Assembly (NCBI GenBank): GCA_025929895.1
Contig: JAICPI010000003.1
Location: 1-64,000, forward strand
Source: Thermoleophilia bacterium
Lineage (GTDB): Bacteria; Actinomycetota; Thermoleophilia; Gaiellales; Gaiellaceae
Direction: 5' to 3'
Length of the DNA: 64,000 bases
A program made the position numbers and the translations under genes. Below are positions 1 to 64,000 of this stretch, in pieces (position 1 is the stretch's first letter; every line of letters begins with the position of its first letter). The notes under the pieces are model-generated. The model saw only the letters and a list, made by a program, of their open reading frames with translations. It ran no database searches and had not been told where the DNA came from.

Positions 1-1
1 C

Positions 2-625
2 GCGATCGTGGTGGTCGCGGTCAAGCCGCAGGACTTCGCGGCGCTCCTCGGCGAGATTGCGCCGTCGGTGTCGACCGACCAGACGGTGCTGTCGGTCGCG
101 GCCGCGATCCCGACGGCGCAGATCGAGTCGCGGCTCGCGGCTGGGGTCCCCGTCGTGCGGGCGATGCCGAACGCGCCGTCGATCGTGCACGAGGGAATCG
201 CGGGCATCTGCGCGGGCGCACACGCCGCGGACGAGCACCTCGAGCTCGCCGAGAGCGTGCTCGCGCACCTCGGGCGCGTCGTCCGCCTGCCCGAGTCCGC
301 GATGGACGCGGTCACCGCCGTCTCGGGCTCCGGGCCTGCGTACTTCGCGCTGCTCGCCGAAGCGATGATCGAAGCCGGAATCCTGCTCGGCCTCTCGCGC
401 GAGGTCTCGACGCAGCTCGTCGTCCAGACGATGCTCGGGACGGCCAAGCTGCTCCGCGACGAGCAGATGCACCCCGTCGACCTGCGCGAGGCGGTGACCT
501 CCCCCGGCGGCACGACGATCCGGGCGATCCGCGTGCTCGAGCAGGAAGGCGTCCGCGCCGCGTTCCTGAACGCGATCCAGGCCGCGATGGAGCGTTCGCA
601 GGAGCTCGCGGCCGGCGAGCAGTGA
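2..625 (+). CDS. proC: Pyrroline-5-carboxylate reductase, 5'-truncated by the window edge
   Basis: C-terminal part of the enzyme that reduces pyrroline-5-carboxylate to L-proline with NAD(P)H, the last step of proline synthesis in the cytosol. The frame is already open at base 2. The GTG at base 8 is internal, because VVVAVKPQ is the conserved end of the Rossmann fold, so the true start lies upstream of the window. Further ProC signatures are AMPNAPS, the dimer-domain block SGSGPAYFALLAEAM and the C-terminal SPGGTTIRAI. The stop overlaps the next start as GTGA, which suggests translational coupling although the pathways differ. Confidence 0.93.
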   Translation, partial: AIVVVAVKPQDFAALLGEIAPSVSTDQTVLSVAAAIPTAQIESRLAAGVPVVRAMPNAPSIVHEGIAGICAGAHAADEHLELAESVLAHLGRVVRLPESAMDAVTAVSGSGPAYFALLAEAMIEAGILLGLSREVSTQLVVQTMLGTAKLLRDEQMHPVDLREAVTSPGGTTIRAIRVLEQEGVRAAFLNAIQAAMERSQELAAGEQ

Positions 626-1290
626 GCGACGTCGAGCTCCGCGTCTCCGACGATCCCGCGCGGGCCTGCGCCGAGCTGCTCGCCGCAGCGTCGGGTCACC
701 TCGTCCTCACCGGCGGCACGACTCCCGGGCGCGCGTACGAGCTCGCCGCCGAGCTCCGCGACGACTGGAGCGGCGTCGAGCTCTGGTGGGGCGACGACCG
801 GTGCGTGCCCCCTGAGCACCAGTGGTCGAACTACGGCCTCGCGCGCCGCACGCTGCTCGAACGCGTCCGCACCCAACCCTCGGCCGTGCACCGGATCCAG
901 GGGGAGCTCGGCGCGGCGCCCGCCGCCGACCTCTACGACGAGGAGCTGCGGGGCGTCGTTCCCGACGTGACGCTCCTCGGGCTCGGCCCCGACGGCCACG
1001 TCGCCTCGCTCTACCCGCACGCACCGGGGCTCGCGGAGCGCGAGCGGCGCGCGATCGCCGCCGAGGCCCAGCTGGAGCCGTACGTCGAGCGGGTGACGAT
1101 GACGATCCCGGTGCTGGAGTCCGCTGCGCTCGTCGTCTTCCTGCTCAAGGGGGAAGCGAAGGCGGCGGCCGCGGCGCGGGCCTTCGGAGCGCCGGCGAGC
1201 GAGGTCATCCCGGGAAGCCTCGTCCGCTCGCGGCACGGGGAGACGATCGTCCTGCTCGACCCCCCCGCGGCCCGCGACCTCGGGATCTAG
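622..1290 (+). CDS. pgl: 6-phosphogluconolactonase
   Basis: Hydrolyses 6-phosphogluconolactone in the oxidative pentose phosphate pathway. The 222-residue protein has the usual family length and fold markers: LTGGTTPGRAYELAA near residue 30, WWGDDRCVPPEHQWSNYG near residue 55, and the active-site block LLGLGPDGHVASLYP near residue 115. The GTG start overlaps the proC stop by 4 bases. The gene ends tail-to-tail with a leftward gene, sharing 4 bases. No other pentose phosphate gene is visible nearby, so operon logic with proC is unclear. Confidence 0.92.
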   Translation: MSDVELRVSDDPARACAELLAAASGHLVLTGGTTPGRAYELAAELRDDWSGVELWWGDDRCVPPEHQWSNYGLARRTLLERVRTQPSAVHRIQGELGAAPAADLYDEELRGVVPDVTLLGLGPDGHVASLYPHAPGLAERERRAIAAEAQLEPYVERVTMTIPVLESAALVVFLLKGEAKAAAAARAFGAPASEVIPGSLVRSRHGETIVLLDPPAARDLGI

Positions 1291-1895
1291 GGGAGCAGCG
1301 GGGAGTCGAGCTCCGCGCGCAGCCCTCGCTGCTCCGCGAGCGCCTGGAGCACGAGCACCGTGTCCGCGACGGCGACGTCCTCGAGGTACGCGTCGCGCGT
1401 CTCGAACGACTCGAGCACCGCCTCGACGGCTTGGACGTACCCGACCGCGTCGGTGCCCGCGGCGATCATCGCGAGCGCGTCGCCCACGTCGCGCGGGAAG
1501 TCGTCGTTCGTCCGGACCGCGTCGGCGTGAGCCCGCGCCCGCTCGTCGTCGCCGAGCACGAGGTGCGCGAGCGCGGCGGCGTAGCGACCGATCGGAGTCT
1601 CCGCGGCGTCGGCCCCGGCGTCGAGCGCCCAGCGCGCCTCGGCCTCGGCGGGCTCGCCGGCCAGCAGCCGGGCCTTCAGGGCCGCGATCGGACGGCCCCA
1701 CGAGCCGGGCGGCGCGTCGCTCCAGCTCTCCCGGTACGCCGCCACGGCCAGGCCGAGCCACTCGCGCGCCGCGCTCCGGTCGCCCAGCATCAGGTGCGCG
1801 AGCCCGGCGCCGTAGGCGGCGTTCCCGCGCAGCACGGCACCCTCGGCCCCGCTCGAGCGCTCCTCCTGCCTGCGGGCGACGCCGGCCCAGTCCAC
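1287..1895 (-). CDS. Hypothetical TPR-like helical protein
   Basis: A 202-residue, Ala/Leu/Arg-rich protein without a signal peptide. Repeating segments such as GNAAYGAGLAHLMLGD and AALAHLVLGDDERARAH fit degenerate tetratricopeptide helices, so a scaffold or binding role is possible; no catalytic motif is visible. The GTG start at 1895 is supported by a GATACT hexamer exactly 6 bases upstream (1902-1907), the leaderless spacing seen throughout the window. A smaller protein of similar character lies at 29808-30248. The function is not recognised. Confidence 0.7.
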   Translation of the reverse strand: MDWAGVARRQEERSSGAEGAVLRGNAAYGAGLAHLMLGDRSAAREWLGLAVAAYRESWSDAPPGSWGRPIAALKARLLAGEPAEAEARWALDAGADAAETPIGRYAAALAHLVLGDDERARAHADAVRTNDDFPRDVGDALAMIAAGTDAVGYVQAVEAVLESFETRDAYLEDVAVADTVLVLQALAEQRGLRAELDSPLLP

Positions 1896-1901
1896 GCCTG
1901 G

Positions 1902-1907
1902 AGTATC
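1902..1907 (-). promoter_or_regulatory. -10 element GATACT for the TPR-like gene
   Basis: GATACT on the minus strand with 6 bases to the GTG at 1895; this implies a leaderless transcript. The gene at 30248 has the same hexamer and spacing. No convincing -35 is seen. Confidence 0.5.
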
Positions 1908-2015
1908 CCGCGTGCTCCGCCGAATCGTCTATGCTGTGAATCGCGACGCCCGCGTCGGGGTCAGAACCGGGCCGCACCTTTGACGGAAGCTGCAGCGCAT
2001 TCGAGCGCTGCGATC

Positions 2016-4493
2016 GTGGCAACGACGACCGATCAGCTCACTGATTCGCCGTCGGCGGGCGAGGAGCTCGCCGAAGCGGCGCGCAAGGCCCAGGACTGGG
2101 CGGGCGAAGCCTTCCTGCACGCCGGCGAGGACGCGGCCGAGGCGCTCGCGCCCGGCACCGCGCGCCGCCGCGCGCTCGACGACGCGACGACAGAGCTCGC
2201 GCAGGGCCTGCCGTCTCCCTCGTACCAGTGGAAGGTGCGCTACGGCCTGATGCTCGGGCTCGAGCGCGTCCTCTCGGCGGACCGCCCGAAGCTCGCAGCC
2301 GGCAGGACGGAGCTCCGCCGCCACCAGGTCGACGCGCTCGCGGGGATGCTGACCGAGCTGATCCACGCGAACCAGCGCGAGGACCCGATCGCGAACGGCA
2401 ACGGCAGCGCCGTCGCCGAGGACGCGGAGGCCGTCGAGGAGGAGGACGAGGACGAGCTCGGGCTGCTCGCGCGCGAGCCCGACGAGGAGACCGACGAGAA
2501 CGTCTTCCGCGGTCCCGATCCCGGCGCGGCTCGGCGCTTCCGGTTCCGCCATCCGACGGCCTCGGGGAAGACGATCGCGGCCGCCGGGTTCGTCGAGGCT
2601 GCGCGCACGCTCGGCGTCCTGATCCTCACGCACCGCCGACTGCTCGTGCAGCAGTTCAACCGCGATCTCACCGACGAGGGCTACGGCGACCGCTTCACCG
2701 AGGCGATCCTCGGCGACCGGCAGCCGCCGCGCGACGACCCGATCACGATCCAGACGTACGCGTGGTTCGCGCGGCACGTCGACGAGATCTCTCGTGACGC
2801 GTACCACCTCGTCATCTGCGACGAGGCGCACACGGCGCTCGGCGAGAAGACGTCGCGTGCGATCCGCTCGTTCCACCAGCCGCTCTACATCGGGATGACC
2901 GCGACCGAGCAGCTGATCGCGAAGCAGGTCTCCGACGTCTTCCCCGCGTCGGTCGACGACCTCCCGCTCGCGGAGGCCGCGCGCCGAGGCCTGATCGCGC
3001 CGCTGCGGACGCTCCGCGTCCCGCCCGTCGCCGCGATCAACAACGTGCCGATCATCGGCGGCGACTTCGACCAGGAGGAGCTGGCGAAAGCGCTCGACCA
3101 CCAGGCGCTCAACCTCGCCGCCGCGTCGCTCTACCGCGACCGCTTCGACAACACGCCGGGCATCGTCTACGCGGCGGGCGTCGACCACGCGTACCACCTG
3201 GCGCAGGAGTTCCGCGCCGTCGGGATCAAAGCCGAAGCCGTCTCCGGCCGGACGCCCCCGGTGCGACTCGCCGAGACGCTCGCCGCCTACGAGCGCGGCG
3301 AGATCAACGTCCTGATCAACGCGATGCTGCTCGCGGAGGGCTGGAACTCGCCGCGCGCGACCGTCTGCATGCACCTCGCGCCGACGGCGTCGCGCCGCGT
3401 CTACCAGCAGCGGATCGGGCGGATCATGCGCATGCACCCGCGCAAGGAGGCGGGCGTCGTCGTCGACTTCGTGCCCAAGGGCGCCACGCACAACGAGCGT
3501 GTCGTGTCGCTGCACTCGCTCCTCGACGCCGACTTCTACCGCGAGGGCGCGCGGGTGACGCCGGCGCCGCGCCGGCGGATCCAGCGCCGCGCGAAGCGCA
3601 AGCTCACGCCGGCGTCGTGGCTCGTTCCCGTGACGCCCGACGTGCGACGGCGGTTGAACGTGATCCAACGGGAGTGGCAGCGCGTCGATCCGAAGTACCT
3701 GGACGACGACGAGCAGCGCTTCTGGGCGGCGATCGCCGGACGGCAGATCCGCTTCGAGGAGCGCACGCAGTTCGTCGAGAAGCTCACGACGGGTCGCGCG
3801 ACGAAGGGCGCGCTGGAGCAGTTCCTGACCACGTGCGCCGCGGAGAACCCGAACCGGCGGCTGCGCCTGATGGCGCTCGCGGACCGCGTCTCGATGCGCG
3901 TCGAGCGTGCCGACTTCGACGACCTCGTGACGCTCGTGAGCTCGGCGCCGACCTGGGAGAAGGACCGCCTCGCCGGGATCCGGACGCTGCTGCTCGCCGT
4001 CGGCGAGAGCAAGGTCGACGCGCCGGAGCAGATCCTCGCGCGCTGGACGTGGCGCCTCGCCCGCGCCGCCCGGAAGGTCCTGGACCGGAAGGCGAGCCAG
4101 GAGTATCCGGAGGCGAAGCGGCTGCTCGGGGCGCTCGCGAACTCGCGCGGACATCGCCACGAGGAGAACGCCGCGAAGCTCGTCAACACCGCGCTCGAGC
4201 TGCCGAAGCCGGTCGGCGCCGCGCTGCTCGCCTCCGCCGAGGCCTACACCCCGCGCGCGACGAAGCTGCTCGACGCCGCCCGCGAGCGGCTCGGCCCGAT
4301 CGAGGAGGTCGCGCTCGCGCTCGCGGAGAACCTCCCGCAGCCGAAGACGCAGCCCTCCCGCAAGCGGCGGCGGCGCAGGCGGAAGAAGAAGGGCGGCGCC
4401 GAGGCGGCGCAGACGGCCCGGCAGAACGGCGCGGCCGAGCAGGCGCCGGCGCCCGAGCCCGAGCCGGCCGAGGCGAAGGCAGCCGAGGCCTAG
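2016..4493 (+). CDS. DEAD/DEAH-box superfamily 2 helicase with acidic insert and basic tail
   Basis: An 825-residue ATP-dependent helicase-like protein. Numbered from GTG 2016, it has Walker A PTASGKT (about 180-186), the DEAH box ICDEAH (267-272), motif III GMTAT (293-297) and the arginine-finger motif QQRIGRIMRMHP (464-475). Before Walker A is a strongly acidic stretch (134-170). The C-terminus ends in an Arg/Lys cluster and an Ala/Pro/Glu tail, which suggests nucleic-acid binding. The C-terminal third (about 530-770) is helical and not recognised. The start is uncertain: the frame is open far upstream, TTG at 1980 is an alternative, and neither site has a Shine-Dalgarno sequence. A TATGCT hexamer at 1930-1935 may be the promoter. 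Confidence 0.85.
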   Translation: MATTTDQLTDSPSAGEELAEAARKAQDWAGEAFLHAGEDAAEALAPGTARRRALDDATTELAQGLPSPSYQWKVRYGLMLGLERVLSADRPKLAAGRTELRRHQVDALAGMLTELIHANQREDPIANGNGSAVAEDAEAVEEEDEDELGLLAREPDEETDENVFRGPDPGAARRFRFRHPTASGKTIAAAGFVEAARTLGVLILTHRRLLVQQFNRDLTDEGYGDRFTEAILGDRQPPRDDPITIQTYAWFARHVDEISRDAYHLVICDEAHTALGEKTSRAIRSFHQPLYIGMTATEQLIAKQVSDVFPASVDDLPLAEAARRGLIAPLRTLRVPPVAAINNVPIIGGDFDQEELAKALDHQALNLAAASLYRDRFDNTPGIVYAAGVDHAYHLAQEFRAVGIKAEAVSGRTPPVRLAETLAAYERGEINVLINAMLLAEGWNSPRATVCMHLAPTASRRVYQQRIGRIMRMHPRKEAGVVVDFVPKGATHNERVVSLHSLLDADFYREGARVTPAPRRRIQRRAKRKLTPASWLVPVTPDVRRRLNVIQREWQRVDPKYLDDDEQRFWAAIAGRQIRFEERTQFVEKLTTGRATKGALEQFLTTCAAENPNRRLRLMALADRVSMRVERADFDDLVTLVSSAPTWEKDRLAGIRTLLLAVGESKVDAPEQILARWTWRLARAARKVLDRKASQEYPEAKRLLGALANSRGHRHEENAAKLVNTALELPKPVGAALLASAEAYTPRATKLLDAARERLGPIEEVALALAENLPQPKTQPSRKRRRRRRKKKGGAEAAQTARQNGAAEQAPAPEPEPAEAKAAEA

Positions 4494-5374
4494 GCCGCCG
4501 GGCCCTCGGGCCCGCCGTTCTCGCGCTCACGGTCGCGCAGGAAGCGCGTCAGCTCGGCGGCGATCGCATCGCCCGAGGGGAGGTCGACCGGCTCGACGAC
4601 GTCTTCGGCGCGCTGCTCGAGCTCCTCGACGTACGCGGCGGTCTCGGGGTCGCCGGCGACTGCTTCCGTCACCTGCTGCGAGTACGACTCACTCGCTTCC
4701 TCGAGCTCGCTCGTGTCGATGTCGGCCTCGAGCAGCTCGCCGAGCCGGCGGCAGAGCGCGAGCGCGGCGCGCGGGCTCGGCGCGAGCGAGACGTAGTGGG
4801 GCACCGCGGCCCAGAGGCTCGCCGACGGGACGCCGGCGTTCTTGAACGCGTCGTGCAGGACGCCGACGATGCCGGTCGGCCCCTCGTACCGAGACGGCTC
4901 GAGCCCGAGCCGGCGCACGAGCTCCGGATCGCTCGCGCTGCCCGTCACGGGCGAGGGCCGCGTGTGCGGCACGTCGGCCAGCAGCGACCCGAGCGTGACG
5001 ACGAGCTCGACGCCGAGGTCGCTCGCGAGGTCCGAGATCAGCGTCGTGAAGGTCCGCCAGCGAACGTTGGGCTCGATCCCGAGCAACAGCAGCGCGTCGC
5101 GGTCGGTCCCCGGGACGGGCGCGTGGTAGAAGGCGTTGTCGGGCCAGTCGATCTGGCGCGTGACGCCGTCGACGAGCGAGACGTGCGGACGCGTCGCCTG
5201 GAAGTCGAAGAACTCCTCGGGGTCGATGTCTGCGAAGCGCGCGGCATGCCACGTGCGGGCGAGGAAGCCGGCTGCGAGCGAGGCGCCCTGGCCTCCGTCG
5301 TTCCAGCCACGGAAGGCGGTGATCAGCACCGGGCGACGTAGGCTCGGCCGCGACGCGACTCGAAGCTCGTCCAT
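4490..5374 (-). CDS. PAC2 family protein (proteasome-assembly-chaperone-like)
   Basis: The 294-residue protein matches the PAC2 fold found in archaea and actinobacteria: RRPVLITAFRGWNDGG at the N-terminus, then LLLLGIEPNVRWRTF, LVVTLGSLLADVPHTRP and WAAVPHYVSLAPSPRA. The family is linked to proteasome assembly chaperones by homology, but no proteasome gene is visible here, so the role is open. The ATG at 5374 sits 6 bases after a minus-strand TAGACT whose first three bases are the stop codon of the upstream gene ctaA. The 3' end overlaps the convergent helicase by 4 bases. Confidence 0.85.
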   Translation of the reverse strand: MDELRVASRPSLRRPVLITAFRGWNDGGQGASLAAGFLARTWHAARFADIDPEEFFDFQATRPHVSLVDGVTRQIDWPDNAFYHAPVPGTDRDALLLLGIEPNVRWRTFTTLISDLASDLGVELVVTLGSLLADVPHTRPSPVTGSASDPELVRRLGLEPSRYEGPTGIVGVLHDAFKNAGVPSASLWAAVPHYVSLAPSPRAALALCRRLGELLEADIDTSELEEASESYSQQVTEAVAGDPETAAYVEELEQRAEDVVEPVDLPSGDAIAAELTRFLRDRERENGGPEGPAA

Positions 5375-5380
5375 CGTGTC

Positions 5381-5386
5381 AGTCTA
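5381..5386 (-). promoter_or_regulatory. -10 element TAGACT for the PAC2 gene, overlapping the ctaA stop
   Basis: TAGACT on the minus strand, 6 bases from the ATG at 5374. Its TAG (5384-5386) is also the stop codon of ctaA. Confidence 0.5.
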
Positions 5387-6301
5387 CGTTCGGACCGTCA
5401 GCGTTCGTGGCCGCCAGAGGACGGTCACGAGCCAGACCGTGACCGCCCAGATCCCCGTTGCCAAAGCCACGTGCGCGAGCACGAGCCACCACGGCAGGGC
5501 GTTTCTCCACTGGAGCTCGCCGACGATCGCCTGCGCGACGACGAGGCCGAGGAGGATGTACGCGATGCGTCGCGCGGACGACCTCGTGCGGTGCAGGTGC
5601 CAGACGAGGCCGAGCAGGAACACGCCGAAGACCGCCGTCACCCAGACGTGCCACTCGATCGCACGCTCGATGTTGCCGAGCCGGTCGGCGACGTCAGGGT
5701 CGCCCGCATGCGGACCTGCGGCGGTGACGAGCGTGCCGCTGACCACGACAACGAGAGTGAGCGCGGCGAACACGACAGCGACCCGACGGAGACGGGCGGA
5801 GTGTATTTCGATCGCGCGTCGCAGATCCGTGCCCCGAGCCTCGAGCGCAACCACGATCGCCGCCCCCAGAACGACGATCGCCAGCAGGAAGTGAGCCATC
5901 ACGGCGACCGGGTCGAGGTCGAGCCGGATCGTGATCAGCCCGAGGGGGGCTTGCGCGATCGTTCCCAGTGCCGCCAGCCAGGCGGCAGCGCGCGCCCAAC
6001 TCGGCAGGGCCGGAACCCGATGCGACCCGACCGCCGTGAGCAGCGAGAGCACGATCGGGACGATGGCGACGACGCGGTTCCCGAACTCGACGAACGAGTG
6101 GTAGCTCTTCTCGGGGAAGAGCGCGCCCTCGGAGCAGCCCGGCCACGACTCGCAGCCGAGCCCCGAGCCCGTCAGCCGCACCGTCGCCCCGGTGACGACG
6201 ATCACGTAGAGCGAGACCGCCGACGCGAGCGCGAGCTTTCGGTAGAGCGAGGGCGTCAGCTCGACCCCGAGCACGCGCGTCGCCTGCGCCTCGACGTGCA
6301 T
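5384..6301 (-). CDS. ctaA: Haem A synthase, COX15/CtaA family
   Basis: A 305-residue polytopic membrane protein that oxidises the haem O methyl group to make haem A for cytochrome c oxidase. After MHVEAQATRVL come about eight hydrophobic segments. The loop GSGLGCESWPGCS after the first transmembrane helix holds the cysteine pair typical of actinobacterial CtaA. The block VEFGNRVVAI keeps the Glu and Arg of the EXXHR motif but has Asn where Bacillus has the haem-ligand His. ATG at 6301 was chosen because residues before it are low-complexity Arg/Pro coding. It follows apgM with an 11-base gap, so it is probably cotranscribed. No ctaB or oxidase subunits are in the window. Confidence 0.9.
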   Translation of the reverse strand: MHVEAQATRVLGVELTPSLYRKLALASAVSLYVIVVTGATVRLTGSGLGCESWPGCSEGALFPEKSYHSFVEFGNRVVAIVPIVLSLLTAVGSHRVPALPSWARAAAWLAALGTIAQAPLGLITIRLDLDPVAVMAHFLLAIVVLGAAIVVALEARGTDLRRAIEIHSARLRRVAVVFAALTLVVVVSGTLVTAAGPHAGDPDVADRLGNIERAIEWHVWVTAVFGVFLLGLVWHLHRTRSSARRIAYILLGLVVAQAIVGELQWRNALPWWLVLAHVALATGIWAVTVWLVTVLWRPRTLTVRT

Positions 6302-6312
6302 CCGCGTCGAGC

Positions 6313-7560
6313 CTAGTCGAGCGGCTCGAGGAGCGCCGGGTAGCCGTCGGCGCCGTCGAACGGGGTCGGGCGCGAGCCGAGGAAGAGCGGGCGGTCGGCC
6401 GCGTTCAGGAGCACGGGCATCAGGTCGGGCCCACGGAGGTGGCCGAGGATCCCGCGCGCGCACGTCGCCTCGCCGAACTCACGCACGTCGTCTGCGCGGA
6501 CGCCCGGCCCCGCGACGACGAGCGGCACGGGGTCGCCGGAGTGGATCACGTCGGGCGACGCCGGCGTCGCGTGGTCGCCGGTGACGCAGACCACGGCACG
6601 GTCGGTCGGCAGCTCGCCGAGCGCCGCGTCGAGCAGCTCGATCGTCGCCTGCTTGATCCGCGGGTCCTTCGTGTGCCCGGCGGCGTCCGCCGTCTTCTGG
6701 TGCACGAACACGAACGTGTCCCCGGCGTCGAGGCGCTCATGCACGTGCACGAACCGCCGCCGAAGGTCGTCCACGGGGTCGTCCGTCTCCGGCTCCTCGA
6801 TCGGCGAAAGCCCGACGCAGGCACCCAGCCCGCGCAGGAACGCGGACTCGCCGACGAACGCGCCGCCGACGCCGTGGCGTTCGAGGAACGACGGCACGGC
6901 GGTCGGCCGCCCCCACCACTTCAGCGTGATCACGTTGAACCGCTCGCCCTCGAGGCGTCGCATCGCCTCGCGCGTCCACGCCTCCGCCGCGCGCGCGGTC
7001 AGCTCGGCCTCCGGAACGAGCGCCTGCGGCCGCAGCACGGGGTGCCGGTCGCGGAAGAACGCGTCGCTGTCGGTCACGCGCGGGTCGGCGCCGCCGGAGA
7101 CGCGGAGCACGGCCTCGCCGCGCCAGACGTGCGTGAGCGAGAACGCGAGGCCGTCGACCTCGAGCTCGGCGCAGCGCGCGACGAGCCGCTCTGCCTCCTC
7201 GGCGTCGCGCTCGGCGTGCGGCCGGCCCGTCAGCCACCACCCGCCGTCGCGCCGCTCGGCCGGGCGCAGCGCGGCGTACGCGAACACGTGCTCCTCCGAC
7301 AACGACTGCCCGCGCCCGACGGCCTCGAACACCGCCCGGCCCGGGAACTCGTCGGGGCGGTAGCCGAGCATGGACCAGTGCGCGACCTCCGAGGAGGGCG
7401 CGCGGCCCGGACCGATCGCGTAGAGGACCCCGCACGAGCCGCGCGCGCAGAGCGCGTCGAGGTTCGGCGTGCGCGCGGCCTCGTTCCCGGTCCGCCCGCC
7501 GAGAGCCTCGTGTGCGCGGTCGCCGAGCCCGTCGAGCAGGACGACGACGATCGGCAGCAT
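6313..7560 (-). CDS. apgM: Cofactor-independent phosphoglycerate mutase, archaeal ApgM type
   Basis: A 415-residue alkaline-phosphatase-superfamily enzyme that interconverts 3- and 2-phosphoglycerate with two divalent metal ions. The start VVVLLDGLGDRAHEALGG gives the first metal site. PGRAPSSEVAHWSMLGYRP is the nucleophile-serine region, with Glu where most ApgM proteins have Asp after the serine. The C-terminal metal motifs are FVHQKTADAAGHTKD and VTGDHATPASPDVIHSGDP. It abuts the NMN adenylyltransferase gene directly (start base 7560, neighbour stop from 7561), so the pair is translationally linked within the leftward run. Confidence 0.88.
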   Translation of the reverse strand: MLPIVVVLLDGLGDRAHEALGGRTGNEAARTPNLDALCARGSCGVLYAIGPGRAPSSEVAHWSMLGYRPDEFPGRAVFEAVGRGQSLSEEHVFAYAALRPAERRDGGWWLTGRPHAERDAEEAERLVARCAELEVDGLAFSLTHVWRGEAVLRVSGGADPRVTDSDAFFRDRHPVLRPQALVPEAELTARAAEAWTREAMRRLEGERFNVITLKWWGRPTAVPSFLERHGVGGAFVGESAFLRGLGACVGLSPIEEPETDDPVDDLRRRFVHVHERLDAGDTFVFVHQKTADAAGHTKDPRIKQATIELLDAALGELPTDRAVVCVTGDHATPASPDVIHSGDPVPLVVAGPGVRADDVREFGEATCARGILGHLRGPDLMPVLLNAADRPLFLGSRPTPFDGADGYPALLEPLD

Positions 7561-8088
7561 CTAGGCGGGCACTCGCTCCAGCGAGCGGAGCACGCGCGCG
7601 ACCCCGGGCGGGACGAGCGCCTCCCAGTCGCCCCCGTCGCGCAGCGCCGCGCGGACGTCGGCGCCGGAGACGCCCTTCTCCGCCCCCTCGTCGAGCACGA
7701 CGACCTCGTATCCCGCGGCCCGCAGACGCTCGAGCTTCGTGCCGCCCCAGTCGGAGAAGAGCCGGATGTACTGCGTGACGCCGTCCGGGACGTAGGCGCC
7801 CCAGAGCTCGGGCTCGTTCACGGGGAACGGGATCACGTGCACGTGCGCGAGCTCGAGCCCGAGGTCGAGCGCCGCCGCCTTGACCATCAGCAGCCGCTCA
7901 GCATACGACCACGGGTTCGACTCCGGCAGGTGCCGGAGCGGATCGGAGGCCTCGGGCCTGATCCGGACGGGGTCGGGGTTGGTGATCCCGACGAAGACCT
8001 CGTCCGAGCGCGCCGCCGCGCCGCGCAGGTACTCCAGGTGTCCCGAGTGGAAGGGCTGGAAGCGCCCGTGGATCATCCCCCGCCTCAA
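7561..8088 (-). CDS. Nicotinamide-nucleotide adenylyltransferase, archaeal NadM-like
   Basis: A 175-residue nucleotidyltransferase that joins NMN and ATP to NAD+. The class signature GRFQPFHSGHLEYL lies at residues 8-21 and the second ATP-binding motif GVSGADVR near residue 140. Its compact size and motif spelling resemble the archaeal enzyme more than bacterial NadD. The start at 8088 overlaps the selD stop by 4 bases; MIHGRF at residue 5 is an alternative start. NAD synthetase is also in the window, about 11 kb away and not linked. Confidence 0.85.
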   Translation of the reverse strand: MRRGMIHGRFQPFHSGHLEYLRGAAARSDEVFVGITNPDPVRIRPEASDPLRHLPESNPWSYAERLLMVKAAALDLGLELAHVHVIPFPVNEPELWGAYVPDGVTQYIRLFSDWGGTKLERLRAAGYEVVVLDEGAEKGVSGADVRAALRDGGDWEALVPPGVARVLRSLERVPA

Positions 8089-9122
8089 CGGACGAGGACT
8101 CCCGCTCCCTCCTCGACCGAACCGACCCTGCGCAGAAAGAGCCCGCGACGGTCGAACTCGGCCTCGAGCGCGGCTCCCCGCTCGCGCGGGAGCGACACGA
8201 GCAGCCCGCCCGCGGTCTGCGGGTCGTAGCCGAGCGCGACGAACGTCTCGGGGACGTCCTCGATCTGCACGTGCGCCGACGCGAAGTCGCGGTTGCGCGG
8301 GTCGCCGCTCGTGCGGACACCCTTGCGCGTCATGTCGAGCGCTCCGTCGATCGCGGGGAACCGCTCCGACTCGAGCACGAAGCGGGTCCCGCTCCGCGAC
8401 GCCATCTCGTGGGCGTGGCCGAAGAGGCCGAAGCCCGTGACGTCGGTGACGGCGTGCGGCGCAACCTCGCGGAGCACGTCCGCGGCGTCCTTGTTGAGCG
8501 TGCGCATCCAGTGGATCGCTCGCTCGAGCGGCATCGTCCCGGTGAGTCGCTGCTTGTAGCCGGTCATGATCAACCCCGTTCCGAGCGGCTTGGTCAGGAA
8601 GAGGGCATCGCCCGGCTGCGCGCCGTTCTTCGGCCAGATCCCGTTCGGGTGCACCGTGCCGACGACGGCGAGGCCGTACTTCGGCTCGTCGTCGCGGATC
8701 GTGTGCCCGCCCGCGAGCAGCCCGCCCGCCGCGCGCACCTGCTGGTCTGCCGCAGCGAACACGGCGGCGAGCAGCTCGGTGGGAAGCTCCTCCGGGAAGG
8801 CCGCGATCGAGAGGGCCAGCAGCGGCGTCCCGCCCATCGCGAACACGTCGTTGAGCGCGTTCGTCGCGGCGATCGCGCCGTAGTCGCCCGGGTCGTCGAC
8901 GACCGGCGGGAAGAAGTCGAGCGTGAAGATGAGCGCGCGCTCGTCGTCCAGCCGGTAGACCGCCGCGTCGTCGGCGGGCGCCAGGCCGACGAGCAGGTTC
9001 TCCGACTCCGCGGGGACGAAGCCGCGCAGGAGCTCCTCGAGACGCGCGGCCGAGTACTTCGCCGCGCAGCCGCCGCAGCTCGCAAGGTCCGTCAACTTCA
9101 CCGTCTGGGTCCAGGACGACAA
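8085..9122 (-). CDS. selD: Selenide, water dikinase (selenophosphate synthetase)
   Basis: A 345-residue enzyme that makes selenophosphate from selenide and ATP, the selenium donor for selenocysteine or selenouridine. The N-terminus holds SCGGCAAK, with Cys19 and Lys22 at the catalytic Cys/Lys positions; it is the cysteine form, with no in-frame TGA. Glycine-rich AIR-synthase-like motifs follow (LAPADDAAVYRLDDERALIFT, GGLLAGGHTIRDDEPKYG, DVTGFGLFGHAHEM, YDPQTAGGLL). The TTG at 9122 is decided by a strong AAAGGAGGG about 8 bases upstream. No selA, selB, selC or selenouridine synthase is visible in the window. It is the first gene of a run reaching to the PAC2 gene. Confidence 0.95.
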   Translation of the reverse strand: MSSWTQTVKLTDLASCGGCAAKYSAARLEELLRGFVPAESENLLVGLAPADDAAVYRLDDERALIFTLDFFPPVVDDPGDYGAIAATNALNDVFAMGGTPLLALSIAAFPEELPTELLAAVFAAADQQVRAAGGLLAGGHTIRDDEPKYGLAVVGTVHPNGIWPKNGAQPGDALFLTKPLGTGLIMTGYKQRLTGTMPLERAIHWMRTLNKDAADVLREVAPHAVTDVTGFGLFGHAHEMASRSGTRFVLESERFPAIDGALDMTRKGVRTSGDPRNRDFASAHVQIEDVPETFVALGYDPQTAGGLLVSLPRERGAALEAEFDRRGLFLRRVGSVEEGAGVLVR

Positions 9123-9167
9123 GAGAGAAGCCCTCCTTTCGGAACCCGGAACTGTAGCGCGGGACTT

Positions 9168-9256
9168 CGTCCTGACCGATTGCCCCAGGACGGACGACGG
9201 CGGCCGGAACGGCCGCCGTCGCCTCAGGGGAGAGGGAGGAGCTTTTCGGCTCCCCC
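9168..9256. other. Three hairpins in the selD/SDR divergent interval
   Basis: Three inverted repeats in a row: 9168-9192 (7-bp stem CGTCCTG/CAGGACG, 11-base loop), 9195-9221 (perfect 11-bp stem CGACGGCGGCC with loop GGAAC) and 9234-9256 (GGGAGGAGC/GCTCCCCC with one bulge, loop TTTTCG). They lie upstream of both genes, where a terminator is unexpected. A TACAGT at 9151-9156 (minus) could be the selD -10. The hairpins may be regulatory sites, a selD leader structure or a small RNA. Confidence 0.45.
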
Positions 9257-9304
9257 GTGCGTGTTTTCGGGGTGGACGACGCGGAACCTGCCCCGCAACC
9301 GGTC

Positions 9305-9310
9305 TAAGAT
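9305..9310 (+). promoter_or_regulatory. -10 element TAAGAT for the SDR gene
   Basis: TAAGAT with 6 bases to the GTG at 9317, the leaderless spacing; no Shine-Dalgarno sequence is present. Confidence 0.5.
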
Positions 9311-9316
9311 CGCCGC

Positions 9317-9997
9317 GTGCCTGCAGCCCTCGTGACCGGCGGCTCCTCCGGCATCGGCCTGGCGATCGCGCGCATGCTGCGCGACGAAGGCTACGACCTC
9401 ACCCTCGCATCTCGCACGAAGGAGAAGGTCGAAGGAGTCGCGGCGGAGCTCGGCGCGCTCGCGGTCGAGGCGAACGTCGTGCGCGACGAGGACTGCGAGC
9501 GACTCGTCGGCGAGCACGTGGAACGGTTCGGTCGTCTGGACGTCCTCGTCAACTCGGCAGGCGTCGGCGTCGCCGGGAACGTCGAGCAGTTGACCCCGAA
9601 GCAGTGGGACCTCCAGCTGAACGTCAACCTGCGCGGCGCGTTCCTCGTCACGCGCGCCGCGATCCCGCAGCTCCGCTCCTCGCGCGGGCTCGTCGTCAAC
9701 CTCGCGTCGATCGCGGGGACCGTCCCCGTGCCGGGCCTCGCCGCGTACGGCGCCGCGAAGGCGGCGCTCATCTCGCTGACGCACTCGCTGAACCGCGAGC
9801 TCGAGGGCGACGGCGTCCGGCTCTGCGCGATCTGCCCGGGGTTCGTGGACACGCCGATGGCGTCGTGGACCGGGATTCCCTCCGACGAGATGATCCAGCC
9901 GGAGGACTGCGCCGAGGTGGTTCGGATGCTGTTGCGGCTCAGCCCGAAGGCGCGGGTGCCGCAGGTCGTGATCGAGCGGCTGGGCGAGTCGCCCTGA
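9317..9997 (+). CDS. Short-chain dehydrogenase/reductase
   Basis: A 226-residue classical SDR oxidoreductase using NAD(P)H; the substrate is unknown. It shows the dinucleotide motif TGGSSGIG (7-14), NSAGVG after beta-4, the catalytic Ser in NLASIAG, and the YxxxK pair in AYGAAKAALI, followed by PGFVDTPM. It is close in size and pattern to 3-oxoacyl-ACP-reductase-like proteins. Its last 59 bases overlap the 3' end of a convergent methyltransferase gene, an unusually long antisense coding overlap for this window. Confidence 0.88.
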   Translation: MPAALVTGGSSGIGLAIARMLRDEGYDLTLASRTKEKVEGVAAELGALAVEANVVRDEDCERLVGEHVERFGRLDVLVNSAGVGVAGNVEQLTPKQWDLQLNVNLRGAFLVTRAAIPQLRSSRGLVVNLASIAGTVPVPGLAAYGAAKAALISLTHSLNRELEGDGVRLCAICPGFVDTPMASWTGIPSDEMIQPEDCAEVVRMLLRLSPKARVPQVVIERLGESP

Positions 9998-10598
9998 GGT
10001 AAAGCAGGCGCCACTCGCGCGGATCGTCCGGCTCGAGGCTCTCCTCGAGCTCGAACGTCGCGAACCGCGCGGGGCCGTCGAGGAAGCGCTGCGTCGCCTT
10101 CAGGTCGCGGCGGCCGTAGCGGCGCAGCTCCTCGAGCTCGAGCCCGAGGTCCAGCGCTGCGCTGCGCAGCTCGTCGAGACGCGGTCCCGGGGGCACGCGC
10201 TTGAGCCGCTGGCGCCACGCGCGCGGCGAGTCGCCGGAGTCGCACGTCAGCAGGAGGGTCCCGCCGGGCCGCAGCGCGTCCCGCATCCCGCGCAGGACGT
10301 CGCGCCACTCGCGCACGTCGTCGAGCATCTGCGTCGAGACGACGGCGTCGAACTCCTCGTGAAAGGGAAGCGCGCGCGCGTCGACCCGGCGCGTCTCGAT
10401 CCCGGGAACGACCGGAGGCGGGAGCAGGGTGTCCACGCCGAGCACGTCGGGCCGCTCGCGCACGGCCGCCCAGAGCGACAGGTCGCCGCAGCCGACGTCG
10501 AGCACGCGACCCGGCCGCCGCTCGACGAGGTCGAGCAGCAGCCGGATCTTCGCGGCGTTCCCCGGCAAGAACGCGAGGACGACCCCTTCTACGTCCAT
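9939..10598 (-). CDS. SAM-dependent class I methyltransferase
   Basis: A 219-residue soluble protein with the SAM-binding motif I VLDVGCGDLSLW, an acidic motif II (VLGVDTL), the post-motif FDAVVSTQMLDDV and the LRPGGTLLLTCDSG strand. This is the Methyltransf_11-like arrangement; the substrate cannot be told. The Arg/Ala/Pro-rich tail is encoded by the segment that overlaps the SDR gene, so the end of the protein may be under little constraint. The ATG at 10598 is followed upstream by a copy of the GGGGGAACC repeat that belongs to the next gene's 3' side. Confidence 0.82.
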   Translation of the reverse strand: MDVEGVVLAFLPGNAAKIRLLLDLVERRPGRVLDVGCGDLSLWAAVRERPDVLGVDTLLPPPVVPGIETRRVDARALPFHEEFDAVVSTQMLDDVREWRDVLRGMRDALRPGGTLLLTCDSGDSPRAWRQRLKRVPPGPRLDELRSAALDLGLELEELRRYGRRDLKATQRFLDGPARFATFELEESLEPDDPREWRLLYLRATRPAARSRPAAPAPSG

Positions 10599-10711
10599 GG
10601 ATCACGACGGACACGCCGCGGAGGCGGGGGCGTGACCCCGCCGGAGCCCGCGCACGTGCGGCGGAGAGGTCGAAGAAGGAGGGGGCTCATGGGGGAACCA
10701 CGGGTTCCCCC
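10599..10711 (-). repeat. GGGGGAACC repeat, copy 1 (downstream of the rhodanese gene)
   Basis: Read on the minus strand, a perfect hairpin-forming GGGGGAACC-CGT-GGTTCCCCC (10691-10711) starts a few bases after the rhodanese stop. It is followed by GAGCCCCCTCCTTCTTCG and a GC-rich second half ending in CCTCCGCGGCGTG. The same order recurs at 20667 and 43169, each just after a stop codon and in the direction of that gene. Confidence 0.75.
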
Positions 10712-10716
10712 ATGGT

Positions 10717-11559
10717 TCACCCCTTCTCGATCGGCACGTCGATCAGGTTGCCCCACTCCGTCCACGAGCCGTCGTAATTTCGCACGTCCTCGTACCCGAG
10801 GAGCTCCCGCAGCACGAACCACGTGTGCGCGCTCCGCTCGCCGATGCGGCAGTACGCGGTCACCGCGCGGTCGGGCGTGATCCCCTTCGAGCCGTAGAGC
10901 TCGCGCAGCTCGTCCGCGCTCTTGAACGTCCCGTCGTCGCGCACGGCCTGCGCCCACGGGATCGACTGCGCGCTCGGGATGTGGCCGCCCCGCTGCGCAC
11001 CCTCCTGCTCGTAGCCCGGCGCCGCGATCAGCTCGCCCGAGAACTCCTGCGGCGAGCGGACGTCGACGAGCGCCTCGCGGCCGATCGCGGCCCGCACCTC
11101 GTCCCGGCGGGCGCGGATCGTCTCGTCCCGCTCGCGGGCCGTGTACGTGCCCGCTGTCCGCGCCGGCGGGTCGATCGCCAGCTCCCGCGACTCGTCGATC
11201 CACTTCTGACGCCCGCCGTCGAGGATACGCACGTCCTGGTGGCCGTAGATCTTCAGGTACCAGTACGCGTACGCGGCGAACCAGTTGTTCTTGTCCCCGT
11301 AGAGGACGAGCGTGGTCTCGTTCGAGATCCCGCGCTCCGACATCAGCCGCTCGAACGCGTCCTTCTCGACGAGATCGCGCTCGACCGGGTCCTGGAGGTC
11401 CTCGCGCCAGTGCAGCTTGATCGCCCCGGGGATGTGTCCCTCCTCGTAGAGGTCGGGGTTCTCGTCGACCTCGGCGACGACGAGCCCCTCGTCGCCCAGG
11501 TGATCGGCCAGCCAGTCCGTCGTGACGAGGACCGGCTTCGCGTAGCCGTTGTCCGCCAT
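10717..11559 (-). CDS. Tandem-rhodanese sulfurtransferase
   Basis: A 280-residue two-domain thiosulfate or 3-mercaptopyruvate sulfurtransferase. Domain 1 (about 1-135) is the inactive copy, with GHIPGAIKLHW and ILDGGRQKW. Domain 2 (about 145-280) carries VDVRSPQEFSGE and the catalytic loop with Cys in YCRIGERSAHTWFVL. The CRIGERS loop is the form seen in actinobacterial CysA-like enzymes. AGGAGGG precedes the ATG by about four bases, and a TAGGCT at 11590-11595 (minus) is a plausible -10. Proximity to selD suggests but does not show a link to selenium or sulfur transfer. Confidence 0.9.
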   Translation of the reverse strand: MADNGYAKPVLVTTDWLADHLGDEGLVVAEVDENPDLYEEGHIPGAIKLHWREDLQDPVERDLVEKDAFERLMSERGISNETTLVLYGDKNNWFAAYAYWYLKIYGHQDVRILDGGRQKWIDESRELAIDPPARTAGTYTARERDETIRARRDEVRAAIGREALVDVRSPQEFSGELIAAPGYEQEGAQRGGHIPSAQSIPWAQAVRDDGTFKSADELRELYGSKGITPDRAVTAYCRIGERSAHTWFVLRELLGYEDVRNYDGSWTEWGNLIDVPIEKG

Positions 11560-11631
11560 GCGCCCTCCTATTGCTTTCCGTTTTGAAGCAGCCTATCGCT
11601 CACTGGACGTGCCGCGCGAGTTGCGTCTTCC

Positions 11632-13230
11632 CTAGAGCTCTCCCGGCGTGCGGATGATCTTCCAGACCATGTACAGGCCGAGCGCGAAAGCGAGCACGAA
11701 GCCGACGGCGGCGATCCAGCGCAGGTCGTCCACGCGGGCGAGGAGCGCGGACGCGATCAGGAGCGCGGCGACGATGAGTGCGGCGCCGATTCGGTTCGCG
11801 GCGGACCGCGCGACCCCCTCGAGGTCATGGAGGTCGGTCGGCGCGATCCCCACCTTCAGCGTCCCCGTCTCGAGCCGCGACACGAGCTGACCGACCCGGC
11901 GCGGCATCCGCGCGAGCGGCTCGACCTGGGTGTAGGCCCACGCGAGCAGCTGGTTCGGCTCGAGCCGCCGCTCGGCCTCGGTCAGGAGCACCTCGAGCGC
12001 GTCGTCCTCCATCAGCGCGATCGGGTCCATCCCCGGGTCGAGCGAGCGCGCGATCGAGTCGGCCTGCGAGAGCGTCTTGCCGACGAGCGCGAACGAGGTC
12101 GGCAGCGCGATCCCGTGGGCGAGCGAGATCCGCTGGAGGTCGGCGAGCGCCTCGCCCGCGCGGATCCCGCTCAGCGAGCGCCAGTGATAGCGCGGGAGCT
12201 TGCGCCGTAGCTCGTGCACGAAGCCCGGCTGGTCGGAGGAGACGGTCGTCAGCGAGAGCGAGAGGATCAGGTCGGCGACGTCGTCGGCGCGGTTCTGCGC
12301 GATCGCGAGCAGCAGGAGCGAGAGCTGCCGGCGCGTGTCGTCGTCGAGCCGGCCCAGGAGGCCGAAGTCGAGCAGGACGAGCCGCCCGTCGTCGGTCAGG
12401 AGGACGTTGCCACGGTGCGGGTCGGCGTGGTACACGCCCTCGACCGTGACCTGACGCACGTACGAGCGGAACAGCTCGCGGGCGAGCCGGCGCGCGTGGT
12501 CCCGGGCGAGGCCGTGGTCCGGCCCGACCTTGCTGCCGTCGATGCGCTCGAGCACGAGCACGCGCTCGGTCACGTACGGCCGGATCACGCGCGGGACGAC
12601 GAGCTCCTCGTGCTCCGCGACGAGCTGCGCGATCACCTCGGCGTTGTGCGCCTCCTCGACGAGGTCGAGCTCGCCGCGCAGGTGCACCTCCAGCTCGTCC
12701 GCGAGCGCCGCGAGCTGAAGCAGCTGCGCGGTCTCGGAATGCCCCTCGAGCGTCCGCGCCGTCGAGCGCATGAGCTGGAGGTCGAGCTCGACCTGCTCGA
12801 CGATCCCGGGGCGGCGCACCTTGACGACGACCCGGCGGCCGCTCTTCAGCAGCGCGGGGTGGATCTGCGCGATCGACGCGGTCGCGAGCGGCTCGGAGTC
12901 GACCTCCGCGAAGTGCTCGAGGCCGACGTCCTCCGCGACGATCGGCCGGATCTGCTCGAACGGCACCGGCGGCACGGCGTCGACGAGCTTGCCGAGCTCG
13001 TCGATGTAGACGTCCGGAAGCAGGTCCGGCCGCGACGAGAGGAGCTGCCCGAGCTTGATGTACGTCGTGCCGAGCTCTTCGAGCGCGAGCCGGAACTCGA
13101 CGGCGCTCTCACGCGTCGCCGGCCGGTCGCCGACGATGCCGATCTCGCCGAGGACGCGCAGCAGCCCGGAGCGCCTCGCGACCCGGGTGACGTGGAGCGC
13201 GCGGCTCCACCGGCGTGTGCGAGCGCCCAT
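11632..13230 (-). CDS. ABC1/UbiB/AarF family atypical kinase
   Basis: A 532-residue protein-kinase-like ATPase anchored by two C-terminal membrane helices (about 480-525). Family marks: the KxGQ motif in TYIKLGQLLSSRPDLLP, the alanine-rich nucleotide loop LATASIAQIHPA, the VVKVRRPGI lysine, the catalytic-loop block YHADPHRGNVLL and the metal-binding LLDFGLLG. Members act in quinone synthesis or lipid homeostasis at the membrane. No ubiquinone or menaquinone gene adjoins it, so the role is inferred from family only. It lies downstream of the XRE regulator and peptide ORF on the same strand. Confidence 0.88.
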   Translation of the reverse strand: MGARTRRWSRALHVTRVARRSGLLRVLGEIGIVGDRPATRESAVEFRLALEELGTTYIKLGQLLSSRPDLLPDVYIDELGKLVDAVPPVPFEQIRPIVAEDVGLEHFAEVDSEPLATASIAQIHPALLKSGRRVVVKVRRPGIVEQVELDLQLMRSTARTLEGHSETAQLLQLAALADELEVHLRGELDLVEEAHNAEVIAQLVAEHEELVVPRVIRPYVTERVLVLERIDGSKVGPDHGLARDHARRLARELFRSYVRQVTVEGVYHADPHRGNVLLTDDGRLVLLDFGLLGRLDDDTRRQLSLLLLAIAQNRADDVADLILSLSLTTVSSDQPGFVHELRRKLPRYHWRSLSGIRAGEALADLQRISLAHGIALPTSFALVGKTLSQADSIARSLDPGMDPIALMEDDALEVLLTEAERRLEPNQLLAWAYTQVEPLARMPRRVGQLVSRLETGTLKVGIAPTDLHDLEGVARSAANRIGAALIVAALLIASALLARVDDLRWIAAVGFVLAFALGLYMVWKIIRTPGEL

Positions 13231-13257
13231 CGAGACCTGTTTCCAGGCTCGGCGACG

Positions 13258-13305
13258 CCGGAAACCGCGCGCGTGCGGATCAGTGCCCTCGACCGGAAAC
13301 CGCGC
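13258..13305. repeat. Perfect 13-bp direct repeat CCGGAAACCGCGC
   Basis: Two identical copies, 13258-13270 and 13293-13305, in the gap between the UbiB gene and the peptide ORF. The GGAAACC core recurs in inverted form (GGTTTCC) at 14894-14900 in front of the XRE regulator, so it may be a protein-binding site. Confidence 0.55.
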
Positions 13306-13311
13306 AGGGTC

Positions 13312-13413
13312 TTACCAGGCGCCGTCGGAGAAGCCGAGCCAGCCCAATGCGCCGAAGACGGACGACGCGCTGAGCGCTGCGAGTACTGCCAGGTGGGTGA
13401 GACGGAACTTCAT
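13312..13413 (-). CDS. Short exported-peptide ORF (33 aa) paired with the XRE-TPR regulator
   Basis: A 33-residue ORF with a perfect Shine-Dalgarno AGGAGGTGA upstream of ATG 13413, 27 bases after the stop of the XRE-TPR gene on the same strand. It begins MKFRLTHLAVLAALSA, a short basic N-terminus followed by a hydrophobic core, and ends GWLGFSDGAW. The layout (basic, hydrophobic, short polar/aromatic tail) is that of pro-peptides in Gram-positive RRNPP signalling, where the C-terminal residues become the signal. An alternative is a small single-span membrane protein. The in-frame GTG inside the Shine-Dalgarno could add five residues. Confidence 0.65.
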   Translation of the reverse strand: MKFRLTHLAVLAALSASSVFGALGWLGFSDGAW

Positions 13414-13440
13414 GTTGTCGCTGTTCACCTCCTCTCGTTC

Positions 13441-14787
13441 CTAGAAGCGGAAGTCCTGGAGCGCCTCTGCGGCGCGCCGGTATTGGTGTGCAGCTTCGCG
13501 ATCGTCACCCCGGCGCGCCGCGAGATCGCCGAGGGCGACCCACGCTGCGGCGCGGTGGCTGACGGACGAGAGCTGCTCGAACGACGAGTCGGCCGCGCGG
13601 AACTGCTCCCCCGCCTCTTCGAGGCGATCCTGCTCGAGCAGCGAGCGGCCGAGGACGAGCTGTGCGTTTCCGATCTCGTCGAGGAAGTCCACACGGCCCT
13701 CGAGCAGCCGAAGCGCGTGGCGCGACTGCTCCTCCGCCTGCTCGATCTTCCCCGTGCGCAGATGAACCTGCGCGAGCGAGGACACCGCCTGCGCGGCGTC
13801 GGCGTCGTTGCCGAGATCGAGGGCGATCCGGAACGCTTCCTTCAGGTGCGGGATCGCCTCCTCGGGCTTGCCGAGGAGGAACGCGAACCCCCCGATGTTG
13901 TTGTGCAGCCGGCCGACGTGGCGATCCTCGGCCAGTTCTTCGTAGATCGACTTCGCCTTCTCGGCGTACGTGCGCGCGAGCACCCAGTGCCCCTCGCGCT
14001 CGGCGACGATCGACGCCTGGAAGTAGGCGTTCGCGATCGACGGCGCGTCGTCGACGGCGCGCGCGAGCTCGAGCGCGCGCTCGACGTCCTCCTTCGCGGC
14101 CTGGAAGTCGCGCTGCCGGCGGTAGCAGCGGGAGCGCGCCTCGAGGATCTTCGAGCGGAGGAGATCCGACGGAAGCTCGGAGCGCTCCGCGAGCTCGAGC
14201 GCGGTGTTGAACAGCCCGAGCGCGCTCGCGACGCTCGAAAGCTTGTAGCGCGCGATCCCGAGCTCGAAGACGACCTCGGCGCGCTCGACGTCGGAGAAGC
14301 TCGGGCCCTCCGTCAGCGCGCGTGCGCGCTCGAGCAGCGGGACCGCCCGGGACACCTCACCCTCGATCGCGCGGGCGCGGGCCTCGCCGGTGAGGGCGCG
14401 CGCCTCGAGCTCGGCCGAGCCCGTCGCGAGCACGGCTCCGCGGAGCGCGTCGTACTCGGTGAGCGCCTCCTCGCAGCGGTCGGCGCGCGTGAGCGCCTCC
14501 GCCCTCGCGAGGCTGCCCTCGACGCGGCCGCGCTCGTCGGTCGAGACGCCGTTCGCGAGGAACGTCGCGTCGACGCGCAGGCGCTGCGCGAGCCACTCGA
14601 TCGTCTCGGCGGTCGGGCGCGTCTTGCCGCGCTCGATCTGGCTGACGTACTCCTTCGAGAACCGCTCGCCCGCGAGCTCGCCCTGCGTGAGCCCCGCGGC
14701 GACGCGCAGTTGGCGCAGGCGCTCGCCGAGGCCCAGTGCGGCGGGCTTCGTCAGGCGCTGCGGCTCGGTGCGGAGAGTGCGGGGCAT
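13441..14787 (-). CDS. XRE-family regulator with C-terminal TPR domain (RRNPP-like)
   Basis: A 448-residue DNA-binding protein. Residues about 20-75 form an XRE helix-turn-helix (GERLRQLRVAAGLTQGELAG, then YVSQIERGKTRPTAETI). Residues about 85-445 are a row of tetratricopeptide helices, for example ALTEYDALRGAVLATG and AIPHLKEAFRIALDLGNDA. HTH plus a long TPR superhelix is the architecture of PlcR, NprR and Rgg-like peptide receptors. The next gene downstream is a 33-residue exported-peptide ORF. The perfect palindrome 14798-14812 lies 11 bases upstream of the ATG and could be an autoregulatory site. The Shine-Dalgarno sequence is weak. Confidence 0.85.
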   Translation of the reverse strand: MPRTLRTEPQRLTKPAALGLGERLRQLRVAAGLTQGELAGERFSKEYVSQIERGKTRPTAETIEWLAQRLRVDATFLANGVSTDERGRVEGSLARAEALTRADRCEEALTEYDALRGAVLATGSAELEARALTGEARARAIEGEVSRAVPLLERARALTEGPSFSDVERAEVVFELGIARYKLSSVASALGLFNTALELAERSELPSDLLRSKILEARSRCYRRQRDFQAAKEDVERALELARAVDDAPSIANAYFQASIVAEREGHWVLARTYAEKAKSIYEELAEDRHVGRLHNNIGGFAFLLGKPEEAIPHLKEAFRIALDLGNDADAAQAVSSLAQVHLRTGKIEQAEEQSRHALRLLEGRVDFLDEIGNAQLVLGRSLLEQDRLEEAGEQFRAADSSFEQLSSVSHRAAAWVALGDLAARRGDDREAAHQYRRAAEALQDFRF

Positions 14788-14797
14788 CGACGGCTTC

Positions 14798-14812
14798 CGA
14801 GAAGTCTTCTCG
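14798..14812. promoter_or_regulatory. Palindrome CGAGAAG-T-CTTCTCG before the XRE gene
   Basis: Perfect 7-bp arms around one base, 11-25 bases upstream of the XRE ATG. It may be an operator or a leader hairpin. Confidence 0.45.
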
Positions 14813-14881
14813 ATACTTCACCAAAGTGCAAGCGGGCCGAATCCGGCATCCCCCGAAAGGGGCATGTCTCCAGGGAATTCG

Positions 14882-14925
14882 GGTCAACAAACCGGTTTCC
14901 AAATCACTTGACCGAGCTACTTGAC
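14882..14925. promoter_or_regulatory. Candidate operator cluster between the XRE gene and the ncRNA promoter
   Basis: GGTCAA (14882-14887) and TTGACC (14908-14913) form an inverted repeat around a palindromic AAACCGGTTT (14889-14898). A second CTTGAC (14920-14925) lies 13 bp from the first and overlaps the -35 box. This fits a dimeric regulator acting on the divergent promoter, most simply the XRE protein. Confidence 0.4.
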
Positions 14926-14949
14926 AAGGCCGGACACGGCTCGTACAGT
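14921..14949 (+). promoter_or_regulatory. Sigma70-type promoter TTGACA-17-TACAGT
   Basis: A consensus -35 TTGACA (14921-14926), a 17-base spacer and a -10 TACAGT (14944-14949), the best promoter match in the window. It points into the non-coding interval 14956-15133, not directly into a gene. Confidence 0.65.
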
Positions 14950-14955
14950 GAGCTT

Positions 14956-15133
14956 CACCTCGCCGTTCGATCGGACGCCAGGTCGAACGCAGGAGGCGCG
15001 CCAGGGCGACACAGATCCGGTGGGCGTGGCTGGGCCGCAGAGTCATGGCCACCGGGGAGTCGCCTCAGGTGGGTCAGGTGCAGACAAGGGAAACCCCCGG
15101 GGAGCCGCAGCCCGGGGGGTTTCTCTTGTTGGG
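14956..15133 (+). ncRNA. Candidate structured non-coding RNA or riboswitch-like leader
   Basis: The only gene-free stretch over 300 bases (14788-15189) holds a complete transcription unit: a consensus promoter, about 175 transcribed bases and an intrinsic terminator. A first hairpin pairs CGTTCGA with TCGAACG (about 14962-14989). A second, nested one pairs 15005-15010 with 15059-15064 (GGCGAC/GTCGCC) and 15017-15023 with 15049-15055 (CCGGTGG/CCACCGG). The block GTGGCTGG ... CCACCGGGGAG recalls the ZTP (pfl) riboswitch consensus from memory, but the 5' conserved part differs by at least one base. No convincing ORF is present, although AGGAGG occurs at 14991. Confidence 0.5.
15084..15129 (+). 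terminator. Intrinsic terminator hairpin
   Basis: A 15-bp stem (ACAAGGGAAACCCCC with GGGGGTTTCTCTTGT, one G-U pair) around a GC-rich loop. It ends the candidate ncRNA 60 bases before the next gene. Confidence 0.75.
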
Positions 15134-15176
15134 GCTAGAGGGTCGCCGGAGCCCGCGCCGTTTCGCATCGAGCCTC

Positions 15177-15182
15177 TAGGAT
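15177..15182 (+). promoter_or_regulatory. -10 element TAGGAT for the AMP-ligase gene
   Basis: TAGGAT with 7 bases to the GTG at 15190. It would let the gene be transcribed independently of the upstream terminator. Confidence 0.5.
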
Positions 15183-15189
15183 CGCCCGG

Positions 15190-17067
15190 GTGAGCGAGTT
15201 CGTCTGGGCTCCCTCCGAGGAGCGCGTCGAGCGGGCGAACGTCGTGCGGCTCTGGCGCAGGCTCGGGTGCGACGCCTACCACGAGCTCCATCGCCTCTCC
15301 GTCGAAGAGCCCGAGCGTTTCTGGCCGGAGGTCGTCGACGACCTCGGGCTCGAGTTCTCGACGCCGTGGGAGCGCGTGCTCGACACGAGCGCGGGGATCG
15401 AGTGGGCGACGTGGTTCGTCGGCGGGCGCTTGAACGTCGCGACGAACTGCGTCCATCGCTGGGCGGAGCGCCGTCCCGACGACGTCGCAGCCGTGTTCCG
15501 CGGCGAGGACGGCGAGCGGCGCGAGCGCACGTACCGCGAGCTCTCCGAGGAGACGACCCGAATCGCCGAGGCGCTCGTCGAGCTCGGCGTCCGCCCGGGC
15601 GACCGGGTCGCGTTGTACATGCCGATGTGCCCGGAGGTGGCGGCGGCCGCGCACGCGTGCGCGCACGTCGGAGCGGTGCAGGTGCCGGTCTTCTCCGGGT
15701 TCGCCGCGCCGGCCGTGCGGCAGCGTCTCGAGGCGTCCGAGGCGAAGGTCGCGATCTGCGCGAGCGGCTCGTTCCGGCGCGGCCGCTGGAGCTCGATGCG
15801 CGAGGTCGTCGACGAGGCCGCGGCCGGGCTCGACGTCGCGGTGCTCGAGTGGGACCGCCGCAGCGCGCAGTGGCCGGAGCTCGTGCGCCGACAGCCCGGC
15901 GAGCTCGCGCCCCTCGACGTCGACTCCGAGCATCCCTACCTGCTCACCTACACGTCCGGGACGACCGGGCAGCCGAAGGGCGTCCTGCACGTCCACGGCG
16001 GCTTCCTCGTCTCGATCGCGCGCGAGGTCGCCTACCAGACCGACGTGAACGAGGGCGACGTCGTCCACTTCGCGACCGACATGGGCTGGATCATGGGGCC
16101 GTGGACCGTCGTCGGCGCCGGCGCCGTCGGCGCGACGATCGTCTTCTCGGAGGGCGCACCCGACTGGCCGGCCGACCGGCTGTGGCGCACGGTCGAGGAG
16201 GAGCGTGTGACGCTGCTCGGCGTCTCGCCGACGCTCGTGCGCGCGCTGATCCCGAACGGCGAGCCGACCGCGGACACCTCTTCTCTGCGCGCGATCGCGA
16301 CGACGGGCGAGCCGTGGAACCCCGATCCCTACCTGTGGCTGCACGAGCACGTCGGCCGCGGGGTGACGCCGATCGTGAACCTGAGCGGCGGCACCGAGGT
16401 CGGCGCGTGCTTCCTCTCGGTGTGCGTCGCGTACCCGATCAAGCCGGTGTCGCTCGGGTTCCCGGCGCTCGGGGAGGACATGGACGTCTTCGACGCGAAG
16501 GGCCGGTCGGTGCGCGGCGAGGTCGGGGAGCTCGTGTGCAAGCGGCCCTTTCCCGGGATGACCCGGGGCCTCTGGCGCGATCCCGAGCGCTACCTCGACG
16601 CGTACTGGCGGCGCTTCCCGGGCGTGTGGACGCACGGCGACTGGGCCTCCGTCGACGAGGACGGGTACTGGTTCCTGCACGGCCGCTCCGACGACACGCT
16701 CAACATCGCGGGGAAGCGCATCGGCCCGGCGGAGCTCGAGTCGGCCGCAGTCTCGCATCCGGCCATCGCCGAGGCCGCGGCGGTCGGGGTGCCGCACGAG
16801 GTGAAGGGCGAGGTCGCGTGGGTCTTCTGCGTGCGCAAGCCCGGCGCGGAGGTCGACGAGCAGGCGGTCGCACAGACCGTCGCGGGCGTGCTCGGGAGGG
16901 CGTTCAGGCCGGAGCGCATCGTGTTCGTCGGGTCGCTGCCGAAGACCCGCTCGGCGAAGATCGTGCGGCGCGCGGTGCGCGCGAAGGTGCTCGGTACCGA
17001 CCCGGGCGACCTGTCCTCGCTCGAGAACCCCGACTCGCTCGACGAGATCGGGCGGGCGGTCGCGTGA
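15190..17067 (+). CDS. Acetyl-CoA-synthetase-like AMP-dependent acyl-CoA ligase
   Basis: A 625-residue adenylate-forming enzyme that activates a carboxylic acid with ATP and CoA. Signatures in order: the P-loop-like YTSGTTGQPKG near residue 255, DMGWIMGPW, the ATP-binding SGGTEVGACF, the hinge GRSDDTLNIAGKRIGPAE and the C-terminal LPKTRSAKIVRR, whose lysine is catalytic and often acetylated. It diverges from the true AcsA at 31261-33216, so the acid substrate may not be acetate. It is the first gene of a coupled set with an SRPBCC protein and an SDR (GTGA and TGATG overlaps), suggesting one pathway for an acyl-CoA. Confidence 0.88.
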   Translation: MSEFVWAPSEERVERANVVRLWRRLGCDAYHELHRLSVEEPERFWPEVVDDLGLEFSTPWERVLDTSAGIEWATWFVGGRLNVATNCVHRWAERRPDDVAAVFRGEDGERRERTYRELSEETTRIAEALVELGVRPGDRVALYMPMCPEVAAAAHACAHVGAVQVPVFSGFAAPAVRQRLEASEAKVAICASGSFRRGRWSSMREVVDEAAAGLDVAVLEWDRRSAQWPELVRRQPGELAPLDVDSEHPYLLTYTSGTTGQPKGVLHVHGGFLVSIAREVAYQTDVNEGDVVHFATDMGWIMGPWTVVGAGAVGATIVFSEGAPDWPADRLWRTVEEERVTLLGVSPTLVRALIPNGEPTADTSSLRAIATTGEPWNPDPYLWLHEHVGRGVTPIVNLSGGTEVGACFLSVCVAYPIKPVSLGFPALGEDMDVFDAKGRSVRGEVGELVCKRPFPGMTRGLWRDPERYLDAYWRRFPGVWTHGDWASVDEDGYWFLHGRSDDTLNIAGKRIGPAELESAAVSHPAIAEAAAVGVPHEVKGEVAWVFCVRKPGAEVDEQAVAQTVAGVLGRAFRPERIVFVGSLPKTRSAKIVRRAVRAKVLGTDPGDLSSLENPDSLDEIGRAVA

Positions 17068-17483
17068 GCGAGGTCCGCTGGCGGCTCCACCTCGCGTCGC
17101 CGCCCGAGGCGGTGTGGGGCTTGCTCGCGACCGACGAGGGACGCGCGCAATTCTGGGCCGAGTCGGCGGAGGAGCGCGACGGCGCGATCGAGTTCGTCTT
17201 CCCGAGCGCCCAGCGGCACGTGGGACGGGTGGTGGAAGCGAAGCCCTATCGCCGCTACACGGTCGAGTACTTCGGCTCGCCCGCGCGCTTCGAGCTCGCG
17301 CTCGACGGTGTCGGCGGCACCGACCTCACGCTCGTGCACGAGGTGCCGGACGAGTGGCACGCGGAGGTGAACGCGGGCTGGGTCTCCGTGCTGATGGCGC
17401 TGAAGGCGGCGGCCGACCACCGCGTCGACCTGCGCAACCACGACGCCGCACGCACCTGGTCGCAGGGATACTGCGACAACTGA
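17064..17483 (+). CDS. SRPBCC (START-like) domain protein
   Basis: A 139-residue protein with the helix-grip pattern of the SRPBCC/AHSA1 superfamily, which binds hydrophobic ligands: WRLHLASPPEAVWGLLATDEG at the N-terminus, the central strands VVEAKPYRRYTVEYFG and TDLTLVHEVP, and a long C-terminal helix. The GTG start overlaps the ligase stop by 4 bases and the stop overlaps the SDR start. The context suggests that it handles a product or intermediate of the ligase. No catalytic residues can be named. Confidence 0.8.
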   Translation: MSEVRWRLHLASPPEAVWGLLATDEGRAQFWAESAEERDGAIEFVFPSAQRHVGRVVEAKPYRRYTVEYFGSPARFELALDGVGGTDLTLVHEVPDEWHAEVNAGWVSVLMALKAAADHRVDLRNHDAARTWSQGYCDN

Positions 17484-18250
17484 TGCCCGAGCTCGACGGA
17501 CAGGTCGCACTCGTCACCGGCGGCGGACGCGGGATCGGCGCGGACGTCGCGCGCGAGCTGGCGGCGGCGGGGATGCGGGTCGCGGTCAGCGCCCGTACAC
17601 GCGAGCAGGTCGAGGCGGTCGCCTCGGAGCTCGGCGGGCTCGCGATCACCGGTGACGTGGTGAACGCGGACGACGTCGAGCGCATGGTCGCCGAGACCGA
17701 GCGCGAGCTCGGGCCGGTCGATCTGCTCGTGGCCAACGCCGGCATCTCCGTCCGGGAGCCCGACGGCGGCTGGGCCCTCGACGTGGAGCGTTGGTGGCAC
17801 GTCCACGAGGTGAACGTGCGCGGCGTCTACCTGTGCTGCCGCGCCGTCATCCCTCGGATGCTCGAGCGCGGCAGCGGGCGCATCGTCATCACCGGCAGCG
17901 GGGCGGCCTACCTGCCCGGATCGCGCTCGACGGCGTACAGCGCGAGCAAGGCCGCCGTCGTCCGGCTCGGCGAGACGCTCGCGACCCAGCTCGAGGGCAG
18001 GATCCCCGTCTTCCCGATCAGTCCGGGGCTCGTTCGGAGCGAGATGACCGAGGGGTCGTTCCCCGACGATGCGCCCTGGACGCCGCCCGAGTGCGCGCCG
18101 CGGCTCGTGCGCGCGCTCGCGTCGGGCCGGTTCGACCGCCTGAGCGGGCGCTACCTGCACGCGGAGCACGACCCGCCCGAGCAGCTCGAGAGCCGGATCG
18201 ACGAGATCCTCGCGGACGACCTGAACGCGATCCGGCTGCGGCGGGCCTAG
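17483..18250 (+). CDS. Short-chain dehydrogenase/reductase
   Basis: A 255-residue SDR: the cofactor motif TGGGRGIG near residue 13, ANAGIS after beta-4, the active-site serine in ITGSGAAYLPGS and the YxxxK pair in AYSASKAAVV, then SPGLVRSEMTEG. The SPG motif replaces the usual PG. It is the third gene of the tightly coupled set with the acyl-CoA ligase and SRPBCC protein (start ATG inside the TGATG overlap). The substrate is unknown; an acyl or alcohol substrate is inferred from context. Confidence 0.87.
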   Translation: MPELDGQVALVTGGGRGIGADVARELAAAGMRVAVSARTREQVEAVASELGGLAITGDVVNADDVERMVAETERELGPVDLLVANAGISVREPDGGWALDVERWWHVHEVNVRGVYLCCRAVIPRMLERGSGRIVITGSGAAYLPGSRSTAYSASKAAVVRLGETLATQLEGRIPVFPISPGLVRSEMTEGSFPDDAPWTPPECAPRLVRALASGRFDRLSGRYLHAEHDPPEQLESRIDEILADDLNAIRLRRA

Positions 18251-18901
18251 TTACGCGAGGGCGATCCAGGTCTGGCGCGCGCGGGCGAGCAGCTCGTCGC
18301 CGCGGTAGAGCGCCGTGCCGGCGAAGCCCTTGCGGCCCTCGCGGGCGATCGGCCACGCGAGCACGACGCAGCGGTCGCCGGGCTCGGGCACGCGGAGCAC
18401 CTCGCCCGCCATCCGGCCCAGGAGCCAGTCGCCGCGACCCGCCCAGCCGACGCCGACGGCGCCGGGGCAGTCGAGCGCGGCCCACGTCAGCACGCGCGAG
18501 ACGTCGTCGCCGACCCGCCACGGGGCCGCGAAGACCTCGCCGCCGTCGACGCGGCCCGCGTAGATGCCGAGCCCGTCCTCGCGCGCGGGGCCGCACACGA
18601 AGCAGGTCGGGTAGTCGTGCTGCTCGAAGCCGGGATAGCGCTCGGAGGCGCGCTCCGCGTCCTCGAACGAGACCGGTGGCGGCGGCTCGACGTCGACGCT
18701 CGCCCGCCTCGCCTCGGCGACGAGGGTCTCGCCGTCCCAGAGCCGCTCCCCGTCGAAGCGGAGCGGGCGGCCGAGCGGCGGTGGGGAGCGGAGCGTGATC
18801 TCTGCGGGCTCGCCGAGCTCCTGCGCCAGCAGCCCGCAGGTGACGCCGCCGTTCGCCGAGCCTGCCGGGCCGTTGAAGCGCGGATCGATGACAATCTCCA
18901 C
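18251..18901 (-). CDS. Hotdog-fold thioesterase-like protein
   Basis: A 216-residue protein resembling actinobacterial double-hotdog thioesterase-like proteins. The opening FNGPAGSANGGVTCGLLA is the N-terminal hotdog helix pattern. The middle block PTCFVCGPAREDGLGIYAG and the later TWAALDCPGAVGVGW are shared landmarks of this uncharacterised family. It converges on the acyl-CoA ligase/SDR set with no gap, in line with acyl-CoA metabolism, but no catalytic residue is certain. The GTG start at 18901 has TACTCT 7 bases upstream on the minus strand. Confidence 0.72.
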   Translation of the reverse strand: MEIVIDPRFNGPAGSANGGVTCGLLAQELGEPAEITLRSPPPLGRPLRFDGERLWDGETLVAEARRASVDVEPPPPVSFEDAERASERYPGFEQHDYPTCFVCGPAREDGLGIYAGRVDGGEVFAAPWRVGDDVSRVLTWAALDCPGAVGVGWAGRGDWLLGRMAGEVLRVPEPGDRCVVLAWPIAREGRKGFAGTALYRGDELLARARQTWIALA

Positions 18902-18907
18902 GGTCGG

Positions 18908-18914
18908 TAGAGTA
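18908..18914. promoter_or_regulatory. Bidirectional -10 core TAGAGTA
   Basis: Read rightward it is TAGAGT (18908-18913) for nadE, with a 27-base leader. Read leftward it is TACTCT (18909-18914), 7 bases from the GTG of the hotdog gene. One seven-base core may serve both genes. Confidence 0.45.
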
Positions 18915-18940
18915 GGTTTTCGACTGAGAGGCGCAAACCT

Positions 18941-20662
18941 GTGAGGCTCGGACTCGCCCAGATCAACACCGTCGTCGGCGACCTCGACGGCAACCGGCGC
19001 AAGCTCCTCGAGCGGACGGCCGAGGCGAAGGCGGCGGGCGTCGAGCTGCTCGTCTTCCCGGAGCTCGCGGTCACGGGCTACCCGCCGGAGGACCTGCTCC
19101 TGCGCCCAGGGTTCATCCGGGCGGCCGAGCGCTCGCTCGAGCAGCTCGCGCGCGAGACGCGCGGCATCGTCACGCTCGTCGGCTACCCGCACTACGACCG
19201 CGACCTCTTCAACGCGTGCGCGGTCTGCGCGGGCGGGGAGGTCAAGGCCGTCTACCGCAAGCGGTTCCTGCCCAACTACGGGGTCTTCGACGAGGCCCGC
19301 TACTTCGCGCAGGGCCGCGACCTGATCCTGCTCGAGCACGGGAAGACGCTCGCCGGGGTGACGATCTGCGAGGACCTCTGGCAGCCGGGCCCTCCCGCGA
19401 CCGACCTCGCGCTCGCGGGCGCGCAGCTCCTCGTCAACCTGTCGGCGTCGCCGTTCCATCTGGAGAAGGACCGCGAGCGGGAGGAGATGCTCGTCACGCG
19501 GGCGCGCGACAACTCGTGCTTCGTCGCGCTCTGCAACGCGGTCGGCGGGCAGGACGAGCTGATCTTCGACGGGCACTCGGTCGTGATCGACGACGAGGGA
19601 GAGGTGATCGCGCGCGCCCCCGGGTTCGAGGAGGCGCTGCTCGTCGTCGACCTCGAGCCCGAGGCCGTGATCGGGCGCAGGTTGCGCGACGTCCGGCGTC
19701 GCGCGCTCGAGCAGGAGCGCGCGGCGGCGCCGCCCGTGTCCGTGATCCACGTCGGTGCCCCGGCGCAGGCCTCGAACGGCAGGCACGTCGCGGGCGAGGT
19801 CGTGCCGATGGACGAGCCGGTCGAGCAGATGCGGCTCGCGCTCGAGCTCGGGCTGCGCGACTACGCCGGGAAGAACGGCTTCACCGACGTCGTGCTCGGC
19901 CTCTCCGGCGGGATCGACTCCGCGCTGACCGCGGCGCTCGCGGCCGAGGCGCTCGCGCCGGAGCGCGTGCACTGCGTGTCGATGCCGTCGCGGTACTCGT
20001 CGGACGAGACGCGGCGGGACGCCGAGCTCGTCGCGACGTCGATCGGCGCGCGCTTCCTCGAGCTCAGGATCGACCCGATCCACGAGGCGTTCGAGCGGGC
20101 GCTCGCCGGCGTCTTCGCGGGGCGCGAGCAGGACCTGACGGAGGAGAACCTCCAGGCGCGCATCCGCGGCGTGCTTCTGATGGCGCTCTCGAACAAGTTC
20201 GGCTGGCTCCTGCTCGCGACGGGGAACAAGTCGGAGCTCTCGGTCGGCTACGCGACGCTCTACGGCGACATGGCGGGCGGGTTCGCGCTGCTGAAGGACG
20301 TCTACAAGACCGACGTCTTCCTGCTCGCGCGACACCTGAACGAGCGTGCTGCGCGCGAGCTGATCCCGGTGTCGATCATCGAGCGGGCGCCGAGCGCCGA
20401 GCTGCGCGCGAACCAGCGCGATGAGGACTCGCTGCCGCCCTACGCGAAGCTCGACCGCGTGCTCGAGGCCTACGTCGAGCTCGACCGCTCGCGCGAGGAG
20501 CTCTCCGCAGACGGCTTCGACCAGAACGTGGTCGACCGCGCGATCGCGATGATCGACCGCGCGGAGTACAAGCGGCGCCAGGCGCCGCCCGGCGTGAAGC
20601 TGCGGCCGAAGGCGTTCGGCCGCGACCGCCGCACGCCGATCACGAATCGCTGGCGCGATTGA
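18941..20662 (+). CDS. nadE: Glutamine-dependent NAD+ synthetase
   Basis: A 573-residue two-domain enzyme that amidates deamido-NAD+ with ammonia from glutamine. The N-terminal nitrilase-type glutaminase has its Glu-Lys-Cys triad at Glu41 (FPELAVTGY), Lys107 (YRKRFLPNYG) and Cys143 (TICEDLWQ). The C-terminal synthetase has the PP-loop LSGGIDSA at 321-328, plus GNKSELSVGYATLYGD and KDVYKTDVFLLARHLN. The length is typical for the shorter glutamine-dependent form. The GTG at 18941 has only a weak GAGAGG upstream. The gene is followed directly by two copies of the GGGGGAACC hairpin. Confidence 0.95.
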   Translation: MRLGLAQINTVVGDLDGNRRKLLERTAEAKAAGVELLVFPELAVTGYPPEDLLLRPGFIRAAERSLEQLARETRGIVTLVGYPHYDRDLFNACAVCAGGEVKAVYRKRFLPNYGVFDEARYFAQGRDLILLEHGKTLAGVTICEDLWQPGPPATDLALAGAQLLVNLSASPFHLEKDREREEMLVTRARDNSCFVALCNAVGGQDELIFDGHSVVIDDEGEVIARAPGFEEALLVVDLEPEAVIGRRLRDVRRRALEQERAAAPPVSVIHVGAPAQASNGRHVAGEVVPMDEPVEQMRLALELGLRDYAGKNGFTDVVLGLSGGIDSALTAALAAEALAPERVHCVSMPSRYSSDETRRDAELVATSIGARFLELRIDPIHEAFERALAGVFAGREQDLTEENLQARIRGVLLMALSNKFGWLLLATGNKSELSVGYATLYGDMAGGFALLKDVYKTDVFLLARHLNERAARELIPVSIIERAPSAELRANQRDEDSLPPYAKLDRVLEAYVELDRSREELSADGFDQNVVDRAIAMIDRAEYKRRQAPPGVKLRPKAFGRDRRTPITNRWRD

Positions 20663-20666
20663 ACAC

Positions 20667-20815
20667 GGGGGAACCCGTGGTTCCCCCGCGAGCTAGGCAT
20701 GGGGGAACCCGTGGTTCCCCCATGAGCCCCCTCCTTCTCGGCTCGGAGTCTGGGCGTCTCCTGGCTCACGGCGCGGCAGAGCCGCACCTCCGCGGCGTCG
20801 CGTTGCGATCCATGT
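20667..20815 (+). repeat. GGGGGAACC repeat, copy 2 with a doubled hairpin (downstream of nadE)
   Basis: Two perfect GGGGGAACC-CGT-GGTTCCCCC hairpins (20667-20687 and 20701-20721), then GAGCCCCCTCCTTCT and the GC-rich second half with CCTCCGCGGCGTC. It starts 5 bases after the nadE stop and fills the gap to the convergent glycosylase gene. It probably serves as a transcription terminator. Confidence 0.75.
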
Positions 20816-20820
20816 CGGGC

Positions 20821-21867
20821 TCAGCGGCCGACTTCGATCGGTTCGGTCGGCGGTCCGTGCGTCAGCAGGTGCTCGAGGTGCTCGGCGAAGGCGCGCGGGG
20901 CGAAGTCGTCCTCGCTCTTCGCGATCTCCTCCTGCGTCCACCAGCGGTGCTCCTCGCGCGCGCCCGGTCCGGCGAAGAGGGAGTCGTGCTGCGTCGGCCG
21001 TACCGTGCGCGCGTCTCGCACTCGCACGAGCGCGAACCGCTCGCGCGTGTCGAAGATCTCCGCGCGCGCCGGCCAGTACCAGACGTGGCTGCGCTCCCAG
21101 ATCCACGGGCCTAGCTCGACGTCCTGGACGCGGAGCTCCTCGTGCAGCTCTCGGCGCAGCGCGCCGGCCTCGTCCTCCCCCGGCTCGAGCGCACCCCCGG
21201 GCGTGATCCACACGCCGGGATCGTTCGGCAGGACGAACCGGTGGAGGAAGACCCGGTCGCGCCGGTCGAGGAGGAGCGCCCGGACCGCCGGCCGCGGCAC
21301 GGGGCGACTGGCCCGAGCAAGCGCGCGGAACCAGCGCAGTCGCTCGGCCCACGGGACGGCGGCGTTCGCGGGCGAGGTCGACGGCAGCACGAAGAGCCTC
21401 GTCTCACCGAGGGTGCGCCGCTGCCGCCCGAGCTCGGGGCGCTCCCCGAGCGCCCCGCGGTACGCCTCCTTGCCGACGAACGCGATCCAGGCGGGCTGGA
21501 GCTCCCGTGCGAACCGCTCGAGCCGCTCCGCGCTCCCCTCGAAGTCGCCGCGGCGGAGATCGCCGGAGCCGGGCGTCGTCCGGTACGCCGCGTTCGTCAC
21601 GCCGACGCCGTGGTCGAGCGCGCTCCACTGCTCGTCCGGCGCGAGCAGCCGCGGCGTGAAGCGCGCCGCGTGCAGCAGCCGCCAGAAGTCGTTCCGCGGG
21701 TTCGCGAAGTGCGCCTTAGCGGCAGCGGAGACGCGGCCGGGGTTGATCCCGCAGAAGAGCACGCGCAGGTGACGCCCGAGCACGTCGGGGATCGCGCTCG
21801 CCGCAGCCCCCTTGGGGGGACGATCGAGCGCCCCAAGACGAACGGTACGCGAGGAGTCGTCACGCAT
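20821..21867 (-). CDS. Fusion of mismatch-specific uracil-DNA glycosylase (Mug/TDG) and Nudix hydrolase
   Basis: A 348-residue fusion. Residues about 30-185 are a Mug-type glycosylase: VLFCGINPGRVSAAAK is motif 1, NDFWRLLHAARF and HGVGVTNAAYR are typical, and the second motif reads LPSTSPANA. Mug removes uracil and related bases from mismatches. Residues about 190-340 are a Nudix hydrolase with the box GGALEPGEDEAGALRRELHEE (222-242), matching GX5EX7REUXEE. The join is seamless in one frame, with no repeated start. It could couple base excision to hydrolysis of damaged nucleotides. The ATG at 21867 follows a 280-base region with only one small gene. Confidence 0.85.
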   Translation of the reverse strand: MRDDSSRTVRLGALDRPPKGAAASAIPDVLGRHLRVLFCGINPGRVSAAAKAHFANPRNDFWRLLHAARFTPRLLAPDEQWSALDHGVGVTNAAYRTTPGSGDLRRGDFEGSAERLERFARELQPAWIAFVGKEAYRGALGERPELGRQRRTLGETRLFVLPSTSPANAAVPWAERLRWFRALARASRPVPRPAVRALLLDRRDRVFLHRFVLPNDPGVWITPGGALEPGEDEAGALRRELHEELRVQDVELGPWIWERSHVWYWPARAEIFDTRERFALVRVRDARTVRPTQHDSLFAGPGAREEHRWWTQEEIAKSEDDFAPRAFAEHLEHLLTHGPPTEPIEVGR

Positions 21868-21947
21868 GTGCGACGGGATCGTGCCGATCGTGCGACGACT
21901 TCTCCACAGGCCCGGGGCCGCGCCGGCTTCCAGCGCGCTGCGGTCGG

Positions 21948-22139
21948 CTACGCCGCTTCGACGATCGGCTCGCGCGCGTCGAGCCGCTCCTCGAACCGCC
22001 GGCGGAGGTCCTCGCCGGAGATGCGAAGCACCATGCGGGGGCGGCGCGGCTCGATGCGCACGACGCGCACCTCGTCGGCGCTGCCGCCGTAGCAGCGGGC
22101 ATAGCACTCGGCCTCCGTGAGGGGCCTGAGGCGTCGCAT
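21948..22139 (-). CDS. Small conserved-looking hypothetical protein (63 aa)
   Basis: A 63-residue basic and acidic protein beginning MRRLRPLTEAECYARCYGG and ending in a charged helix (GEDLRRRFEERLDAREP). It has no transmembrane segment or metal motif; two Cys near residues 12-16 could be functional. The frame has the third-position GC bias of its neighbours and fills an otherwise empty gap between the glycosylase fusion and the saccharopine-dehydrogenase-like gene. The function is not recognised. Confidence 0.55.
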   Translation of the reverse strand: MRRLRPLTEAECYARCYGGSADEVRVVRIEPRRPRMVLRISGEDLRRRFEERLDAREPIVEAA

Positions 22140-22167
22140 GCGCGCACGCTAGTCCGGCAGTCGGACG

Positions 22168-23214
22168 TCAGCAGGGCTCGGCTGCGCGCAGCTCGAGCAG
22201 CGGCGCGAGCCGCGGGGCGAACGCGTGCACGTCGAAGGCCTCGGCAGGGGCGAGCGGCCCGGACCCACGCGCCTCGCCCGCGCGCAACGCCTCCGCGCCG
22301 CGGGCGATCAGCGCGGCCGTGAGCCCGTACGTGTCGTGGCCGGCGACGACCGCCCGGCGGCACTCCACGCCCCGCCTCGCCTCGGCGACGACCGTGAACC
22401 GGTTGCGGCGCCGCTGCTCCGGCGACGGCGAGCCGCCGATCCGGCCGGCGAGCCCGACGAGCGGCGCCACGAATGGGCCGACGAGCCCGCCGAGCGCGGC
22501 GGCCCGAGGCTGGCGCAGGTACGAGCGCACGCTCCGGACCTCGGTGTGCCGGGGAACGGTGAGCGGCTCGGTCCCGCCCCACTCGACGACACCGCGCTCG
22601 CCGAACGGGAACGTCACGCGCCGCGTCGTCCGGCCGAACCGCGACGGGACGAGGCGGCCCTCCCATGCGACCTGCGGCTGCGCGAGCACCTGCGCGATCG
22701 TCGCGCGTGTCCCGCGGGACGTGCGCTGCGCGGTGGTGGAGTACGCGACGACGAGCTCGTCGAGCGGCTCGGTCAGGTGCTCAGCCGCGAGCCGCGCCGC
22801 GAAGTCGCCGGGAACGTAGTCGAACCCGAACGAGGTGAGCAGCACGACGCCGCGCTCCTCGGCGGACTCGCCGAAACCCTCGTAGACCAGGCGCGCGAAC
22901 GGCTGCTCTCCGCTCGTGTCGAGGTAGTGCGCACCGACCGTGATCGCGGCGCCGACGGGCTTGGCCCCGACCCGGAGGAACGGCCCGGCGGTCGAGGCGA
23001 CCGCGAACGCGCCGTCGAACGCGGCGATCAGCTCCGCCTCGCGCGTCGCGTCGGCAACGCGCACCTCCTCGCCGTCGAGCGCGATCGCCTCCAACGCGTC
23101 GCGACGGCGCCCGACGAGCCGCAGCGGCAGCCCGAGGGCGCGCGCCTGCTCGAGCACGAGACCGCCGGTGTAGCCCGTTGCACCGAGGACCGCGAGCGGG
23201 CTGTCGTCGTCCAC
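22168..23214 (-). CDS. Saccharopine-dehydrogenase-like NAD(P)-binding protein
   Basis: A 348-residue protein with the N-terminal Rossmann motif LAVLGATGYTGGLVLEQA and the RLVGRRRDALEAI strand, as in saccharopine dehydrogenase-like or trans-acting enoyl reductase-like proteins. The second block VVLLTSFGFDYVPGDFAA is also typical. Actinobacterial members occur in lipid metabolism, but no lipid gene is adjacent. It is followed upstream by clpS after a 7-base gap, so the two may share a transcript. The GTG start at 23214 was taken because it directly precedes the Rossmann strand. Confidence 0.8.
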   Translation of the reverse strand: MDDDSPLAVLGATGYTGGLVLEQARALGLPLRLVGRRRDALEAIALDGEEVRVADATREAELIAAFDGAFAVASTAGPFLRVGAKPVGAAITVGAHYLDTSGEQPFARLVYEGFGESAEERGVVLLTSFGFDYVPGDFAARLAAEHLTEPLDELVVAYSTTAQRTSRGTRATIAQVLAQPQVAWEGRLVPSRFGRTTRRVTFPFGERGVVEWGGTEPLTVPRHTEVRSVRSYLRQPRAAALGGLVGPFVAPLVGLAGRIGGSPSPEQRRRNRFTVVAEARRGVECRRAVVAGHDTYGLTAALIARGAEALRAGEARGSGPLAPAEAFDVHAFAPRLAPLLELRAAEPC

Positions 23215-23221
23215 GACGGGC

Positions 23222-23512
23222 TCAGTCGAGCGGGGCCATCGTCAGGCCGTGCGCCTGGAGCTGCTCCCAGTACAGCTCGGCGGTCTCGCGCTCGCCGGTC
23301 CAGACGACCGCCTGGCCGGAGTTGTGGATCCGGTTCGCGAACGCCATGCCGCGATCGAAGTCGACGCCGGGCAGGACCGCGGCGAGGGCGAACGCGACGC
23401 CGTCGAACGTGTTGTGGTCGTCGTTCAGGACGATCACGCGACACGCGTCTCCGAGCCCACCGCCCGGGCCGCCGGTTCGCTCTCGCTCGCGAGGGGGCGT
23501 CAACGTGGACAT
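23222..23512 (-). CDS. clpS: ATP-dependent Clp protease adaptor
   Basis: A 96-residue adaptor that delivers N-degron substrates to ClpAP/ClpCP. The core starts VIVLNDDHNTFDGVAFAL (about 26-43); the Asp-Asp-His loop is the N-degron pocket. It ends AELYWEQLQAHGLTMAPLD, the usual C-terminus. Residues 1-22 are a flexible Arg/Gly/Pro extension. The ATG is at 23512. A minus-strand TATCGT (23527-23532) overlaps the -10 of the divergent desulfurase gene. No clpC or clpA is in the window. Confidence 0.92.
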   Translation of the reverse strand: MSTLTPPRERERTGGPGGGLGDACRVIVLNDDHNTFDGVAFALAAVLPGVDFDRGMAFANRIHNSGQAVVWTGERETAELYWEQLQAHGLTMAPLD

Positions 23513-23526
23513 CGGATCCGAAGCTC

Positions 23527-23536
23527 ACGATAGCCT
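23527..23536. promoter_or_regulatory. Overlapping divergent -10 elements, clpS and desulfurase-like gene
   Basis: TATCGT (minus, 23527-23532) and TAGCCT (plus, 23531-23536) share two bases. The plus element is 7 bases from the GTG at 23544; the minus one leaves a 14-base leader for clpS. Confidence 0.45.
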
Positions 23537-23543
23537 CGTTTTC

Positions 23544-24704
23544 GTGGCTGCGCTCGCCCTCGACGTCGCCGACGTGCGCGCGCGGTACTCCGCGCTCCGC
23601 AGCGGGTGGGCGCTCTTCGACGGACCCGGAGGGACGCAGGCTCCGGACGTCGTGATCGACGCGATCCGGTCGTATCTCCGCGACTCGAACGCGAACCTGG
23701 GCGGCTCGTTCGCCGCGAGCGTGCGGAGCGACGCGGTGGTCGCGAACGCGCGCCTCGCCGCGGCCGGGTTCCTCGGCTGCACGCCGGACGAGGTCGTCTT
23801 CGGGCAGAACATGACGACGCTCAACTTCGCGCTCTCGCGCACGCTCGGCCGCGAGCTCCGGGCGGGGGACGAGATCGTCGCCACGAAGCTCGATCACGAC
23901 GCCAACGTCGCGCCGTGGCACGAGCTCGCGCGCGATCTCGACCTGGACGTCCGGCTCGTCGAGCTGCGGGACGACACGACGCTCGATCTCGATCACCTGG
24001 AGGAGCTGTTGAGCGACCGCACGCGCGTCGTCGCGTTCCCGCTCGCGTCGAACGCCGTGGGCACGCTGGTCGACGCGCGCCGGGTCGTCGAGCTCGCGCA
24101 CGGCGTCGGCGCGCTCGCGTGGGCGGACGCCGTGCACTACGCCCCGCACGCCCCGCTCGACGTTCACACGCTGGGCGTCGACGTGCTCGTCTGCTCGCCG
24201 TACAAGTTCTACGGCCCGCACCTGGGCCTGGCGTTCGGCCGCGCCGAGCTGCTTCGCGGCTGGCGGCCGTACAAGGTCCGGCCCGCCTCCACGGAGCCCG
24301 TCGGCGCTCGGTTCGAGACGGGAACCCTCGCGCACGAGCTGCTTGCGGGCTTCACCGCCGCAGTCGACTACCTCGCCGAGCTCGGCTGGGACGCGATCCG
24401 CTCGCACGAACGTGCGCTCGGGGAGGAACTCCTCTCGGGCCTGCCGGAAGGGTGGCGGCTCCACGGCCTGCCGACGATGGAGGGCCGCGTCCCGACGTTC
24501 GCCGTCACGCACCCCGCGCTCGCCCCCGACGAGGTCGCGGCGCGGCTCGCGGAACGGAAGATCGCGGTCTGGTCGGGTGACTACTACGCCGTCGAGGTGA
24601 TGCAGCGACTCGGGCTCCCGGACGGAGCCGTCCGGATCGGGATCGTGCACTACAACAGCGCGGAGGAGGTCGACCGCGTGCTCGCCGCGCTCGGCGGGCT
24701 CTAG
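23544..24704 (+). CDS. Cysteine desulfurase-like (SufS/CsdA-type) PLP enzyme
   Basis: A 386-residue fold-type I PLP protein of the cysteine desulfurase-like subfamily. It opens with RYSALRSGWALFDGPGGTQ, has AGDEIVATKLDHDANVAPW, AWADAVHYAPHAPLDV with the PLP-binding Asp, and the Schiff-base lysine in SPYKFYGPHLGLAFG. The subfamily is not proven to release sulfur from cysteine; it could instead be a related aminotransferase or lyase. The GTG at 23544 is fixed by TAGCCT 7 bases upstream. No suf or isc genes adjoin it. It is divergent from clpS with a 31-base gap. Confidence 0.85.
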   Translation: MAALALDVADVRARYSALRSGWALFDGPGGTQAPDVVIDAIRSYLRDSNANLGGSFAASVRSDAVVANARLAAAGFLGCTPDEVVFGQNMTTLNFALSRTLGRELRAGDEIVATKLDHDANVAPWHELARDLDLDVRLVELRDDTTLDLDHLEELLSDRTRVVAFPLASNAVGTLVDARRVVELAHGVGALAWADAVHYAPHAPLDVHTLGVDVLVCSPYKFYGPHLGLAFGRAELLRGWRPYKVRPASTEPVGARFETGTLAHELLAGFTAAVDYLAELGWDAIRSHERALGEELLSGLPEGWRLHGLPTMEGRVPTFAVTHPALAPDEVAARLAERKIAVWSGDYYAVEVMQRLGLPDGAVRIGIVHYNSAEEVDRVLAALGGL

Positions 24705-24758
24705 GAGGGTGTCGCGCGCGGCCGTTTTCGCGGTCTGCGGCGCGGGTAGGCGCGGCCC

Positions 24759-26969
24759 ATGACCACACCGCGTCGCGACGAGCACGAGCGCTCCGGCATC
24801 GGTTGGGTGATCGCCGGCGTCCTCCTGCTCGCCGTCGCGATCGGCGTCGTGATCGGGATCGTCGCGTGGCAGCAGCGCGGCGACGACGGCGACGGCGATC
24901 TCGGTGCGACGGCGGCGCAGCTCGAGGTCCCCGCTGTCTCGGCCGCCTTCACCCCGGCGCAGCTCGCGCAGCAGCCCGCGGGCTGGTGGGTGACGAACGG
25001 CGGCAGCGTCTGGAACCAGCGCTATTCGCCGCTCGCGCAGATCGACACGGACAACGTCAGCGACCTCAAGGGGGTCTGGCGGACGCGGCTCGGGTCGGGG
25101 ATGCTGCCGAAGCACTCCGGGGAGGCGCAGCCGCTCTACTACGACGGCACGATCTACGTCGTCACCGGCGACGACGACGTCTACGCGCTCGACGTCGAGA
25201 CGGGCGACCTACGCTGGATCTACCGCGCCCAGCTCGATCCCGGCATCACGACCGTCTGCTGCGGGTGGACGAGCCGAGGCGTTGGGCTGGGCGACGGGAA
25301 GATCTACGTCGGCCTGCTCGACGCGACCGTCGCGGCGCTCGACCAGCGGACCGGCGAGGAGGTTTGGCGCGTCAAGGTCGGCGACTGGCCGAGCGGCGAG
25401 ACGATCACGAGCGCCCCGCTCTACTACGACGGGATGGTCATCACCGGCATGTCCGGCGGCGAGTACGGCATCCGGGGCCGACTGACCGCGCTGGACGCGT
25501 CGACCGGCGAGGAGCGCTGGCGCTTCTGGACGATTCCCGGCCCCGGCGAGCCGAACTTCGGCACCTGGGAGGGCGACTCCTGGCGGACCGGCGGCGCGCC
25601 CGTGTGGCAGACACCGGCGGTCGACCCCGACCTCGGCCTCGTCTACTTCTCCACGGGAAACACCTCGCCGGACTTCGACGGCTCGCAGCGCGGAGGCGAC
25701 AACCTGTACACGGGGTCGATCGTCGCGCTCGACGTCGAGAGCGGCGAGTACCGCTGCCACTTCCAGCAGGTGCACCACGACATCTGGGACTACGACGCGC
25801 CGGCCCCGGTCGTGCTCTTCGACCTCGAGATCGACGGTCGGATGCGCAAGGGCATGGCCGAGGCGTCGAAGACCGGGTGGGTCTACGTCCTCGACCGCAC
25901 GAACTGCGAGCCGCTGATCGGGATCGAGGAGCGACCCGTTCCGCAGGATGCGCGGCAGAAGACGTCGCCGACGCAGCCGTTCCCCGAGGGCGACCCGTTC
26001 GTGCCGCAGTCGATCACGCAGGAGGAGGCCGACGAGCTCTCGCGCGGGAGCGAGGATCCGCCGTTTCGCTACGTCAACGAGGGCCGCATCTTCACACCGT
26101 TCTGGGGCCAGCGCGGCGTGGTCGCGAGGCCGTCGACCCTCGGGGGCAACAACTGGCCGCCGTCCGCCTACAGCCCCGAGACCGGCTTCCTCTACGTCTG
26201 CGCCGCCGACTCGATCTCGCTCTTCACGCAGTCGCGCGCAGAGTACGACCCGCAGGCGATCCGCCGCGGGATCGACTTCCTCGGCAGCGAGTTCGCGAGC
26301 CCTGAAGGGACGATCATCCGCGGCACGTTCACGGCGATGGACATGCGCACGAACACGATCGCGTGGCAGAAGGAGTGGGACGACGCGTGCTACAGCGGCT
26401 CGCTCGCCACCGGCGGCGGGCTCGTCTTCGTCGGCCGGAACGACGGCCGCTTCCAGGCCTACGACGCGGAGCACGGCGACGAGCGCTGGTCGTTCCAAAC
26501 CGGCGCGGGCGCGAACGCCCCGGCGACGACGTTCGTGCACCAGGGCAAGCAGTACATCGTCCTCTACGCCGCCGGCAACTCGCTGATCGGGTCGACGCAC
26601 GGCGACAACGTCTGGCTGTTCGGGCTCGACGGCGAGCTCGACGAGGCCGGCGCGACCGGCGACGAGGCGACGACCACCGGCGAGGACGAGGGCGGGGGCG
26701 GCGACCCGAACGAGCTCACGGGCGATCCGGACGCGGGCGAAGGGGTGTTCGCCGCGAACTGCGCGTCCTGCCACGGCAACCTCGGCCAGGGCGGGCACAT
26801 CGGGCCGAACCTGCAGACCTCCCAGGCGGCGGAGAACGTCGGCGCGGTGATCGGCCTCGTGCTCGCGGGCAGCGGGCAGATGCCGTCGTTCGAGGGCACG
26901 CTCTCCTCGCAGGAGATCGCCGACGTCGCGGCCTACGTGCAGCAGCGCATCGCGACGCGCGGAGACTGA
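24759..26969 (+). CDS. Membrane-anchored quinohaemoprotein (PQQ-type) dehydrogenase with C-terminal cytochrome c
   Basis: A 736-residue exported protein. Residues 14-37 are a membrane anchor after a charged N-terminus. Residues about 75-625 form the eight-bladed PQQ beta-propeller, with the vicinal disulfide Cys167-Cys168 (TTVCCGWTSRGVG), GGDNLYTGSIVALD and HHDIWDYDAP near the active site. An acidic Gly/Thr linker leads to a cytochrome c domain with CASCHG (668-673) and a probable Met ligand in GSGQMPSF near 708. Such enzymes oxidise alcohols and pass electrons to haem. The fusion resembles type II quinohaemoproteins of Gram-negative bacteria. No pqq genes are present in the window. Confidence 0.87.
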   Translation: MTTPRRDEHERSGIGWVIAGVLLLAVAIGVVIGIVAWQQRGDDGDGDLGATAAQLEVPAVSAAFTPAQLAQQPAGWWVTNGGSVWNQRYSPLAQIDTDNVSDLKGVWRTRLGSGMLPKHSGEAQPLYYDGTIYVVTGDDDVYALDVETGDLRWIYRAQLDPGITTVCCGWTSRGVGLGDGKIYVGLLDATVAALDQRTGEEVWRVKVGDWPSGETITSAPLYYDGMVITGMSGGEYGIRGRLTALDASTGEERWRFWTIPGPGEPNFGTWEGDSWRTGGAPVWQTPAVDPDLGLVYFSTGNTSPDFDGSQRGGDNLYTGSIVALDVESGEYRCHFQQVHHDIWDYDAPAPVVLFDLEIDGRMRKGMAEASKTGWVYVLDRTNCEPLIGIEERPVPQDARQKTSPTQPFPEGDPFVPQSITQEEADELSRGSEDPPFRYVNEGRIFTPFWGQRGVVARPSTLGGNNWPPSAYSPETGFLYVCAADSISLFTQSRAEYDPQAIRRGIDFLGSEFASPEGTIIRGTFTAMDMRTNTIAWQKEWDDACYSGSLATGGGLVFVGRNDGRFQAYDAEHGDERWSFQTGAGANAPATTFVHQGKQYIVLYAAGNSLIGSTHGDNVWLFGLDGELDEAGATGDEATTTGEDEGGGGDPNELTGDPDAGEGVFAANCASCHGNLGQGGHIGPNLQTSQAAENVGAVIGLVLAGSGQMPSFEGTLSSQEIADVAAYVQQRIATRGD

Positions 26970-27833
26970 CTAGCCGGTCGCCGCGGCGGCGGCCCGCGCC
27001 CAGCGTTCGTCGTCGCGCCTGATCCGGTCCGGGTCGACGCCGCGCGCCTCGGCGAGGTCGACGGTCAGCTGCTGGAAGCGCACGATGTCGACGACCGGGT
27101 GCAGGGTCGGGACGAGCGTGACGTCGCAACCGAGCTCCCGCAACGCGGCGACCGCGCCGTGCGCGCGCTCGGCCGCGCGACCGTCCCCCTCGAGCACGAA
27201 GCAGCGCACCCGCTCGTCGATCGCCGCGAGGTACCCGTGCAGCAGCTGCTCGGTGTGGTGGGCCTCCGCCGCGACGTAGGCGCCCTCGCGCAGCTTCAGG
27301 ACCGCCTCCTGCGCCGTCGGCCAATCGCGGCCGGCGCCGGCGACGAGCCACCGGTCGTGGTCGGTGACGGGCTCGCGCTGCTCGAGCGCGGCGGCGACCG
27401 CGTCCGGCAGCCCGGCGACGTCCTCGCCCCGGAGCGCGGCGAGCGCCGCCACCGCGCACGTGTAGCTCGCGGTGTGGCACCAGCTCTCCTCCACCGCCGG
27501 CGTGGCGACGACCACCTCGTCGCAGAGCTCGCCGAGCGGGCTGTCGGGCTTGCCCGTGACGAGCCAGCGCCGCCCGTGGAAGGCCTTCGCCGCCTCGAGC
27601 GTCAGCGGCGTGTCGCCCTCGTGGCTGAGGACGACCAGGAGGTCGGCGTCCGGCGGCGCGAGCACCGCCTCGAGCGCCTGAACCGCCTCGCCGCCGGTCT
27701 GCGCCGCGTGGAACGACGTGCCGCAGCCGGTGTGGACGATGCGCAGGCCGCGGGGAAGCGTGCGCTCGGTCGGCACCGCGCGCAGCCACTCCGGCTGGGC
27801 GGCGATCGCGGCGCGCGTCCTCTCTCCGGCCAC
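26970..27833 (-). CDS. SIS-domain (sugar isomerase-like) protein
   Basis: A 287-residue tandem SIS protein resembling the isomerase half of glucosamine-6-phosphate synthase or AgaS, without a glutaminase domain. The first SIS repeat has IVHTGCGTSFHAAQTGG and VVLSHEGDTPLTLEAAKA, the phosphosugar loops; the second has WLVAGAGRDWPTAQEAVLKL. GTG 27833 was chosen because TATAGA lies 7 bases upstream; an in-frame GTG six bases earlier is possible. The sugar substrate is unknown. It is convergent with the quinoprotein gene and divergent from a thioesterase. Confidence 0.78.
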   Translation of the reverse strand: MAGERTRAAIAAQPEWLRAVPTERTLPRGLRIVHTGCGTSFHAAQTGGEAVQALEAVLAPPDADLLVVLSHEGDTPLTLEAAKAFHGRRWLVTGKPDSPLGELCDEVVVATPAVEESWCHTASYTCAVAALAALRGEDVAGLPDAVAAALEQREPVTDHDRWLVAGAGRDWPTAQEAVLKLREGAYVAAEAHHTEQLLHGYLAAIDERVRCFVLEGDGRAAERAHGAVAALRELGCDVTLVPTLHPVVDIVRFQQLTVDLAEARGVDPDRIRRDDERWARAAAAATG

Positions 27834-27840
27834 GGGCACG

Positions 27841-27850
27841 TCTATACCAT
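27841..27850. promoter_or_regulatory. Overlapping divergent -10 elements, SIS and thioesterase genes
   Basis: TATAGA (minus, 27841-27846) and TACCAT (plus, 27845-27850) share two bases. Each is exactly 7 bases from its GTG (27833 and 27858). The whole promoter interval is 24 bases. Confidence 0.55.
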
Positions 27851-27857
27851 CATTCGC

Positions 27858-28256
27858 GTGGGGGCCTTCCCGTTCGTCCACCGCGAGCTCGCGCGCTTCA
27901 GCGACCTCGATCCGATGGGCCACGTCAACAACGCCGTCTACCTGACGTGGATCGAGAACGCCCGCATCGAGTTCCTTCGGCACCTCGGCGCGTTCGACCG
28001 GCCCGACACGACGGAGATGGCGATGATCCTCGCGCGCGCAGAGGTCGACTTCCGCGCCCCACTCGGCTTCGGCGACGAGCTCGAGATCGCGGTGCGGACG
28101 AGCAGGCTCGGTACGAAGAGCTTCGACCTCGAGTACGAGCTTCGCTGCGGCGAACGGGTCGTGGCGGAGGCGAAGACCGTGCTCGTGGCCTACGACTACG
28201 GAACCAACGAGAGCAGGGAGATCCCGGACGAATGGCGACAACGGCTCGCAGCGTGA
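27858..28256 (+). CDS. Acyl-CoA thioesterase, 4HBT/YbgC hotdog family
   Basis: A 132-residue hotdog enzyme that hydrolyses acyl-CoA thioesters. The active-site block FSDLDPMGHVNNAVYLTWIE holds the catalytic Asp and the GHVNNA helix start typical of the 4-hydroxybenzoyl-CoA thioesterase family; DFRAPLGFGDELEI and KTVLVAYD follow. The GTG at 27858 lies 7 bases after TACCAT. The stop overlaps the M16 peptidase start (GTGA), so the two are cotranscribed although the functions look unrelated. Confidence 0.86.
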   Translation: MGAFPFVHRELARFSDLDPMGHVNNAVYLTWIENARIEFLRHLGAFDRPDTTEMAMILARAEVDFRAPLGFGDELEIAVRTSRLGTKSFDLEYELRCGERVVAEAKTVLVAYDYGTNESREIPDEWRQRLAA

Positions 28257-29536
28257 GCGCTGCACCGACGATCTTCGAGCGGAGGACGCTGCCGAACGGC
28301 GTCCGGCTGCTCACCGCCCCGATGCCGACGGTGCAGTCGACGTCGTGCTTCCTCATGTACGCGGCGGGGTCGCGCTACGAGACCCCAGAGACGAACGGGA
28401 TCGCGCACTTCGCCGAGCACATGTTCTTCAAGGGGACGGAACGGCGGCCGACGGCGAAGCACATCGCGAGCGAGGTCGACTCGATCGGCGGCGAGTTCAA
28501 CGCGTTCACCGGCAAGGAGTACACGGGCTACTACGTCCGCTGCGCGGCGGAGCACGCGCCGATCGCGTTCGACGTGCTGCTCGACATGATGCGGCACTCG
28601 CGCTTCGACCCCGAGGAGATCGACCGCGAGAAGGGCGTGATCGTCGAGGAGATGAACATGTACTTCGACACGCCGCGCGACTACCTGAGCGGCCTCTACG
28701 AGGCCTTGCTCTACGGCGACCAGCCGCTCGGCTGGGACATCATCGGACGCAAGGAGACCGTGCGCGGCGCGACGCGCGAGACGTTCCTCGACTACGTGGG
28801 GCGCTGGTACCAGCCGACGCGTCTCGTCGTCGGCGTCGGCGGAAAGCTCGACGACAGCCTGCTCGCGCGCGTGGAGGAGCTCCTCTCGGAGCTCACCCCC
28901 GGCGAGATGCCCGGCCCGGACCCCGTCCGGCTCGAGGCCGCGAACGGCAAGCCGCAGGTGCTCGTGCACACGAAGCAGTCCGACCAGGCCCACCTCACGA
29001 TCGGCGTGCACAGCTACCCGCTCGCGCATCCCGGCCGCTACGCGCTCCAGCTACTCGCGACCGTGCTCGGCGGCGGGATGTCCTCGCGGCTCTTCACCGA
29101 GGTGCGCGAGCGCCGCGGGCTCGCCTACTACGTGTTCGGCACGAACAACAGCTACACGGACGCAGGCTCGCTCTTCTCCCAGGCGGGTGTCGACATCAAC
29201 CGAATCGACGAGGCAATCACCACGATCGCGTCCGAGCTCCGCCGGATCGCCGAGGAGCCGGTCCCAGCGGACGAGCTGGAGAAGGCGCGCAACTTCACGA
29301 AGGGGCGCTTCGTGCTCCAGCTCGAGAGCCCGCACGGGACGATCATGTACGGGCTCCGGCGCGAGGTGCTCGAGGGCGAGGCGACCGAGCCGGCCGAGGT
29401 GCTCGCGGCGCTCGACGGGGTCACGGCGGAGGATCTCCAGCGCGTGGCGCAGGACGTGATCGGCCGGAACGCGCTCAACCTCGCCGTGATCGGCCCGTTC
29501 GACGACGCCGATCGCTTCGAGCGGCTGCTTGCGTAG
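28253..29536 (+). CDS. M16 family zinc metallopeptidase
   Basis: A 427-residue insulinase-type peptidase similar to bacterial YmxG and mitochondrial processing peptidase beta. The inverted zinc motif HFAEH is at 52-56 (GIAHFAEHMFFKGTERRPT), with the third ligand Glu in GVIVEEMNMYFDTPRD. The C-terminal substrate domain has ERRGLAYYVFGTNNSYTD, the conserved R-Y pair region. GTG 28253 gives a 4-base GTGA overlap; ATG 28232 would add seven residues. The single-chain length suggests a homodimer. It is followed by a lipoprotein gene in an overlapping frame. Confidence 0.9.
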   Translation: MSAAPTIFERRTLPNGVRLLTAPMPTVQSTSCFLMYAAGSRYETPETNGIAHFAEHMFFKGTERRPTAKHIASEVDSIGGEFNAFTGKEYTGYYVRCAAEHAPIAFDVLLDMMRHSRFDPEEIDREKGVIVEEMNMYFDTPRDYLSGLYEALLYGDQPLGWDIIGRKETVRGATRETFLDYVGRWYQPTRLVVGVGGKLDDSLLARVEELLSELTPGEMPGPDPVRLEAANGKPQVLVHTKQSDQAHLTIGVHSYPLAHPGRYALQLLATVLGGGMSSRLFTEVRERRGLAYYVFGTNNSYTDAGSLFSQAGVDINRIDEAITTIASELRRIAEEPVPADELEKARNFTKGRFVLQLESPHGTIMYGLRREVLEGEATEPAEVLAALDGVTAEDLQRVAQDVIGRNALNLAVIGPFDDADRFERLLA

Positions 29537-29816
29537 CGCGCTCGCCCTCGCGCTCGTCGCGGTCGCGCTCGGCGCGTGCGGCGGGGACGACGAGGCGAAG
29601 GGCTACCCGGACGAGGCCGTCGCCTCGTTCGTGTCCGAGTGCCGCAAGCAGCCGAACGCGACCGAGGCGGCGTGCCGCTGCGTGATCGAGCGGCTCCAGG
29701 TCTCGATGCCCTACGACGAGTTCGAGCGCGCCGACGCGGCGCTGCGCGGCAACCTTCAGCCCGAGGAGGCGTCGCTGCGCAAGCTCCAGACCGCGGCGGA
29801 GGGCTGCCTAGCCTAA
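29529..29816 (+). CDS. Small lipoprotein (95 aa)
   Basis: A TTG start 8 bases inside the end of the M16 gene gives a protein opening MRSALALALVAVALGACGG, a signal peptide with lipobox LGAC, so Cys17 is the likely lipidated residue. The mature part is about 75 residues with three further Cys (SECRKQPN, AACRCVIERLQ), suggesting a small disulfide-stabilised helical domain on the outer membrane face. The function is not recognised. Its 3' end overlaps a convergent gene by 9 bases. Confidence 0.75.
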   Translation: MRSALALALVAVALGACGGDDEAKGYPDEAVASFVSECRKQPNATEAACRCVIERLQVSMPYDEFERADAALRGNLQPEEASLRKLQTAAEGCLA

Positions 29817-30248
29817 CTCCGCGAGGTCGCGCTCGAGGTGCTCGCGATCGTCGTCCTCGGCGATCCGCGTGCCGGCGTCGCGCGCGAGCTCGAGGTTCCG
29901 CCGGTACCCCGCCTCGTCGCCTGCGACCTTGTGCGCGCGCGCGAGCGCCTCGTAGGCGTACGCGAGGTCCCAGTCACCGATTCCGTGCTCGAGGCAGTGG
30001 TCGAGGCAGCGCTGAGCATGGTGGAGCGCCGCCTCGCCGCGCCCGAGGACGGCGTTCACGCGCGAGACCTGCCACTCCCCGCGGGCGAGGTTCTCCGGCG
30101 CGCCGACGCGGCTCCAGTGGTACGCGGACGCGTGCGTCGCATGCAGCAGCTCGTCGTCCTCGGCCGGCGTTCGGTCCGGCTTCTCGAGCAGCGACCACGC
30201 GTGGTTGAAGAGGTCGACGCCCAGGCGCCGGTGGTCAACGTCGGTCAC
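29808..30248 (-). CDS. Hypothetical TPR-like protein
   Basis: A 146-residue helical protein with TPR-like segments: LARGEWQVSRVNAVLGRGEA, ALHHAQRCLDHCLEHGIGD and AYAYEALARAHKVAGDEAG. This pattern occurs in uncharacterised actinobacterial proteins. The GTG at 30248 is supported by GATACT 6 bases upstream. It has no signal peptide, so it is probably cytosolic. The function is not recognised. Confidence 0.72.
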   Translation of the reverse strand: MTDVDHRRLGVDLFNHAWSLLEKPDRTPAEDDELLHATHASAYHWSRVGAPENLARGEWQVSRVNAVLGRGEAALHHAQRCLDHCLEHGIGDWDLAYAYEALARAHKVAGDEAGYRRNLELARDAGTRIAEDDDREHLERDLAELG

Positions 30249-30254
30249 GCCGCG

Positions 30255-30260
30255 AGTATC
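30255..30260 (-). promoter_or_regulatory. -10 element GATACT for the TPR-like gene
   Basis: GATACT on the minus strand, 6 bases from the GTG at 30248; the same hexamer and spacing as at 1902-1907. Confidence 0.45.
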
Positions 30261-30268
30261 GCCCACGC

Positions 30269-31255
30269 TCAGCCGACCGCGGCGACCACGCGACGCCCGA
30301 GCGCTCGCGCCTCGGCGTCCGTGATCCCCGGCCGGTACGCGAGCACGACCACGATCCTCGGCGTGCGCCCGTAGACGATCGCCGCGCTCGCCCGCGTGTC
30401 CGAGATCCAGCCTTCCTTGTGCGCGGTCGGGGCTCCGGCGTAGGGCTGGATCGACCCGCCGCGCACCGAGTGCACGAGCAGCGCGACGGCCTGCTGCGCG
30501 CGGCCGCGCGTGAGGCCGGTCCGGCGCTGCACGTGGCGGTTCCCGGCGGCGGCCGCATGGAGCGCGTAGAGGATGCGGCCGAGGTCGTGTGCGGTGGTGA
30601 CGCGGATGTGCCCGTGCGGCGGCGGCTTCGGCGCGTCGGCGGCGACCGACGTGCCGGCGCGGTAGGGCCCGGGGTACGTGCTCGAGCGCGCCCCGAGCCG
30701 GCGAAGCGACGCCTCGACCGCCACCTCGCCGCCGATCTTCCGCGTGACGCGGTTCGCCGCGAGGTTCGACGACCAGCCCGTGAGCTGGCGCAGGTCGTAC
30801 CAGAGCGAGGAGCGTGGGCCGTGCCCGCGGCGCAGCGCCTCGGCGAGGACGGCGAGCTTCACCGTCGAGGCCGCCGGGAACCTCGCGTCCGAGTTCCAGC
30901 CCGCCCACGCGCCGGTGCCCAGGTCGTGGACCCAGAACGCCGACCAGGCGCGGTAGCCGGCTCCGATCGCGGCGAGGCGGGACGCGAGCGCCGCGTCTCG
31001 AGCGCGCTCCGCGCGGGCGACCGCCGGGACGCGGAAGACGGGCACGTCGCGCGCGCCGCGCCAGCCCGCCGGACGCTGGTCGTGCCGCTCGGCCCAGGCG
31101 ACGTCGCGCTGGGCGGCCGCCGCGGCGCTGCGGTTCCCGCGCACGAGCGCGCGCTCGACCGAGTCGCGCGCCGCGTCGTAGCGGGCCTGGAGCAGCGCCG
31201 GGTCCGGCGCTGCGGAGGGCAGCAGCAAGCCGAGCGCGAGCAGCGCGGCCCGCAC
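30269..31255 (-). CDS. Exported class A beta-lactamase-like serine hydrolase
   Basis: A 328-residue protein with signal peptide MRAALLALGLLLPSAAP and a 90-residue helical N-terminal region. The penicillin-recognising fold follows: ASTVK (Ser-X-X-Lys), the Ser-X-Asn triad in GWSSNLAANRV, and KEG (HKEGWISDTRA) in place of the canonical KTG. Members are beta-lactamases or cell-wall peptidases. The altered KXG box and long N-terminal region argue against a dedicated resistance enzyme. It starts within 6 bases of the acsA stop, so it is probably read through from acsA. Confidence 0.78.
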   Translation of the reverse strand: MRAALLALGLLLPSAAPDPALLQARYDAARDSVERALVRGNRSAAAAAQRDVAWAERHDQRPAGWRGARDVPVFRVPAVARAERARDAALASRLAAIGAGYRAWSAFWVHDLGTGAWAGWNSDARFPAASTVKLAVLAEALRRGHGPRSSLWYDLRQLTGWSSNLAANRVTRKIGGEVAVEASLRRLGARSSTYPGPYRAGTSVAADAPKPPPHGHIRVTTAHDLGRILYALHAAAAGNRHVQRRTGLTRGRAQQAVALLVHSVRGGSIQPYAGAPTAHKEGWISDTRASAAIVYGRTPRIVVVLAYRPGITDAEARALGRRVVAAVG

Positions 31256-31260
31256 GGCAA

Positions 31261-33212
<1,952 letters not shown>

Positions 33213-33216
<4 letters not shown>

Positions 33217-34310
33217 GCCGTCAGGTCGTACGGGAAGTCGGTCAGGTTCTCGCAGCCGTCCTCCGTCACGAGCACGAGGTCCTCGAGCCGGCAGCCGCCG
33301 TAGCCCGGGCGGTACAGGCCCGGCTCGACGCTGACGACGTCGCCGGCGACGAGCTCCTCGCCGAGGAGCCCGAGCGACGGCGCCTCGTGCACCTCGAGCC
33401 CGACACCGTGGCCGAGCGAGTGGAAGAACCCCTCCTCCAGTGGCGTGCCTTCGGGCTTCGTGCGCTGGGTCAGGTGACCGGCCGGCTCGAACAGGTCGCA
33501 GGTGCCGTCGTAGACCGAGCGTCCGGTCACGCCCGCGCGGATCTCGCCGAGCGCGCGGTCGAGCGCGACCTTGCAGAGGCGGTGCCACTCCCTGAGCTCG
33601 TCGTCGGGCTCCCCGATCACGAACGTGCGCGTCATGTCCGCGTGGCAGCCGGAGGCTCGGTCGCGCGGCCAGAGGTCGATCACGACCGGCTCGCCCTCGG
33701 CGATCTCGCCGTCGCCGGCGTGATGGCCGATCGCCGACTGCGGACCGTGCGAGACGATGAACTCGTCCGCGGTGCAGTCGTTGGCGCTGAACCGCTCCTC
33801 GATCGCCGCCTTGACGCGCTCGACCGGGATCGGGCCGCTGCGGAGCAGCGCCCGCGCGGCCTCCATGCCGGCCTCGGCGGCCTTCTGGGCGCGGCGGATG
33901 CCCGCGAGCTCGTGCTCGTTCTTCACGCGGCGGCGCTGCTCGAAGAGCGCGTCGTCCGCCGCCAGCTCGACGCCGCGCCGACGGAGCGCGTCGGCGACCT
34001 CGAGCGGGAACCCGCCCGGGACCTTCACGGCTCGGACCCCGAGGGCCTCGCAGACCCGGGCGTGGAGCTCGTCGCGCACCTCGCGGCGGCTCAGGCCGGA
34101 GCGCACGAGCTCGTCGTTGCCGAACTCCTCCAGCGCGTGCACCTGGAGGCCCGGCAGCTCGCGCGCGCGGGGCAGCTCGAGCGACCCGATCACGACGTGC
34201 CGGTCGCCGTTTCGCTCCAGATAAAGAAAAGGATCGGTAATGGAAATGGGAATTTCGTGCCGGAGCTCCGGTGAGCGAACGGTGTCCGCGTAGATGAGGA
34301 CGTCCGACAT
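33213..34310 (-). CDS. M24 family Xaa-Pro aminopeptidase/prolidase-like protein
   Basis: A 365-residue pita-bread metallopeptidase. The N-terminal creatinase-type domain (1-135) precedes the catalytic domain with all five metal ligands: Asp in VVIDLWPRD, Asp in HADMTRTFVIG, His in LGHGVGLEVHEAPS, Glu in VVSVEPGLY and Glu in LEDLVLVTEDG. It removes N-terminal residues before proline or splits dipeptides. The ATG at 34310 has a minus-strand TAGGAT 7 bases upstream, so it heads the leftward set with acsA and the serine hydrolase. Confidence 0.88.
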
Positions 34311-34317
34311 CGCGCCG

Positions 34318-34323
34318 ATCCTA
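34318..34323 (-). promoter_or_regulatory. -10 element TAGGAT for the M24 peptidase gene
   Basis: TAGGAT on the minus strand, 7 bases from the ATG at 34310. Confidence 0.5.
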
Positions 34324-34421
34324 TCTCGGGTGGAAAGCGTTGCTATCCTCCCCCGCGCCGCCGGGTGGTTCCGGTCGGTTTAGGGGTCTTTCAGAGGATT
34401 TCGTCCGAAATGGAGTCTCGT

Positions 34422-35522
34422 ATGCCGAATCTGCGCCAGCGCGCGGGGACACCGCGCTTTCTCGTGCTCGTGCTCGCCATCGTCGCGTCGTTGACGCTCG
34501 CGGGAGCGGCGAGCGCCGAGTTCCCGACCAAGCGAAGCGACCCGTCCGTCAGCGGCACACCCCAGGAGGGACAGACCCTGAGCGGCAGGACCGGTCAGTG
34601 GTTGCTCGCCGACGGCCTGGCCTGCACCGACTGCAAGTTTCGGTACACGTGGCAGCGCTGCGCCGCGGACGCGAGCGGCTGTGCCGACGTCCCCGGCCGG
34701 ACCGGGTTCAGCTACACGCTCACGGCAGCCGACGTCGGAGCGCGCATCCGGATCGTCGAATGGATCTTCAAGCACGACTGCAGCGAGTGGAACTACTCGA
34801 ACATGACCCAGGAGTGCCGCGACGTCGAGAAGAACGGCACGTCGGCGCTCACCGCGGTCGTCCAGTCCAAGCCCGTCACGACGGCACAGGCCAGCGCCCC
34901 GCCGACGCTCGCGGGCCTGGCGATGGAGGACGAGAGCCTGCAGGCGACCGGCGGGACCTGGACCGGCCCGGGGACGATCACGAAGGCGTTCTTCTGGCAG
35001 CGGTGCAACGCCGTCGGCGAAGGCTGCGGGACGATCCTCGGCGCGAACGGCGCGACGTACCGGCTCACGAGCGACGACGTGGGGTCCCGTATCCGCGTGA
35101 TCGAGACCGCGTCGAACGAGGGCGGCACCGCCCAGGCCGTCTCCACCGTCTCGAACGTGGTCGTCGAACTGCGCCCGACCGCGCAGCGCCCGACGATCGC
35201 CGCCGCGCGCGTCGAGCTTCCGCACCGGCTGATCGTCGACAAGATCGCGGTCCGCCAGCGCGGCGACACCGTCCGGCTCCAGATCCGCGTCTCGGACGAC
35301 CGTGGCTTCCGCGTCACGGGCGTGCTCGTCCGGCCGCAGCCGACCGGGCTGCTCGCCGGATCGACCCGCGCACGCGCGACGTCTCGCACGGGTTGGGCGA
35401 CGTTCACCTTCCGGGCCAGCGGCGTGGGCTCGACGTACGTCTACGTCGAGGCGCACAAGGCCGGCGAGAAGGCCCAGAGCGGCGTCTCGACGGCGAACCT
35501 CTTCCGGATCAAGATCCGGTAG
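34422..35522 (+). CDS. Secreted Cys-containing Ig-like repeat protein 1
   Basis: A 366-residue exported protein. The signal peptide ends in LAGAASA (cleavage near residue 32). Two Ig-like modules follow, each with a GTWTG/GRTGQW turn and a Trp-Gln-Arg-Cys core (TWQRCAAD, FWQRCNAVGEGC), then a beta-rich C-terminal domain. The first module has an extra cysteine set ending EWNYSNMTQEC that recurs in the next gene. Such modules are common in surface proteins of Thermoleophilia; a structural or adhesive role is inferred. ATG 34422 was chosen for GGAG 6 bases upstream; ATG 34410 is an alternative. Confidence 0.78.
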   Translation: MPNLRQRAGTPRFLVLVLAIVASLTLAGAASAEFPTKRSDPSVSGTPQEGQTLSGRTGQWLLADGLACTDCKFRYTWQRCAADASGCADVPGRTGFSYTLTAADVGARIRIVEWIFKHDCSEWNYSNMTQECRDVEKNGTSALTAVVQSKPVTTAQASAPPTLAGLAMEDESLQATGGTWTGPGTITKAFFWQRCNAVGEGCGTILGANGATYRLTSDDVGSRIRVIETASNEGGTAQAVSTVSNVVVELRPTAQRPTIAAARVELPHRLIVDKIAVRQRGDTVRLQIRVSDDRGFRVTGVLVRPQPTGLLAGSTRARATSRTGWATFTFRASGVGSTYVYVEAHKAGEKAQSGVSTANLFRIKIR

Positions 35523-35569
35523 GGCTTCAGCCGACCGTCGGTTCTGCCGACACTGATCGCAGGCGTACA

Positions 35570-35599
35570 GGCGCCCTCCTCCCCGCGGAGGAGGGCGCC
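35570..35599 (+). terminator. Perfect 12-bp terminator hairpin between the Ig-like genes
   Basis: GGCGCCCTCCTC and GAGGAGGGCGCC around the loop CCCGCG, 48 bases after the first Ig-like gene. There is no U-tract, as is common in high-GC genomes. It may instead attenuate the second gene. Confidence 0.6.
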
Positions 35600-35626
35600 G
35601 ATCATCACCGAAGGAGCTCGCTTCCC

Positions 35627-36811
35627 GTGCATTCCCGTCTCACCCTGACCGTCGTCGCAGCGACCTCGGCGCTCGCCCTGCTCTTCGCCGGGACCGCCGC
35701 GGCCGAGGCGCCGCAGATCAACACTCCCGCCTCGGTCAGCGGCACCGCCGCGGTCGGGCAGCAGCTCACGGCCCACAACGGCACGTGGCTCTACGCGGAC
35801 GGCAGCGCGTGCCGTGACGAGTGCACGATGTCCTACCAGTGGCAGCGCTGCACGGGTGGTTGCGCCGACATCCCCGGAGCGAGCGGACGCTTCTACACCG
35901 TGCAGGCGGCCGACGCCGGGCACACGCTCCGCGTCATGGAGCGGGTCGCGAAGTACGACTGCGGCGAGTGGAACTACTCGAACATGACCCAGGAGTGCCA
36001 CGACATCGAGCGCTTCGCGCCCTCCGGCCACACCGCGGTCGTCCCCGGCGGGAGCGCGCCCACGACACCGTCTGCACCGACGGCCCCGATCGTCCCGGCC
36101 GTGCCCGCGCCGCAGGCGCCGCTCGCTCCGATGCCGACCGCCGCGCCCACGGTCTCGGGGCTCGCGATGGTCGACGAGACGCTGACCGCGACGCCGGGGA
36201 CCTGGAGCGGCTCGCCCGCGCTCAAGCTCGAGTGGCAGCGCTGCGACGAGACCGGGCTCGACTGCGTCGGGCTCGGCGTGACGAGCGAGACGTACCGGGT
36301 GATCCCCGTCGACGTCGGCAAGACGCTCCGGATCAAGGTGACCGGGTACAACCTCGCGGCCGCGCGTGATGCGCTCTCCGACGCGACCCCCGTCGTCTCG
36401 GAGCTGAAGCCGACCGAGCAGAAGCCCGCGCTCGAGGCGTCCAAGGTCGTCGCGCCGCACAAGCTCGTGATCGCGGACGCCGGAGCGAGGCCGGCCAGGC
36501 TCGTCCGGCGCGGCGCGGTCAGCCTCCGGCTGACGGTCACCGACACGCGCGGCTTCAAGATCAGCGGCGCGCTCGTCACCGTCGTCGTGCGGCCGAGCGG
36601 CGCCTTCGTGCTCCCCGAGGTCGCGACCTCGGCGGAGGACGGCACGGTCGCCCTGACGCTGAAGCCCGGCCGCAAGCTCGACCTGAAGAAGCTGAGGACG
36701 GTCCGGCTCGTCGTGACCGCGCGTCGGCCGGGCGATCGCCTCACGAGCCCGCGCGCCTCGATCGCCCGCATCACGCTCGGCGTCGCGAAGAAGAAGACCT
36801 CCAGGCGTTAG
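35627..36811 (+). CDS. Secreted Cys-containing Ig-like repeat protein 2 (paralogue)
   Basis: A 394-residue paralogue of the preceding protein. The signal peptide ends AGTAAA (near residue 26). Module 1 has YADGSACRDECTMSYQWQRC and the shared EWNYSNMTQEC. A Pro/Ala/Thr-rich linker (about 145-175) leads to module 2 (GTWSGSPALKLEWQRC). The basic tail ends KKKTSRR, which could bind acidic wall polymers. The GTG at 35627 follows AAGGAG about 12 bases away. Its 3' end overlaps the convergent MFS gene by 4 bases. Confidence 0.76.
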   Translation: MHSRLTLTVVAATSALALLFAGTAAAEAPQINTPASVSGTAAVGQQLTAHNGTWLYADGSACRDECTMSYQWQRCTGGCADIPGASGRFYTVQAADAGHTLRVMERVAKYDCGEWNYSNMTQECHDIERFAPSGHTAVVPGGSAPTTPSAPTAPIVPAVPAPQAPLAPMPTAAPTVSGLAMVDETLTATPGTWSGSPALKLEWQRCDETGLDCVGLGVTSETYRVIPVDVGKTLRIKVTGYNLAAARDALSDATPVVSELKPTEQKPALEASKVVAPHKLVIADAGARPARLVRRGAVSLRLTVTDTRGFKISGALVTVVVRPSGAFVLPEVATSAEDGTVALTLKPGRKLDLKKLRTVRLVVTARRPGDRLTSPRASIARITLGVAKKKTSRR

Positions 36812-37938
36812 GAGGGCCGCCTCGCTGCTCCGGCTCCGGCCGTGAGCAGGAGGGCGACGACGACGAGCACGAGCAGCCCGACGCGGAGCGAGGCGACGCC
36901 CGAGACGCCGCCGACGAGCGGCGGACCGACCAGAAAACCGAGGTAGCCGAACGTCGTCACCGAGCCGACGGCGACTCCTCGCCGCAGCGGCGCCGCGTCG
37001 CGCCCGGCCGCGCCGAACGTGACGGGCGCGACCACGGACACGCCCGCGCCGCCGATCGCGAAGCCGAGCAGCGCGACCGGGACCGACTCGGTCGTCGCGG
37101 CGAGCGCGACGCCCGCCGCGGCGGTTAGGCCACCGGCGGCCAGCAGCGACGCGTCGGAGAACCGTCCGCCGAAGGCCTGCGCGAGGACGCGGCCCGCGAC
37201 CATCGAGGCGGCGAACAGCCCCGGCGCGAGCCCGCCCGCGAGTGCCGAGCCGCCGAGGGAGTCCTCGACGTGCAGCGCGCTCCAGTTCTCGATCCCGCCT
37301 TCGACGAGGAAGCCGAGCGCGCAGAGGCCGCCCAGCACGAGCACCCGCCTCGAGAAGTCCAGCTGCGGCCTGTGGCTCGCCGCCGGCGTTCGGGACGCGC
37401 CGCGCAGGTTCGGCACCGCCGTGAGCGCGAGCACCGCGGCGCAGGCTCCGAGCACGGCCGGCGCGCTCGTGCCCGCCTCGCGCGCGAGCCCGGCGGCGAT
37501 CGCGCCCACGACGACCCCCGCCGAGAAGAAGGCGTGCGCGACAGCCATCGCGCGCCTGCCGGTGTCGGTCTCCCACTCCGAGACCGTCGCGTTGATCGCG
37601 ACGTCCAGGCTGCCCGAGGCGGCGCCGACGAGCACGAGCGTCAGGCCGAGCTCGAGGGGAGTCGACGCGAGCGCCGGGGTGAGGACGGCGAGCCCGAACC
37701 CGACGAGCGTCGCAGGCAGGAGCCGCGCGCCCCAGCGGTCGACCGCGAGGCCGGTCGCGAGCAGCGCCGGAAGCGCGCCGACGGCGACGCCGAGCACCGC
37801 GATGCCCAGCTCCGAGACCGACGCGTCGGTGCGCGTCCGGATCTCCGGCACGAGCGCGGCCCAGCCTCCCCAGAAGAGCCCGAACGCGGCGAAGGCGGCG
37901 AGCAGCGGCCAGAGCGAAGGGCGGTTCGTGCCGGTCAC
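36808..37938 (-). CDS. Major facilitator superfamily transporter
   Basis: A 376-residue membrane carrier with about twelve hydrophobic segments. It starts LWPLLAAFAAFGLFWGGWAA and has the MFS motif A-like loop GLAVDRWGARLLP between helices 2 and 3; the domain repeat shows RVLAQAFGGRFSD. It resembles the YbjJ/fucose-permease-like branch by length and the GSLDVAINATVSEWE segment. The substrate is unknown. It is divergent from the amidohydrolase/molybdenum hydroxylase operon with a 31-base gap, so a link to that substrate is possible. Confidence 0.85.
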   Translation of the reverse strand: MTGTNRPSLWPLLAAFAAFGLFWGGWAALVPEIRTRTDASVSELGIAVLGVAVGALPALLATGLAVDRWGARLLPATLVGFGLAVLTPALASTPLELGLTLVLVGAASGSLDVAINATVSEWETDTGRRAMAVAHAFFSAGVVVGAIAAGLAREAGTSAPAVLGACAAVLALTAVPNLRGASRTPAASHRPQLDFSRRVLVLGGLCALGFLVEGGIENWSALHVEDSLGGSALAGGLAPGLFAASMVAGRVLAQAFGGRFSDASLLAAGGLTAAAGVALAATTESVPVALLGFAIGGAGVSVVAPVTFGAAGRDAAPLRRGVAVGSVTTFGYLGFLVGPPLVGGVSGVASLRVGLLVLVVVALLLTAGAGAARRPS

Positions 37939-37956
37939 CTGCGGCAGGAGCGTACG

Positions 37957-37962
37957 TAGACT
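37957..37962 (+). promoter_or_regulatory. -10 element TAGACT for the amidohydrolase operon
   Basis: TAGACT with 7 bases to the GTG at 37970. A TACGCT on the minus strand (37949-37954) could serve the divergent MFS gene. Confidence 0.5.
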
Positions 37963-37969
37963 CCGGCGA

Positions 37970-39113
37970 GTGGAGGACGCGCTTCAGCGGGCCCAGGAGC
38001 TGATCGCCCTCTACGAGGCGGAGCTCCGCGAGCAGCTGCCTCCGGGCGCCGACATCTTCGACGCGCACGTCCACCTCGGCGACGACATCGACGGGATGAC
38101 GGGTCGCTTCGACGAGCTGATCACGGGGATGGACCGCTACGGCGTCTCGCGCGCGTTCATGTTCTGCCTCGACGAGCCCGACCGCCATCCGGCGTTCACC
38201 GCCGCGAACGACCGCACGCTCGCCTACGCGGCACGCTCGGAGGGCAAGCTCGTGCCCTTCGTCCGTCTCGACCTGACGGAGGAGCCGATCGAGGAGGCGG
38301 AGCGCTGCCTCGACCTCGGCGCGCGCGGGATCAAGCTCCACCCTCGGGCGCAGCGTTTCCTCCTCACCGACGAGCGGCTGGCGCCCGTGTTCGCGATCGC
38401 CGCCGAGCGGCGGGTGCCGATCCTGATCCACGGCGGCCGCGGCCTGCCCCCGATCGCCGACGAGCTCCGCAAGCTCGTCGACGACCACCCCGGCGCGCAG
38501 CTGATCATCGCGCACGCGGGGATCGCCGACCTCGGGAATCTCGCCGCGTGCTTCGCCGGCAAGCGCGGCGTCTTCTTCGACACGTCGGTCTGGAGCGCGG
38601 TCGATCTGCTCGACTTCCTCCACCTCGTCCCGCCGGAGCAGGTCGTGTACGCGTCCGACTACCCGTACGGCCGCCAGCCGAACTCGCTGCTGCTCTCGCT
38701 CCGCACCGCGCGGATCGCCGGCTTCAGCGACGACGAGGTGCGCAACATGCTCGCCGGGAACGCGAACCGGATCGCGAACGGCGAGGAGGCGCTCGAGCCG
38801 TCGGAGCCGCGCGGACGCTCGACGTTCCACCAGGGGATGGTCTTCGCGCGCATCCACCAGTACCTCTCGATGGCGACGCCGCTCCTCTGGACCCGGCAGC
38901 CCGACACGATCGGCGTCCTCGGCCTGGCGCTGAACGCGACCGAGGAGCGAAACGGTCGTCCCGGCGAGCTCGAGCGCATCCGCGAGCTGCTCCTGACCGC
39001 CCGCGAGATCTGGCGCGGCCTGCCGGAGTCGGAGACGGACGACGACCGCCTCGAGGCGTCGCGCGCGACGTTCCGCCTGATCCACCTCGCCGACATCCTC
39101 TCGGTCACCGTCG

Positions 39114-39130
<17 letters not shown>
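37970..39130 (+). CDS. Amidohydrolase family protein (COG2159-like metal hydrolase)
   Basis: A 386-residue TIM-barrel hydrolase. Metal ligands appear in FDAHVHLGDD, ARGIKLHPRAQ, ILIHGGRG, LIIAHAGIAD and VVYASDYPYG. This order matches amidohydrolase_2 decarboxylases and hydrolases of cyclic or aromatic acids. About 110 extra C-terminal residues after the barrel are not recognised. The stop overlaps the iron-sulfur subunit of a molybdenum hydroxylase by 17 bases, so it opens a four-gene operon and may act on the product or precursor of that hydroxylase. Confidence 0.82.
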
Positions 39131-39544
<414 letters not shown>

Positions 39545-39548
<4 letters not shown>

Positions 39549-41791
39549 TCAAGACCGAGAAGGAGGTCGAGGGCCGCTACACCGAGACGTGGATCGTCGT
39601 CGAGGAGGACGCGCTCGACCAGTGGCCCGAGGGTCCCGGCACGGTCGTCGGCCGCCCGGCGACGAAGGTCGACGGGTACGAGCGCGCCCGGGGCGAGGCG
39701 CGCTACACCGCCGACGTCCGACTCCCCGGGATGCTGCACGCCGCGGTCGTGCGCAGCCCCCACGCGCACGCGCGCGTGCGGGCGCTCGACCTCTCGCGCG
39801 CCCGCGAGGCGCCCGGCGTCCGCGCGGTGCTCGCCCCGGGCGACTGCGACGCGCTCGACGAGACGGCGGAGTTCGAGGGACGCGCCGTCGTCGCCGTCGC
39901 GGCCGAGACGTTCGGGCAGGCGCGCGCGGCGGCCGAGCTGGTCGAGGTCGAATGGGAGGAGCTCGAGCCGCTGCTCGACCCCGAGGAGGCGGTGCGCCGC
40001 GGGTCGCTCGTCGGGGAGCCGCGGCGCTACGAGCGCGGCGGCTACGAGCGCGGCCTCGCCGAGGCGGACGCCGTGGTCGAAGCGGAGTACCGCACGCAGA
40101 CGCTGAACCACAACCCGCTCGAGACGCACCAGTGCGTGTGCGAGTGGCGCGGCGACGGGCTCGACGTCTACATCTCCACGCAGTACATCTGGGGCGTCAG
40201 GGACGACGTCGCCGCGGCCTTCGGGCTCCCACCCGACAAGGTGCGCGTGATCTGCGAGTACATGGGCGGCGGCTTCGGCGCGAAGAACGGCGCGGGCGGC
40301 TACGTCACGCTCGCCGCGGAGCTCGCGCGCCGCTCCGGCCGCCCGGTGCGACTCGCGCTGACACGGCGCGAGGAGAACGTCGGCGGCGGCAACCGCAACG
40401 CGACGATCCAGCGCGTCACGGCCGCGGCGAAGGCCGACGGCACGCTCACCGCGCTCGGCGGCGAGTTCATCTGCTCGCTCGGCTGGGGCGGCTGGCTTGC
40501 GTCGACCGCGGGCCCGATGCAGCTGCTGCACGCGTGCGAGAACGTGCGCACGGTCGAGTACGGCGCGAAGCTGAACCTGCCCGCGATGGCGGCGTTCCGT
40601 GCGCCCGGCTTCGTCGAGGGGACGTGGGCGCTCGAGTGCCTGCTGGACAAGCTCGCCGCGGAGCTCGGCCTCGACCCGCTCGAGCTCCGGCGCCGGAACT
40701 ACGCGAACGTGGACACGATGGACGGACGGCCGTACTCCGCGAAGGAGCTGCTCGAGTGCTACCGGCGCGCCGAGCCGCACTGGGAGCGTCGGCACGAGGT
40801 CCGCGCGCGCTCCGACGCGACGTGGAAGCGCGGGGTCGGGCTCGCGAGCCAGATCTGGTACGGAGGCGGCGGTCCGCCGAGCTACGCGTGGGTGCGCGTC
40901 GGCTCCGACGGGCGCGCGAACGTCGTCACGGCGATGCAGGACATCGGCACGGGCACGCGGACCGCGATGGCCCAGATCGCCGCCGAGGAGCTCGGCATCC
41001 GGCTCGAGCGCGTGCAGGTGCAGGTCGGCGACTCGTCCCGCGGGCCGTTCGCGTCGATCTCGGGCGGGTCGTCGACGCTCCCGTCGATGGGGCCGGCCGT
41101 GCGGGCGGCGGCTGCGGACGCGGCGCGTCAGATCCTCGAGATCGCCGAGCAGCGCTTCGAGCGCGAGGACGGCACGCTCTCGCTGCGCGGCGGCGAGATC
41201 GTCTCGCCCGACGGGACGACCTGGCCGCTGGAGGAGATCACGGGCCTGCTCGAGGACGGCCAGATCCTCGGCAAGGGTGCGCGCGGCCCCAACCCGGCGG
41301 GGATGCGCGTGCTGACGTTCGGCGTCCAGGTCGCCGAGGTTGCGGTCGACGTCGAGACCGGCGAGGTCGTCGTCGAGCGGATCTACGCGGTGCACGACGT
41401 CGGCCGGGTGATCAACCCGCTCGGCGCGCGCAGCCAGATCGAGGGCGGGATCATCCAGGCGATGGGGCACACGTTCTCCGAGGCGAGGCTCGACGACCCG
41501 CACCGCGGCACCGTGCTCACGAAGACGCTCGACGCGTACAAGCTGCCGACGATCGCGGACGTGCCGGAGATCGTCTGCGAGCTGATCGACAAGCCCGACG
41601 CGCAGCTGACGAACCTCGGCTCGAAGGGCCTGGGCGAGCCGCCGATCATCCCGACGGCCGCGGCGATCGCGAACGCGATCCGCGACGCGACCGGCGCCGA
41701 CGTGACGTCGCTGCCGATCACGCGCGAGGAGATCCTGGCCGCGCTGCGGGAGGCGAGGGAACGGGAGCGCGTTGGAGCTCCTTCGGCCTAG
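39545..41791 (+). CDS. Molybdenum hydroxylase large (molybdopterin) subunit
   Basis: A 748-residue catalytic subunit of a xanthine-dehydrogenase-family hydroxylase. It begins with the fold-a region GRPATKVDGYERARGEARYTAD. Later come VICEYMGGGFGAKNGAGG (cofactor contact), AFRAPGFVEGTWALE, the DIGTGTRTAMAQIAAEELG loop and, near the end, GSKGLGEPPIIPTAAAIANAI with the catalytic Glu in GLGEPP. No ATG, GTG or TTG lies between the previous stop and the first conserved block. CTG 39545 overlaps that stop as CTGA, parallel to the GTGA/ATGA overlaps elsewhere, so it is taken as the start. AAGGAGG at 39559-39565 is internal. The substrate cannot be inferred. Confidence 0.88.
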
Positions 41792-42611
41792 CTCGCTCAC
41801 CGAGGCGGTGGGCGCGCTCGGGAACGGGACCCGGGGGCTCGCCGGCGGGACCGACCTCGTTCCGTTGCTGCGCGACGGCCTCGTCGCGGCCGACCGCCTC
41901 GTCGATCTCCGTCGGGTGATCCCGAGCGGCATCGACGGGACCGCGATCGGCGCCGGAACGACGCTCGCCGAGCTCGAAGCCGACCCGCAGATCCCCGACG
42001 CGCTCCGGGAGGCGTGCCGGCTCGCGGCGTCGCCGCAGCTCCGGAACATGGGGACGATCGGCGGCAACCTGCTCCAAGCGACGCGGTGCTGGTACTGGCG
42101 CCTGAACTACCCGTGCCGCTTGCACGGCGGCGACGTCTGCCACGCACGGGAGGGGCAGCATCGCGAGCACGCGATCTTCGCGAACGACTACTGCGCGTCG
42201 GCCCACCCGTCCGACGTCGCGGCGGCTCTCCTCGCCCTCGACGCGACCGTCGAGACGACCAGGGCCGCGGGTCCGCTGGCCGGCCTCTATCGCCTCCCGG
42301 ACGATCACGATCGCAACCTCGTCGACCTCGGGGCGGACGAGCTGATCACGCGGATCCACTACGAGCGCCCGGAGCAGAGCGTCTATCTGAAGGCGATGGA
42401 CCGCAAGCGCTGGGCATTCGCGCTCGTCGGCGTTGCCGCCGCGCGCTACGACGACGGCGTCCGCCTCGGGCTGGCCGGGGTCGCTCCGATCCCGTGGCGG
42501 CTCGCCTCGCTCGACGACCTCGAGCAGGCGACGCCGCTCCCCGGGACGGCGTACAAGCTCGAGCTTGCGCGCGCCCTGGGGCGCCGGGCGATCGCGGCCG
42601 TGGGCGGCTAG
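41772..42611 (+). CDS. Molybdenum hydroxylase FAD subunit with extra cysteine motif
   Basis: A 279-residue FAD-binding subunit: GLAGGTDLVPLLRDG (residues about 24-38) and MGTIGGNLLQATR hold the flavin. After it, four cysteines (RCWYWRLNYPC, GGDVCHAREG, NDYCASAHPSD) form the pattern of M subunits proposed to carry an additional Fe-S cluster, as in 4-hydroxybenzoyl-CoA reductase. TTG 41772 lies 20 bases inside the large-subunit gene. The stop TAG doubles as the first bases of the TAGGAT -10 for the next gene. Confidence 0.9.
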   Translation: MELLRPSSLTEAVGALGNGTRGLAGGTDLVPLLRDGLVAADRLVDLRRVIPSGIDGTAIGAGTTLAELEADPQIPDALREACRLAASPQLRNMGTIGGNLLQATRCWYWRLNYPCRLHGGDVCHAREGQHREHAIFANDYCASAHPSDVAAALLALDATVETTRAAGPLAGLYRLPDDHDRNLVDLGADELITRIHYERPEQSVYLKAMDRKRWAFALVGVAAARYDDGVRLGLAGVAPIPWRLASLDDLEQATPLPGTAYKLELARALGRRAIAAVGG

Positions 42612-42614
42612 GAT
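42609..42614 (+). promoter_or_regulatory. -10 element TAGGAT for the lytic transglycosylase gene
   Basis: TAGGAT whose TAG is the stop codon of the FAD subunit; 10 bases to the TTG at 42625. Confidence 0.4.
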
Positions 42615-42624
42615 CCGCGCTTCG

Positions 42625-43164
42625 TTGGCGCGGCGGCTGCTTGCACTGCTCGTCATCGCCTGCGCCTGCGGCGCTGCGGCGGTGACCGTTTCGAACGCCC
42701 GGGCAGGGAAGACGGCGGTGCCGGAGACGCACATCCCCGCGATCCCGGCGGCGGCGCCCGTCGGGAACCGCTGCCCGATCCCGCAGCGTTTCCGGCAGGC
42801 ATTCGTCTACGCGGCCCGCGACACGCGGCTTCCGCTCGCGCTGCTGACCGCGGTCGCTCGCGTCGAGTCGGAGTTCGCGCCGCACGCGCGCTCGAGCGCC
42901 GGCGCGCACGGACTGCTCCAGGTGATGCCGACGACGGCCACCGAGCTGAAGCTCGACGTCTCGCTGCCGGGCGAGAACGTGCTCGCGGGCGCCCGCTACC
43001 TGAAGACGCTCCTCGACCGCTTCCCCTCGAGCGACCTGGCGCTCGCCGCGTACAACGCCGGGCCGACGGCCGTCGCGAGCGCGGGCGGGGCGCCGAGCGA
43101 CGAGACGCTGACGTACGTCGCCGACGTCACCTCGATCTGGCGCTCCCTCGTCGGTTGCCGCTAG
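42625..43164 (+). CDS. Exported lytic transglycosylase (SLT domain)
   Basis: A 179-residue protein that cleaves peptidoglycan glycan strands. A hydrophobic signal segment (LLALLVIACACGAAA) leads to a short Pro/Ala linker and the SLT fold with catalytic Glu in VARVESEFAPHARSSAGAHG, then LLQVMPTTATEL, ENVLAGARYLKTLLDRF and ALAAYNAGPTAV. TTG 42625 is chosen because it begins directly before the basic-hydrophobic signal. It is followed within 5 bases of the stop by the third GGGGGAACC repeat. Confidence 0.88.
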   Translation: MARRLLALLVIACACGAAAVTVSNARAGKTAVPETHIPAIPAAAPVGNRCPIPQRFRQAFVYAARDTRLPLALLTAVARVESEFAPHARSSAGAHGLLQVMPTTATELKLDVSLPGENVLAGARYLKTLLDRFPSSDLALAAYNAGPTAVASAGGAPSDETLTYVADVTSIWRSLVGCR

Positions 43165-43168
43165 ACGT

Positions 43169-43266
43169 GGGGGAACCCGTGGTTCCCCCACGAGCCCCCT
43201 CCTTCTTCGCAGCGATCCATTCGCCGCTCCGGCTCCGGCGCGGCAAAGCCACCCCTCCGCGCCGTC
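43169..43266 (+). repeat. GGGGGAACC repeat, copy 3 (downstream of the lytic transglycosylase gene)
   Basis: A perfect GGGGGAACC-CGT-GGTTCCCCC hairpin (43169-43189), then GAGCCCCCTCCTTCTTCG and GGCTCCGGCGCGGCAAAGCC with a CCTCCGCG end. It has the same order and orientation as the copies at 10599 and 20667, and starts 5 bases after a stop codon. Confidence 0.75.
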
Positions 43267-43267
43267 T

Positions 43268-43909
43268 GTGAGGTCGCTGGCGACTCTTGTTCTGCTCGTC
43301 GGGATCGCATCGGCGTGCGGAGGCGATGAGGACGACTCCGCCGCCGAGACCTCGGCGTCCGGCTGCGTCGCGGCTCAGGCGCCGGACCCCCGCGACCCGG
43401 CGAGGCACGAGGCGCCGACCTCCACCCTCGACCCGGCCGAGACGACGCGCGCCGTCGTCGTCACGAACTGCGGGGAGCTCACGATCACGCTCGACCCGCG
43501 GGCGTCGCCGAACGCGGCTTCGTCGTTCGCCCAGTTGGCGTCGCACGGGTACTTCGACGACACCGTCTTCCACCGGATCGTGCCGGGCTTCGTGATCCAG
43601 GGCGGCGACCCGAGCGCCACCGGCACCGGCGGGCCCGGCTACACCACGGTCGACACGCCGGACGAGGCGACGGCGTACACCAAGGGCGTCGTCGCGATGG
43701 CGAAGGCGCCGCAGGAGCCGCCCGGCGCCGCCGGCAGCCAGTTCTTCGTCGTCACCGGCGAGGACATCGGCCTGCCGCCGCAGTACGCCGTGATCGGGAC
43801 CGTCACTGCGGGGCTCGACGTCGTCGAGCGGATCGGAGCGCTCGGCGGCGCCGACGAGCGGCCGACCGAGACCGTCCTGATCGAGCGGATCTCGATCGAG
43901 TCGAGCTAG
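43268..43909 (+). CDS. Cyclophilin-type peptidyl-prolyl isomerase, lipoprotein
   Basis: A 213-residue surface-anchored foldase. The signal peptide ends in lipobox IASAC followed by an acidic tether. The cyclophilin domain has FDDTVFHRIVPGFVIQGGDP, the catalytic Arg in HRIVPGF, GVVAMAKAPQEPPGAAGSQF and FFVVTGEDIGLPPQYAVIG. The GTG at 43268 begins within or next to the end of the repeat, and no Shine-Dalgarno sequence is visible. The stop and the next start abut at base 43909. Confidence 0.92.
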   Translation: MRSLATLVLLVGIASACGGDEDDSAAETSASGCVAAQAPDPRDPARHEAPTSTLDPAETTRAVVVTNCGELTITLDPRASPNAASSFAQLASHGYFDDTVFHRIVPGFVIQGGDPSATGTGGPGYTTVDTPDEATAYTKGVVAMAKAPQEPPGAAGSQFFVVTGEDIGLPPQYAVIGTVTAGLDVVERIGALGGADERPTETVLIERISIESS

Positions 43910-44424
43910 TGCCCGTCGCCGCCGTCGTGCTCGCGGCCGGCGCGTCGACGCGCTTCGGCGACCCGCCCAAGCAGCAGCTCCTCCTCCCGCGCGTCCTCGA
44001 GCGGCTCCGAGCCGCGCCCGTCGACGAGATCGTCGTCGTCCAGGGTGCCCACCCCGTCACGGCTCCGGAACGCGTCGTGGAGTGCGAGGACTGGGCGCGC
44101 GGGCCCGGGGCGTCGCTCCGCTGCGGGCTGCGGGCGCTCGGCGCGAACGCCGACGCGGCGGTGGTCGTCCTCGCGGACGGGCCGCACCTGGCGCCCGACG
44201 CCGTCGCGCGCGTGCTCGCGGCCTGGCGGGAGAGCGGGCGCGAGGTCGTCGCGGCCTCGTACGGGGGCAACCGCGGCCACCCCGTCCTGCTCGCCCGGAG
44301 CGCCTGGGGCCGAGTCCCCGACGAGGGTGCCCGGGTGCTTGAGCCCCTGCTCGTCCCCTGCGACGACCTCGGCCCTCCAGGCGACGTCGATTTCGCCGAT
44401 GAATGGAAGGAGGACCCCGCCTGA
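43909..44424 (+). CDS. MocA/MobA-like molybdenum cofactor nucleotidyltransferase
   Basis: A 171-residue NTP-transferase. The N-terminus AAVVLAAGASTRFGDPPKQQL is the nucleotide-binding loop of the MobA/MocA family; VVVLADGPHLAPDAV is the metal/Asp motif, and the segment with GGNRGHPVLLARSAW matches the G-H-P motif that recognises the pterin. MocA makes the cytosine dinucleotide form of the cofactor used by xanthine-dehydrogenase-type hydroxylases, which fits the operon 1.3 kb upstream. Its small size leaves open other nucleotidyltransfer substrates. Confidence 0.83.
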   Translation: MPVAAVVLAAGASTRFGDPPKQQLLLPRVLERLRAAPVDEIVVVQGAHPVTAPERVVECEDWARGPGASLRCGLRALGANADAAVVVLADGPHLAPDAVARVLAAWRESGREVVAASYGGNRGHPVLLARSAWGRVPDEGARVLEPLLVPCDDLGPPGDVDFADEWKEDPA

Positions 44425-44445
44425 CCGCCGAACCAGACGACCCGC

Positions 44446-45141
44446 ATGGAGCTCGCAACCGCACTCGCACCCAAGCGCTCGGCGCTCGCGCAGGCACGCC
44501 TCCAGCGGCAGCTCCCCGTTCGCGAGGCCGCGGCCAAGGCAGGGCTGACCGAGGACGAGGTCTCGTGGCTCGAGGAGGGCCGCGTCTACCGCTTCCGCAG
44601 CCCCGACGACGCGCTGCTCGCACTCACGCTCTACACGACCGCCCTCGGCGTCGACCACCGTGAGGCCCGGGTGCTGGCCGGGCTCCCCGTCCCCCCGAAG
44701 CCGTTCGAGGCGAACCCCCGCGCCCGGCTGCTCGTGCTGGCCGGCGTCGCGGCCGCGGTCGTCGCGCTCGTCGCGGCGTTCGTGCTACCCGGCCGGGCCG
44801 AAGAGCAGGCGCGCGCCGCGGAGGCCGCACGGCTCGCGGTCGAGGCGAAGCTGCCGAAGCCGTGGGAGATCGGGGTCGACATCCTCAACGGGAACGGCGA
44901 CATCAACCACACACGCGTCGTCGCCTCGCGCATCGGCGCGCTCGGCTACCACGTCGCCCGCGTCGCGCGGGCGAACCGGTTCGACTACCCGCAGACCGCC
45001 GTCTACTACGAGCGCGGCGGGAAAGCCGCGGCCGAGCGCCTCGCGCGGCAGCTCGACGTCGGCACGCGCCCGCTGCCGGGGGGCGACGACCCACGCCGGC
45101 TCGTCGTCATCGTCGGCCCCCCGCGCGGGCCCGCGGGCTGA
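44446..45141 (+). CDS. HTH-transmembrane-LytR_C domain protein
   Basis: A 231-residue membrane protein with three parts: a RodZ-like HTH (about 8-65: RLQRQLPVREAAAKAGLT, SWLEEGRVYRF), one transmembrane helix (about 90-112: LLVLAGVAAAVVALVAAFVL) and a C-terminal LytR_C domain with the typical GVDILNGNGDIN, GYHVARVARANRFDYPQT and YYERGGKAAAERLARQL. LytR_C domains are wall-linked modules; with a cytoplasmic HTH the protein could couple DNA or cytoskeleton to the envelope. It is followed by a 165-base imperfect palindrome. Confidence 0.8.
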   Translation: MELATALAPKRSALAQARLQRQLPVREAAAKAGLTEDEVSWLEEGRVYRFRSPDDALLALTLYTTALGVDHREARVLAGLPVPPKPFEANPRARLLVLAGVAAAVVALVAAFVLPGRAEEQARAAEAARLAVEAKLPKPWEIGVDILNGNGDINHTRVVASRIGALGYHVARVARANRFDYPQTAVYYERGGKAAAERLARQLDVGTRPLPGGDDPRRLVVIVGPPRGPAG

Positions 45142-45305
45142 GGAGGGTTTGGCGGGACGGGCCTCGTCGTCGGGGTGCGCTGGGGGTTGCGAGGCAAGGA
45201 CGCAGGGAGCCCTCGTACCTGGAGGTACGGGGGCGACTGAGGACGCGGCATCGCGGCGTCCAGCGCGGCCCGGCGGCACAGCGCCTGTTCCGCCAAAGCC
45301 CTCCT
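45141..45305. repeat. 165-bp imperfect palindrome between convergent genes
   Basis: The outer arms AGGAGGGTTTGGCGG (45141-45155) and CCGCCAAAGCCCTCCT (45290-45305) pair apart from one bulge, and the central GTACCT-GG-AGGTAC pairs fully. The segments between also align arm to arm with mismatches, so the whole element can fold as one long hairpin. It spans the gap between the LytR_C gene stop and the anti-sigma gene stop, so it may be a bidirectional terminator or a mobile palindromic repeat. Confidence 0.7.
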
Positions 45306-45306
45306 A

Positions 45307-45537
45307 CTACTGGAGCGGCGTGCGGAGCGCCGCGAGCCGGTCCTTCAGGTCCGGCGCCATCGGCTCGGTGCACGCGACCTTCACGTAGCCGCGCAGCTCG
45401 CTCTCGAACGTGAAGCGCTTCGCGCACCACGGGCAGCTCGCGAGGTGCTCCTCGACGGACGTCTGCTCCTCCACGGAAAGCGCGCGGTCGAGGTAGGGCT
45501 GCATGACCTCTTCGCAGTGATCGCAGGGATCCATCAT
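45307..45537 (-). CDS. Zinc-binding anti-sigma factor (RsrA-like)
   Basis: A 76-residue anti-sigma factor. The ZAS motif is seen as CDHCEEVMQPYLD, then EHLASCPWCAKRF with His and the CXXC pair that would bind zinc and act as the redox switch. The start overlaps the sigR-like stop by 4 bases, as in SigR-RsrA operons of actinobacteria. It is shorter than Streptomyces RsrA. Thiol oxidation is expected to release zinc and the sigma factor; this is inferred from the family. Confidence 0.87.
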   Translation of the reverse strand: MMDPCDHCEEVMQPYLDRALSVEEQTSVEEHLASCPWCAKRFTFESELRGYVKVACTEPMAPDLKDRLAALRTPLQ

Positions 45538-46115
45538 CCGGTCTCCACTGCGCGATCCGCGAGCTCCTGCTTCAGCGCGCGGCGCGCACGGTGCAATCGT
45601 GACATCACTGTACCGATCGGGATGTCGAGGATCTGCGCGGCGTCCTGGTAGGAGAAGTCGCCGAGGTCCACGAGCACGAGTACGTCGCGGAAGTCGTGGG
45701 GGACGGCAGAGAGCGCTCCGACCACGTCATCTTGGGATAAACGCTCGGCGACCTGATCTTCTTCCAGGGGCCGGCTGCTCGACTCCTCGAGCCGGTTGTA
45801 GAGGTAGTAGTCGCTCTCCTCCATCGGCTGCGTCTCGGGGCGGCGCTGCTGGCGGCGGGCGCGGTCGATGTTGAGGTTCGTGAGGATCCGGAGCAGCCAC
45901 GCGCGCAGGTTGGTGCCCGGCGTGAACGACTTCCAGCTCCTGAAGGCGCGCGCGTAGGTCTCCTGCATCAGGTCCTCAGCCTCCTCGCGCGAGCCCACGA
46001 GCCCGCGCGCGACGCGGTAGACCTGGTCGGCGAGGTCGAGCGCCTCCTCCTCGAAGCGGACCCGCTCGCGCGCCTCGTTCGCGATGCGGCGGCCCTCCGT
46101 ATCCGTGTCGGACAT
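45534..46115 (-). CDS. sigR: ECF RNA polymerase sigma factor, SigR/SigH type
   Basis: A 193-residue sigma factor with region 2 (ADQVYRVARGLVGSREEAED, LMQETYARAFRSWKSF, LRAWLLRILTNLNIDRARR) and region 4 (VPHDFRDVLVLVDLGDFSYQ, AQILDIPIGTVMSRLHRARR). This is the SigR/SigH subgroup that controls thiol-oxidative stress genes. It overlaps an HMA-domain gene upstream (TGATG) and the anti-sigma gene downstream. The minus-strand TAGCAT before the HMA gene probably drives all three. Confidence 0.92.
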   Translation of the reverse strand: MSDTDTEGRRIANEARERVRFEEEALDLADQVYRVARGLVGSREEAEDLMQETYARAFRSWKSFTPGTNLRAWLLRILTNLNIDRARRQQRRPETQPMEESDYYLYNRLEESSSRPLEEDQVAERLSQDDVVGALSAVPHDFRDVLVLVDLGDFSYQDAAQILDIPIGTVMSRLHRARRALKQELADRAVETG

Positions 46116-46330
46116 CAGCCGACCGCTTCGAGCGCCGGGAAGCCGGCTCCGGACATCGCGGCGACGAGCTCCTCGCGGCTGGTGCGGGACTCGTCCCAGG
46201 TGAGCGTCACCTCGCCCATCAGGTTCGCGGACGCCGCCTCGAGCCCCTGGTGGCCCTCGAGCGCCGCGCCCAGCTTCATGACGCAGCGCTCGCAGCGGAC
46301 GCCGCGCACCTGGATCGTCTCCGTCGTCAC
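46115..46330 (-). CDS. Heavy-metal-associated (HMA) domain protein
   Basis: A 71-residue CopZ-like protein with the metal site GVRCERCVMKLGAALEG, a CXXC motif at the end of the first strand. It could carry copper, zinc or another soft metal, or act as a thiol sensor. It heads the operon with the SigR-like factor and its zinc-binding anti-sigma factor, an uncommon combination. The GTG at 46330 is 7 bases from a minus-strand TAGCAT (46338-46343). It is divergent from nothing close; 162 bases separate it from the next gene. Confidence 0.85.
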   Translation of the reverse strand: MTTETIQVRGVRCERCVMKLGAALEGHQGLEAASANLMGEVTLTWDESRTSREELVAAMSGAGFPALEAVG

Positions 46331-46337
46331 GCGGGCG

Positions 46338-46343
46338 ATGCTA
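46338..46343 (-). promoter_or_regulatory. -10 element TAGCAT for the HMA-sigR operon
   Basis: TAGCAT on the minus strand, 7 bases from the GTG at 46330. A weak hairpin (46416-46433, CCAGGC/GCCTGG) farther upstream may terminate the preceding glutamate-cysteine ligase gene. Confidence 0.45.
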
Positions 46344-46492
46344 GAGGTTTGGCGTGAGACTGGCGTGATGCCGGGGATGGCTCAGACCAAGCCGGGCGCC
46401 GTCATCGCTCGCAGGCCAGGCTGTGAGGCCTGGACAAGAGTGAGGGCGGTGATCCGGCGCCGCGTCTGAGCCACCACCGGCGCGCGGCAGTC

Positions 46493-47563
46493 TTACGTCG
46501 AGCCTCCCTGCGACCGAGTCAGGGCGTCGCGGCACGCCGCTCGCGCGTCGCCCTGGGCGAGCTGGCGGTCGGCTTCGCAGGCCTGTGGGTCGATCGGCTC
46601 GAGCAGCGCGACGTCCGCGTGCCGCCCGACCAGCTCGACGAGCTCTCGGTAGAGCTCGGGCACCGGCACCAGGCGGTCGTCGTACGGGTGGATCAGGCTC
46701 GCGCGGGGGCCGAACCGCGCCGCGAAGAAGCGGTTCGTGTGGTAGTCGGCGCGCACCGTCGGGGCCGCACGACGGTCGTCCTGCGCCGCCCAGACCGCGA
46801 GCGCGTGCAGCAGCGCGACCACGGCGCCCGACAGCGCCACGTCGGTCGGCTGGTCGGGCACGCGGAGCTCGAGCGTCCCGAGGGCCGGGTGCACGCGCGC
46901 GTCCCACCACGTCTGCGTCGGCCGCGCGAGCACGCCGGCGCGCACCCAGCGCTCCATCATCGCCTCCCACTCGCTCCATGACGAGAAGGGCGGCGGCATG
47001 CCCGAGCGCGGAAGCGTCGCGAGGATCTCGGCGCGCGTCGAGAGCAATCCCGTCTCGATGCCGCGGAACCACGGCGAGTTCGCGGCGAGCGCGAGCACGA
47101 CGGGAAGCCAGGGCAGCACGCGCTCGTGCGCGCGCACGCACGACTCGGGATCGGCCATCGCCACGTGCACGTGCAGGCCGCAGACCCCTTGCCGTCGCGC
47201 GACTGGTCCGGTCGCTGCGACGAACTCGAGGTAGGCCGGGTCCTCCGTGATCGGCTGCGTCTCCGGGTCCGCGAACGGATGCGTGCCGATCGCGAGCACC
47301 CCGAGGCTCTCCGCACGCGCCGTCTCGACCACTCGGCCGCGCAGCTCGCGGACCTCGGCGAACGCCGCGCCCGGCGAGTCGCAGATGCCGGTCGCAGTCT
47401 CGACGAAGGTCCCGATCAGCTCGAGCTTGACCCGCGCGTCGGCGGCGCGCTCGACGACGCGCGTCGCGGCAGCCGCGGGCTCGAGCGTTCGCTCGTCCAC
47501 GAGCAGCAGCTCCTCCTCGACGCCCACGGAGAAGGGCGCGCTCTGGCCGAATGCGTGCTCGAT
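46493..47563 (-). CDS. Carboxylate-amine ligase, YbdK-type glutamate-cysteine ligase 2, apparent ATC start
   Basis: A 356-residue enzyme of the YbdK/GCS2 family, which makes gamma-glutamylcysteine-like bonds. The conserved opening FGQSAPFSVGVEEELLLVD starts at residue 5 when read from ATC 47563. GTG 47527 would remove the conserved FG-S-PF part. No ATG/GTG/TTG lies between the in-frame TAA at 47573-47575 and that GTG. TAAGTT sits exactly 6 bases before the ATC. Other motifs are GLHVHVAMAD, NSPWFRGIETGLLSTRAEIL and GTLELRVPDQP. It follows htrA with a 16-base gap. Confidence 0.85.
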   Translation of the reverse strand: MEHAFGQSAPFSVGVEEELLLVDERTLEPAAAATRVVERAADARVKLELIGTFVETATGICDSPGAAFAEVRELRGRVVETARAESLGVLAIGTHPFADPETQPITEDPAYLEFVAATGPVARRQGVCGLHVHVAMADPESCVRAHERVLPWLPVVLALAANSPWFRGIETGLLSTRAEILATLPRSGMPPPFSSWSEWEAMMERWVRAGVLARPTQTWWDARVHPALGTLELRVPDQPTDVALSGAVVALLHALAVWAAQDDRRAAPTVRADYHTNRFFAARFGPRASLIHPYDDRLVPVPELYRELVELVGRHADVALLEPIDPQACEADRQLAQGDARAACRDALTRSQGGST

Positions 47564-47569
47564 GCGAGG

Positions 47570-47575
47570 AACTTA
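47570..47575 (-). promoter_or_regulatory. -10 element TAAGTT before the ATC-start ligase gene
   Basis: TAAGTT on the minus strand with 6 bases to ATC 47563. Hexamer and spacing are identical to the site before the NYN gene at 48816. Confidence 0.5.
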
Positions 47576-47579
47576 AAGG

Positions 47580-48755
47580 CTATTCGGCCGACGGGGCTCG
47601 GCCGAGCTCGACGGGCACGACCAGCTGGTCGTCGCCGCGGTAGACCGAGACCTCGATCTCGTCGCCCGGCCGCTTGCGGGCCAGGATCGCGCGCAACCGC
47701 TCGGGCGTCGTGACCGCCTCGCCGTCGACGGCGACGATGATGTCGCCCCCGAGCCGCCAGCTCTCGCCTCCGACGATCACCGTGCGACGACCCGGTCTCA
47801 GGCCGGCCTGCTCGGCGGCGCTGTTCGGGACCACGGAGTCGATCAGCAGCCCCTCGTTCGTCCCGAGCCGGAAGAGCCGTCCGATGTCCTCGGTGAGCGG
47901 TGAGGTCTGGACCCCGAGGAACGCGTGCTCGACCTTGCCGCCGCGGATGATCTGCGCCGTCACCGCGCGCACGGTGTCGACCGGGACCGCGAACCCGACG
48001 CCGACGTTGCCCGACCCCTGGTTCGCCGTCGTGATCAGGGTGTTCACGCCGATCACCTCGCCGCGCGCGTTCAGGAGCGGCCCGCCGGAGTTCCCGGGGT
48101 TGATCGCCGCGTCGGTCTGGATCGCGTTGTCGATCGCGAGCTCGTTCGGGGCCTGGAGGACCCGCCCGATCGCGCTGACGATTCCCGCAGTGACCGAGCG
48201 CTCGTACCCGAAGGGGTTGCCGATCGCGACGACCGCGTCGCCGACTCGGACGGAGGCCGAGCGACCGAACCGAAGCGGGGTCAGCCCGCGCGGCGGGGTG
48301 TTCACCTTGAGCACGGCGAGGTCGGTGGAGGGATCGACGCCGACCACGCTCGCCCGCACGGCCTCGTCGTTGGAGAAGCTGACGTTGACGTTGACGGCGT
48401 TCTCGACCACGTGGAAGTTGGTGACGACGAAACCCGTCTTCGTGATCACGAACCCCGAGCCGAGCGAGCGCGTCCGCTGGGGGAAGGCGTCGAACGGGTC
48501 GGCCTGCACCGGGCCGGTGGCCTCGACCTGGACGACCCCCTTCGAGTTCCGCCGGTAGACGTCGCCCGGTGTGAGCCGCTCCTCGTCCGCGAACGAGGCC
48601 GGGCTCGTGAACACCTCGGGCGAGACCTCGCGGATGGTCGTCCCGCTGCCGAGCTTGCCGAGCGCGTTCGCGCCCACGAGCGCCAGGCCGCCGCCCAGGA
48701 GGCCGGCGGCCACGAGCGCCGCGGTTCCCAGCAGGAAGCGGACGTTCCGGCTCAC
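47580..48755 (-). CDS. htrA: HtrA/DegP-like trypsin-PDZ serine protease
   Basis: A 391-residue envelope quality-control protease. An N-terminal membrane anchor (FLLGTAALVAAGLLGGGLAL) leads to the protease domain with His in VVTNFHVVENA, Asp in DPSTDLAVLKV and Ser in NPGNSGGPLLNA, then a C-terminal PDZ domain (about 290-390, LIDSVVPNSAAEQAGLRPG). The GTG at 48755 has TATAAC 7 bases upstream on the minus strand. It is divergent from the NYN gene and cotranscribed or closely followed by the YbdK-type ligase. Confidence 0.93.
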   Translation of the reverse strand: MSRNVRFLLGTAALVAAGLLGGGLALVGANALGKLGSGTTIREVSPEVFTSPASFADEERLTPGDVYRRNSKGVVQVEATGPVQADPFDAFPQRTRSLGSGFVITKTGFVVTNFHVVENAVNVNVSFSNDEAVRASVVGVDPSTDLAVLKVNTPPRGLTPLRFGRSASVRVGDAVVAIGNPFGYERSVTAGIVSAIGRVLQAPNELAIDNAIQTDAAINPGNSGGPLLNARGEVIGVNTLITTANQGSGNVGVGFAVPVDTVRAVTAQIIRGGKVEHAFLGVQTSPLTEDIGRLFRLGTNEGLLIDSVVPNSAAEQAGLRPGRRTVIVGGESWRLGGDIIVAVDGEAVTTPERLRAILARKRPGDEIEVSVYRGDDQLVVPVELGRAPSAE

Positions 48756-48762
48756 GCGGCCG

Positions 48763-48768
48763 GTTATA
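48763..48768 (-). promoter_or_regulatory. -10 element TATAAC for htrA
   Basis: TATAAC on the minus strand, 7 bases from the GTG at 48755. Confidence 0.5.
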
Positions 48769-48803
48769 GCGTCGCCCCGGTTCAGCCGCGTTTGCGCCCG
48801 CGT

Positions 48804-48809
48804 TAAGTT
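48804..48809 (+). promoter_or_regulatory. -10 element TAAGTT before the ATC-start NYN gene
   Basis: TAAGTT with 6 bases to ATC 48816. Its TAA is also an in-frame stop, so the coding frame cannot begin earlier. Confidence 0.5.
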
Positions 48810-48815
48810 GCGCCC

Positions 48816-49145
48816 ATCGTCACGACCGTCCTCGTCGACGCTCGCAACGTCCTGCGCTCGCGCTGGCCGAACATCCCCGAGCGCGAGCTCGTCGAGCTGA
48901 CGAGGGCGTGGGCGGAGGAGCAGGGGCTCGCCGCGCTCCTGGTCTTCGACGGCCGCGCGCCGCTCGAGGCGGCGGACGTCGTCGGGACGGCCGGGGAGAG
49001 CGCGGACGACTGGATCGCACGCGAAGCCGCGCGCTTCGCCCCCTACTGGCTCGTCACGTCCGACCGCGAGCTGCGGCAACGCGCGGGCGGCGGTGCCGAG
49101 CGCGTGCTCGGCGGCGGCAGTTTCGCCGCGACCCTGGTGCGGTAG
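48816..49145 (+). CDS. NYN/PIN-like domain protein (YacP type), apparent ATC start
   Basis: A 109-residue putative RNase-like protein. The first strand TVLVDARNVLRSRWP (from residue 4) carries the Asp and Asn of the NYN active site; LLVFDGRAPLEA, ESADDWIAREAARF and LVTSDRELRQRAGG supply the further acidic residues, and GGSFAATLVR ends the fold. An in-frame TAA lies at 48804 and no ATG, GTG or TTG occurs before the first conserved strand, so ATC 48816 is the only start that fits; TAAGTT is 6 bases upstream. YacP-like proteins process rRNA or mRNA. It is followed by the F420 gene after 10 bases. Confidence 0.75.
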   Translation: MVTTVLVDARNVLRSRWPNIPERELVELTRAWAEEQGLAALLVFDGRAPLEAADVVGTAGESADDWIAREAARFAPYWLVTSDRELRQRAGGGAERVLGGGSFAATLVR

Positions 49146-49155
49146 CAGCGCAGTC

Positions 49156-50115
49156 GTGACCGAGTTCGGCTACGCCCTCTCCTCCGAGGAGCACTCTCCG
49201 GCCCGGCTCGTCGAGAACGCGCGCAAGGCCGAGGAGGCCGGGTTCGAGTTCGCGATGATCTCCGACCACTTCCACCCGTGGGTGGACGCGCAGGGCGAAT
49301 CGCCGTTCGTCTGGAGCGTGATCGGCGCGATCGCGCAGGCGACGGACCGGATTCGCCTCGGCACCGGCGTCACGTGCCCGACGATCCGGATCCACCCCGC
49401 GATCGTCGCGCACGCCGCGGCGACGAGCGCCGCGCTGATGCCCGGCCGCTTCTTCCTCGGCGTCGGCTCGGGCGAGAACCTGAACGAGCACATCCTCGGC
49501 GACCACTGGCCGGCACCGGACGAGCGCCTGGAGCTGCTCGAGGAGGCGATCGAGGTGATGCGGCTGCTCTGGCAGGGCGGCTACCAGACGCATCGCGGCA
49601 AGCACTACGTCGTCGAGAACGCGCGCCTCTACACGCTCCCGGAGGAGCGCGTTCAGGTCGCGGTCGCGGCGGCGAAGGAGCAGGCGGCCGAGCTCGCCGG
49701 CCGCGTCGGGGACGCGTTCGTGAACACCTCGCCGGAGCGCGAGCCGATCGAGCAGTTCGAGCGCGCCGGCGGCGAGGGCAAGCCGAAGTACGGCCAGGTC
49801 ACGGTCTGCTGGGCACAGAGCGAGGAGGAGGCCGCGCAGACCGTCCGCGACGTCTGGCCGACCGCGGCGCTCGGCGGCGACCTGTCGTACGAGCTGCCGC
49901 TCCCGCGACACTTCGAGCAGGCGACCGAGAACGTCGAGGCGGGCGACTTCGAGGGCAAGCTGCCGCTCGGCCCCGACCCCGCGACGTACCTCGAGCAGAT
50001 CCGGGAGATGGTGGAGGTCGGATACACGCACGTCTACCTCCACCAGATCGGCCGGGACCAGGACGGCTTCTTCCGCTTCTGGCAGGAGCGCCTCGAGCCG
50101 GAGCTCGTCGGGTAG
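49156..50115 (+). CDS. F420-dependent LLM-class oxidoreductase (TIGR03557-like)
   Basis: A 319-residue TIM-barrel enzyme of the luciferase-like class related to F420-dependent glucose-6-phosphate dehydrogenase: FGYALSSEEHSPARLVENAR, FEFAMISDHFHPWVD, LGTGVTCPTIRIHPAIVAHA, FFLGVGSGENLNEHIL and the C-terminal YTHVYLHQIGRDQDGFF. The His in SDHFHPW is typical of the subgroup. The true substrate is uncertain. GTG 49156 was chosen over an earlier in-frame start that would overlap the NYN gene. The stop TAG provides the -10 of acnA. Confidence 0.88.
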   Translation: MTEFGYALSSEEHSPARLVENARKAEEAGFEFAMISDHFHPWVDAQGESPFVWSVIGAIAQATDRIRLGTGVTCPTIRIHPAIVAHAAATSAALMPGRFFLGVGSGENLNEHILGDHWPAPDERLELLEEAIEVMRLLWQGGYQTHRGKHYVVENARLYTLPEERVQVAVAAAKEQAAELAGRVGDAFVNTSPEREPIEQFERAGGEGKPKYGQVTVCWAQSEEEAAQTVRDVWPTAALGGDLSYELPLPRHFEQATENVEAGDFEGKLPLGPDPATYLEQIREMVEVGYTHVYLHQIGRDQDGFFRFWQERLEPELVG

Positions 50116-50118
50116 AGT
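50113..50118 (+). promoter_or_regulatory. -10 element TAGAGT for acnA, overlapping the F420-gene stop
   Basis: TAGAGT with 6 bases to the GTG at 50125; its TAG is the stop of the previous gene. Confidence 0.5.
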
Positions 50119-50124
50119 CGAAGC

Positions 50125-52878
50125 GTGAGCTTCGACGCGCGCTCGACGCTGCGCGTGGGCGGCGAGGAGCACGAGATCTTCCGCCTCGACGCGCTTCAGT
50201 CCCGCTGGGACGTCGAGCGCCTTCCCTACTCGCTCAAGATCCTGCTCGAGAACGTCCTGCGGCTGGGCGACGAGCACGACGTCGAGGCGGTCGCGGGCTG
50301 GAACGCCGCGGCCGACCCGACGGAGGAGATCGCGTTCACCCCCGCCCGCGTGCTCCTCCAGGACTTCACCGGCGTGCCCGCGATCGTCGACCTCGCCGCG
50401 ATGCGCGACGCGATGCGCGACCTCGGCGGCGACCCCGCGAAGATCAACCCCCTGCTCCCCGCCGAGCTCGTGATCGACCATTCCGTGCAGGTCGACGAGT
50501 ACGCCACGCGCCTCGCGATCAGCCGCAACGCCGAGCTCGAGTTCGAGCGGAACAAGGAGCGCTACGCCTTCCTGCGCTGGGGCCAGACGGCGTTCCGCAA
50601 CTTCAAGGTCGTGCCGCCGAACACGGGAATCGTGCACCAGGTCAACCTGGAGTACTTGGCCAGAGTGGTCGAGACGCGCGACGGACGGGCGTTCCCCGAC
50701 ACGCTCGTCGGCACCGACTCGCACACGACGATGATCAACGGGCTCGGCGTACTCGGCTGGGGCGTCGGCGGGATCGAGGCGGAGGCCGGCATGCTCGGCG
50801 AGCCGATCTCGATGCTCGTGCCGCAGGTGGTCGGCTTCCGGCTCGTCGGGCGGCTGCCGGAGGGAGCGACCGCCACCGACCTCGTGCTCACCGTGACCGA
50901 GGTGTTGCGGAGCGTCGGCGTCGTCGGGAAGTTCGTCGAGTACTTCGGCGCCGGGCTGCCGTCGCTGCCGCTCGCGGACCGCGCGACGATCGGGAACATG
51001 TCGCCCGAGTACGGCGCGACGTGCGGGTTCTTCCCGGTCGACGAGGTGACGCTCGACTACCTCCGCCTCACCGGTCGGAGCGAGGAGCGGATCGCGCTCG
51101 TCGAGGCGTACTGCAAGGAGAACCTCCTCTGGCACGACCCCGGGCACGAGCCGACGTACACGGAGGTGGTCGAGCTCGACCTCGGCGAGGTCGTGCCCTC
51201 GATCGCAGGCCCGCGGCGGCCGCAGGACCGCGTGACGCTCGCGGACGCGAAGACGTCGTTTTTGGCCGCGCTCGGCACGTTCGGCGTGGACTACCTGACC
51301 ACCCACGACGAGCAGGTCGAGGAGACCTTCCCCGCGAGCGATCCGACCGCCGAGCAGCACCCCGCGACGAACGGCACCGAGGACGCGGCACCGGACCCGC
51401 CCGCGCCCGTCCCCACCGTGGCCCTCGCGGAGCGCGCCGAACGCGTTCCGGTCACGATGAACGGCGACCGCTTCGAGCTCGAGCATGGAGCCGTCGTGAT
51501 CGCGGCGATCACGAGCTGCACGAACACGTCGAACCCGCAGGTGATGGTCGGCGCCGGCCTGCTCGCGAAGAAGGCGGTCGAGCGAGGGCTGCGGCGGAAG
51601 CCGTGGGTGAAGTCGAGCCTCGCCCCCGGCTCGAAGGTCGTGACCGAGTACTACGAGCGCGCCGGGCTGACGCAGTACCTCGAGGCGCTCGGCTTCCACA
51701 CCGTCGGCTACGGCTGCACGACCTGCATCGGGAACTCGGGGCCGCTGCCCGAGCAGATCTCGAAGGCGGTCGACGAGGGCGAGCTCGTGGTCGCGTCCGT
51801 GCTCTCGGGGAACCGCAACTTCGAGGCGCGCATCCATCCCGAGGTGAAGGCGAACTACCTCGCGTCGCCGCCGCTCGTGGTCGCGTACGCGATCGCGGGG
51901 CGGATGGACCTCGACCTGACGACCGAGCCGCTCGGGCAGGACGAGGCCGGTGCCGACGTGTATCTGCGCGACATCTGGCCGACCTCCGCGGAGGTGCAGG
52001 AGGCGATCGCCGCCTCGGTCCGGGGCGAGATGTTCACGCGGACGTACGCGGACGTGTTCGAGGGGGACGAGAACTGGCGCTCGCTCGACACGCCCGAGGG
52101 TGAGCTGTTCGCGTGGGACGAGGCTTCGACGTATGTGCGCCAGCCGCCGTACTTCCACGGCCTGCCCCGCGAGCCCCGTCCCGTGGAAGACCTGCGCGGC
52201 GCGCGCTGCCTCGTCGTGCTCGGGGACTCCGTCACCACCGACCACATCTCCCCCGCCGGCGCGATCAAGCCCGACTCGCCCGCGGGGAAGTACCTCGTCG
52301 AGCGCGGGATCGAGCGGAAGCAGTTCAACTCCTACGGGTCGCGCCGCGGGAACCACGAGGTGATGGTGCGCGGCACCTTCGCGAACGTGCGCCTGCGCAA
52401 CCTGCTCGTCCCCGGCAGCGAGGGAACGTGGACCGCGCACGTCCCGAGCGGCGACGAGGGGACGATCTACGAGGTCTCCGAGCGCTACCTCGCCGAGCGC
52501 ACGCCGCTGATCGTGATCGCGGGCAAGGAGTACGGCTCGGGCTCGTCGCGCGACTGGGCCGCGAAGGGGCCGAACCTCCTCGGCGTCGAGGCCGTGATCG
52601 CGGAGAGCTACGAGCGGATCCACCGCTCGAACCTGCTGATGATGGGCGTGCTCCCGCTCCAGTTCGGGGACGGCGAGGGACGCGAGGCGCTCGGCCTGAC
52701 CGGGCGCGAGGAGTTCTCGATCGAGGGCGTCGAGAACGGCGAGGCCCGCGAGGTGCTCGTCCGCGCAGACCGCAAGGAGTTCCGGGCCCGCGTGCGGCTC
52801 GACACCCCGCGCGAGCGGGAGTACTTCCGCCACGGCGGGATCCTGCCCTTCGTGCTGCGGAGGCTCCTGGCCGCGTAA
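50125..52878 (+). CDS. acnA: Aconitate hydratase A
   Basis: A 917-residue [4Fe-4S] enzyme that isomerises citrate to isocitrate in the TCA cycle. Features in order: [56 protein letters not shown], the cluster Cys in [15 protein letters not shown] and in [29 protein letters not shown], and the swivel domain with [14 protein letters not shown] and [17 protein letters not shown]. An acidic linker (about 395-430) separates the halves. The length is normal for AcnA. As an Fe-S protein it could be post-transcriptionally regulated, but nothing in the sequence shows this. Confidence 0.97.
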
Positions 52879-52913
52879 CCGATCCGGCGCCTCGCCCGTT
52901 CGAACGAGTGAGG

Positions 52914-53309
52914 ATGGGTCGCATCGGGGTCATCACGCTGCTCGCGTTGCTCGCGGGCGGGCTGCTCGCCGTCTCGAGCGGCGCGCAGCCGAGCAGCTCG
53001 GGCGAGCCCGCGCCGGCGGCGTTCCGGCTCCTCGACGGGTCGGCGGGTTGCAGCTTCGACGGCTCGCGGCTCACGTGCTCGTCGCACGAGGGCGCGACGG
53101 CGGTGCTCGAGGAGGACGGGAGCTCGCACCCGTCTGCCGAGGCCGCCAGGTGGGACGCGTCGACGCCGGTGCTTCGGCGCACCGAGAGCTGGTGGCACGG
53201 CGGCTTCTCGTGCCGGGTCGCCGGCGAGGAGATCGTCTGCGAGCGCGAGCACGGCTCGATCGCGGTCGGCGGCGACGGCGTCGGCGGCGCGTCCTCGAGC
53301 TCGGACTAG
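52914..53309 (+). CDS. Small exported protein (131 aa)
   Basis: Starts MGRIGVITLLALLAGGLLAV, a signal peptide or anchor, followed by SSGAQPSSSGEPAPA and a small Cys-containing domain (GCSFDGSRLTCSS, GGFSCRVAGEEIVCERE) with four cysteines that could form two disulfides. The C-terminus is Gly/Ser-rich. GTG 52908 is an in-frame alternative two codons earlier. The function is not recognised. The stop TAG lies in the -10 of the molybdate transporter gene. Confidence 0.68.
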   Translation: MGRIGVITLLALLAGGLLAVSSGAQPSSSGEPAPAAFRLLDGSAGCSFDGSRLTCSSHEGATAVLEEDGSSHPSAEAARWDASTPVLRRTESWWHGGFSCRVAGEEIVCEREHGSIAVGGDGVGGASSSSD

Positions 53310-53312
53310 TCT
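53307..53312 (+). promoter_or_regulatory. -10 element TAGTCT for the molybdate transporter gene
   Basis: TAGTCT with 7 bases to the GTG at 53320; its TAG is the stop codon of the preceding gene. Confidence 0.45.
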
Positions 53313-53319
53313 CCCCTCC

Positions 53320-54465
53320 GTGAAGCTCGACCGGCGTGAGCTGGCGGGCGCGGTGGCCGACCTCGGCGTCTTCGTCCCGATCGCCGTCGCCCTGATCGTC
53401 ACGAACGGCCTCTCGCCGACGGCCGTGCTGCTGCCCGCGGGGCTGCTCTACGTCGCCGCCGGCTTCGTCTACCGGCTGCCGGTGCCCGTGCAGCCGCTGA
53501 AGGCCTTCGGGGCGATCGCGATCGCGCAGGGGCTCGGCTCGGACGAGATCGCGGCGGGCGCGCTCCTGATGGGCGCCGTCTTCGTCGTGCTCGGGGCGAC
53601 GCGCCTCCTCGACCTCGTCGCGCGCGCGTTCGCGCGGCCGGTGATCCGCGGCGTGCAGCTCGTCGTCGGCCTGCTCTTCCTGAAGATCGCGTGGGGGCTC
53701 GTCACCGACCCGCCGGCGGCGTTCGCGGAGCATGCGCCGAGCACGGCGCTCGCGCTGCCGCTCGCCGGCGTCGGGCTCGTCGCCGCGCTCGCGCTCAAGC
53801 GCTACTCGATCTCGCTCGTGCTCGTCGGCCTCGGTGCGATCGCGATGGTCGCGAGCGAGGGCTCGTCGGTCGCGCTGGGGCCGTCGGCGCTCGCGCTGCC
53901 CTCGCTCGACGCCGCGACGTTCGCGACCGCCTTCACCGTGCTCGTGCTGCCGCAGCTCCCGCTGTCGTTCGCGAACTCGTGCCTCGCCACGGCCGACGCC
54001 GCGCGAACGTACTTCGGCGAGAACCTGGCCCGGCGCGTGCGGCCGGGCAGGCTCGCGACGACGTTCGGCGGGGCGAACCTGCTCGCCGGCGCGCTCGGCG
54101 GGATGCCGGTCTGCCACGGCGCGGGCGGCCTGACCGCGCACGTGGCGTTCGGAGCCCGGACCGGCGGCGCGCCCGTGGCGATGGGAGTCGCGCTCGTCGT
54201 GCTCGCGCTCGGCGCGGGCGCGGGCCTCGCGACGCTGCTCGCGGCGTTCCCGCTCCCGATCCTGGCGGCGCTGCTCGCGGGCGCGGGTGTGCTGCACATC
54301 GGTCTCCTGCGCGACCTCGAGGGTGCGCCGGCATGGCTGCTGGCGCTCCTCGTCGGGGTGGTGGGGTTCGTCGTCCACCTCGCGCTCGCGGTCGCGCTCG
54401 GGCTTCTCGTCTGGTGGGCGTGGCGCGCGGCGCAGGCGGCGCGAATGCGCTTCGCGACCGCCTAG
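53320..54465 (+). CDS. MOT1-type molybdate/sulfate transporter
   Basis: A 381-residue membrane protein of the SulP-related MOT1 family. Diagnostic blocks are VADLGVFVPIAVAL at the N-terminus, PVPVQPLKAFGAIAIAQGL (motif 1) and MPVCHGAGGLTAHVAFGARTG (motif 2), which in plants and bacteria mark high-affinity molybdate uptake. About ten hydrophobic segments are present. It could supply the molybdenum hydroxylase encoded 14 kb upstream. It converges on the ZIP transporter gene with a 4-base overlap. Confidence 0.87.
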   Translation: MKLDRRELAGAVADLGVFVPIAVALIVTNGLSPTAVLLPAGLLYVAAGFVYRLPVPVQPLKAFGAIAIAQGLGSDEIAAGALLMGAVFVVLGATRLLDLVARAFARPVIRGVQLVVGLLFLKIAWGLVTDPPAAFAEHAPSTALALPLAGVGLVAALALKRYSISLVLVGLGAIAMVASEGSSVALGPSALALPSLDAATFATAFTVLVLPQLPLSFANSCLATADAARTYFGENLARRVRPGRLATTFGGANLLAGALGGMPVCHGAGGLTAHVAFGARTGGAPVAMGVALVVLALGAGAGLATLLAAFPLPILAALLAGAGVLHIGLLRDLEGAPAWLLALLVGVVGFVVHLALAVALGLLVWWAWRAAQAARMRFATA

Positions 54466-55202
54466 GCGAACGCGTTGTCGAGCGCGAGCATCAGCGCGAA
54501 GCCCGTGATCAGCGCGCCCGTCGCCGCACGCTCGTTGCCCGCGGCGTGGCTCTCGGGCACGAGCTCGTCGACGACGACGTAGAGCATCGCGCCGCCGGCG
54601 AACGCGAGGCCGAAGGGCAGCAGCACCGACGCGACGCTGAACGCCGCACCCGCGGCGAACGCCGCCGGCGGCTCGACGAGCCCGGTCGCCGCCGCGATCG
54701 CCGCCGCGCGGCGGCGCCGCATGCCGGCGCCCACGAACGGCGCCGCGGCGACGAATCCCTCGGGCACGTTCTGCAGGCCGATCGCGATCGCGATCGGGAT
54801 CCCGAGCTCCGGCCCGCCCGCGGCGAACGCGACCCCGACCGCGAGCCCCTCCGGGACGTTGTGGATCGTCAGCGCGGTGAGCAGGAGCGTGCCGCGCTGC
54901 CACGCCGCGTAGTGCCTGTGCTCCTCCCGGAACTGCGCGTGCACGTGTGGGATCAGCCAGTCCACGAGCGCGAGCGTCCCCGCGCCAACGAGCAGCCCGA
55001 GAACGACCTCCCCCACCGTGCCCGCGTCGAGCGCGGGCACGAGCAGGCTGAACGCGGTCGCCGCGAGCATCACGCCGGCCGTGAAGCCGAGCAGGACGTC
55101 GAGCAGCGTCTGGTTCGCGCGGGGCAGGACGAGGAGCGCGAGGCCGCCGACCGCCGTCCCGCCGCCCGCGGCGAGGATCCACGCCGCGTCCTCCCAGCTC
55201 AC
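54462..55202 (-). CDS. ZIP family metal transporter
   Basis: A 246-residue permease with eight predicted transmembrane segments. The metal pathway is seen in TALTIHNVPEGLAVGVAFAA (helix 4, His-Asn-x-x-Glu) and GLQNVPEGFVAAAPFVGAG (helix 5). The cytosolic loop with HVHAQFREEHRHY is His-rich. ZIP carriers bring zinc, iron or manganese into the cytosol. The GTG at 55202 overlaps the stop of an upstream small membrane protein gene. A second, larger ZIP lies at 57068-58261. Confidence 0.9.
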   Translation of the reverse strand: MSWEDAAWILAAGGGTAVGGLALLVLPRANQTLLDVLLGFTAGVMLAATAFSLLVPALDAGTVGEVVLGLLVGAGTLALVDWLIPHVHAQFREEHRHYAAWQRGTLLLTALTIHNVPEGLAVGVAFAAGGPELGIPIAIAIGLQNVPEGFVAAAPFVGAGMRRRRAAAIAAATGLVEPPAAFAAGAAFSVASVLLPFGLAFAGGAMLYVVVDELVPESHAAGNERAATGALITGFALMLALDNAFA

Positions 55203-55648
55203 GTGTAGGCGCCGAGCACGACGAGCGAGATCAGGAGCACGAACGGCGTGGCGAGCGCCGAGAGGACGGTCGCGACGAGGAACGGCACGTTCAGCAGCGG
55301 CAGGAGCGGCGCCCACGGCGTCACCAGCTCGCGGGCGCTCCACGCCGCACGGCCGGTGCGCCAGAGGGGCCGGAACAGCCGGCCCCGGCGCGCGCGCGAG
55401 AGGTCGCCGAGCGACGACTGGAGCTCCGCAGCGTCCGCCGGTGCGCCACGCAGGCGCCCGGGGAGCTCGGCGGCCTCGATCAGCGCCGTGGAGAAGAGGA
55501 AGAGGACGACCGCCGGTCCGGCAGCGATCGCGGCGAGCCCGAGCTTCCAGCCGTCGTCGTAGAGCGCGAGCAGGAAGAGCACCGTCGCGGCTGCGGCAAC
55601 GTACGAGAGCAGGCGGGCAACGCGGGCGGTGGCGCGGACGGCCTTCAC
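55199..55648 (-). CDS. Hypothetical membrane protein
   Basis: A 149-residue protein with hydrophobic segments at about 12-30, 35-58 and 110-148 (LLSYVAAAATVLFLLALYDD, LAAIAAGPAVVLFLFSTAL, FLVATVLSALATPFVLLISL) separated by a basic cytosolic loop. It is translationally coupled to the ZIP transporter (4-base overlap) and may be an accessory subunit. The function is not recognised. Confidence 0.72.
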   Translation of the reverse strand: MKAVRATARVARLLSYVAAAATVLFLLALYDDGWKLGLAAIAAGPAVVLFLFSTALIEAAELPGRLRGAPADAAELQSSLGDLSRARRGRLFRPLWRTGRAAWSARELVTPWAPLLPLLNVPFLVATVLSALATPFVLLISLVVLGAYT

Positions 55649-55673
55649 CCGCAGAGGCTTCCCGTCTCGCGGT

Positions 55674-55679
55674 TAGAGT
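55674..55679 (+). promoter_or_regulatory. -10 element TAGAGT before the TPP riboswitch
   Basis: TAGAGT about 7 bases before the first base of the riboswitch 5' stem (about 55686), so transcription probably starts at the aptamer. Confidence 0.5.
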
Positions 55680-55683
55680 GAAC

Positions 55684-55756
55684 GCGCCGGGGTGCCTCGC
55701 AGGAGGCTGAGATCAAACCCGTCGAACCTGATCCGGGTCATGCCGGCGAAGGGAGA
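55684..55756 (+). promoter_or_regulatory. TPP riboswitch (THI element)
   Basis: Core blocks match the thiamine pyrophosphate aptamer: GGGGTGC, GGCTGAGA (55705-55712), ACCC, GAACCTGATC (55724-55733) and the end ATGCCGGCGAAGGGA (55740-55754). The 3' GAAGGGAG is also the only Shine-Dalgarno of the GTG at 55762. TPP binding would close the terminal stem and hide it, so translational control is likely; no terminator follows. Confidence 0.92.
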
Positions 55757-55761
55757 GCGAC

Positions 55762-57099
55762 GTGAGCGAGCGAACGCCGACGTGGGGCATCGACCCGGTC
55801 CCCGACCGCCTGCGTGTGCTCGGCGCCCTCGATCTCACGATGCTCTGGGGGAGCCTCGGCGTCTCCCTGCTCGTGCTCGTGATCGGCGCGTTCGTGCTCC
55901 CGGGGCTGACCGTCGGCGAGGCGCTCTTGGCCGTCCTGCTCGGCAGCGCGATCGGAAACGCGATGCTCGGCGTCGCGGGCTCGATCGGCGCCGACGGACG
56001 CGTGCCCGCGATGGTGCTGCTCCGCGCGCCGCTCGGCCGGCGCGGCTCCTATCTGCCGACGACACTCAACGTCGCGCAATGCCTCGGGTGGGCGACGTTC
56101 GAGCTGATCATCATCGCGACCGCGGCTGCGGCCTTGTCGGAAGAGCTCTTCGGGGTGAGCGCGCAGGCGCTGTGGACGGTGGGATTCGGCGCCGTCGCCG
56201 CGCTCCTCGCATTCCTCGGCCCGGTCGGCTTCGTGCGCCGGTTCGTGCGCAGGTTCGCCGTGTACGTGGTGATCGCGTCGCTCGTCTACCTGACGTGGTG
56301 GGCCCTCGACACGCCCGAGCGAGACGGTCTGCTGTCGCTCGGTGGCGGGGACGGGTCGGTCTGGCTCGGGATCGACCTCGCGATCGCAGTCACCGTCTCG
56401 TGGATCCCGCTCGCAGCGGACTACACGCGCTTCGCACGCGACCGCCGAAGCGCACTCGTCGGCACCGGCCTCGGCTACTTCATGGCCGGATTCTGGATGC
56501 TCGCGCTCGGCGTCGTCGTCTTCGCGACCCGGGAGCTGGGCGACGTCGCGCAGCTGCCGGCCGCGGTCGTCGCCGCCGGGATCGCAGCGGCGCTCGCCTT
56601 GCTCGCGCTCCTCGTCGACGAGACGGACGAGGCGTTCGCCAACATCTACTCGACGGCGCTCTCGCTCCAGAACGCGCTGCCGCGCGTCCCGCAACGCCTC
56701 CTGATCGGCGTCGCGTCGGTGGTCGCGACGCTCGCCGCACTCTCGATCGACCTACGGAGCTACGAGTCGTTCCTGCTCTTGCTCGGGTCGTTCTTCGTCC
56801 CACTCTTCGGCGTGCAGCTCGCCGACTGGCTCGCCGCCGGGACTCGCTACCAGCCAGACGACTTCTTCGGCGGTCCAGCCGTCCGCGTCGCGCCGATCGT
56901 CGCCTGGCTCTTGGGATTCGCGACGTACCATGCGCTCCACGATCCGCCGCTCGGACCCGCACGCTGGGTCGACTTCGTCGAGCGCATCGATCCGGTGACG
57001 TTCGGGTACGGCGCCTCGCTGCCGAGCTTCGCGGTCTCGTTCGCGCTCGCGTTCGCGGCAGCGACGCTCAGGCGGCGAGCAGGCCCGTCGCGTACATGA
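55762..57099 (+). CDS. cytX: NCS1-family permease, CytX-like HMP/thiamin precursor transporter
   Basis: A 445-residue nucleobase:cation symporter. It begins LDLTMLWGSLGVSLLVLVIG and has about twelve helices, with VAQCLGWATFELIIIATAA and WIPLAADYTRFARD typical of the cytosine/hydroxymethylpyrimidine branch. Because a TPP riboswitch precedes it, the cargo is most likely hydroxymethylpyrimidine, a thiamin precursor, rather than cytosine. No thi biosynthetic gene is in the window. The final 32 bases overlap the convergent ZIP gene. Confidence 0.88.
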   Translation: MSERTPTWGIDPVPDRLRVLGALDLTMLWGSLGVSLLVLVIGAFVLPGLTVGEALLAVLLGSAIGNAMLGVAGSIGADGRVPAMVLLRAPLGRRGSYLPTTLNVAQCLGWATFELIIIATAAAALSEELFGVSAQALWTVGFGAVAALLAFLGPVGFVRRFVRRFAVYVVIASLVYLTWWALDTPERDGLLSLGGGDGSVWLGIDLAIAVTVSWIPLAADYTRFARDRRSALVGTGLGYFMAGFWMLALGVVVFATRELGDVAQLPAAVVAAGIAAALALLALLVDETDEAFANIYSTALSLQNALPRVPQRLLIGVASVVATLAALSIDLRSYESFLLLLGSFFVPLFGVQLADWLAAGTRYQPDDFFGGPAVRVAPIVAWLLGFATYHALHDPPLGPARWVDFVERIDPVTFGYGASLPSFAVSFALAFAAATLRRRAGPSRT

Positions 57100-58261
57100 C
57101 CGCGATCCCCGCCAGGAAGCCGCCGAGCACCCAGCCGCTCGTGAGCCCGCCCGGCGCGCGGTCGCGCAGGTAGCGCCCGACCTCGACGACGACCTCGAAG
57201 GCCGCGCCGGCGGCGGCGGCGAAGAAGAGCACGCCGAGCCAGTCGTTCGCCGCGTAGCCGCCGAGCCACGCGCCCGCGATCGTCGGCGCGCCGGCGATCA
57301 GCACGAGCGCGACGAGCCACCGCCACGACACCGGCCGCCGCTCCTCCGCCGCGGGCGTCGCGATCCCGAGCCCTTCGGTCACGTTGTGGATCATGAAGCC
57401 GACGATCAGGAACGTGCCGAGCGCGAGCTCGCCGAGCGCGAACGAGGTCCCGATCGCGAGCCCCTCGCCGAAGTTGTGCAGCCCGATCCCGATCGCGACG
57501 AGGAGCGCGAGCGTCAACCCGGTCGCCGCCGCACCCTCCGACGAGAACCGGCGCGAGATGAAGGTCAGCGTCAGGTACGACAGGGCGAGTCCGAGCAGCA
57601 CCAGGCCCGCGCCCCCGAGCGCCGACGGCAGCGCGGCCTGGAGCTCGAACGCCTCGCCGAGGGCGTCGAACGCCAGGAACGTGAGCAGCCCGGCCGTCAA
57701 CGCCATGAAGGCCGCGAGCCACTCGGGCCGCGCCCGCCGAAGCGACGGCAGCCAGAGCAGTCCGAGCGCCACCGGGACGATCCCGACGAGCGCCCCGATC
57801 GCGGCGTAGCCGAGGAAGCCGCTGACGGACGGCCCGGGCGTCGCGACCGCGGCCGCGATCTCCTCCGTCGTCTCGATCCCCGTCGAGCTCGTCACGCCGA
57901 CGAGGATCGGCTCGTCCTCGACCCAGTCGTACGGGACGACGATCGTCGCCGACCGAAGCCGCGAGAGCGTGTCGGAGCCGTCGACCGTGAACGGGACGAT
58001 CGCATCGTCGACGGTCACGGCCGCGATCGTGAGGTCCTCCGGCTGCGGGTTCGTGACGCGAATCCGGATCTCGCCTCGCTCGAACTCGACGCGGCGGATG
58101 TCGAACTCGTCCGCGGCCGGCGGCGTCCTCCCGAGCAGATCGGTGACCGAGCTGCCGGTGGTCGCGAAGAGCGCGACCACGGCGACGAGCAGGAGCAGCG
58201 GAACGAAGGCCCAGAGTCGCCAGCCGCCGCCGCGCGGCTCGGTGCGGGCCGCGGTCGTCAC
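57068..58261 (-). CDS. ZIP-like permease with extracytoplasmic N-terminal domain
   Basis: A 397-residue permease. One N-terminal helix (about 15-35) leads to an about 100-residue beta-rich domain outside the membrane (FDIRRVEFERGEIRIRVTN, YDWVEDEPILVGVTSSTG). The ZIP core follows with eight helices: IGIGLHNFGEGLAIGTSFA and GFMIHNVTEGLGIATP carry the paired His/Glu metal sites. The GTG at 58261 overlaps the multicopper oxidase stop by 4 bases. A multicopper oxidase/ZIP pair like this is also known, from memory, in ammonia-oxidising archaea. Metal uptake after oxidation outside the cell is inferred. Confidence 0.83.
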   Translation of the reverse strand: MTTAARTEPRGGGWRLWAFVPLLLLVAVVALFATTGSSVTDLLGRTPPAADEFDIRRVEFERGEIRIRVTNPQPEDLTIAAVTVDDAIVPFTVDGSDTLSRLRSATIVVPYDWVEDEPILVGVTSSTGIETTEEIAAAVATPGPSVSGFLGYAAIGALVGIVPVALGLLWLPSLRRARPEWLAAFMALTAGLLTFLAFDALGEAFELQAALPSALGGAGLVLLGLALSYLTLTFISRRFSSEGAAATGLTLALLVAIGIGLHNFGEGLAIGTSFALGELALGTFLIVGFMIHNVTEGLGIATPAAEERRPVSWRWLVALVLIAGAPTIAGAWLGGYAANDWLGVLFFAAAAGAAFEVVVEVGRYLRDRAPGGLTSGWVLGGFLAGIAVMYATGLLAA

Positions 58262-59247
58262 TCGACGACGTCGAAGAAGCCCATCCAGCCGAGCTCCGCG
58301 AACTCGGACTGGTGCGCGTGGAACATGAAGCGGCCGGTGTTCGCGAAGTCGATCTCGATGATCCCGCGCTCGCCCTGCGCGAGCATCACCGTGTCGGTGT
58401 ACTCGACGACCTCGTCGCGCCCCGTGCGGTGGTAGCGGAAGAAGTCGCCGTGCAGGTGGAACGAGTTGATCAGGTCGAACTCCGTCAGGTTCGCGATGTA
58501 GATGCGCACCGTCTGCGCGCGCGAGACGCGGATCGGGTAGCGCGCGTAGTAGAAGGCGGGGCCGTTCACCGCGTAGAAGTTGTTGCCGCCGTCGCCGTCG
58601 GTGTCGAAGCCGTTCATCACCATCACGAGCTCCTGCGCCGGCTTGCGCGGCTTCGGCGGATCGATGATGAACGCGCCGTAGAGCCCCTTGTGGATGTGCT
58701 TCTTCAGCGGGGTCGCGTGGCAGTGGTACAGGTGCATCCCCCACGGTCGGGCGGGGAACTCGTAGACGAAGTCGCCGCCGGGGGGAACGACCTCGAAGAC
58801 GCCGTCCATGTGCGCGGGGTGGATCCCGTGGAAGTGGATCGTGTGCGGGTGCGAGCCGTCGTTGCGGAAGCGAACGCGCAGCAGGTCGTCCTCGGTCGCA
58901 CGGATGACCGGTCCCGGCGCGGTGCCGTTGTACGTCCACGCCGGATACGTGACCCCCTTGGCGACCTCGATGTCGACGTCGCGCGCGACGAGCTCGTATT
59001 CCCGGAGGCGCCCAGGGCTGTGCGGAAGGGCTCGAGGCGGAGTGAGGAGGGCGTCGACGGCCGCGTTCCGCTCGATCGAGGGCGCGTCCTCGCCGATCAT
59101 CGCCGCGTGGCCCGTGACCGTGTGCTCGTGACCCTCGTGCGTGGCCGAGCGCTGCGGCGGCTCGGCCAGGGCGATCCTCGCCAGCGGGCCGGCCGCGGCG
59201 AGGGGCGCAGCGGCCACGATCAGCTTCTTGCGACTGAATTTCGTCAT
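58258..59247 (-). CDS. Exported multicopper oxidase
   Basis: A 329-residue protein whose N-terminus FSRKKLIVAAAPLAAAGPLA looks like a twin-arginine-type (here Arg-Lys) signal, followed by a His-rich stretch. Cupredoxin domain 1 has HPHTIHFHGIHPAHMD (about 134-149) and MHLYHCHATPLKKHIHKGLY (171-190). Domain 2 has NSFHLHGDFFRYH and FMFHAHQSEFAELGWMGFF. All copper-binding His blocks are present, in a two-domain layout. It could oxidise Fe(II), Cu(I) or Mn(II). ATG 59247 is 6 bases from a minus-strand TATAGA. Confidence 0.87.
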   Translation of the reverse strand: MTKFSRKKLIVAAAPLAAAGPLARIALAEPPQRSATHEGHEHTVTGHAAMIGEDAPSIERNAAVDALLTPPRALPHSPGRLREYELVARDVDIEVAKGVTYPAWTYNGTAPGPVIRATEDDLLRVRFRNDGSHPHTIHFHGIHPAHMDGVFEVVPPGGDFVYEFPARPWGMHLYHCHATPLKKHIHKGLYGAFIIDPPKPRKPAQELVMVMNGFDTDGDGGNNFYAVNGPAFYYARYPIRVSRAQTVRIYIANLTEFDLINSFHLHGDFFRYHRTGRDEVVEYTDTVMLAQGERGIIEIDFANTGRFMFHAHQSEFAELGWMGFFDVVE

Positions 59248-59272
59248 GACTAATCTATATATTAGACGAGCC
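59248..59272. promoter_or_regulatory. Divergent promoter and AT-rich operator, multicopper oxidase / DtxR-type regulator
   Basis: CTAAT-CTATAT-ATTAG (59250-59265) is a palindrome and the most AT-rich site in the window. Minus TATAGA (59254-59259) is 6 bases from ATG 59247; plus TATATT (59258-59263) is 9 bases from TTG 59273, and the two share two bases. It is probably the binding site of the adjacent metalloregulator. Confidence 0.6.
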
Positions 59273-59935
59273 TTGAGCGAGACCGCAAATCTCTCCCCGT
59301 CCGTCCAGGACTACGTCAAGGAGCTCTACAAGCTCCAGGCCGCCGGCCGGGCGTCGACGTCGGGGCTCGCCGAGCGGATGGGAGTCGCGCCGGCGTCCGC
59401 CACCGCGATGCTGAAGAAGCTCGCCGTGCTCGGGCTGGCCGAGCACGAGCCGTACCGCGGCGCAACGCTGACGCCCTCGGGCGAGCGGGCGGCGATCGAG
59501 ATGATCCGGCACCACCGCCTGCTCGAGCAGTACCTCTCGCAGACGCTCGGGCTCTCGATCGACGCCGTGCACGCCGAGGCCGACCGCCTCGAGCACGCGC
59601 TCTCCGAGGAGCTCGAGGCCGCGATCGACCAGTCGCTCGGCTTCCCGACGCACGACCCGCACGGCGACCCGATCCCGAGCCCCGAGCTCGAGCTCGCGCA
59701 CGGAGACGAGGGCACGCTCGCCGACCTCGAGCCGGGAGGCGCTGCGACCGTGCGCCGCGTGCCCGACTCGGACCCGGACCTCCTCCGCTACCTCGACGAG
59801 CTCGGGCTCGTTCCCGGCGAGCGGGTCGAGGTGCACGCCCGCGCGCCCTTCGAGGGCCCGGTGACGGTCGGCTCGCGCGGCGGCGAGCACGCGATCTCGC
59901 GCGAGCTCGCGGGTCGCATCGGCGTCACGATCTAG
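59273..59935 (+). CDS. DtxR/MntR-family metal-dependent transcriptional regulator
   Basis: A 220-residue repressor. The winged HTH opens LSPSVQDYVKELYKLQAAGR and AERMGVAPASATAMLKKLA; the dimer/metal domain has HHRLLEQYLSQTLG and AEADRLEHALSEELE with the expected His and Glu ligands. Residues about 145-220 form a FeoA/SH3-like domain (YLDELGLVPGERVEVHARAP). TTG 59273 is chosen because the promoter hexamer TATATT lies 9 bases upstream; ATG 59246, whose bases overlap the divergent oxidase start as CATG, would place the promoter inside the gene. It probably controls the oxidase and ZIP genes. Confidence 0.87.
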   Translation: MSETANLSPSVQDYVKELYKLQAAGRASTSGLAERMGVAPASATAMLKKLAVLGLAEHEPYRGATLTPSGERAAIEMIRHHRLLEQYLSQTLGLSIDAVHAEADRLEHALSEELEAAIDQSLGFPTHDPHGDPIPSPELELAHGDEGTLADLEPGGAATVRRVPDSDPDLLRYLDELGLVPGERVEVHARAPFEGPVTVGSRGGEHAISRELAGRIGVTI

Positions 59936-59938
59936 GGT
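59933..59938 (+). promoter_or_regulatory. -10 element TAGGGT for the PfkB gene
   Basis: TAGGGT with 6 bases to the GTG at 59945; its TAG is the stop of the DtxR-type regulator gene. Confidence 0.45.
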
Positions 59939-59944
59939 CCGCGC

Positions 59945-60751
59945 GTGCGAGCGCGCGTCGCGGTCTGCGGGAACGTCTCGATCGACGAGATCGACGGCGG
60001 CGCGCCGAAGGTCGGCGGCGGGCCGTACCACTGCGGCCTCGGCCTCCGTCTGCTCGAGCGTCCGTCGCAGATCGTCGCGAAGTGCGCGCCGGCGGACCGG
60101 CCGCTCGTCGTCCCTGCGCTCGCCGCACTCGGGCTCTACCTGCGCGTGCTCGACGCCGAGCGGACGGCCGCCTTCGCGCTCTCGTACGACGGCGAGACGC
60201 GCACGACCGAGGTGCGCGCGGTCGGCGATCCCTGGCGCCCGGAAGACGTCGGCGGCATCGAGGCCCGCTGGGTCCACGTCGCACCGCTCGCGCAGACCGA
60301 CTTCCCCGCGGACACGCTGCGCGAGCTCGCGCGGGGCCGCAGCGTGTCCTACGACGGCCAGGGCCTCGTGCGGGCGGCGGAGCCCGGGCCGGTGCGCCTC
60401 GTCGGCGAGTTCGACCGGCGCGTGCTGGAGCACGTGTCGTTCCTCAAGCTCGCGGAGGAGGAAGCGGCGGCGATCCTGCCCGAGATCGGCGACGACGCGG
60501 TGTTCGCGCTCGGCGTGGCGGAGGTCGTCGTCACGTACGGATCCCGCGGCTCGGTCGTCTACGCGAACGGGACCTCCACGCCCGTTCCCTGCCACCCGAT
60601 CCTCGGCGTCGACCTGACGGGCTGCGGCGACGTGTTCGGCGTCGGCTACCTCGTCGCGCGCAGCGACGGCCTGGCGCCCGTCGCCGCGGCGCGGCGCGCG
60701 ACCGCGCTCGTCTCGGTGCTCCTCTCCGGGCGGAAGCGCGGCGGGCGCTAG
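59945..60751 (+). CDS. PfkB-family carbohydrate kinase-like protein
   Basis: A 268-residue ribokinase-fold protein. The N-terminal strand VAVCGNVSIDEIDGG and KVGGGPYHCGLGLRLL match the sugar-binding part; the C-terminal PfkB signature reads VDLTGCGDVFGVGYLVA, with Asp in GCGD as the catalytic base. Gly-Cys-Gly replaces the usual Gly-Ala-Gly, which is tolerated in some members. It is shorter than ribokinase, so the lid is probably reduced. The substrate is unknown. It overlaps the convergent PhzF gene by 4 bases. Confidence 0.78.
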   Translation: MRARVAVCGNVSIDEIDGGAPKVGGGPYHCGLGLRLLERPSQIVAKCAPADRPLVVPALAALGLYLRVLDAERTAAFALSYDGETRTTEVRAVGDPWRPEDVGGIEARWVHVAPLAQTDFPADTLRELARGRSVSYDGQGLVRAAEPGPVRLVGEFDRRVLEHVSFLKLAEEEAAAILPEIGDDAVFALGVAEVVVTYGSRGSVVYANGTSTPVPCHPILGVDLTGCGDVFGVGYLVARSDGLAPVAAARRATALVSVLLSGRKRGGR

Positions 60752-61587
60752 AGCCTGAACTCGCCCCGCGCGACCACGACCGCCGAGCCGCCGACCTCGA
60801 CGCGCTCGACCGTCTCACCGGATCCGTCGGCCTGCGCGTAGAGCGTCGACGGCCGACCGATCTCGACGCCCTGCGAGATCACGATCTCGTCGCCCCACGC
60901 GATGCGCCCGTGCCGCGCGAGGTGGACGGCGAGCGGCCCCGCCGCCGAGCCGGTCGCCGGGTCCTCCGGCACGCCTCCGCCCGGAGCGAACATCCTCGTC
61001 TTCCAGCGCGAGCCCGAGCCGGCGAAGCAATTGAACCCGATCGTCGGCCCGAAGCGCGCGAGCGCTGCGGCGTCCGGCGCGAGCCGGGCGACGTCGTCCT
61101 CGCCAGCGAGCGCGACGTAGACGTGCCGCATCCCGTTGTCGTACAGCTCGACCGGGAGCTCGGACCGCTCGACGCCGAGCGCCGCGAGCACGGGCCCATC
61201 CTCGAACGGCTCGATCCGCGGCCGCGGCTGCTCCATCCGGCCGAAGACGACCTTCGCGCCCTCCCGCTCGAGCCGTACCGGGACGACGCCCGCCTGCGTC
61301 TCGAGCGCGATCGTGTCCAGCTGGAGCGGCTGGCCGAGCACGAACGCCGACCCGAGCGTCGGATGCCCCGCGAAGGGCAGCTCGGCGCGGGGCGTGAAGA
61401 TCCGGATGCGCGCGTGCGCGGCCTCGGACGGATAGACGAACACGGTCTCGCTGAAGCCGATCTCGAGCGCGAGCTGCTGGAGCAACTCCTCGGGGAGCTC
61501 TCGCGCGTCGGTGAAGACGGCGAGCTGGTTGCCGGTCAGGGCGACGTCCGTGAAGACGTCGACCACGACGTAGCGAAAGACGGCCAT
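60748..61587 (-). CDS. PhzF-family isomerase-like protein
   Basis: A 279-residue protein of the diaminopimelate-epimerase fold: FRYVVVDVFTDVALTGNQLA at the start, the active-site Glu in EIGFSETVFVYP, RIRIFTPRAELPFAGHPTLG, and GVPEDPATGSAAGPLAVHL near the end. Family members isomerise small acids; few are characterised outside phenazine synthesis, and no phz genes are present here. ATG 61587 lies inside one arm of a perfect 16-bp inverted repeat, 6 bases from a minus-strand TAGAGT at its centre. Confidence 0.9.
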   Translation of the reverse strand: MAVFRYVVVDVFTDVALTGNQLAVFTDARELPEELLQQLALEIGFSETVFVYPSEAAHARIRIFTPRAELPFAGHPTLGSAFVLGQPLQLDTIALETQAGVVPVRLEREGAKVVFGRMEQPRPRIEPFEDGPVLAALGVERSELPVELYDNGMRHVYVALAGEDDVARLAPDAAALARFGPTIGFNCFAGSGSRWKTRMFAPGGGVPEDPATGSAAGPLAVHLARHGRIAWGDEIVISQGVEIGRPSTLYAQADGSGETVERVEVGGSAVVVARGEFRL

Positions 61588-61614
61588 CCGCCGACTCTAG
61601 TCGGCGGATGGCCG
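61581..61614. repeat. Perfect 16-bp inverted repeat covering the PhzF start
   Basis: CGGCCATCCGCCGACT, CT, then AGTCGGCGGATGGCCG. It begins 8 bases after the M14 peptidase stop and includes the PhzF ATG and its -10 TAGAGT (61594-61599, minus). It probably terminates the peptidase transcript and blocks read-through translation of PhzF. Confidence 0.7.
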
Positions 61615-61622
61615 GTCGACTC

Positions 61623-63707
61623 TCAGCGGAAGCGCTTCTGACACTCGCCGAGGTCGACGCGCTGCGTGCGTCCTCGGTCGACGGTCACCTGGGCCGTCTG
61701 GAGCACCGTCCCGTCCGGCCGCTCGCACGTGAGCGTGTAGCTCTCGACGATGTTGCCACCGAAGACGTCCTCGCCGACGAGCGCGTAGACGCCGACGGTC
61801 GTCGTGAACGTCGTCGTCACGGAGGCGTAGTTGACGACCCGGAGGACGTAGTTCCCCGGCTCGGGCAGCTCGACCAGCGCCTCTTCCTTCTCGGCGACGA
61901 AGTTCCCGGAGCTCCCGACCTCGACGAGCGAGCCGTCGGGGTTGACGGAGTAGACGACGAGGTCGAGGTCGTCGGGCGTCGGCCAGTCGAGGTTGACCCT
62001 GATCGCGCCGACGTCGCTCTCGGTGAGCGTGAAGGGCACGTCGACGTGGTCGCCGGGCGCCCAGACCACGGCGCTCTTCGTCGTCGTCTCCTCGCGCGAA
62101 GGCTCCTGGGCGAGCAGCCGCACGCGGTGCTCCATCACCTCGGGCCGTGTGGACGGATTGATGTGCCAGGCGTACTTGTTGCCCTTGCCGACCACCAGTG
62201 TCGACTCGAGCCGGTCCTGGATCCCCGGCCCCGTCGTCGTCGCGGTCGTGAACTCCTTCGTCAACCGCAGAACCGCGCCCGTCGGCGCGCGGCCGGAGAG
62301 CACCGAGTGGTGCGCGGTGTCGACGGCGTTCTCGAGCGCGAGCAGGTACGCCTCGCGGTTGCCCTTGCCGGTGTAGATCCCGGCGCCCAGGTACTCGTCC
62401 ACGACCTCGGGGAAGGGCGGGTGGAACTCGTTGGGCCCGATCTCGAACGTGTAGCCGTAGCCGCCGGTCGCGTTGTACGACCAGTCCTCGGTCGTCCCGG
62501 TCGTGTCGTACAGCTGCCAACCGTGGATGTTGCGGTAGCCGTTCTGCGCGGCCATCCGCGCGCCGAGCTCCTTCATCGCGGCCTCGTCGACGGTCTCGCC
62601 TGCGGAACGAATTCCCGGCGGGCGCAGGACGAGGTTGCTGAAGGTGTGGTTCGTGACGAGCGTCGTCACCTGTCGCGTCGAGATCAGCTCGCGCACGGCC
62701 TGCGTCTCGGGCTCCGAGAACGGCGCGGCGCCGCGGTACGTCGGGTCGGCGAAGAGCGACGAGGCGCCCGGGCCGCCCCAGAGGCCGCCGTAGTTGCGGT
62801 TGAGGTCGATGCCGATCCCGAAGCCGCCCGGGCTCGTCGGCTCGCAGGCTCCGGGCGGTGTCGACGCGACGCCGTCGGCGACGCGGCAGTTCTTCCGCTT
62901 GTACGCGTTGCCCGGGTTGCCGAGGATCGTGACCTGGCCGCCGTCGTCGACCTCGCGGATGTCGACCAGGTCGCCCCACTTGCGCGACTGGTCGAAACCG
63001 TCCGGGTTGACGATGGGAACGGCGATCACACGCGCGTTCGCGAGCAAGTCCCTGATCCGGGCGTTGCCCGACGTGTAGCCGTTGACCAGGTCGATCGCGA
63101 ACTCGATCGTGTGCTCACCCGAAGGCCACTCGCGCGCGTGGTGCACGCCCATGATCAGGAACGTGGGCTTGCCGTCGGTCGTCGACGCCACCGACTCGCT
63201 GATCTCAACGCCGAGGATGCCGCGTCCCTCGAGCGACGTGCGGCTCAACGTGACGAGCTTCACGAGCGACGGGTTGCGATTCGCGAGACCACGAAGGTCG
63301 GACTCGTAGTCCGCGAGCGTGCGGTAGGTGTCGCGACCCGACGGGAGCGGCGAGACCATCGTCGCCGATGCGTAGGCGGCGCTGAGCTCGTTGTTTCGCA
63401 GCTGGCGCAGGGCCAGATCCGGGATCGTCACCGTCCACGTGAAGCCCGCCGAGGCGAGTCTCGTCGCGTCGGCGGCGGAGTGCAGCACGACCTCGACGTA
63501 CGCCGGGCCGCCGTGCTCCGTCAGGTCGAGGCCGAGGTTCGTGAGCCGGTCGCGGTCGGCCTGCGCGGGAACGTTCACCCGCACGAGCTGCACCGGGAAC
63601 GGGTCCGAGTCGGCGGCAGTTGCGGCGGGCGTCAGCATCGTGAGCATGGAGATGGCCGCGAACGCGGACAGCAGCGCGCGCGGCGATCGGCGGGATCCGG
63701 AAAGCAT
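61623..63707 (-). CDS. Secreted M14 zinc carboxypeptidase with C-terminal beta domain
   Basis: A 694-residue exocellular peptidase. The signal peptide ends TPAATA (about residue 31). A pro-region follows (about 40-115), then the M14 domain with the zinc ligands His190 and Glu193 (MGVHHAREWPSGEHT), IVNPDGFDQSRKW, the Arg/Asn site DLNRNYGGLWGG, the third zinc His in TNHTFSNLVL and the catalytic Glu in YGYTFEIGPNEFHP. About 190 C-terminal residues form a PPC-like beta domain (DLDLVVYSVNPDGSLVEVG). AGGAGG lies 7 bases before ATG 63707. It probably releases C-terminal amino acids outside the cell. Confidence 0.92.
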   Translation of the reverse strand: MLSGSRRSPRALLSAFAAISMLTMLTPAATAADSDPFPVQLVRVNVPAQADRDRLTNLGLDLTEHGGPAYVEVVLHSAADATRLASAGFTWTVTIPDLALRQLRNNELSAAYASATMVSPLPSGRDTYRTLADYESDLRGLANRNPSLVKLVTLSRTSLEGRGILGVEISESVASTTDGKPTFLIMGVHHAREWPSGEHTIEFAIDLVNGYTSGNARIRDLLANARVIAVPIVNPDGFDQSRKWGDLVDIREVDDGGQVTILGNPGNAYKRKNCRVADGVASTPPGACEPTSPGGFGIGIDLNRNYGGLWGGPGASSLFADPTYRGAAPFSEPETQAVRELISTRQVTTLVTNHTFSNLVLRPPGIRSAGETVDEAAMKELGARMAAQNGYRNIHGWQLYDTTGTTEDWSYNATGGYGYTFEIGPNEFHPPFPEVVDEYLGAGIYTGKGNREAYLLALENAVDTAHHSVLSGRAPTGAVLRLTKEFTTATTTGPGIQDRLESTLVVGKGNKYAWHINPSTRPEVMEHRVRLLAQEPSREETTTKSAVVWAPGDHVDVPFTLTESDVGAIRVNLDWPTPDDLDLVVYSVNPDGSLVEVGSSGNFVAEKEEALVELPEPGNYVLRVVNYASVTTTFTTTVGVYALVGEDVFGGNIVESYTLTCERPDGTVLQTAQVTVDRGRTQRVDLGECQKRFR

Positions 63708-63785
63708 GTGTGTTCCTCCTGGGCGTGGAAGCGGGCTCGTCCGGAGCCCGACGCCGAGGCATCCCCGCCCTCACGCGGAACGAAT

Positions 63786-63803
63786 CGACTGACGAGTCAG
63801 TCG
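63786..63803. promoter_or_regulatory. Operator-like palindrome CGACTGAC-GA-GTCAGTCG
   Basis: Perfect 8-bp arms with a 2-base centre, 79 bases upstream of the M14 peptidase ATG and just after the tdk stop. The ACTGAC/GTCAGT core is typical of TetR-family operators; no TetR gene is in view. Confidence 0.55.
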
Positions 63804-63805
63804 GT

Positions 63806-64000
63806 CTAGACGGCGGCGGCGTCGAGCGAGAGCGCTGCGCCTGCGCGGTAGCAGTCGCCGCAGCGCGCCTCGTACGAGTCGAGCGCGCCGATCTGGATCG
63901 TCGCGCCGTCGAACGGCGCGGGGGCGCCGTCGACGAGCCGCTGCGTCCGGGTCGCGGCCCCGCCGCAGCGGTGGCAGACGGCCTGGAGCTTGTCGACGAA
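63806..64000 (-). CDS. tdk: Thymidine kinase, C-terminal part (cut by the window edge)
   Basis: The last 64 residues of a type II thymidine kinase, which phosphorylates thymidine with ATP. The zinc-binding domain is visible: [19 protein letters not shown] with the first CXXC pair and TQR, then [19 protein letters not shown] with the second CXXC pair and the Tyr that contacts the base. The frame is open to base 64000. The protein ends in an Ala-rich tail DAAAV. An operator-like palindrome follows the stop. Confidence 0.88.

Follow-up and report, generated by a model that had tools for sequence, protein, structure and literature searches.

A probable RRNPP-like peptide-signalling cassette with a likely small-RNA output in the chromosomes of Gaiellaceae

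Receptor, pro-peptide and divergent RNA at the locus

The 64,000-nucleotide stretch of Gaiellaceae DNA analysed here (the window) carries a gene with an ATG start for an XRE-TPR receptor/regulator of 448 aa at positions 13441..14787 on the minus strand. Its N-terminal helix-turn-helix (HTH) region, at residues 20-79, is matched over residues 20-76 by the Pfam models HTH_31 (E 1.7e-12) and HTH_3 (4e-9), while TPR_12 (5.9e-30) spans the remainder, with about nine TPR repeats. AlphaFold2 models the receptor as a confident TPR superhelix (mean pLDDT 91.6). The protein falls below the cut-off of every NCBIfam model.

The adjoining pro-peptide gene (13312..13413, minus strand; 33 codons, MKFRLTHLAVLAALSASSVFGALGWLGFSDGAW) starts with an ATG 27 nt past the receptor stop codon. 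It encodes a basic start (MKFR), a hydrophobic segment and a C-terminal tail, whose codons (13315..13335, minus strand) read GFSDGAW, a putative signal with the family motif (G/S/T)-(F/M/L/W)-x-D-G-x. The ribosome-binding site, AGGAGGTGA, lies at 13425..13433 on the minus strand, and its AGGAGG ends 14 nt before the ATG, compared with about 7-8 nt in most relatives. The first-pass annotation had placed both ORFs, 27 nt apart, exactly to the base, and its description of a 448-aa protein with an N-terminal XRE HTH and a long TPR array is borne out by the Pfam matches. It had also called the ribosome-binding site perfect, which holds for the presence of AGGAGGTGA but not for its spacing, longer than usual. 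Receptor and pro-peptide are in the same reading frame here and in 24 other loci; in an AlphaFold model of the read-through receptor-peptide fusion, confidence in the tail is low to modest.

On the other side of the receptor gene lies a divergent structured RNA gene of about 170 nt (14955..15128, plus strand), which the first-pass annotation had overlooked together with its promoter. The RNA contains three hairpins with the loops GGACGCCAG, GGGCCGCAG and AGCCGCAG, ends in an intrinsic terminator hairpin (15085..15128, plus strand) with the conserved loop GCCGCAGC, and folds with a z of -5.26. The -10 element of its promoter, TACAGT (14944..14949, plus strand), is located 18 nt past an ACTTGAC-N6-ACTTGAC direct repeat (14906..14925, plus strand). 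This repeat is a candidate operator seen across 63 promoters, and its second copy is the -35 element; the family form of the promoter is AAATCACTTGACcgAGcTACTTGAC-N18-TATAGT. A further half-site-like copy, ACTTCAC (14815..14821), sits just upstream of the receptor start, and 8-mers such as CACTTGAC, part of the RNA promoter, occur upstream of the receptor, on the opposite strand, in 69-72/89 loci. The intergenic region also holds an inverted repeat, CCCCCGAAAGGGG (14850..14862), which recurs between receptor and RNA in relatives (CCCCnAAAAGGGGCATG) and may be a second operator.

Conservation of the pair and of the RNA

Receptor orthologues share 43-68% identity overall and about 60-68% in most genomes of Gaiellaceae, the window's own family (f1), within which the receptor is near-universal. 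Homologues of about 45% identity are found in f2, a sister family within the order, and remote homologues in three genomes of another family, f7, with no pro-peptide alongside. Beyond f1, f2 and f7, almost no receptor match was found among 397 genomes across the phylum.

Nearly all receptors of f1 and f2 precede a small ORF that has a Shine-Dalgarno (SD) sequence, a basic start and a hydrophobic core. Under a fixed rule (a basic-hydrophobic ORF, 25-75 codons long, with an SD sequence in front of it and <=48 nt from the receptor), 87/107 family receptors are positive, and 73 of these 87 ORFs have [DSTNE]G followed by at most 6 residues at their end. The same rule picks out 0/27 outgroup XRE-TPR genes, 49/5350 shuffles and, within these loci, 1/561 other genes, this one (L136) being itself a fragment of the family. 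Of the 20 misses, several fall short only of a threshold, as does the window's own ORF because of its SD spacing; the receptor of L029 (genome G034) truly has no pro-peptide.

Synonymous differences exceed nonsynonymous ones in close pro-peptide pairs, with pS/pN of 0.25/0.03 for L087/L091, 0.14/0.05 for L040/L041 and 0.37/0.13 for L033/L035, and of 0.51/0.29 pooled over 237 pairs. This pattern indicates purifying selection on the short ORF and, together with the outgroup, gene and shuffle controls, rules out a chance ORF. Both parts of what had been expected of a coding partner are seen: nearly all relatives keep the ORF beside the regulator, and its substitutions are synonymous-biased with no general loss of frame.

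The C-terminal DG motif is conserved while the remainder of the pro-peptide diverges. In L021, L104, L109 and L116 the signal unit S(M/A)FDG(G/H/N) is repeated three to six times, in L023 the pro-peptide contains MHDGHG four times, and in L012 two pro-peptide genes follow one another, each ending GHFDGR. Such tandem units were absent from the first-pass description. Tails in f2 end GFHEW or GFHQW, and those of L004 and L030 are atypical. In genus g11 (L038, L178-L182) the receptors come with the same RNA and with longer pro-peptides, whose ends, GHGGGRMHY or GHGGGHMNW, form a third signal class.

Two further observations concern small ORFs of this region. The pro-peptide of L121 (G179) reads MKARLILHRSWTDGH; it has lost the hydrophobic core and kept the DG tail SWTDGH, which provides a natural means of telling export from intracellular action. 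In L006, L011, L013, L020, L022, L027 and L029, a second conserved small ORF of ~33-45 aa, M(E/D)xRPSLRPLAPxLxxLxAxWxxxxxxIxAQLx, comes after the pro-peptide position, about 50-230 nt past the receptor stop; its product is an unexplained small membrane protein.

The divergent RNA is conserved at the level of structure. Across 51 RNA sequences, 276 paired cells are doubly changed versus 153 in shuffled alignments, and the covariation score is 0.236 versus 0.136 shuffled and <=0.113 for all slid versions, the structure having been derived from one member, which somewhat favours it in the sliding control. A covariance model detects the RNA in 72/299 genomes of the class, all of them Gaiellaceae and with one copy each, adjoining the receptor in nearly all. 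No Rfam 15 gathering score is reached (the best match, mir-25, has E 0.098 and 23 bits versus 40.5 required), and membership of an Rfam family is rejected. We propose that the divergent RNA represents a new structured RNA family restricted to Gaiellaceae.

The RNA and the receptor do not always occur together. L234 (G184:C5:4076-4258) keeps the RNA gene in a genome, 97% complete, in which no receptor was found, and a second receptor clade (L033 type) has the pro-peptide but no divergent RNA. The RNA is thus not an obligate partner of the receptor. Upstream of the receptor in f2 (L039-L043) lies a divergent RNA-like region of different sequence. It contains several ACTTGACC sites, and its terminator hairpin is compensated.

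The peptide may be a real signal and the RNA an independent gene that shares no more than the intergenic region, as its separate occurrence would allow and as would follow if the second repeat copy were just a -35 box. We consider this less likely than not, yet the strongest of the alternatives; several features speak against it. The ACTTGAC-6-ACTTGAC-18-TATAGT geometry (6/18 nt) is fixed in 52 loci, and the exact ACTTGAC pair occurs in the window's own genome at this promoter only, with two 2-mismatch places elsewhere. Additional copies of ACTT[CG]AC or its complement lie between promoter and receptor in 42/63 loci versus 1.5 expected. G034 retains the receptor and lacks both RNA and pro-peptide, and the f2 region would be an analogous, if different, divergent RNA. 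From position and conservation we guess that the receptor binds at ACTTGAC, the second copy doubling as the -35 box.

Divergence of the tail with the TPR concave face

The first-pass annotation had raised the question whether the last residues of the peptide covary with the TPR pocket. Their divergence follows the concave face more closely than it does the rest of the receptor. In partial Mantel comparisons, the tail correlates with the A helices, which line the concave face, given the B helices (0.49), and not with the B helices of the outer face given the A helices (-0.06). For the first 12 residues of the pro-peptide the value is only 0.10. The value for helix A, 0.653, compares with 0.476 for 300 random sets of other positions (sd 0.029, max 0.544).

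The receptor sites most strongly linked to the tail fall in the TPR A helices 328-344 and 368-385. Tails that start with S/T pair with S/T375 and non-Q340, and those that start with G mostly with A375 and Q340. On the tree, tail position -3 changes 5 times and receptor site 375 changes 3 times, giving 4 independent pairs only. With so few independent changes, part of the Mantel signal may reflect shared ancestry, and we regard the correlation as supportive, not as proof, of an interaction between the tail and this face.

Several genomes also encode TPR paralogues without an HTH, another feature missed at first pass, whose own exported-type peptides end GF(S/Y)(S/T)Gx. The window's own genome has one such paralogue (L031; G000:C64:36007-37029; 52% identity), and no exported peptide was found alongside it, unlike most HTH-less paralogues in other genomes.

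Comparison with known systems and proposed mechanism

RRNPP searches apply five criteria, including a pro-peptide secreted by the Sec pathway according to SignalP (PMC10075063). By those of RRNPP_detector, the cassette agrees outright in four: a pro-peptide of 33 aa (28-68 aa in relatives) lies within 10-100 aa, a receptor of 448 aa within 250-500 aa, TPRs are present in both the TPR_12 match and the AlphaFold2 superhelix, and the two genes are direct neighbours (27 nt; 87/107 by the fixed rule). For the fifth, Sec secretion, the features seen by rule are the basic start and hydrophobic core, with an AxA-like site in some members. Sequence matches of the receptor to RRNPP proteins are weak (RapF E 0.015, PlcR 0.027). 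Foldseek matches of the receptor model include RapI (TM 0.76 by target), RapJ:CSF, Rap-phi3T with pheromone, PlcR:PapR7 and NprR, which rank below the eukaryotic TPRs of LGN/Pins. That the cassette works like an RRNPP system is accordingly supported more firmly than that it is a member of the family.

The HTH-bearing RRNPP(A) receptors (PlcR-PapR, NprR-NprX, Rgg-SHP, PrgX) share with the cassette an N-terminal XRE HTH, a TPR superhelix within 250-500 aa and an adjacent small exported-type pro-peptide with a conserved C-terminal signal segment. The cassette differs in being actinobacterial (Gaiellaceae and the sister family), in its tandem-repeated units and divergent RNA, and in having no close sequence relation to these receptors. 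To our knowledge, its DG-motif signal matches no known RRNPP signal class.

The HTH-less paralogues recall the Rap-Phr systems of Bacillus, likewise HTH-less TPR proteins, with their own exported-type peptides (here with GF[SY][ST]Gx tails). They stand to the HTH-bearing receptors much as Raps do in Bacillus, and differ in being relatives of those receptors within one family. XRE-TPR regulators of Actinobacteria (AfsR/NsdA-like TPR and generic XRE-TPR proteins, about 30% identity) have the same domain types, but an exported peptide follows 0/27 such genes in the outgroup.

Arbitrium (AimR-AimP-AimX) is the closest three-part analogue because aimX yields a small non-coding RNA (PMC6458997). AimR has nine TPR-like motifs and binds the promoter region of that RNA (PMC6458997). 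TPR regulator, pro-peptide and small RNA are thus common to both, with control of the RNA only a candidate here. Unlike the phage-borne arbitrium of SPbeta, the Gaiellaceae cassette is chromosomal and syntenic and has no viral match, and its RNA is divergent, upstream of the receptor and conserved in structure across the family.

These data point to an RRNPP-like peptide-signalling cassette that is chromosomal, passes down vertically and has a small-RNA output, a reading to which we assign a probability of about 0.72. The small ORF would give a pro-peptide that is exported via its N-terminal signal or membrane segment, and proteolysis would free its C-terminal end as a short peptide around (G/S/T)(F/M/L/W)xDGx. 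An oligopeptide permease would probably take the freed peptide back up. Opp-type binding proteins are present in many bacteria, and four are encoded in the window's own genome. Inside, the peptide would bind the TPR concave face of the regulator, whose gene directly precedes the pro-peptide gene within one operon, and binding would alter the action of the XRE domain at the intergenic ACTT(G/C)AC sites. The main output would most likely be the divergent ~170-nt structured RNA, in addition to the receptor's own operon. Export, processing, uptake and peptide binding are inferred steps, and so are receptor control of the RNA, the sign of that regulation and the targets of the RNA. The RRNPP-type reading of the gene pair made at first pass is supported by conservation of the pair, the synonymous bias and divergence of the tail with the concave face. 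The fuller proposal, a three-part chromosomal system of pro-peptide, XRE-TPR receptor and divergent small RNA as main output, vertical across Gaiellaceae and the sister family and with Rap-like HTH-less offshoots having a signal class of their own, we hold to be evenly balanced between right and wrong.

The small ORF might instead encode a protein that stays in the membrane, its DG tail, cytoplasmic or external, directly tethering or inhibiting the regulator in the same cell, with no secreted signal. Many pro-peptides, with a single hydrophobic helix but lacking an AxA cleavage site, could remain anchored in this way; adjacency and coevolution with the TPR face would fit equally well. Processing and release, on the other hand, agree with the AxA-like site and following linker of several members and with the tandem repeats of the tail unit, and the DG tail persists in L121 after loss of the core. 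Membrane anchoring strikes us as distinctly improbable beside release of a signal peptide.

The genomic surroundings bear on two further readings. By tblastn with the window's neighbours, the locus is chromosomal and syntenic. Beyond the RNA lies a divergent gene for an AMP-binding acyl-CoA synthetase (48 loci), and on the other side are selD (44 loci), an SDR gene (37), an ABC1/AarF-like kinase gene (25) and a rhodanese gene (22). A scan of viral contigs returned no relative, and on this basis a viral origin is rejected. A small hydrophobic ORF next to an XRE gene is a common toxin-antitoxin layout, and the pair resembles it. A small hydrophobic toxin with its XRE regulator, or a similar addiction pair, is nonetheless very improbable in view of the stable synteny with the acyl-CoA synthetase and selD genes, the near-universal presence in one family, the lack of viral matches, the conserved and repeated DG tail and a receptor that is a 448-aa TPR protein. 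Least probable of all is a RiPP or bacteriocin precursor with its pathway regulator, which the small precursor, variable leader and repeated core bring to mind, since no modification enzyme or exporter was recognised among the recurrent neighbours tested, which are of housekeeping types, and the core is both minimal and constant.

Peptide signalling through the XRE-TPR receptor remains our preferred reading: a real and conserved cassette, probably new, with a likely small-RNA output. The RRNPP family has been called exclusive to Firmicutes (PMC6458997), and a large-scale search took in Firmicutes and viruses only (PMC10075063). The first-pass annotation had considered no such system to be established in this lineage; in agreement with this, we found no report of an RRNPP system in Actinobacteria in the open-access literature, a scope that leaves aside subscription journals and preprints.

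If our interpretation is correct, RRNPP-type signalling would here be seen for the first time beyond Firmicutes and their mobile elements, together with a new small-RNA family, and a case spanning an actinobacterial family would carry peptide quorum sensing into another phylum. The short signal would be predictable for each species and the signalling testable with synthetic peptides, and a receptor linked to a new structured small RNA would give a direct molecular readout. Gaiellaceae are common in soil and hard to culture, and a defined signal peptide might have practical use for these organisms.
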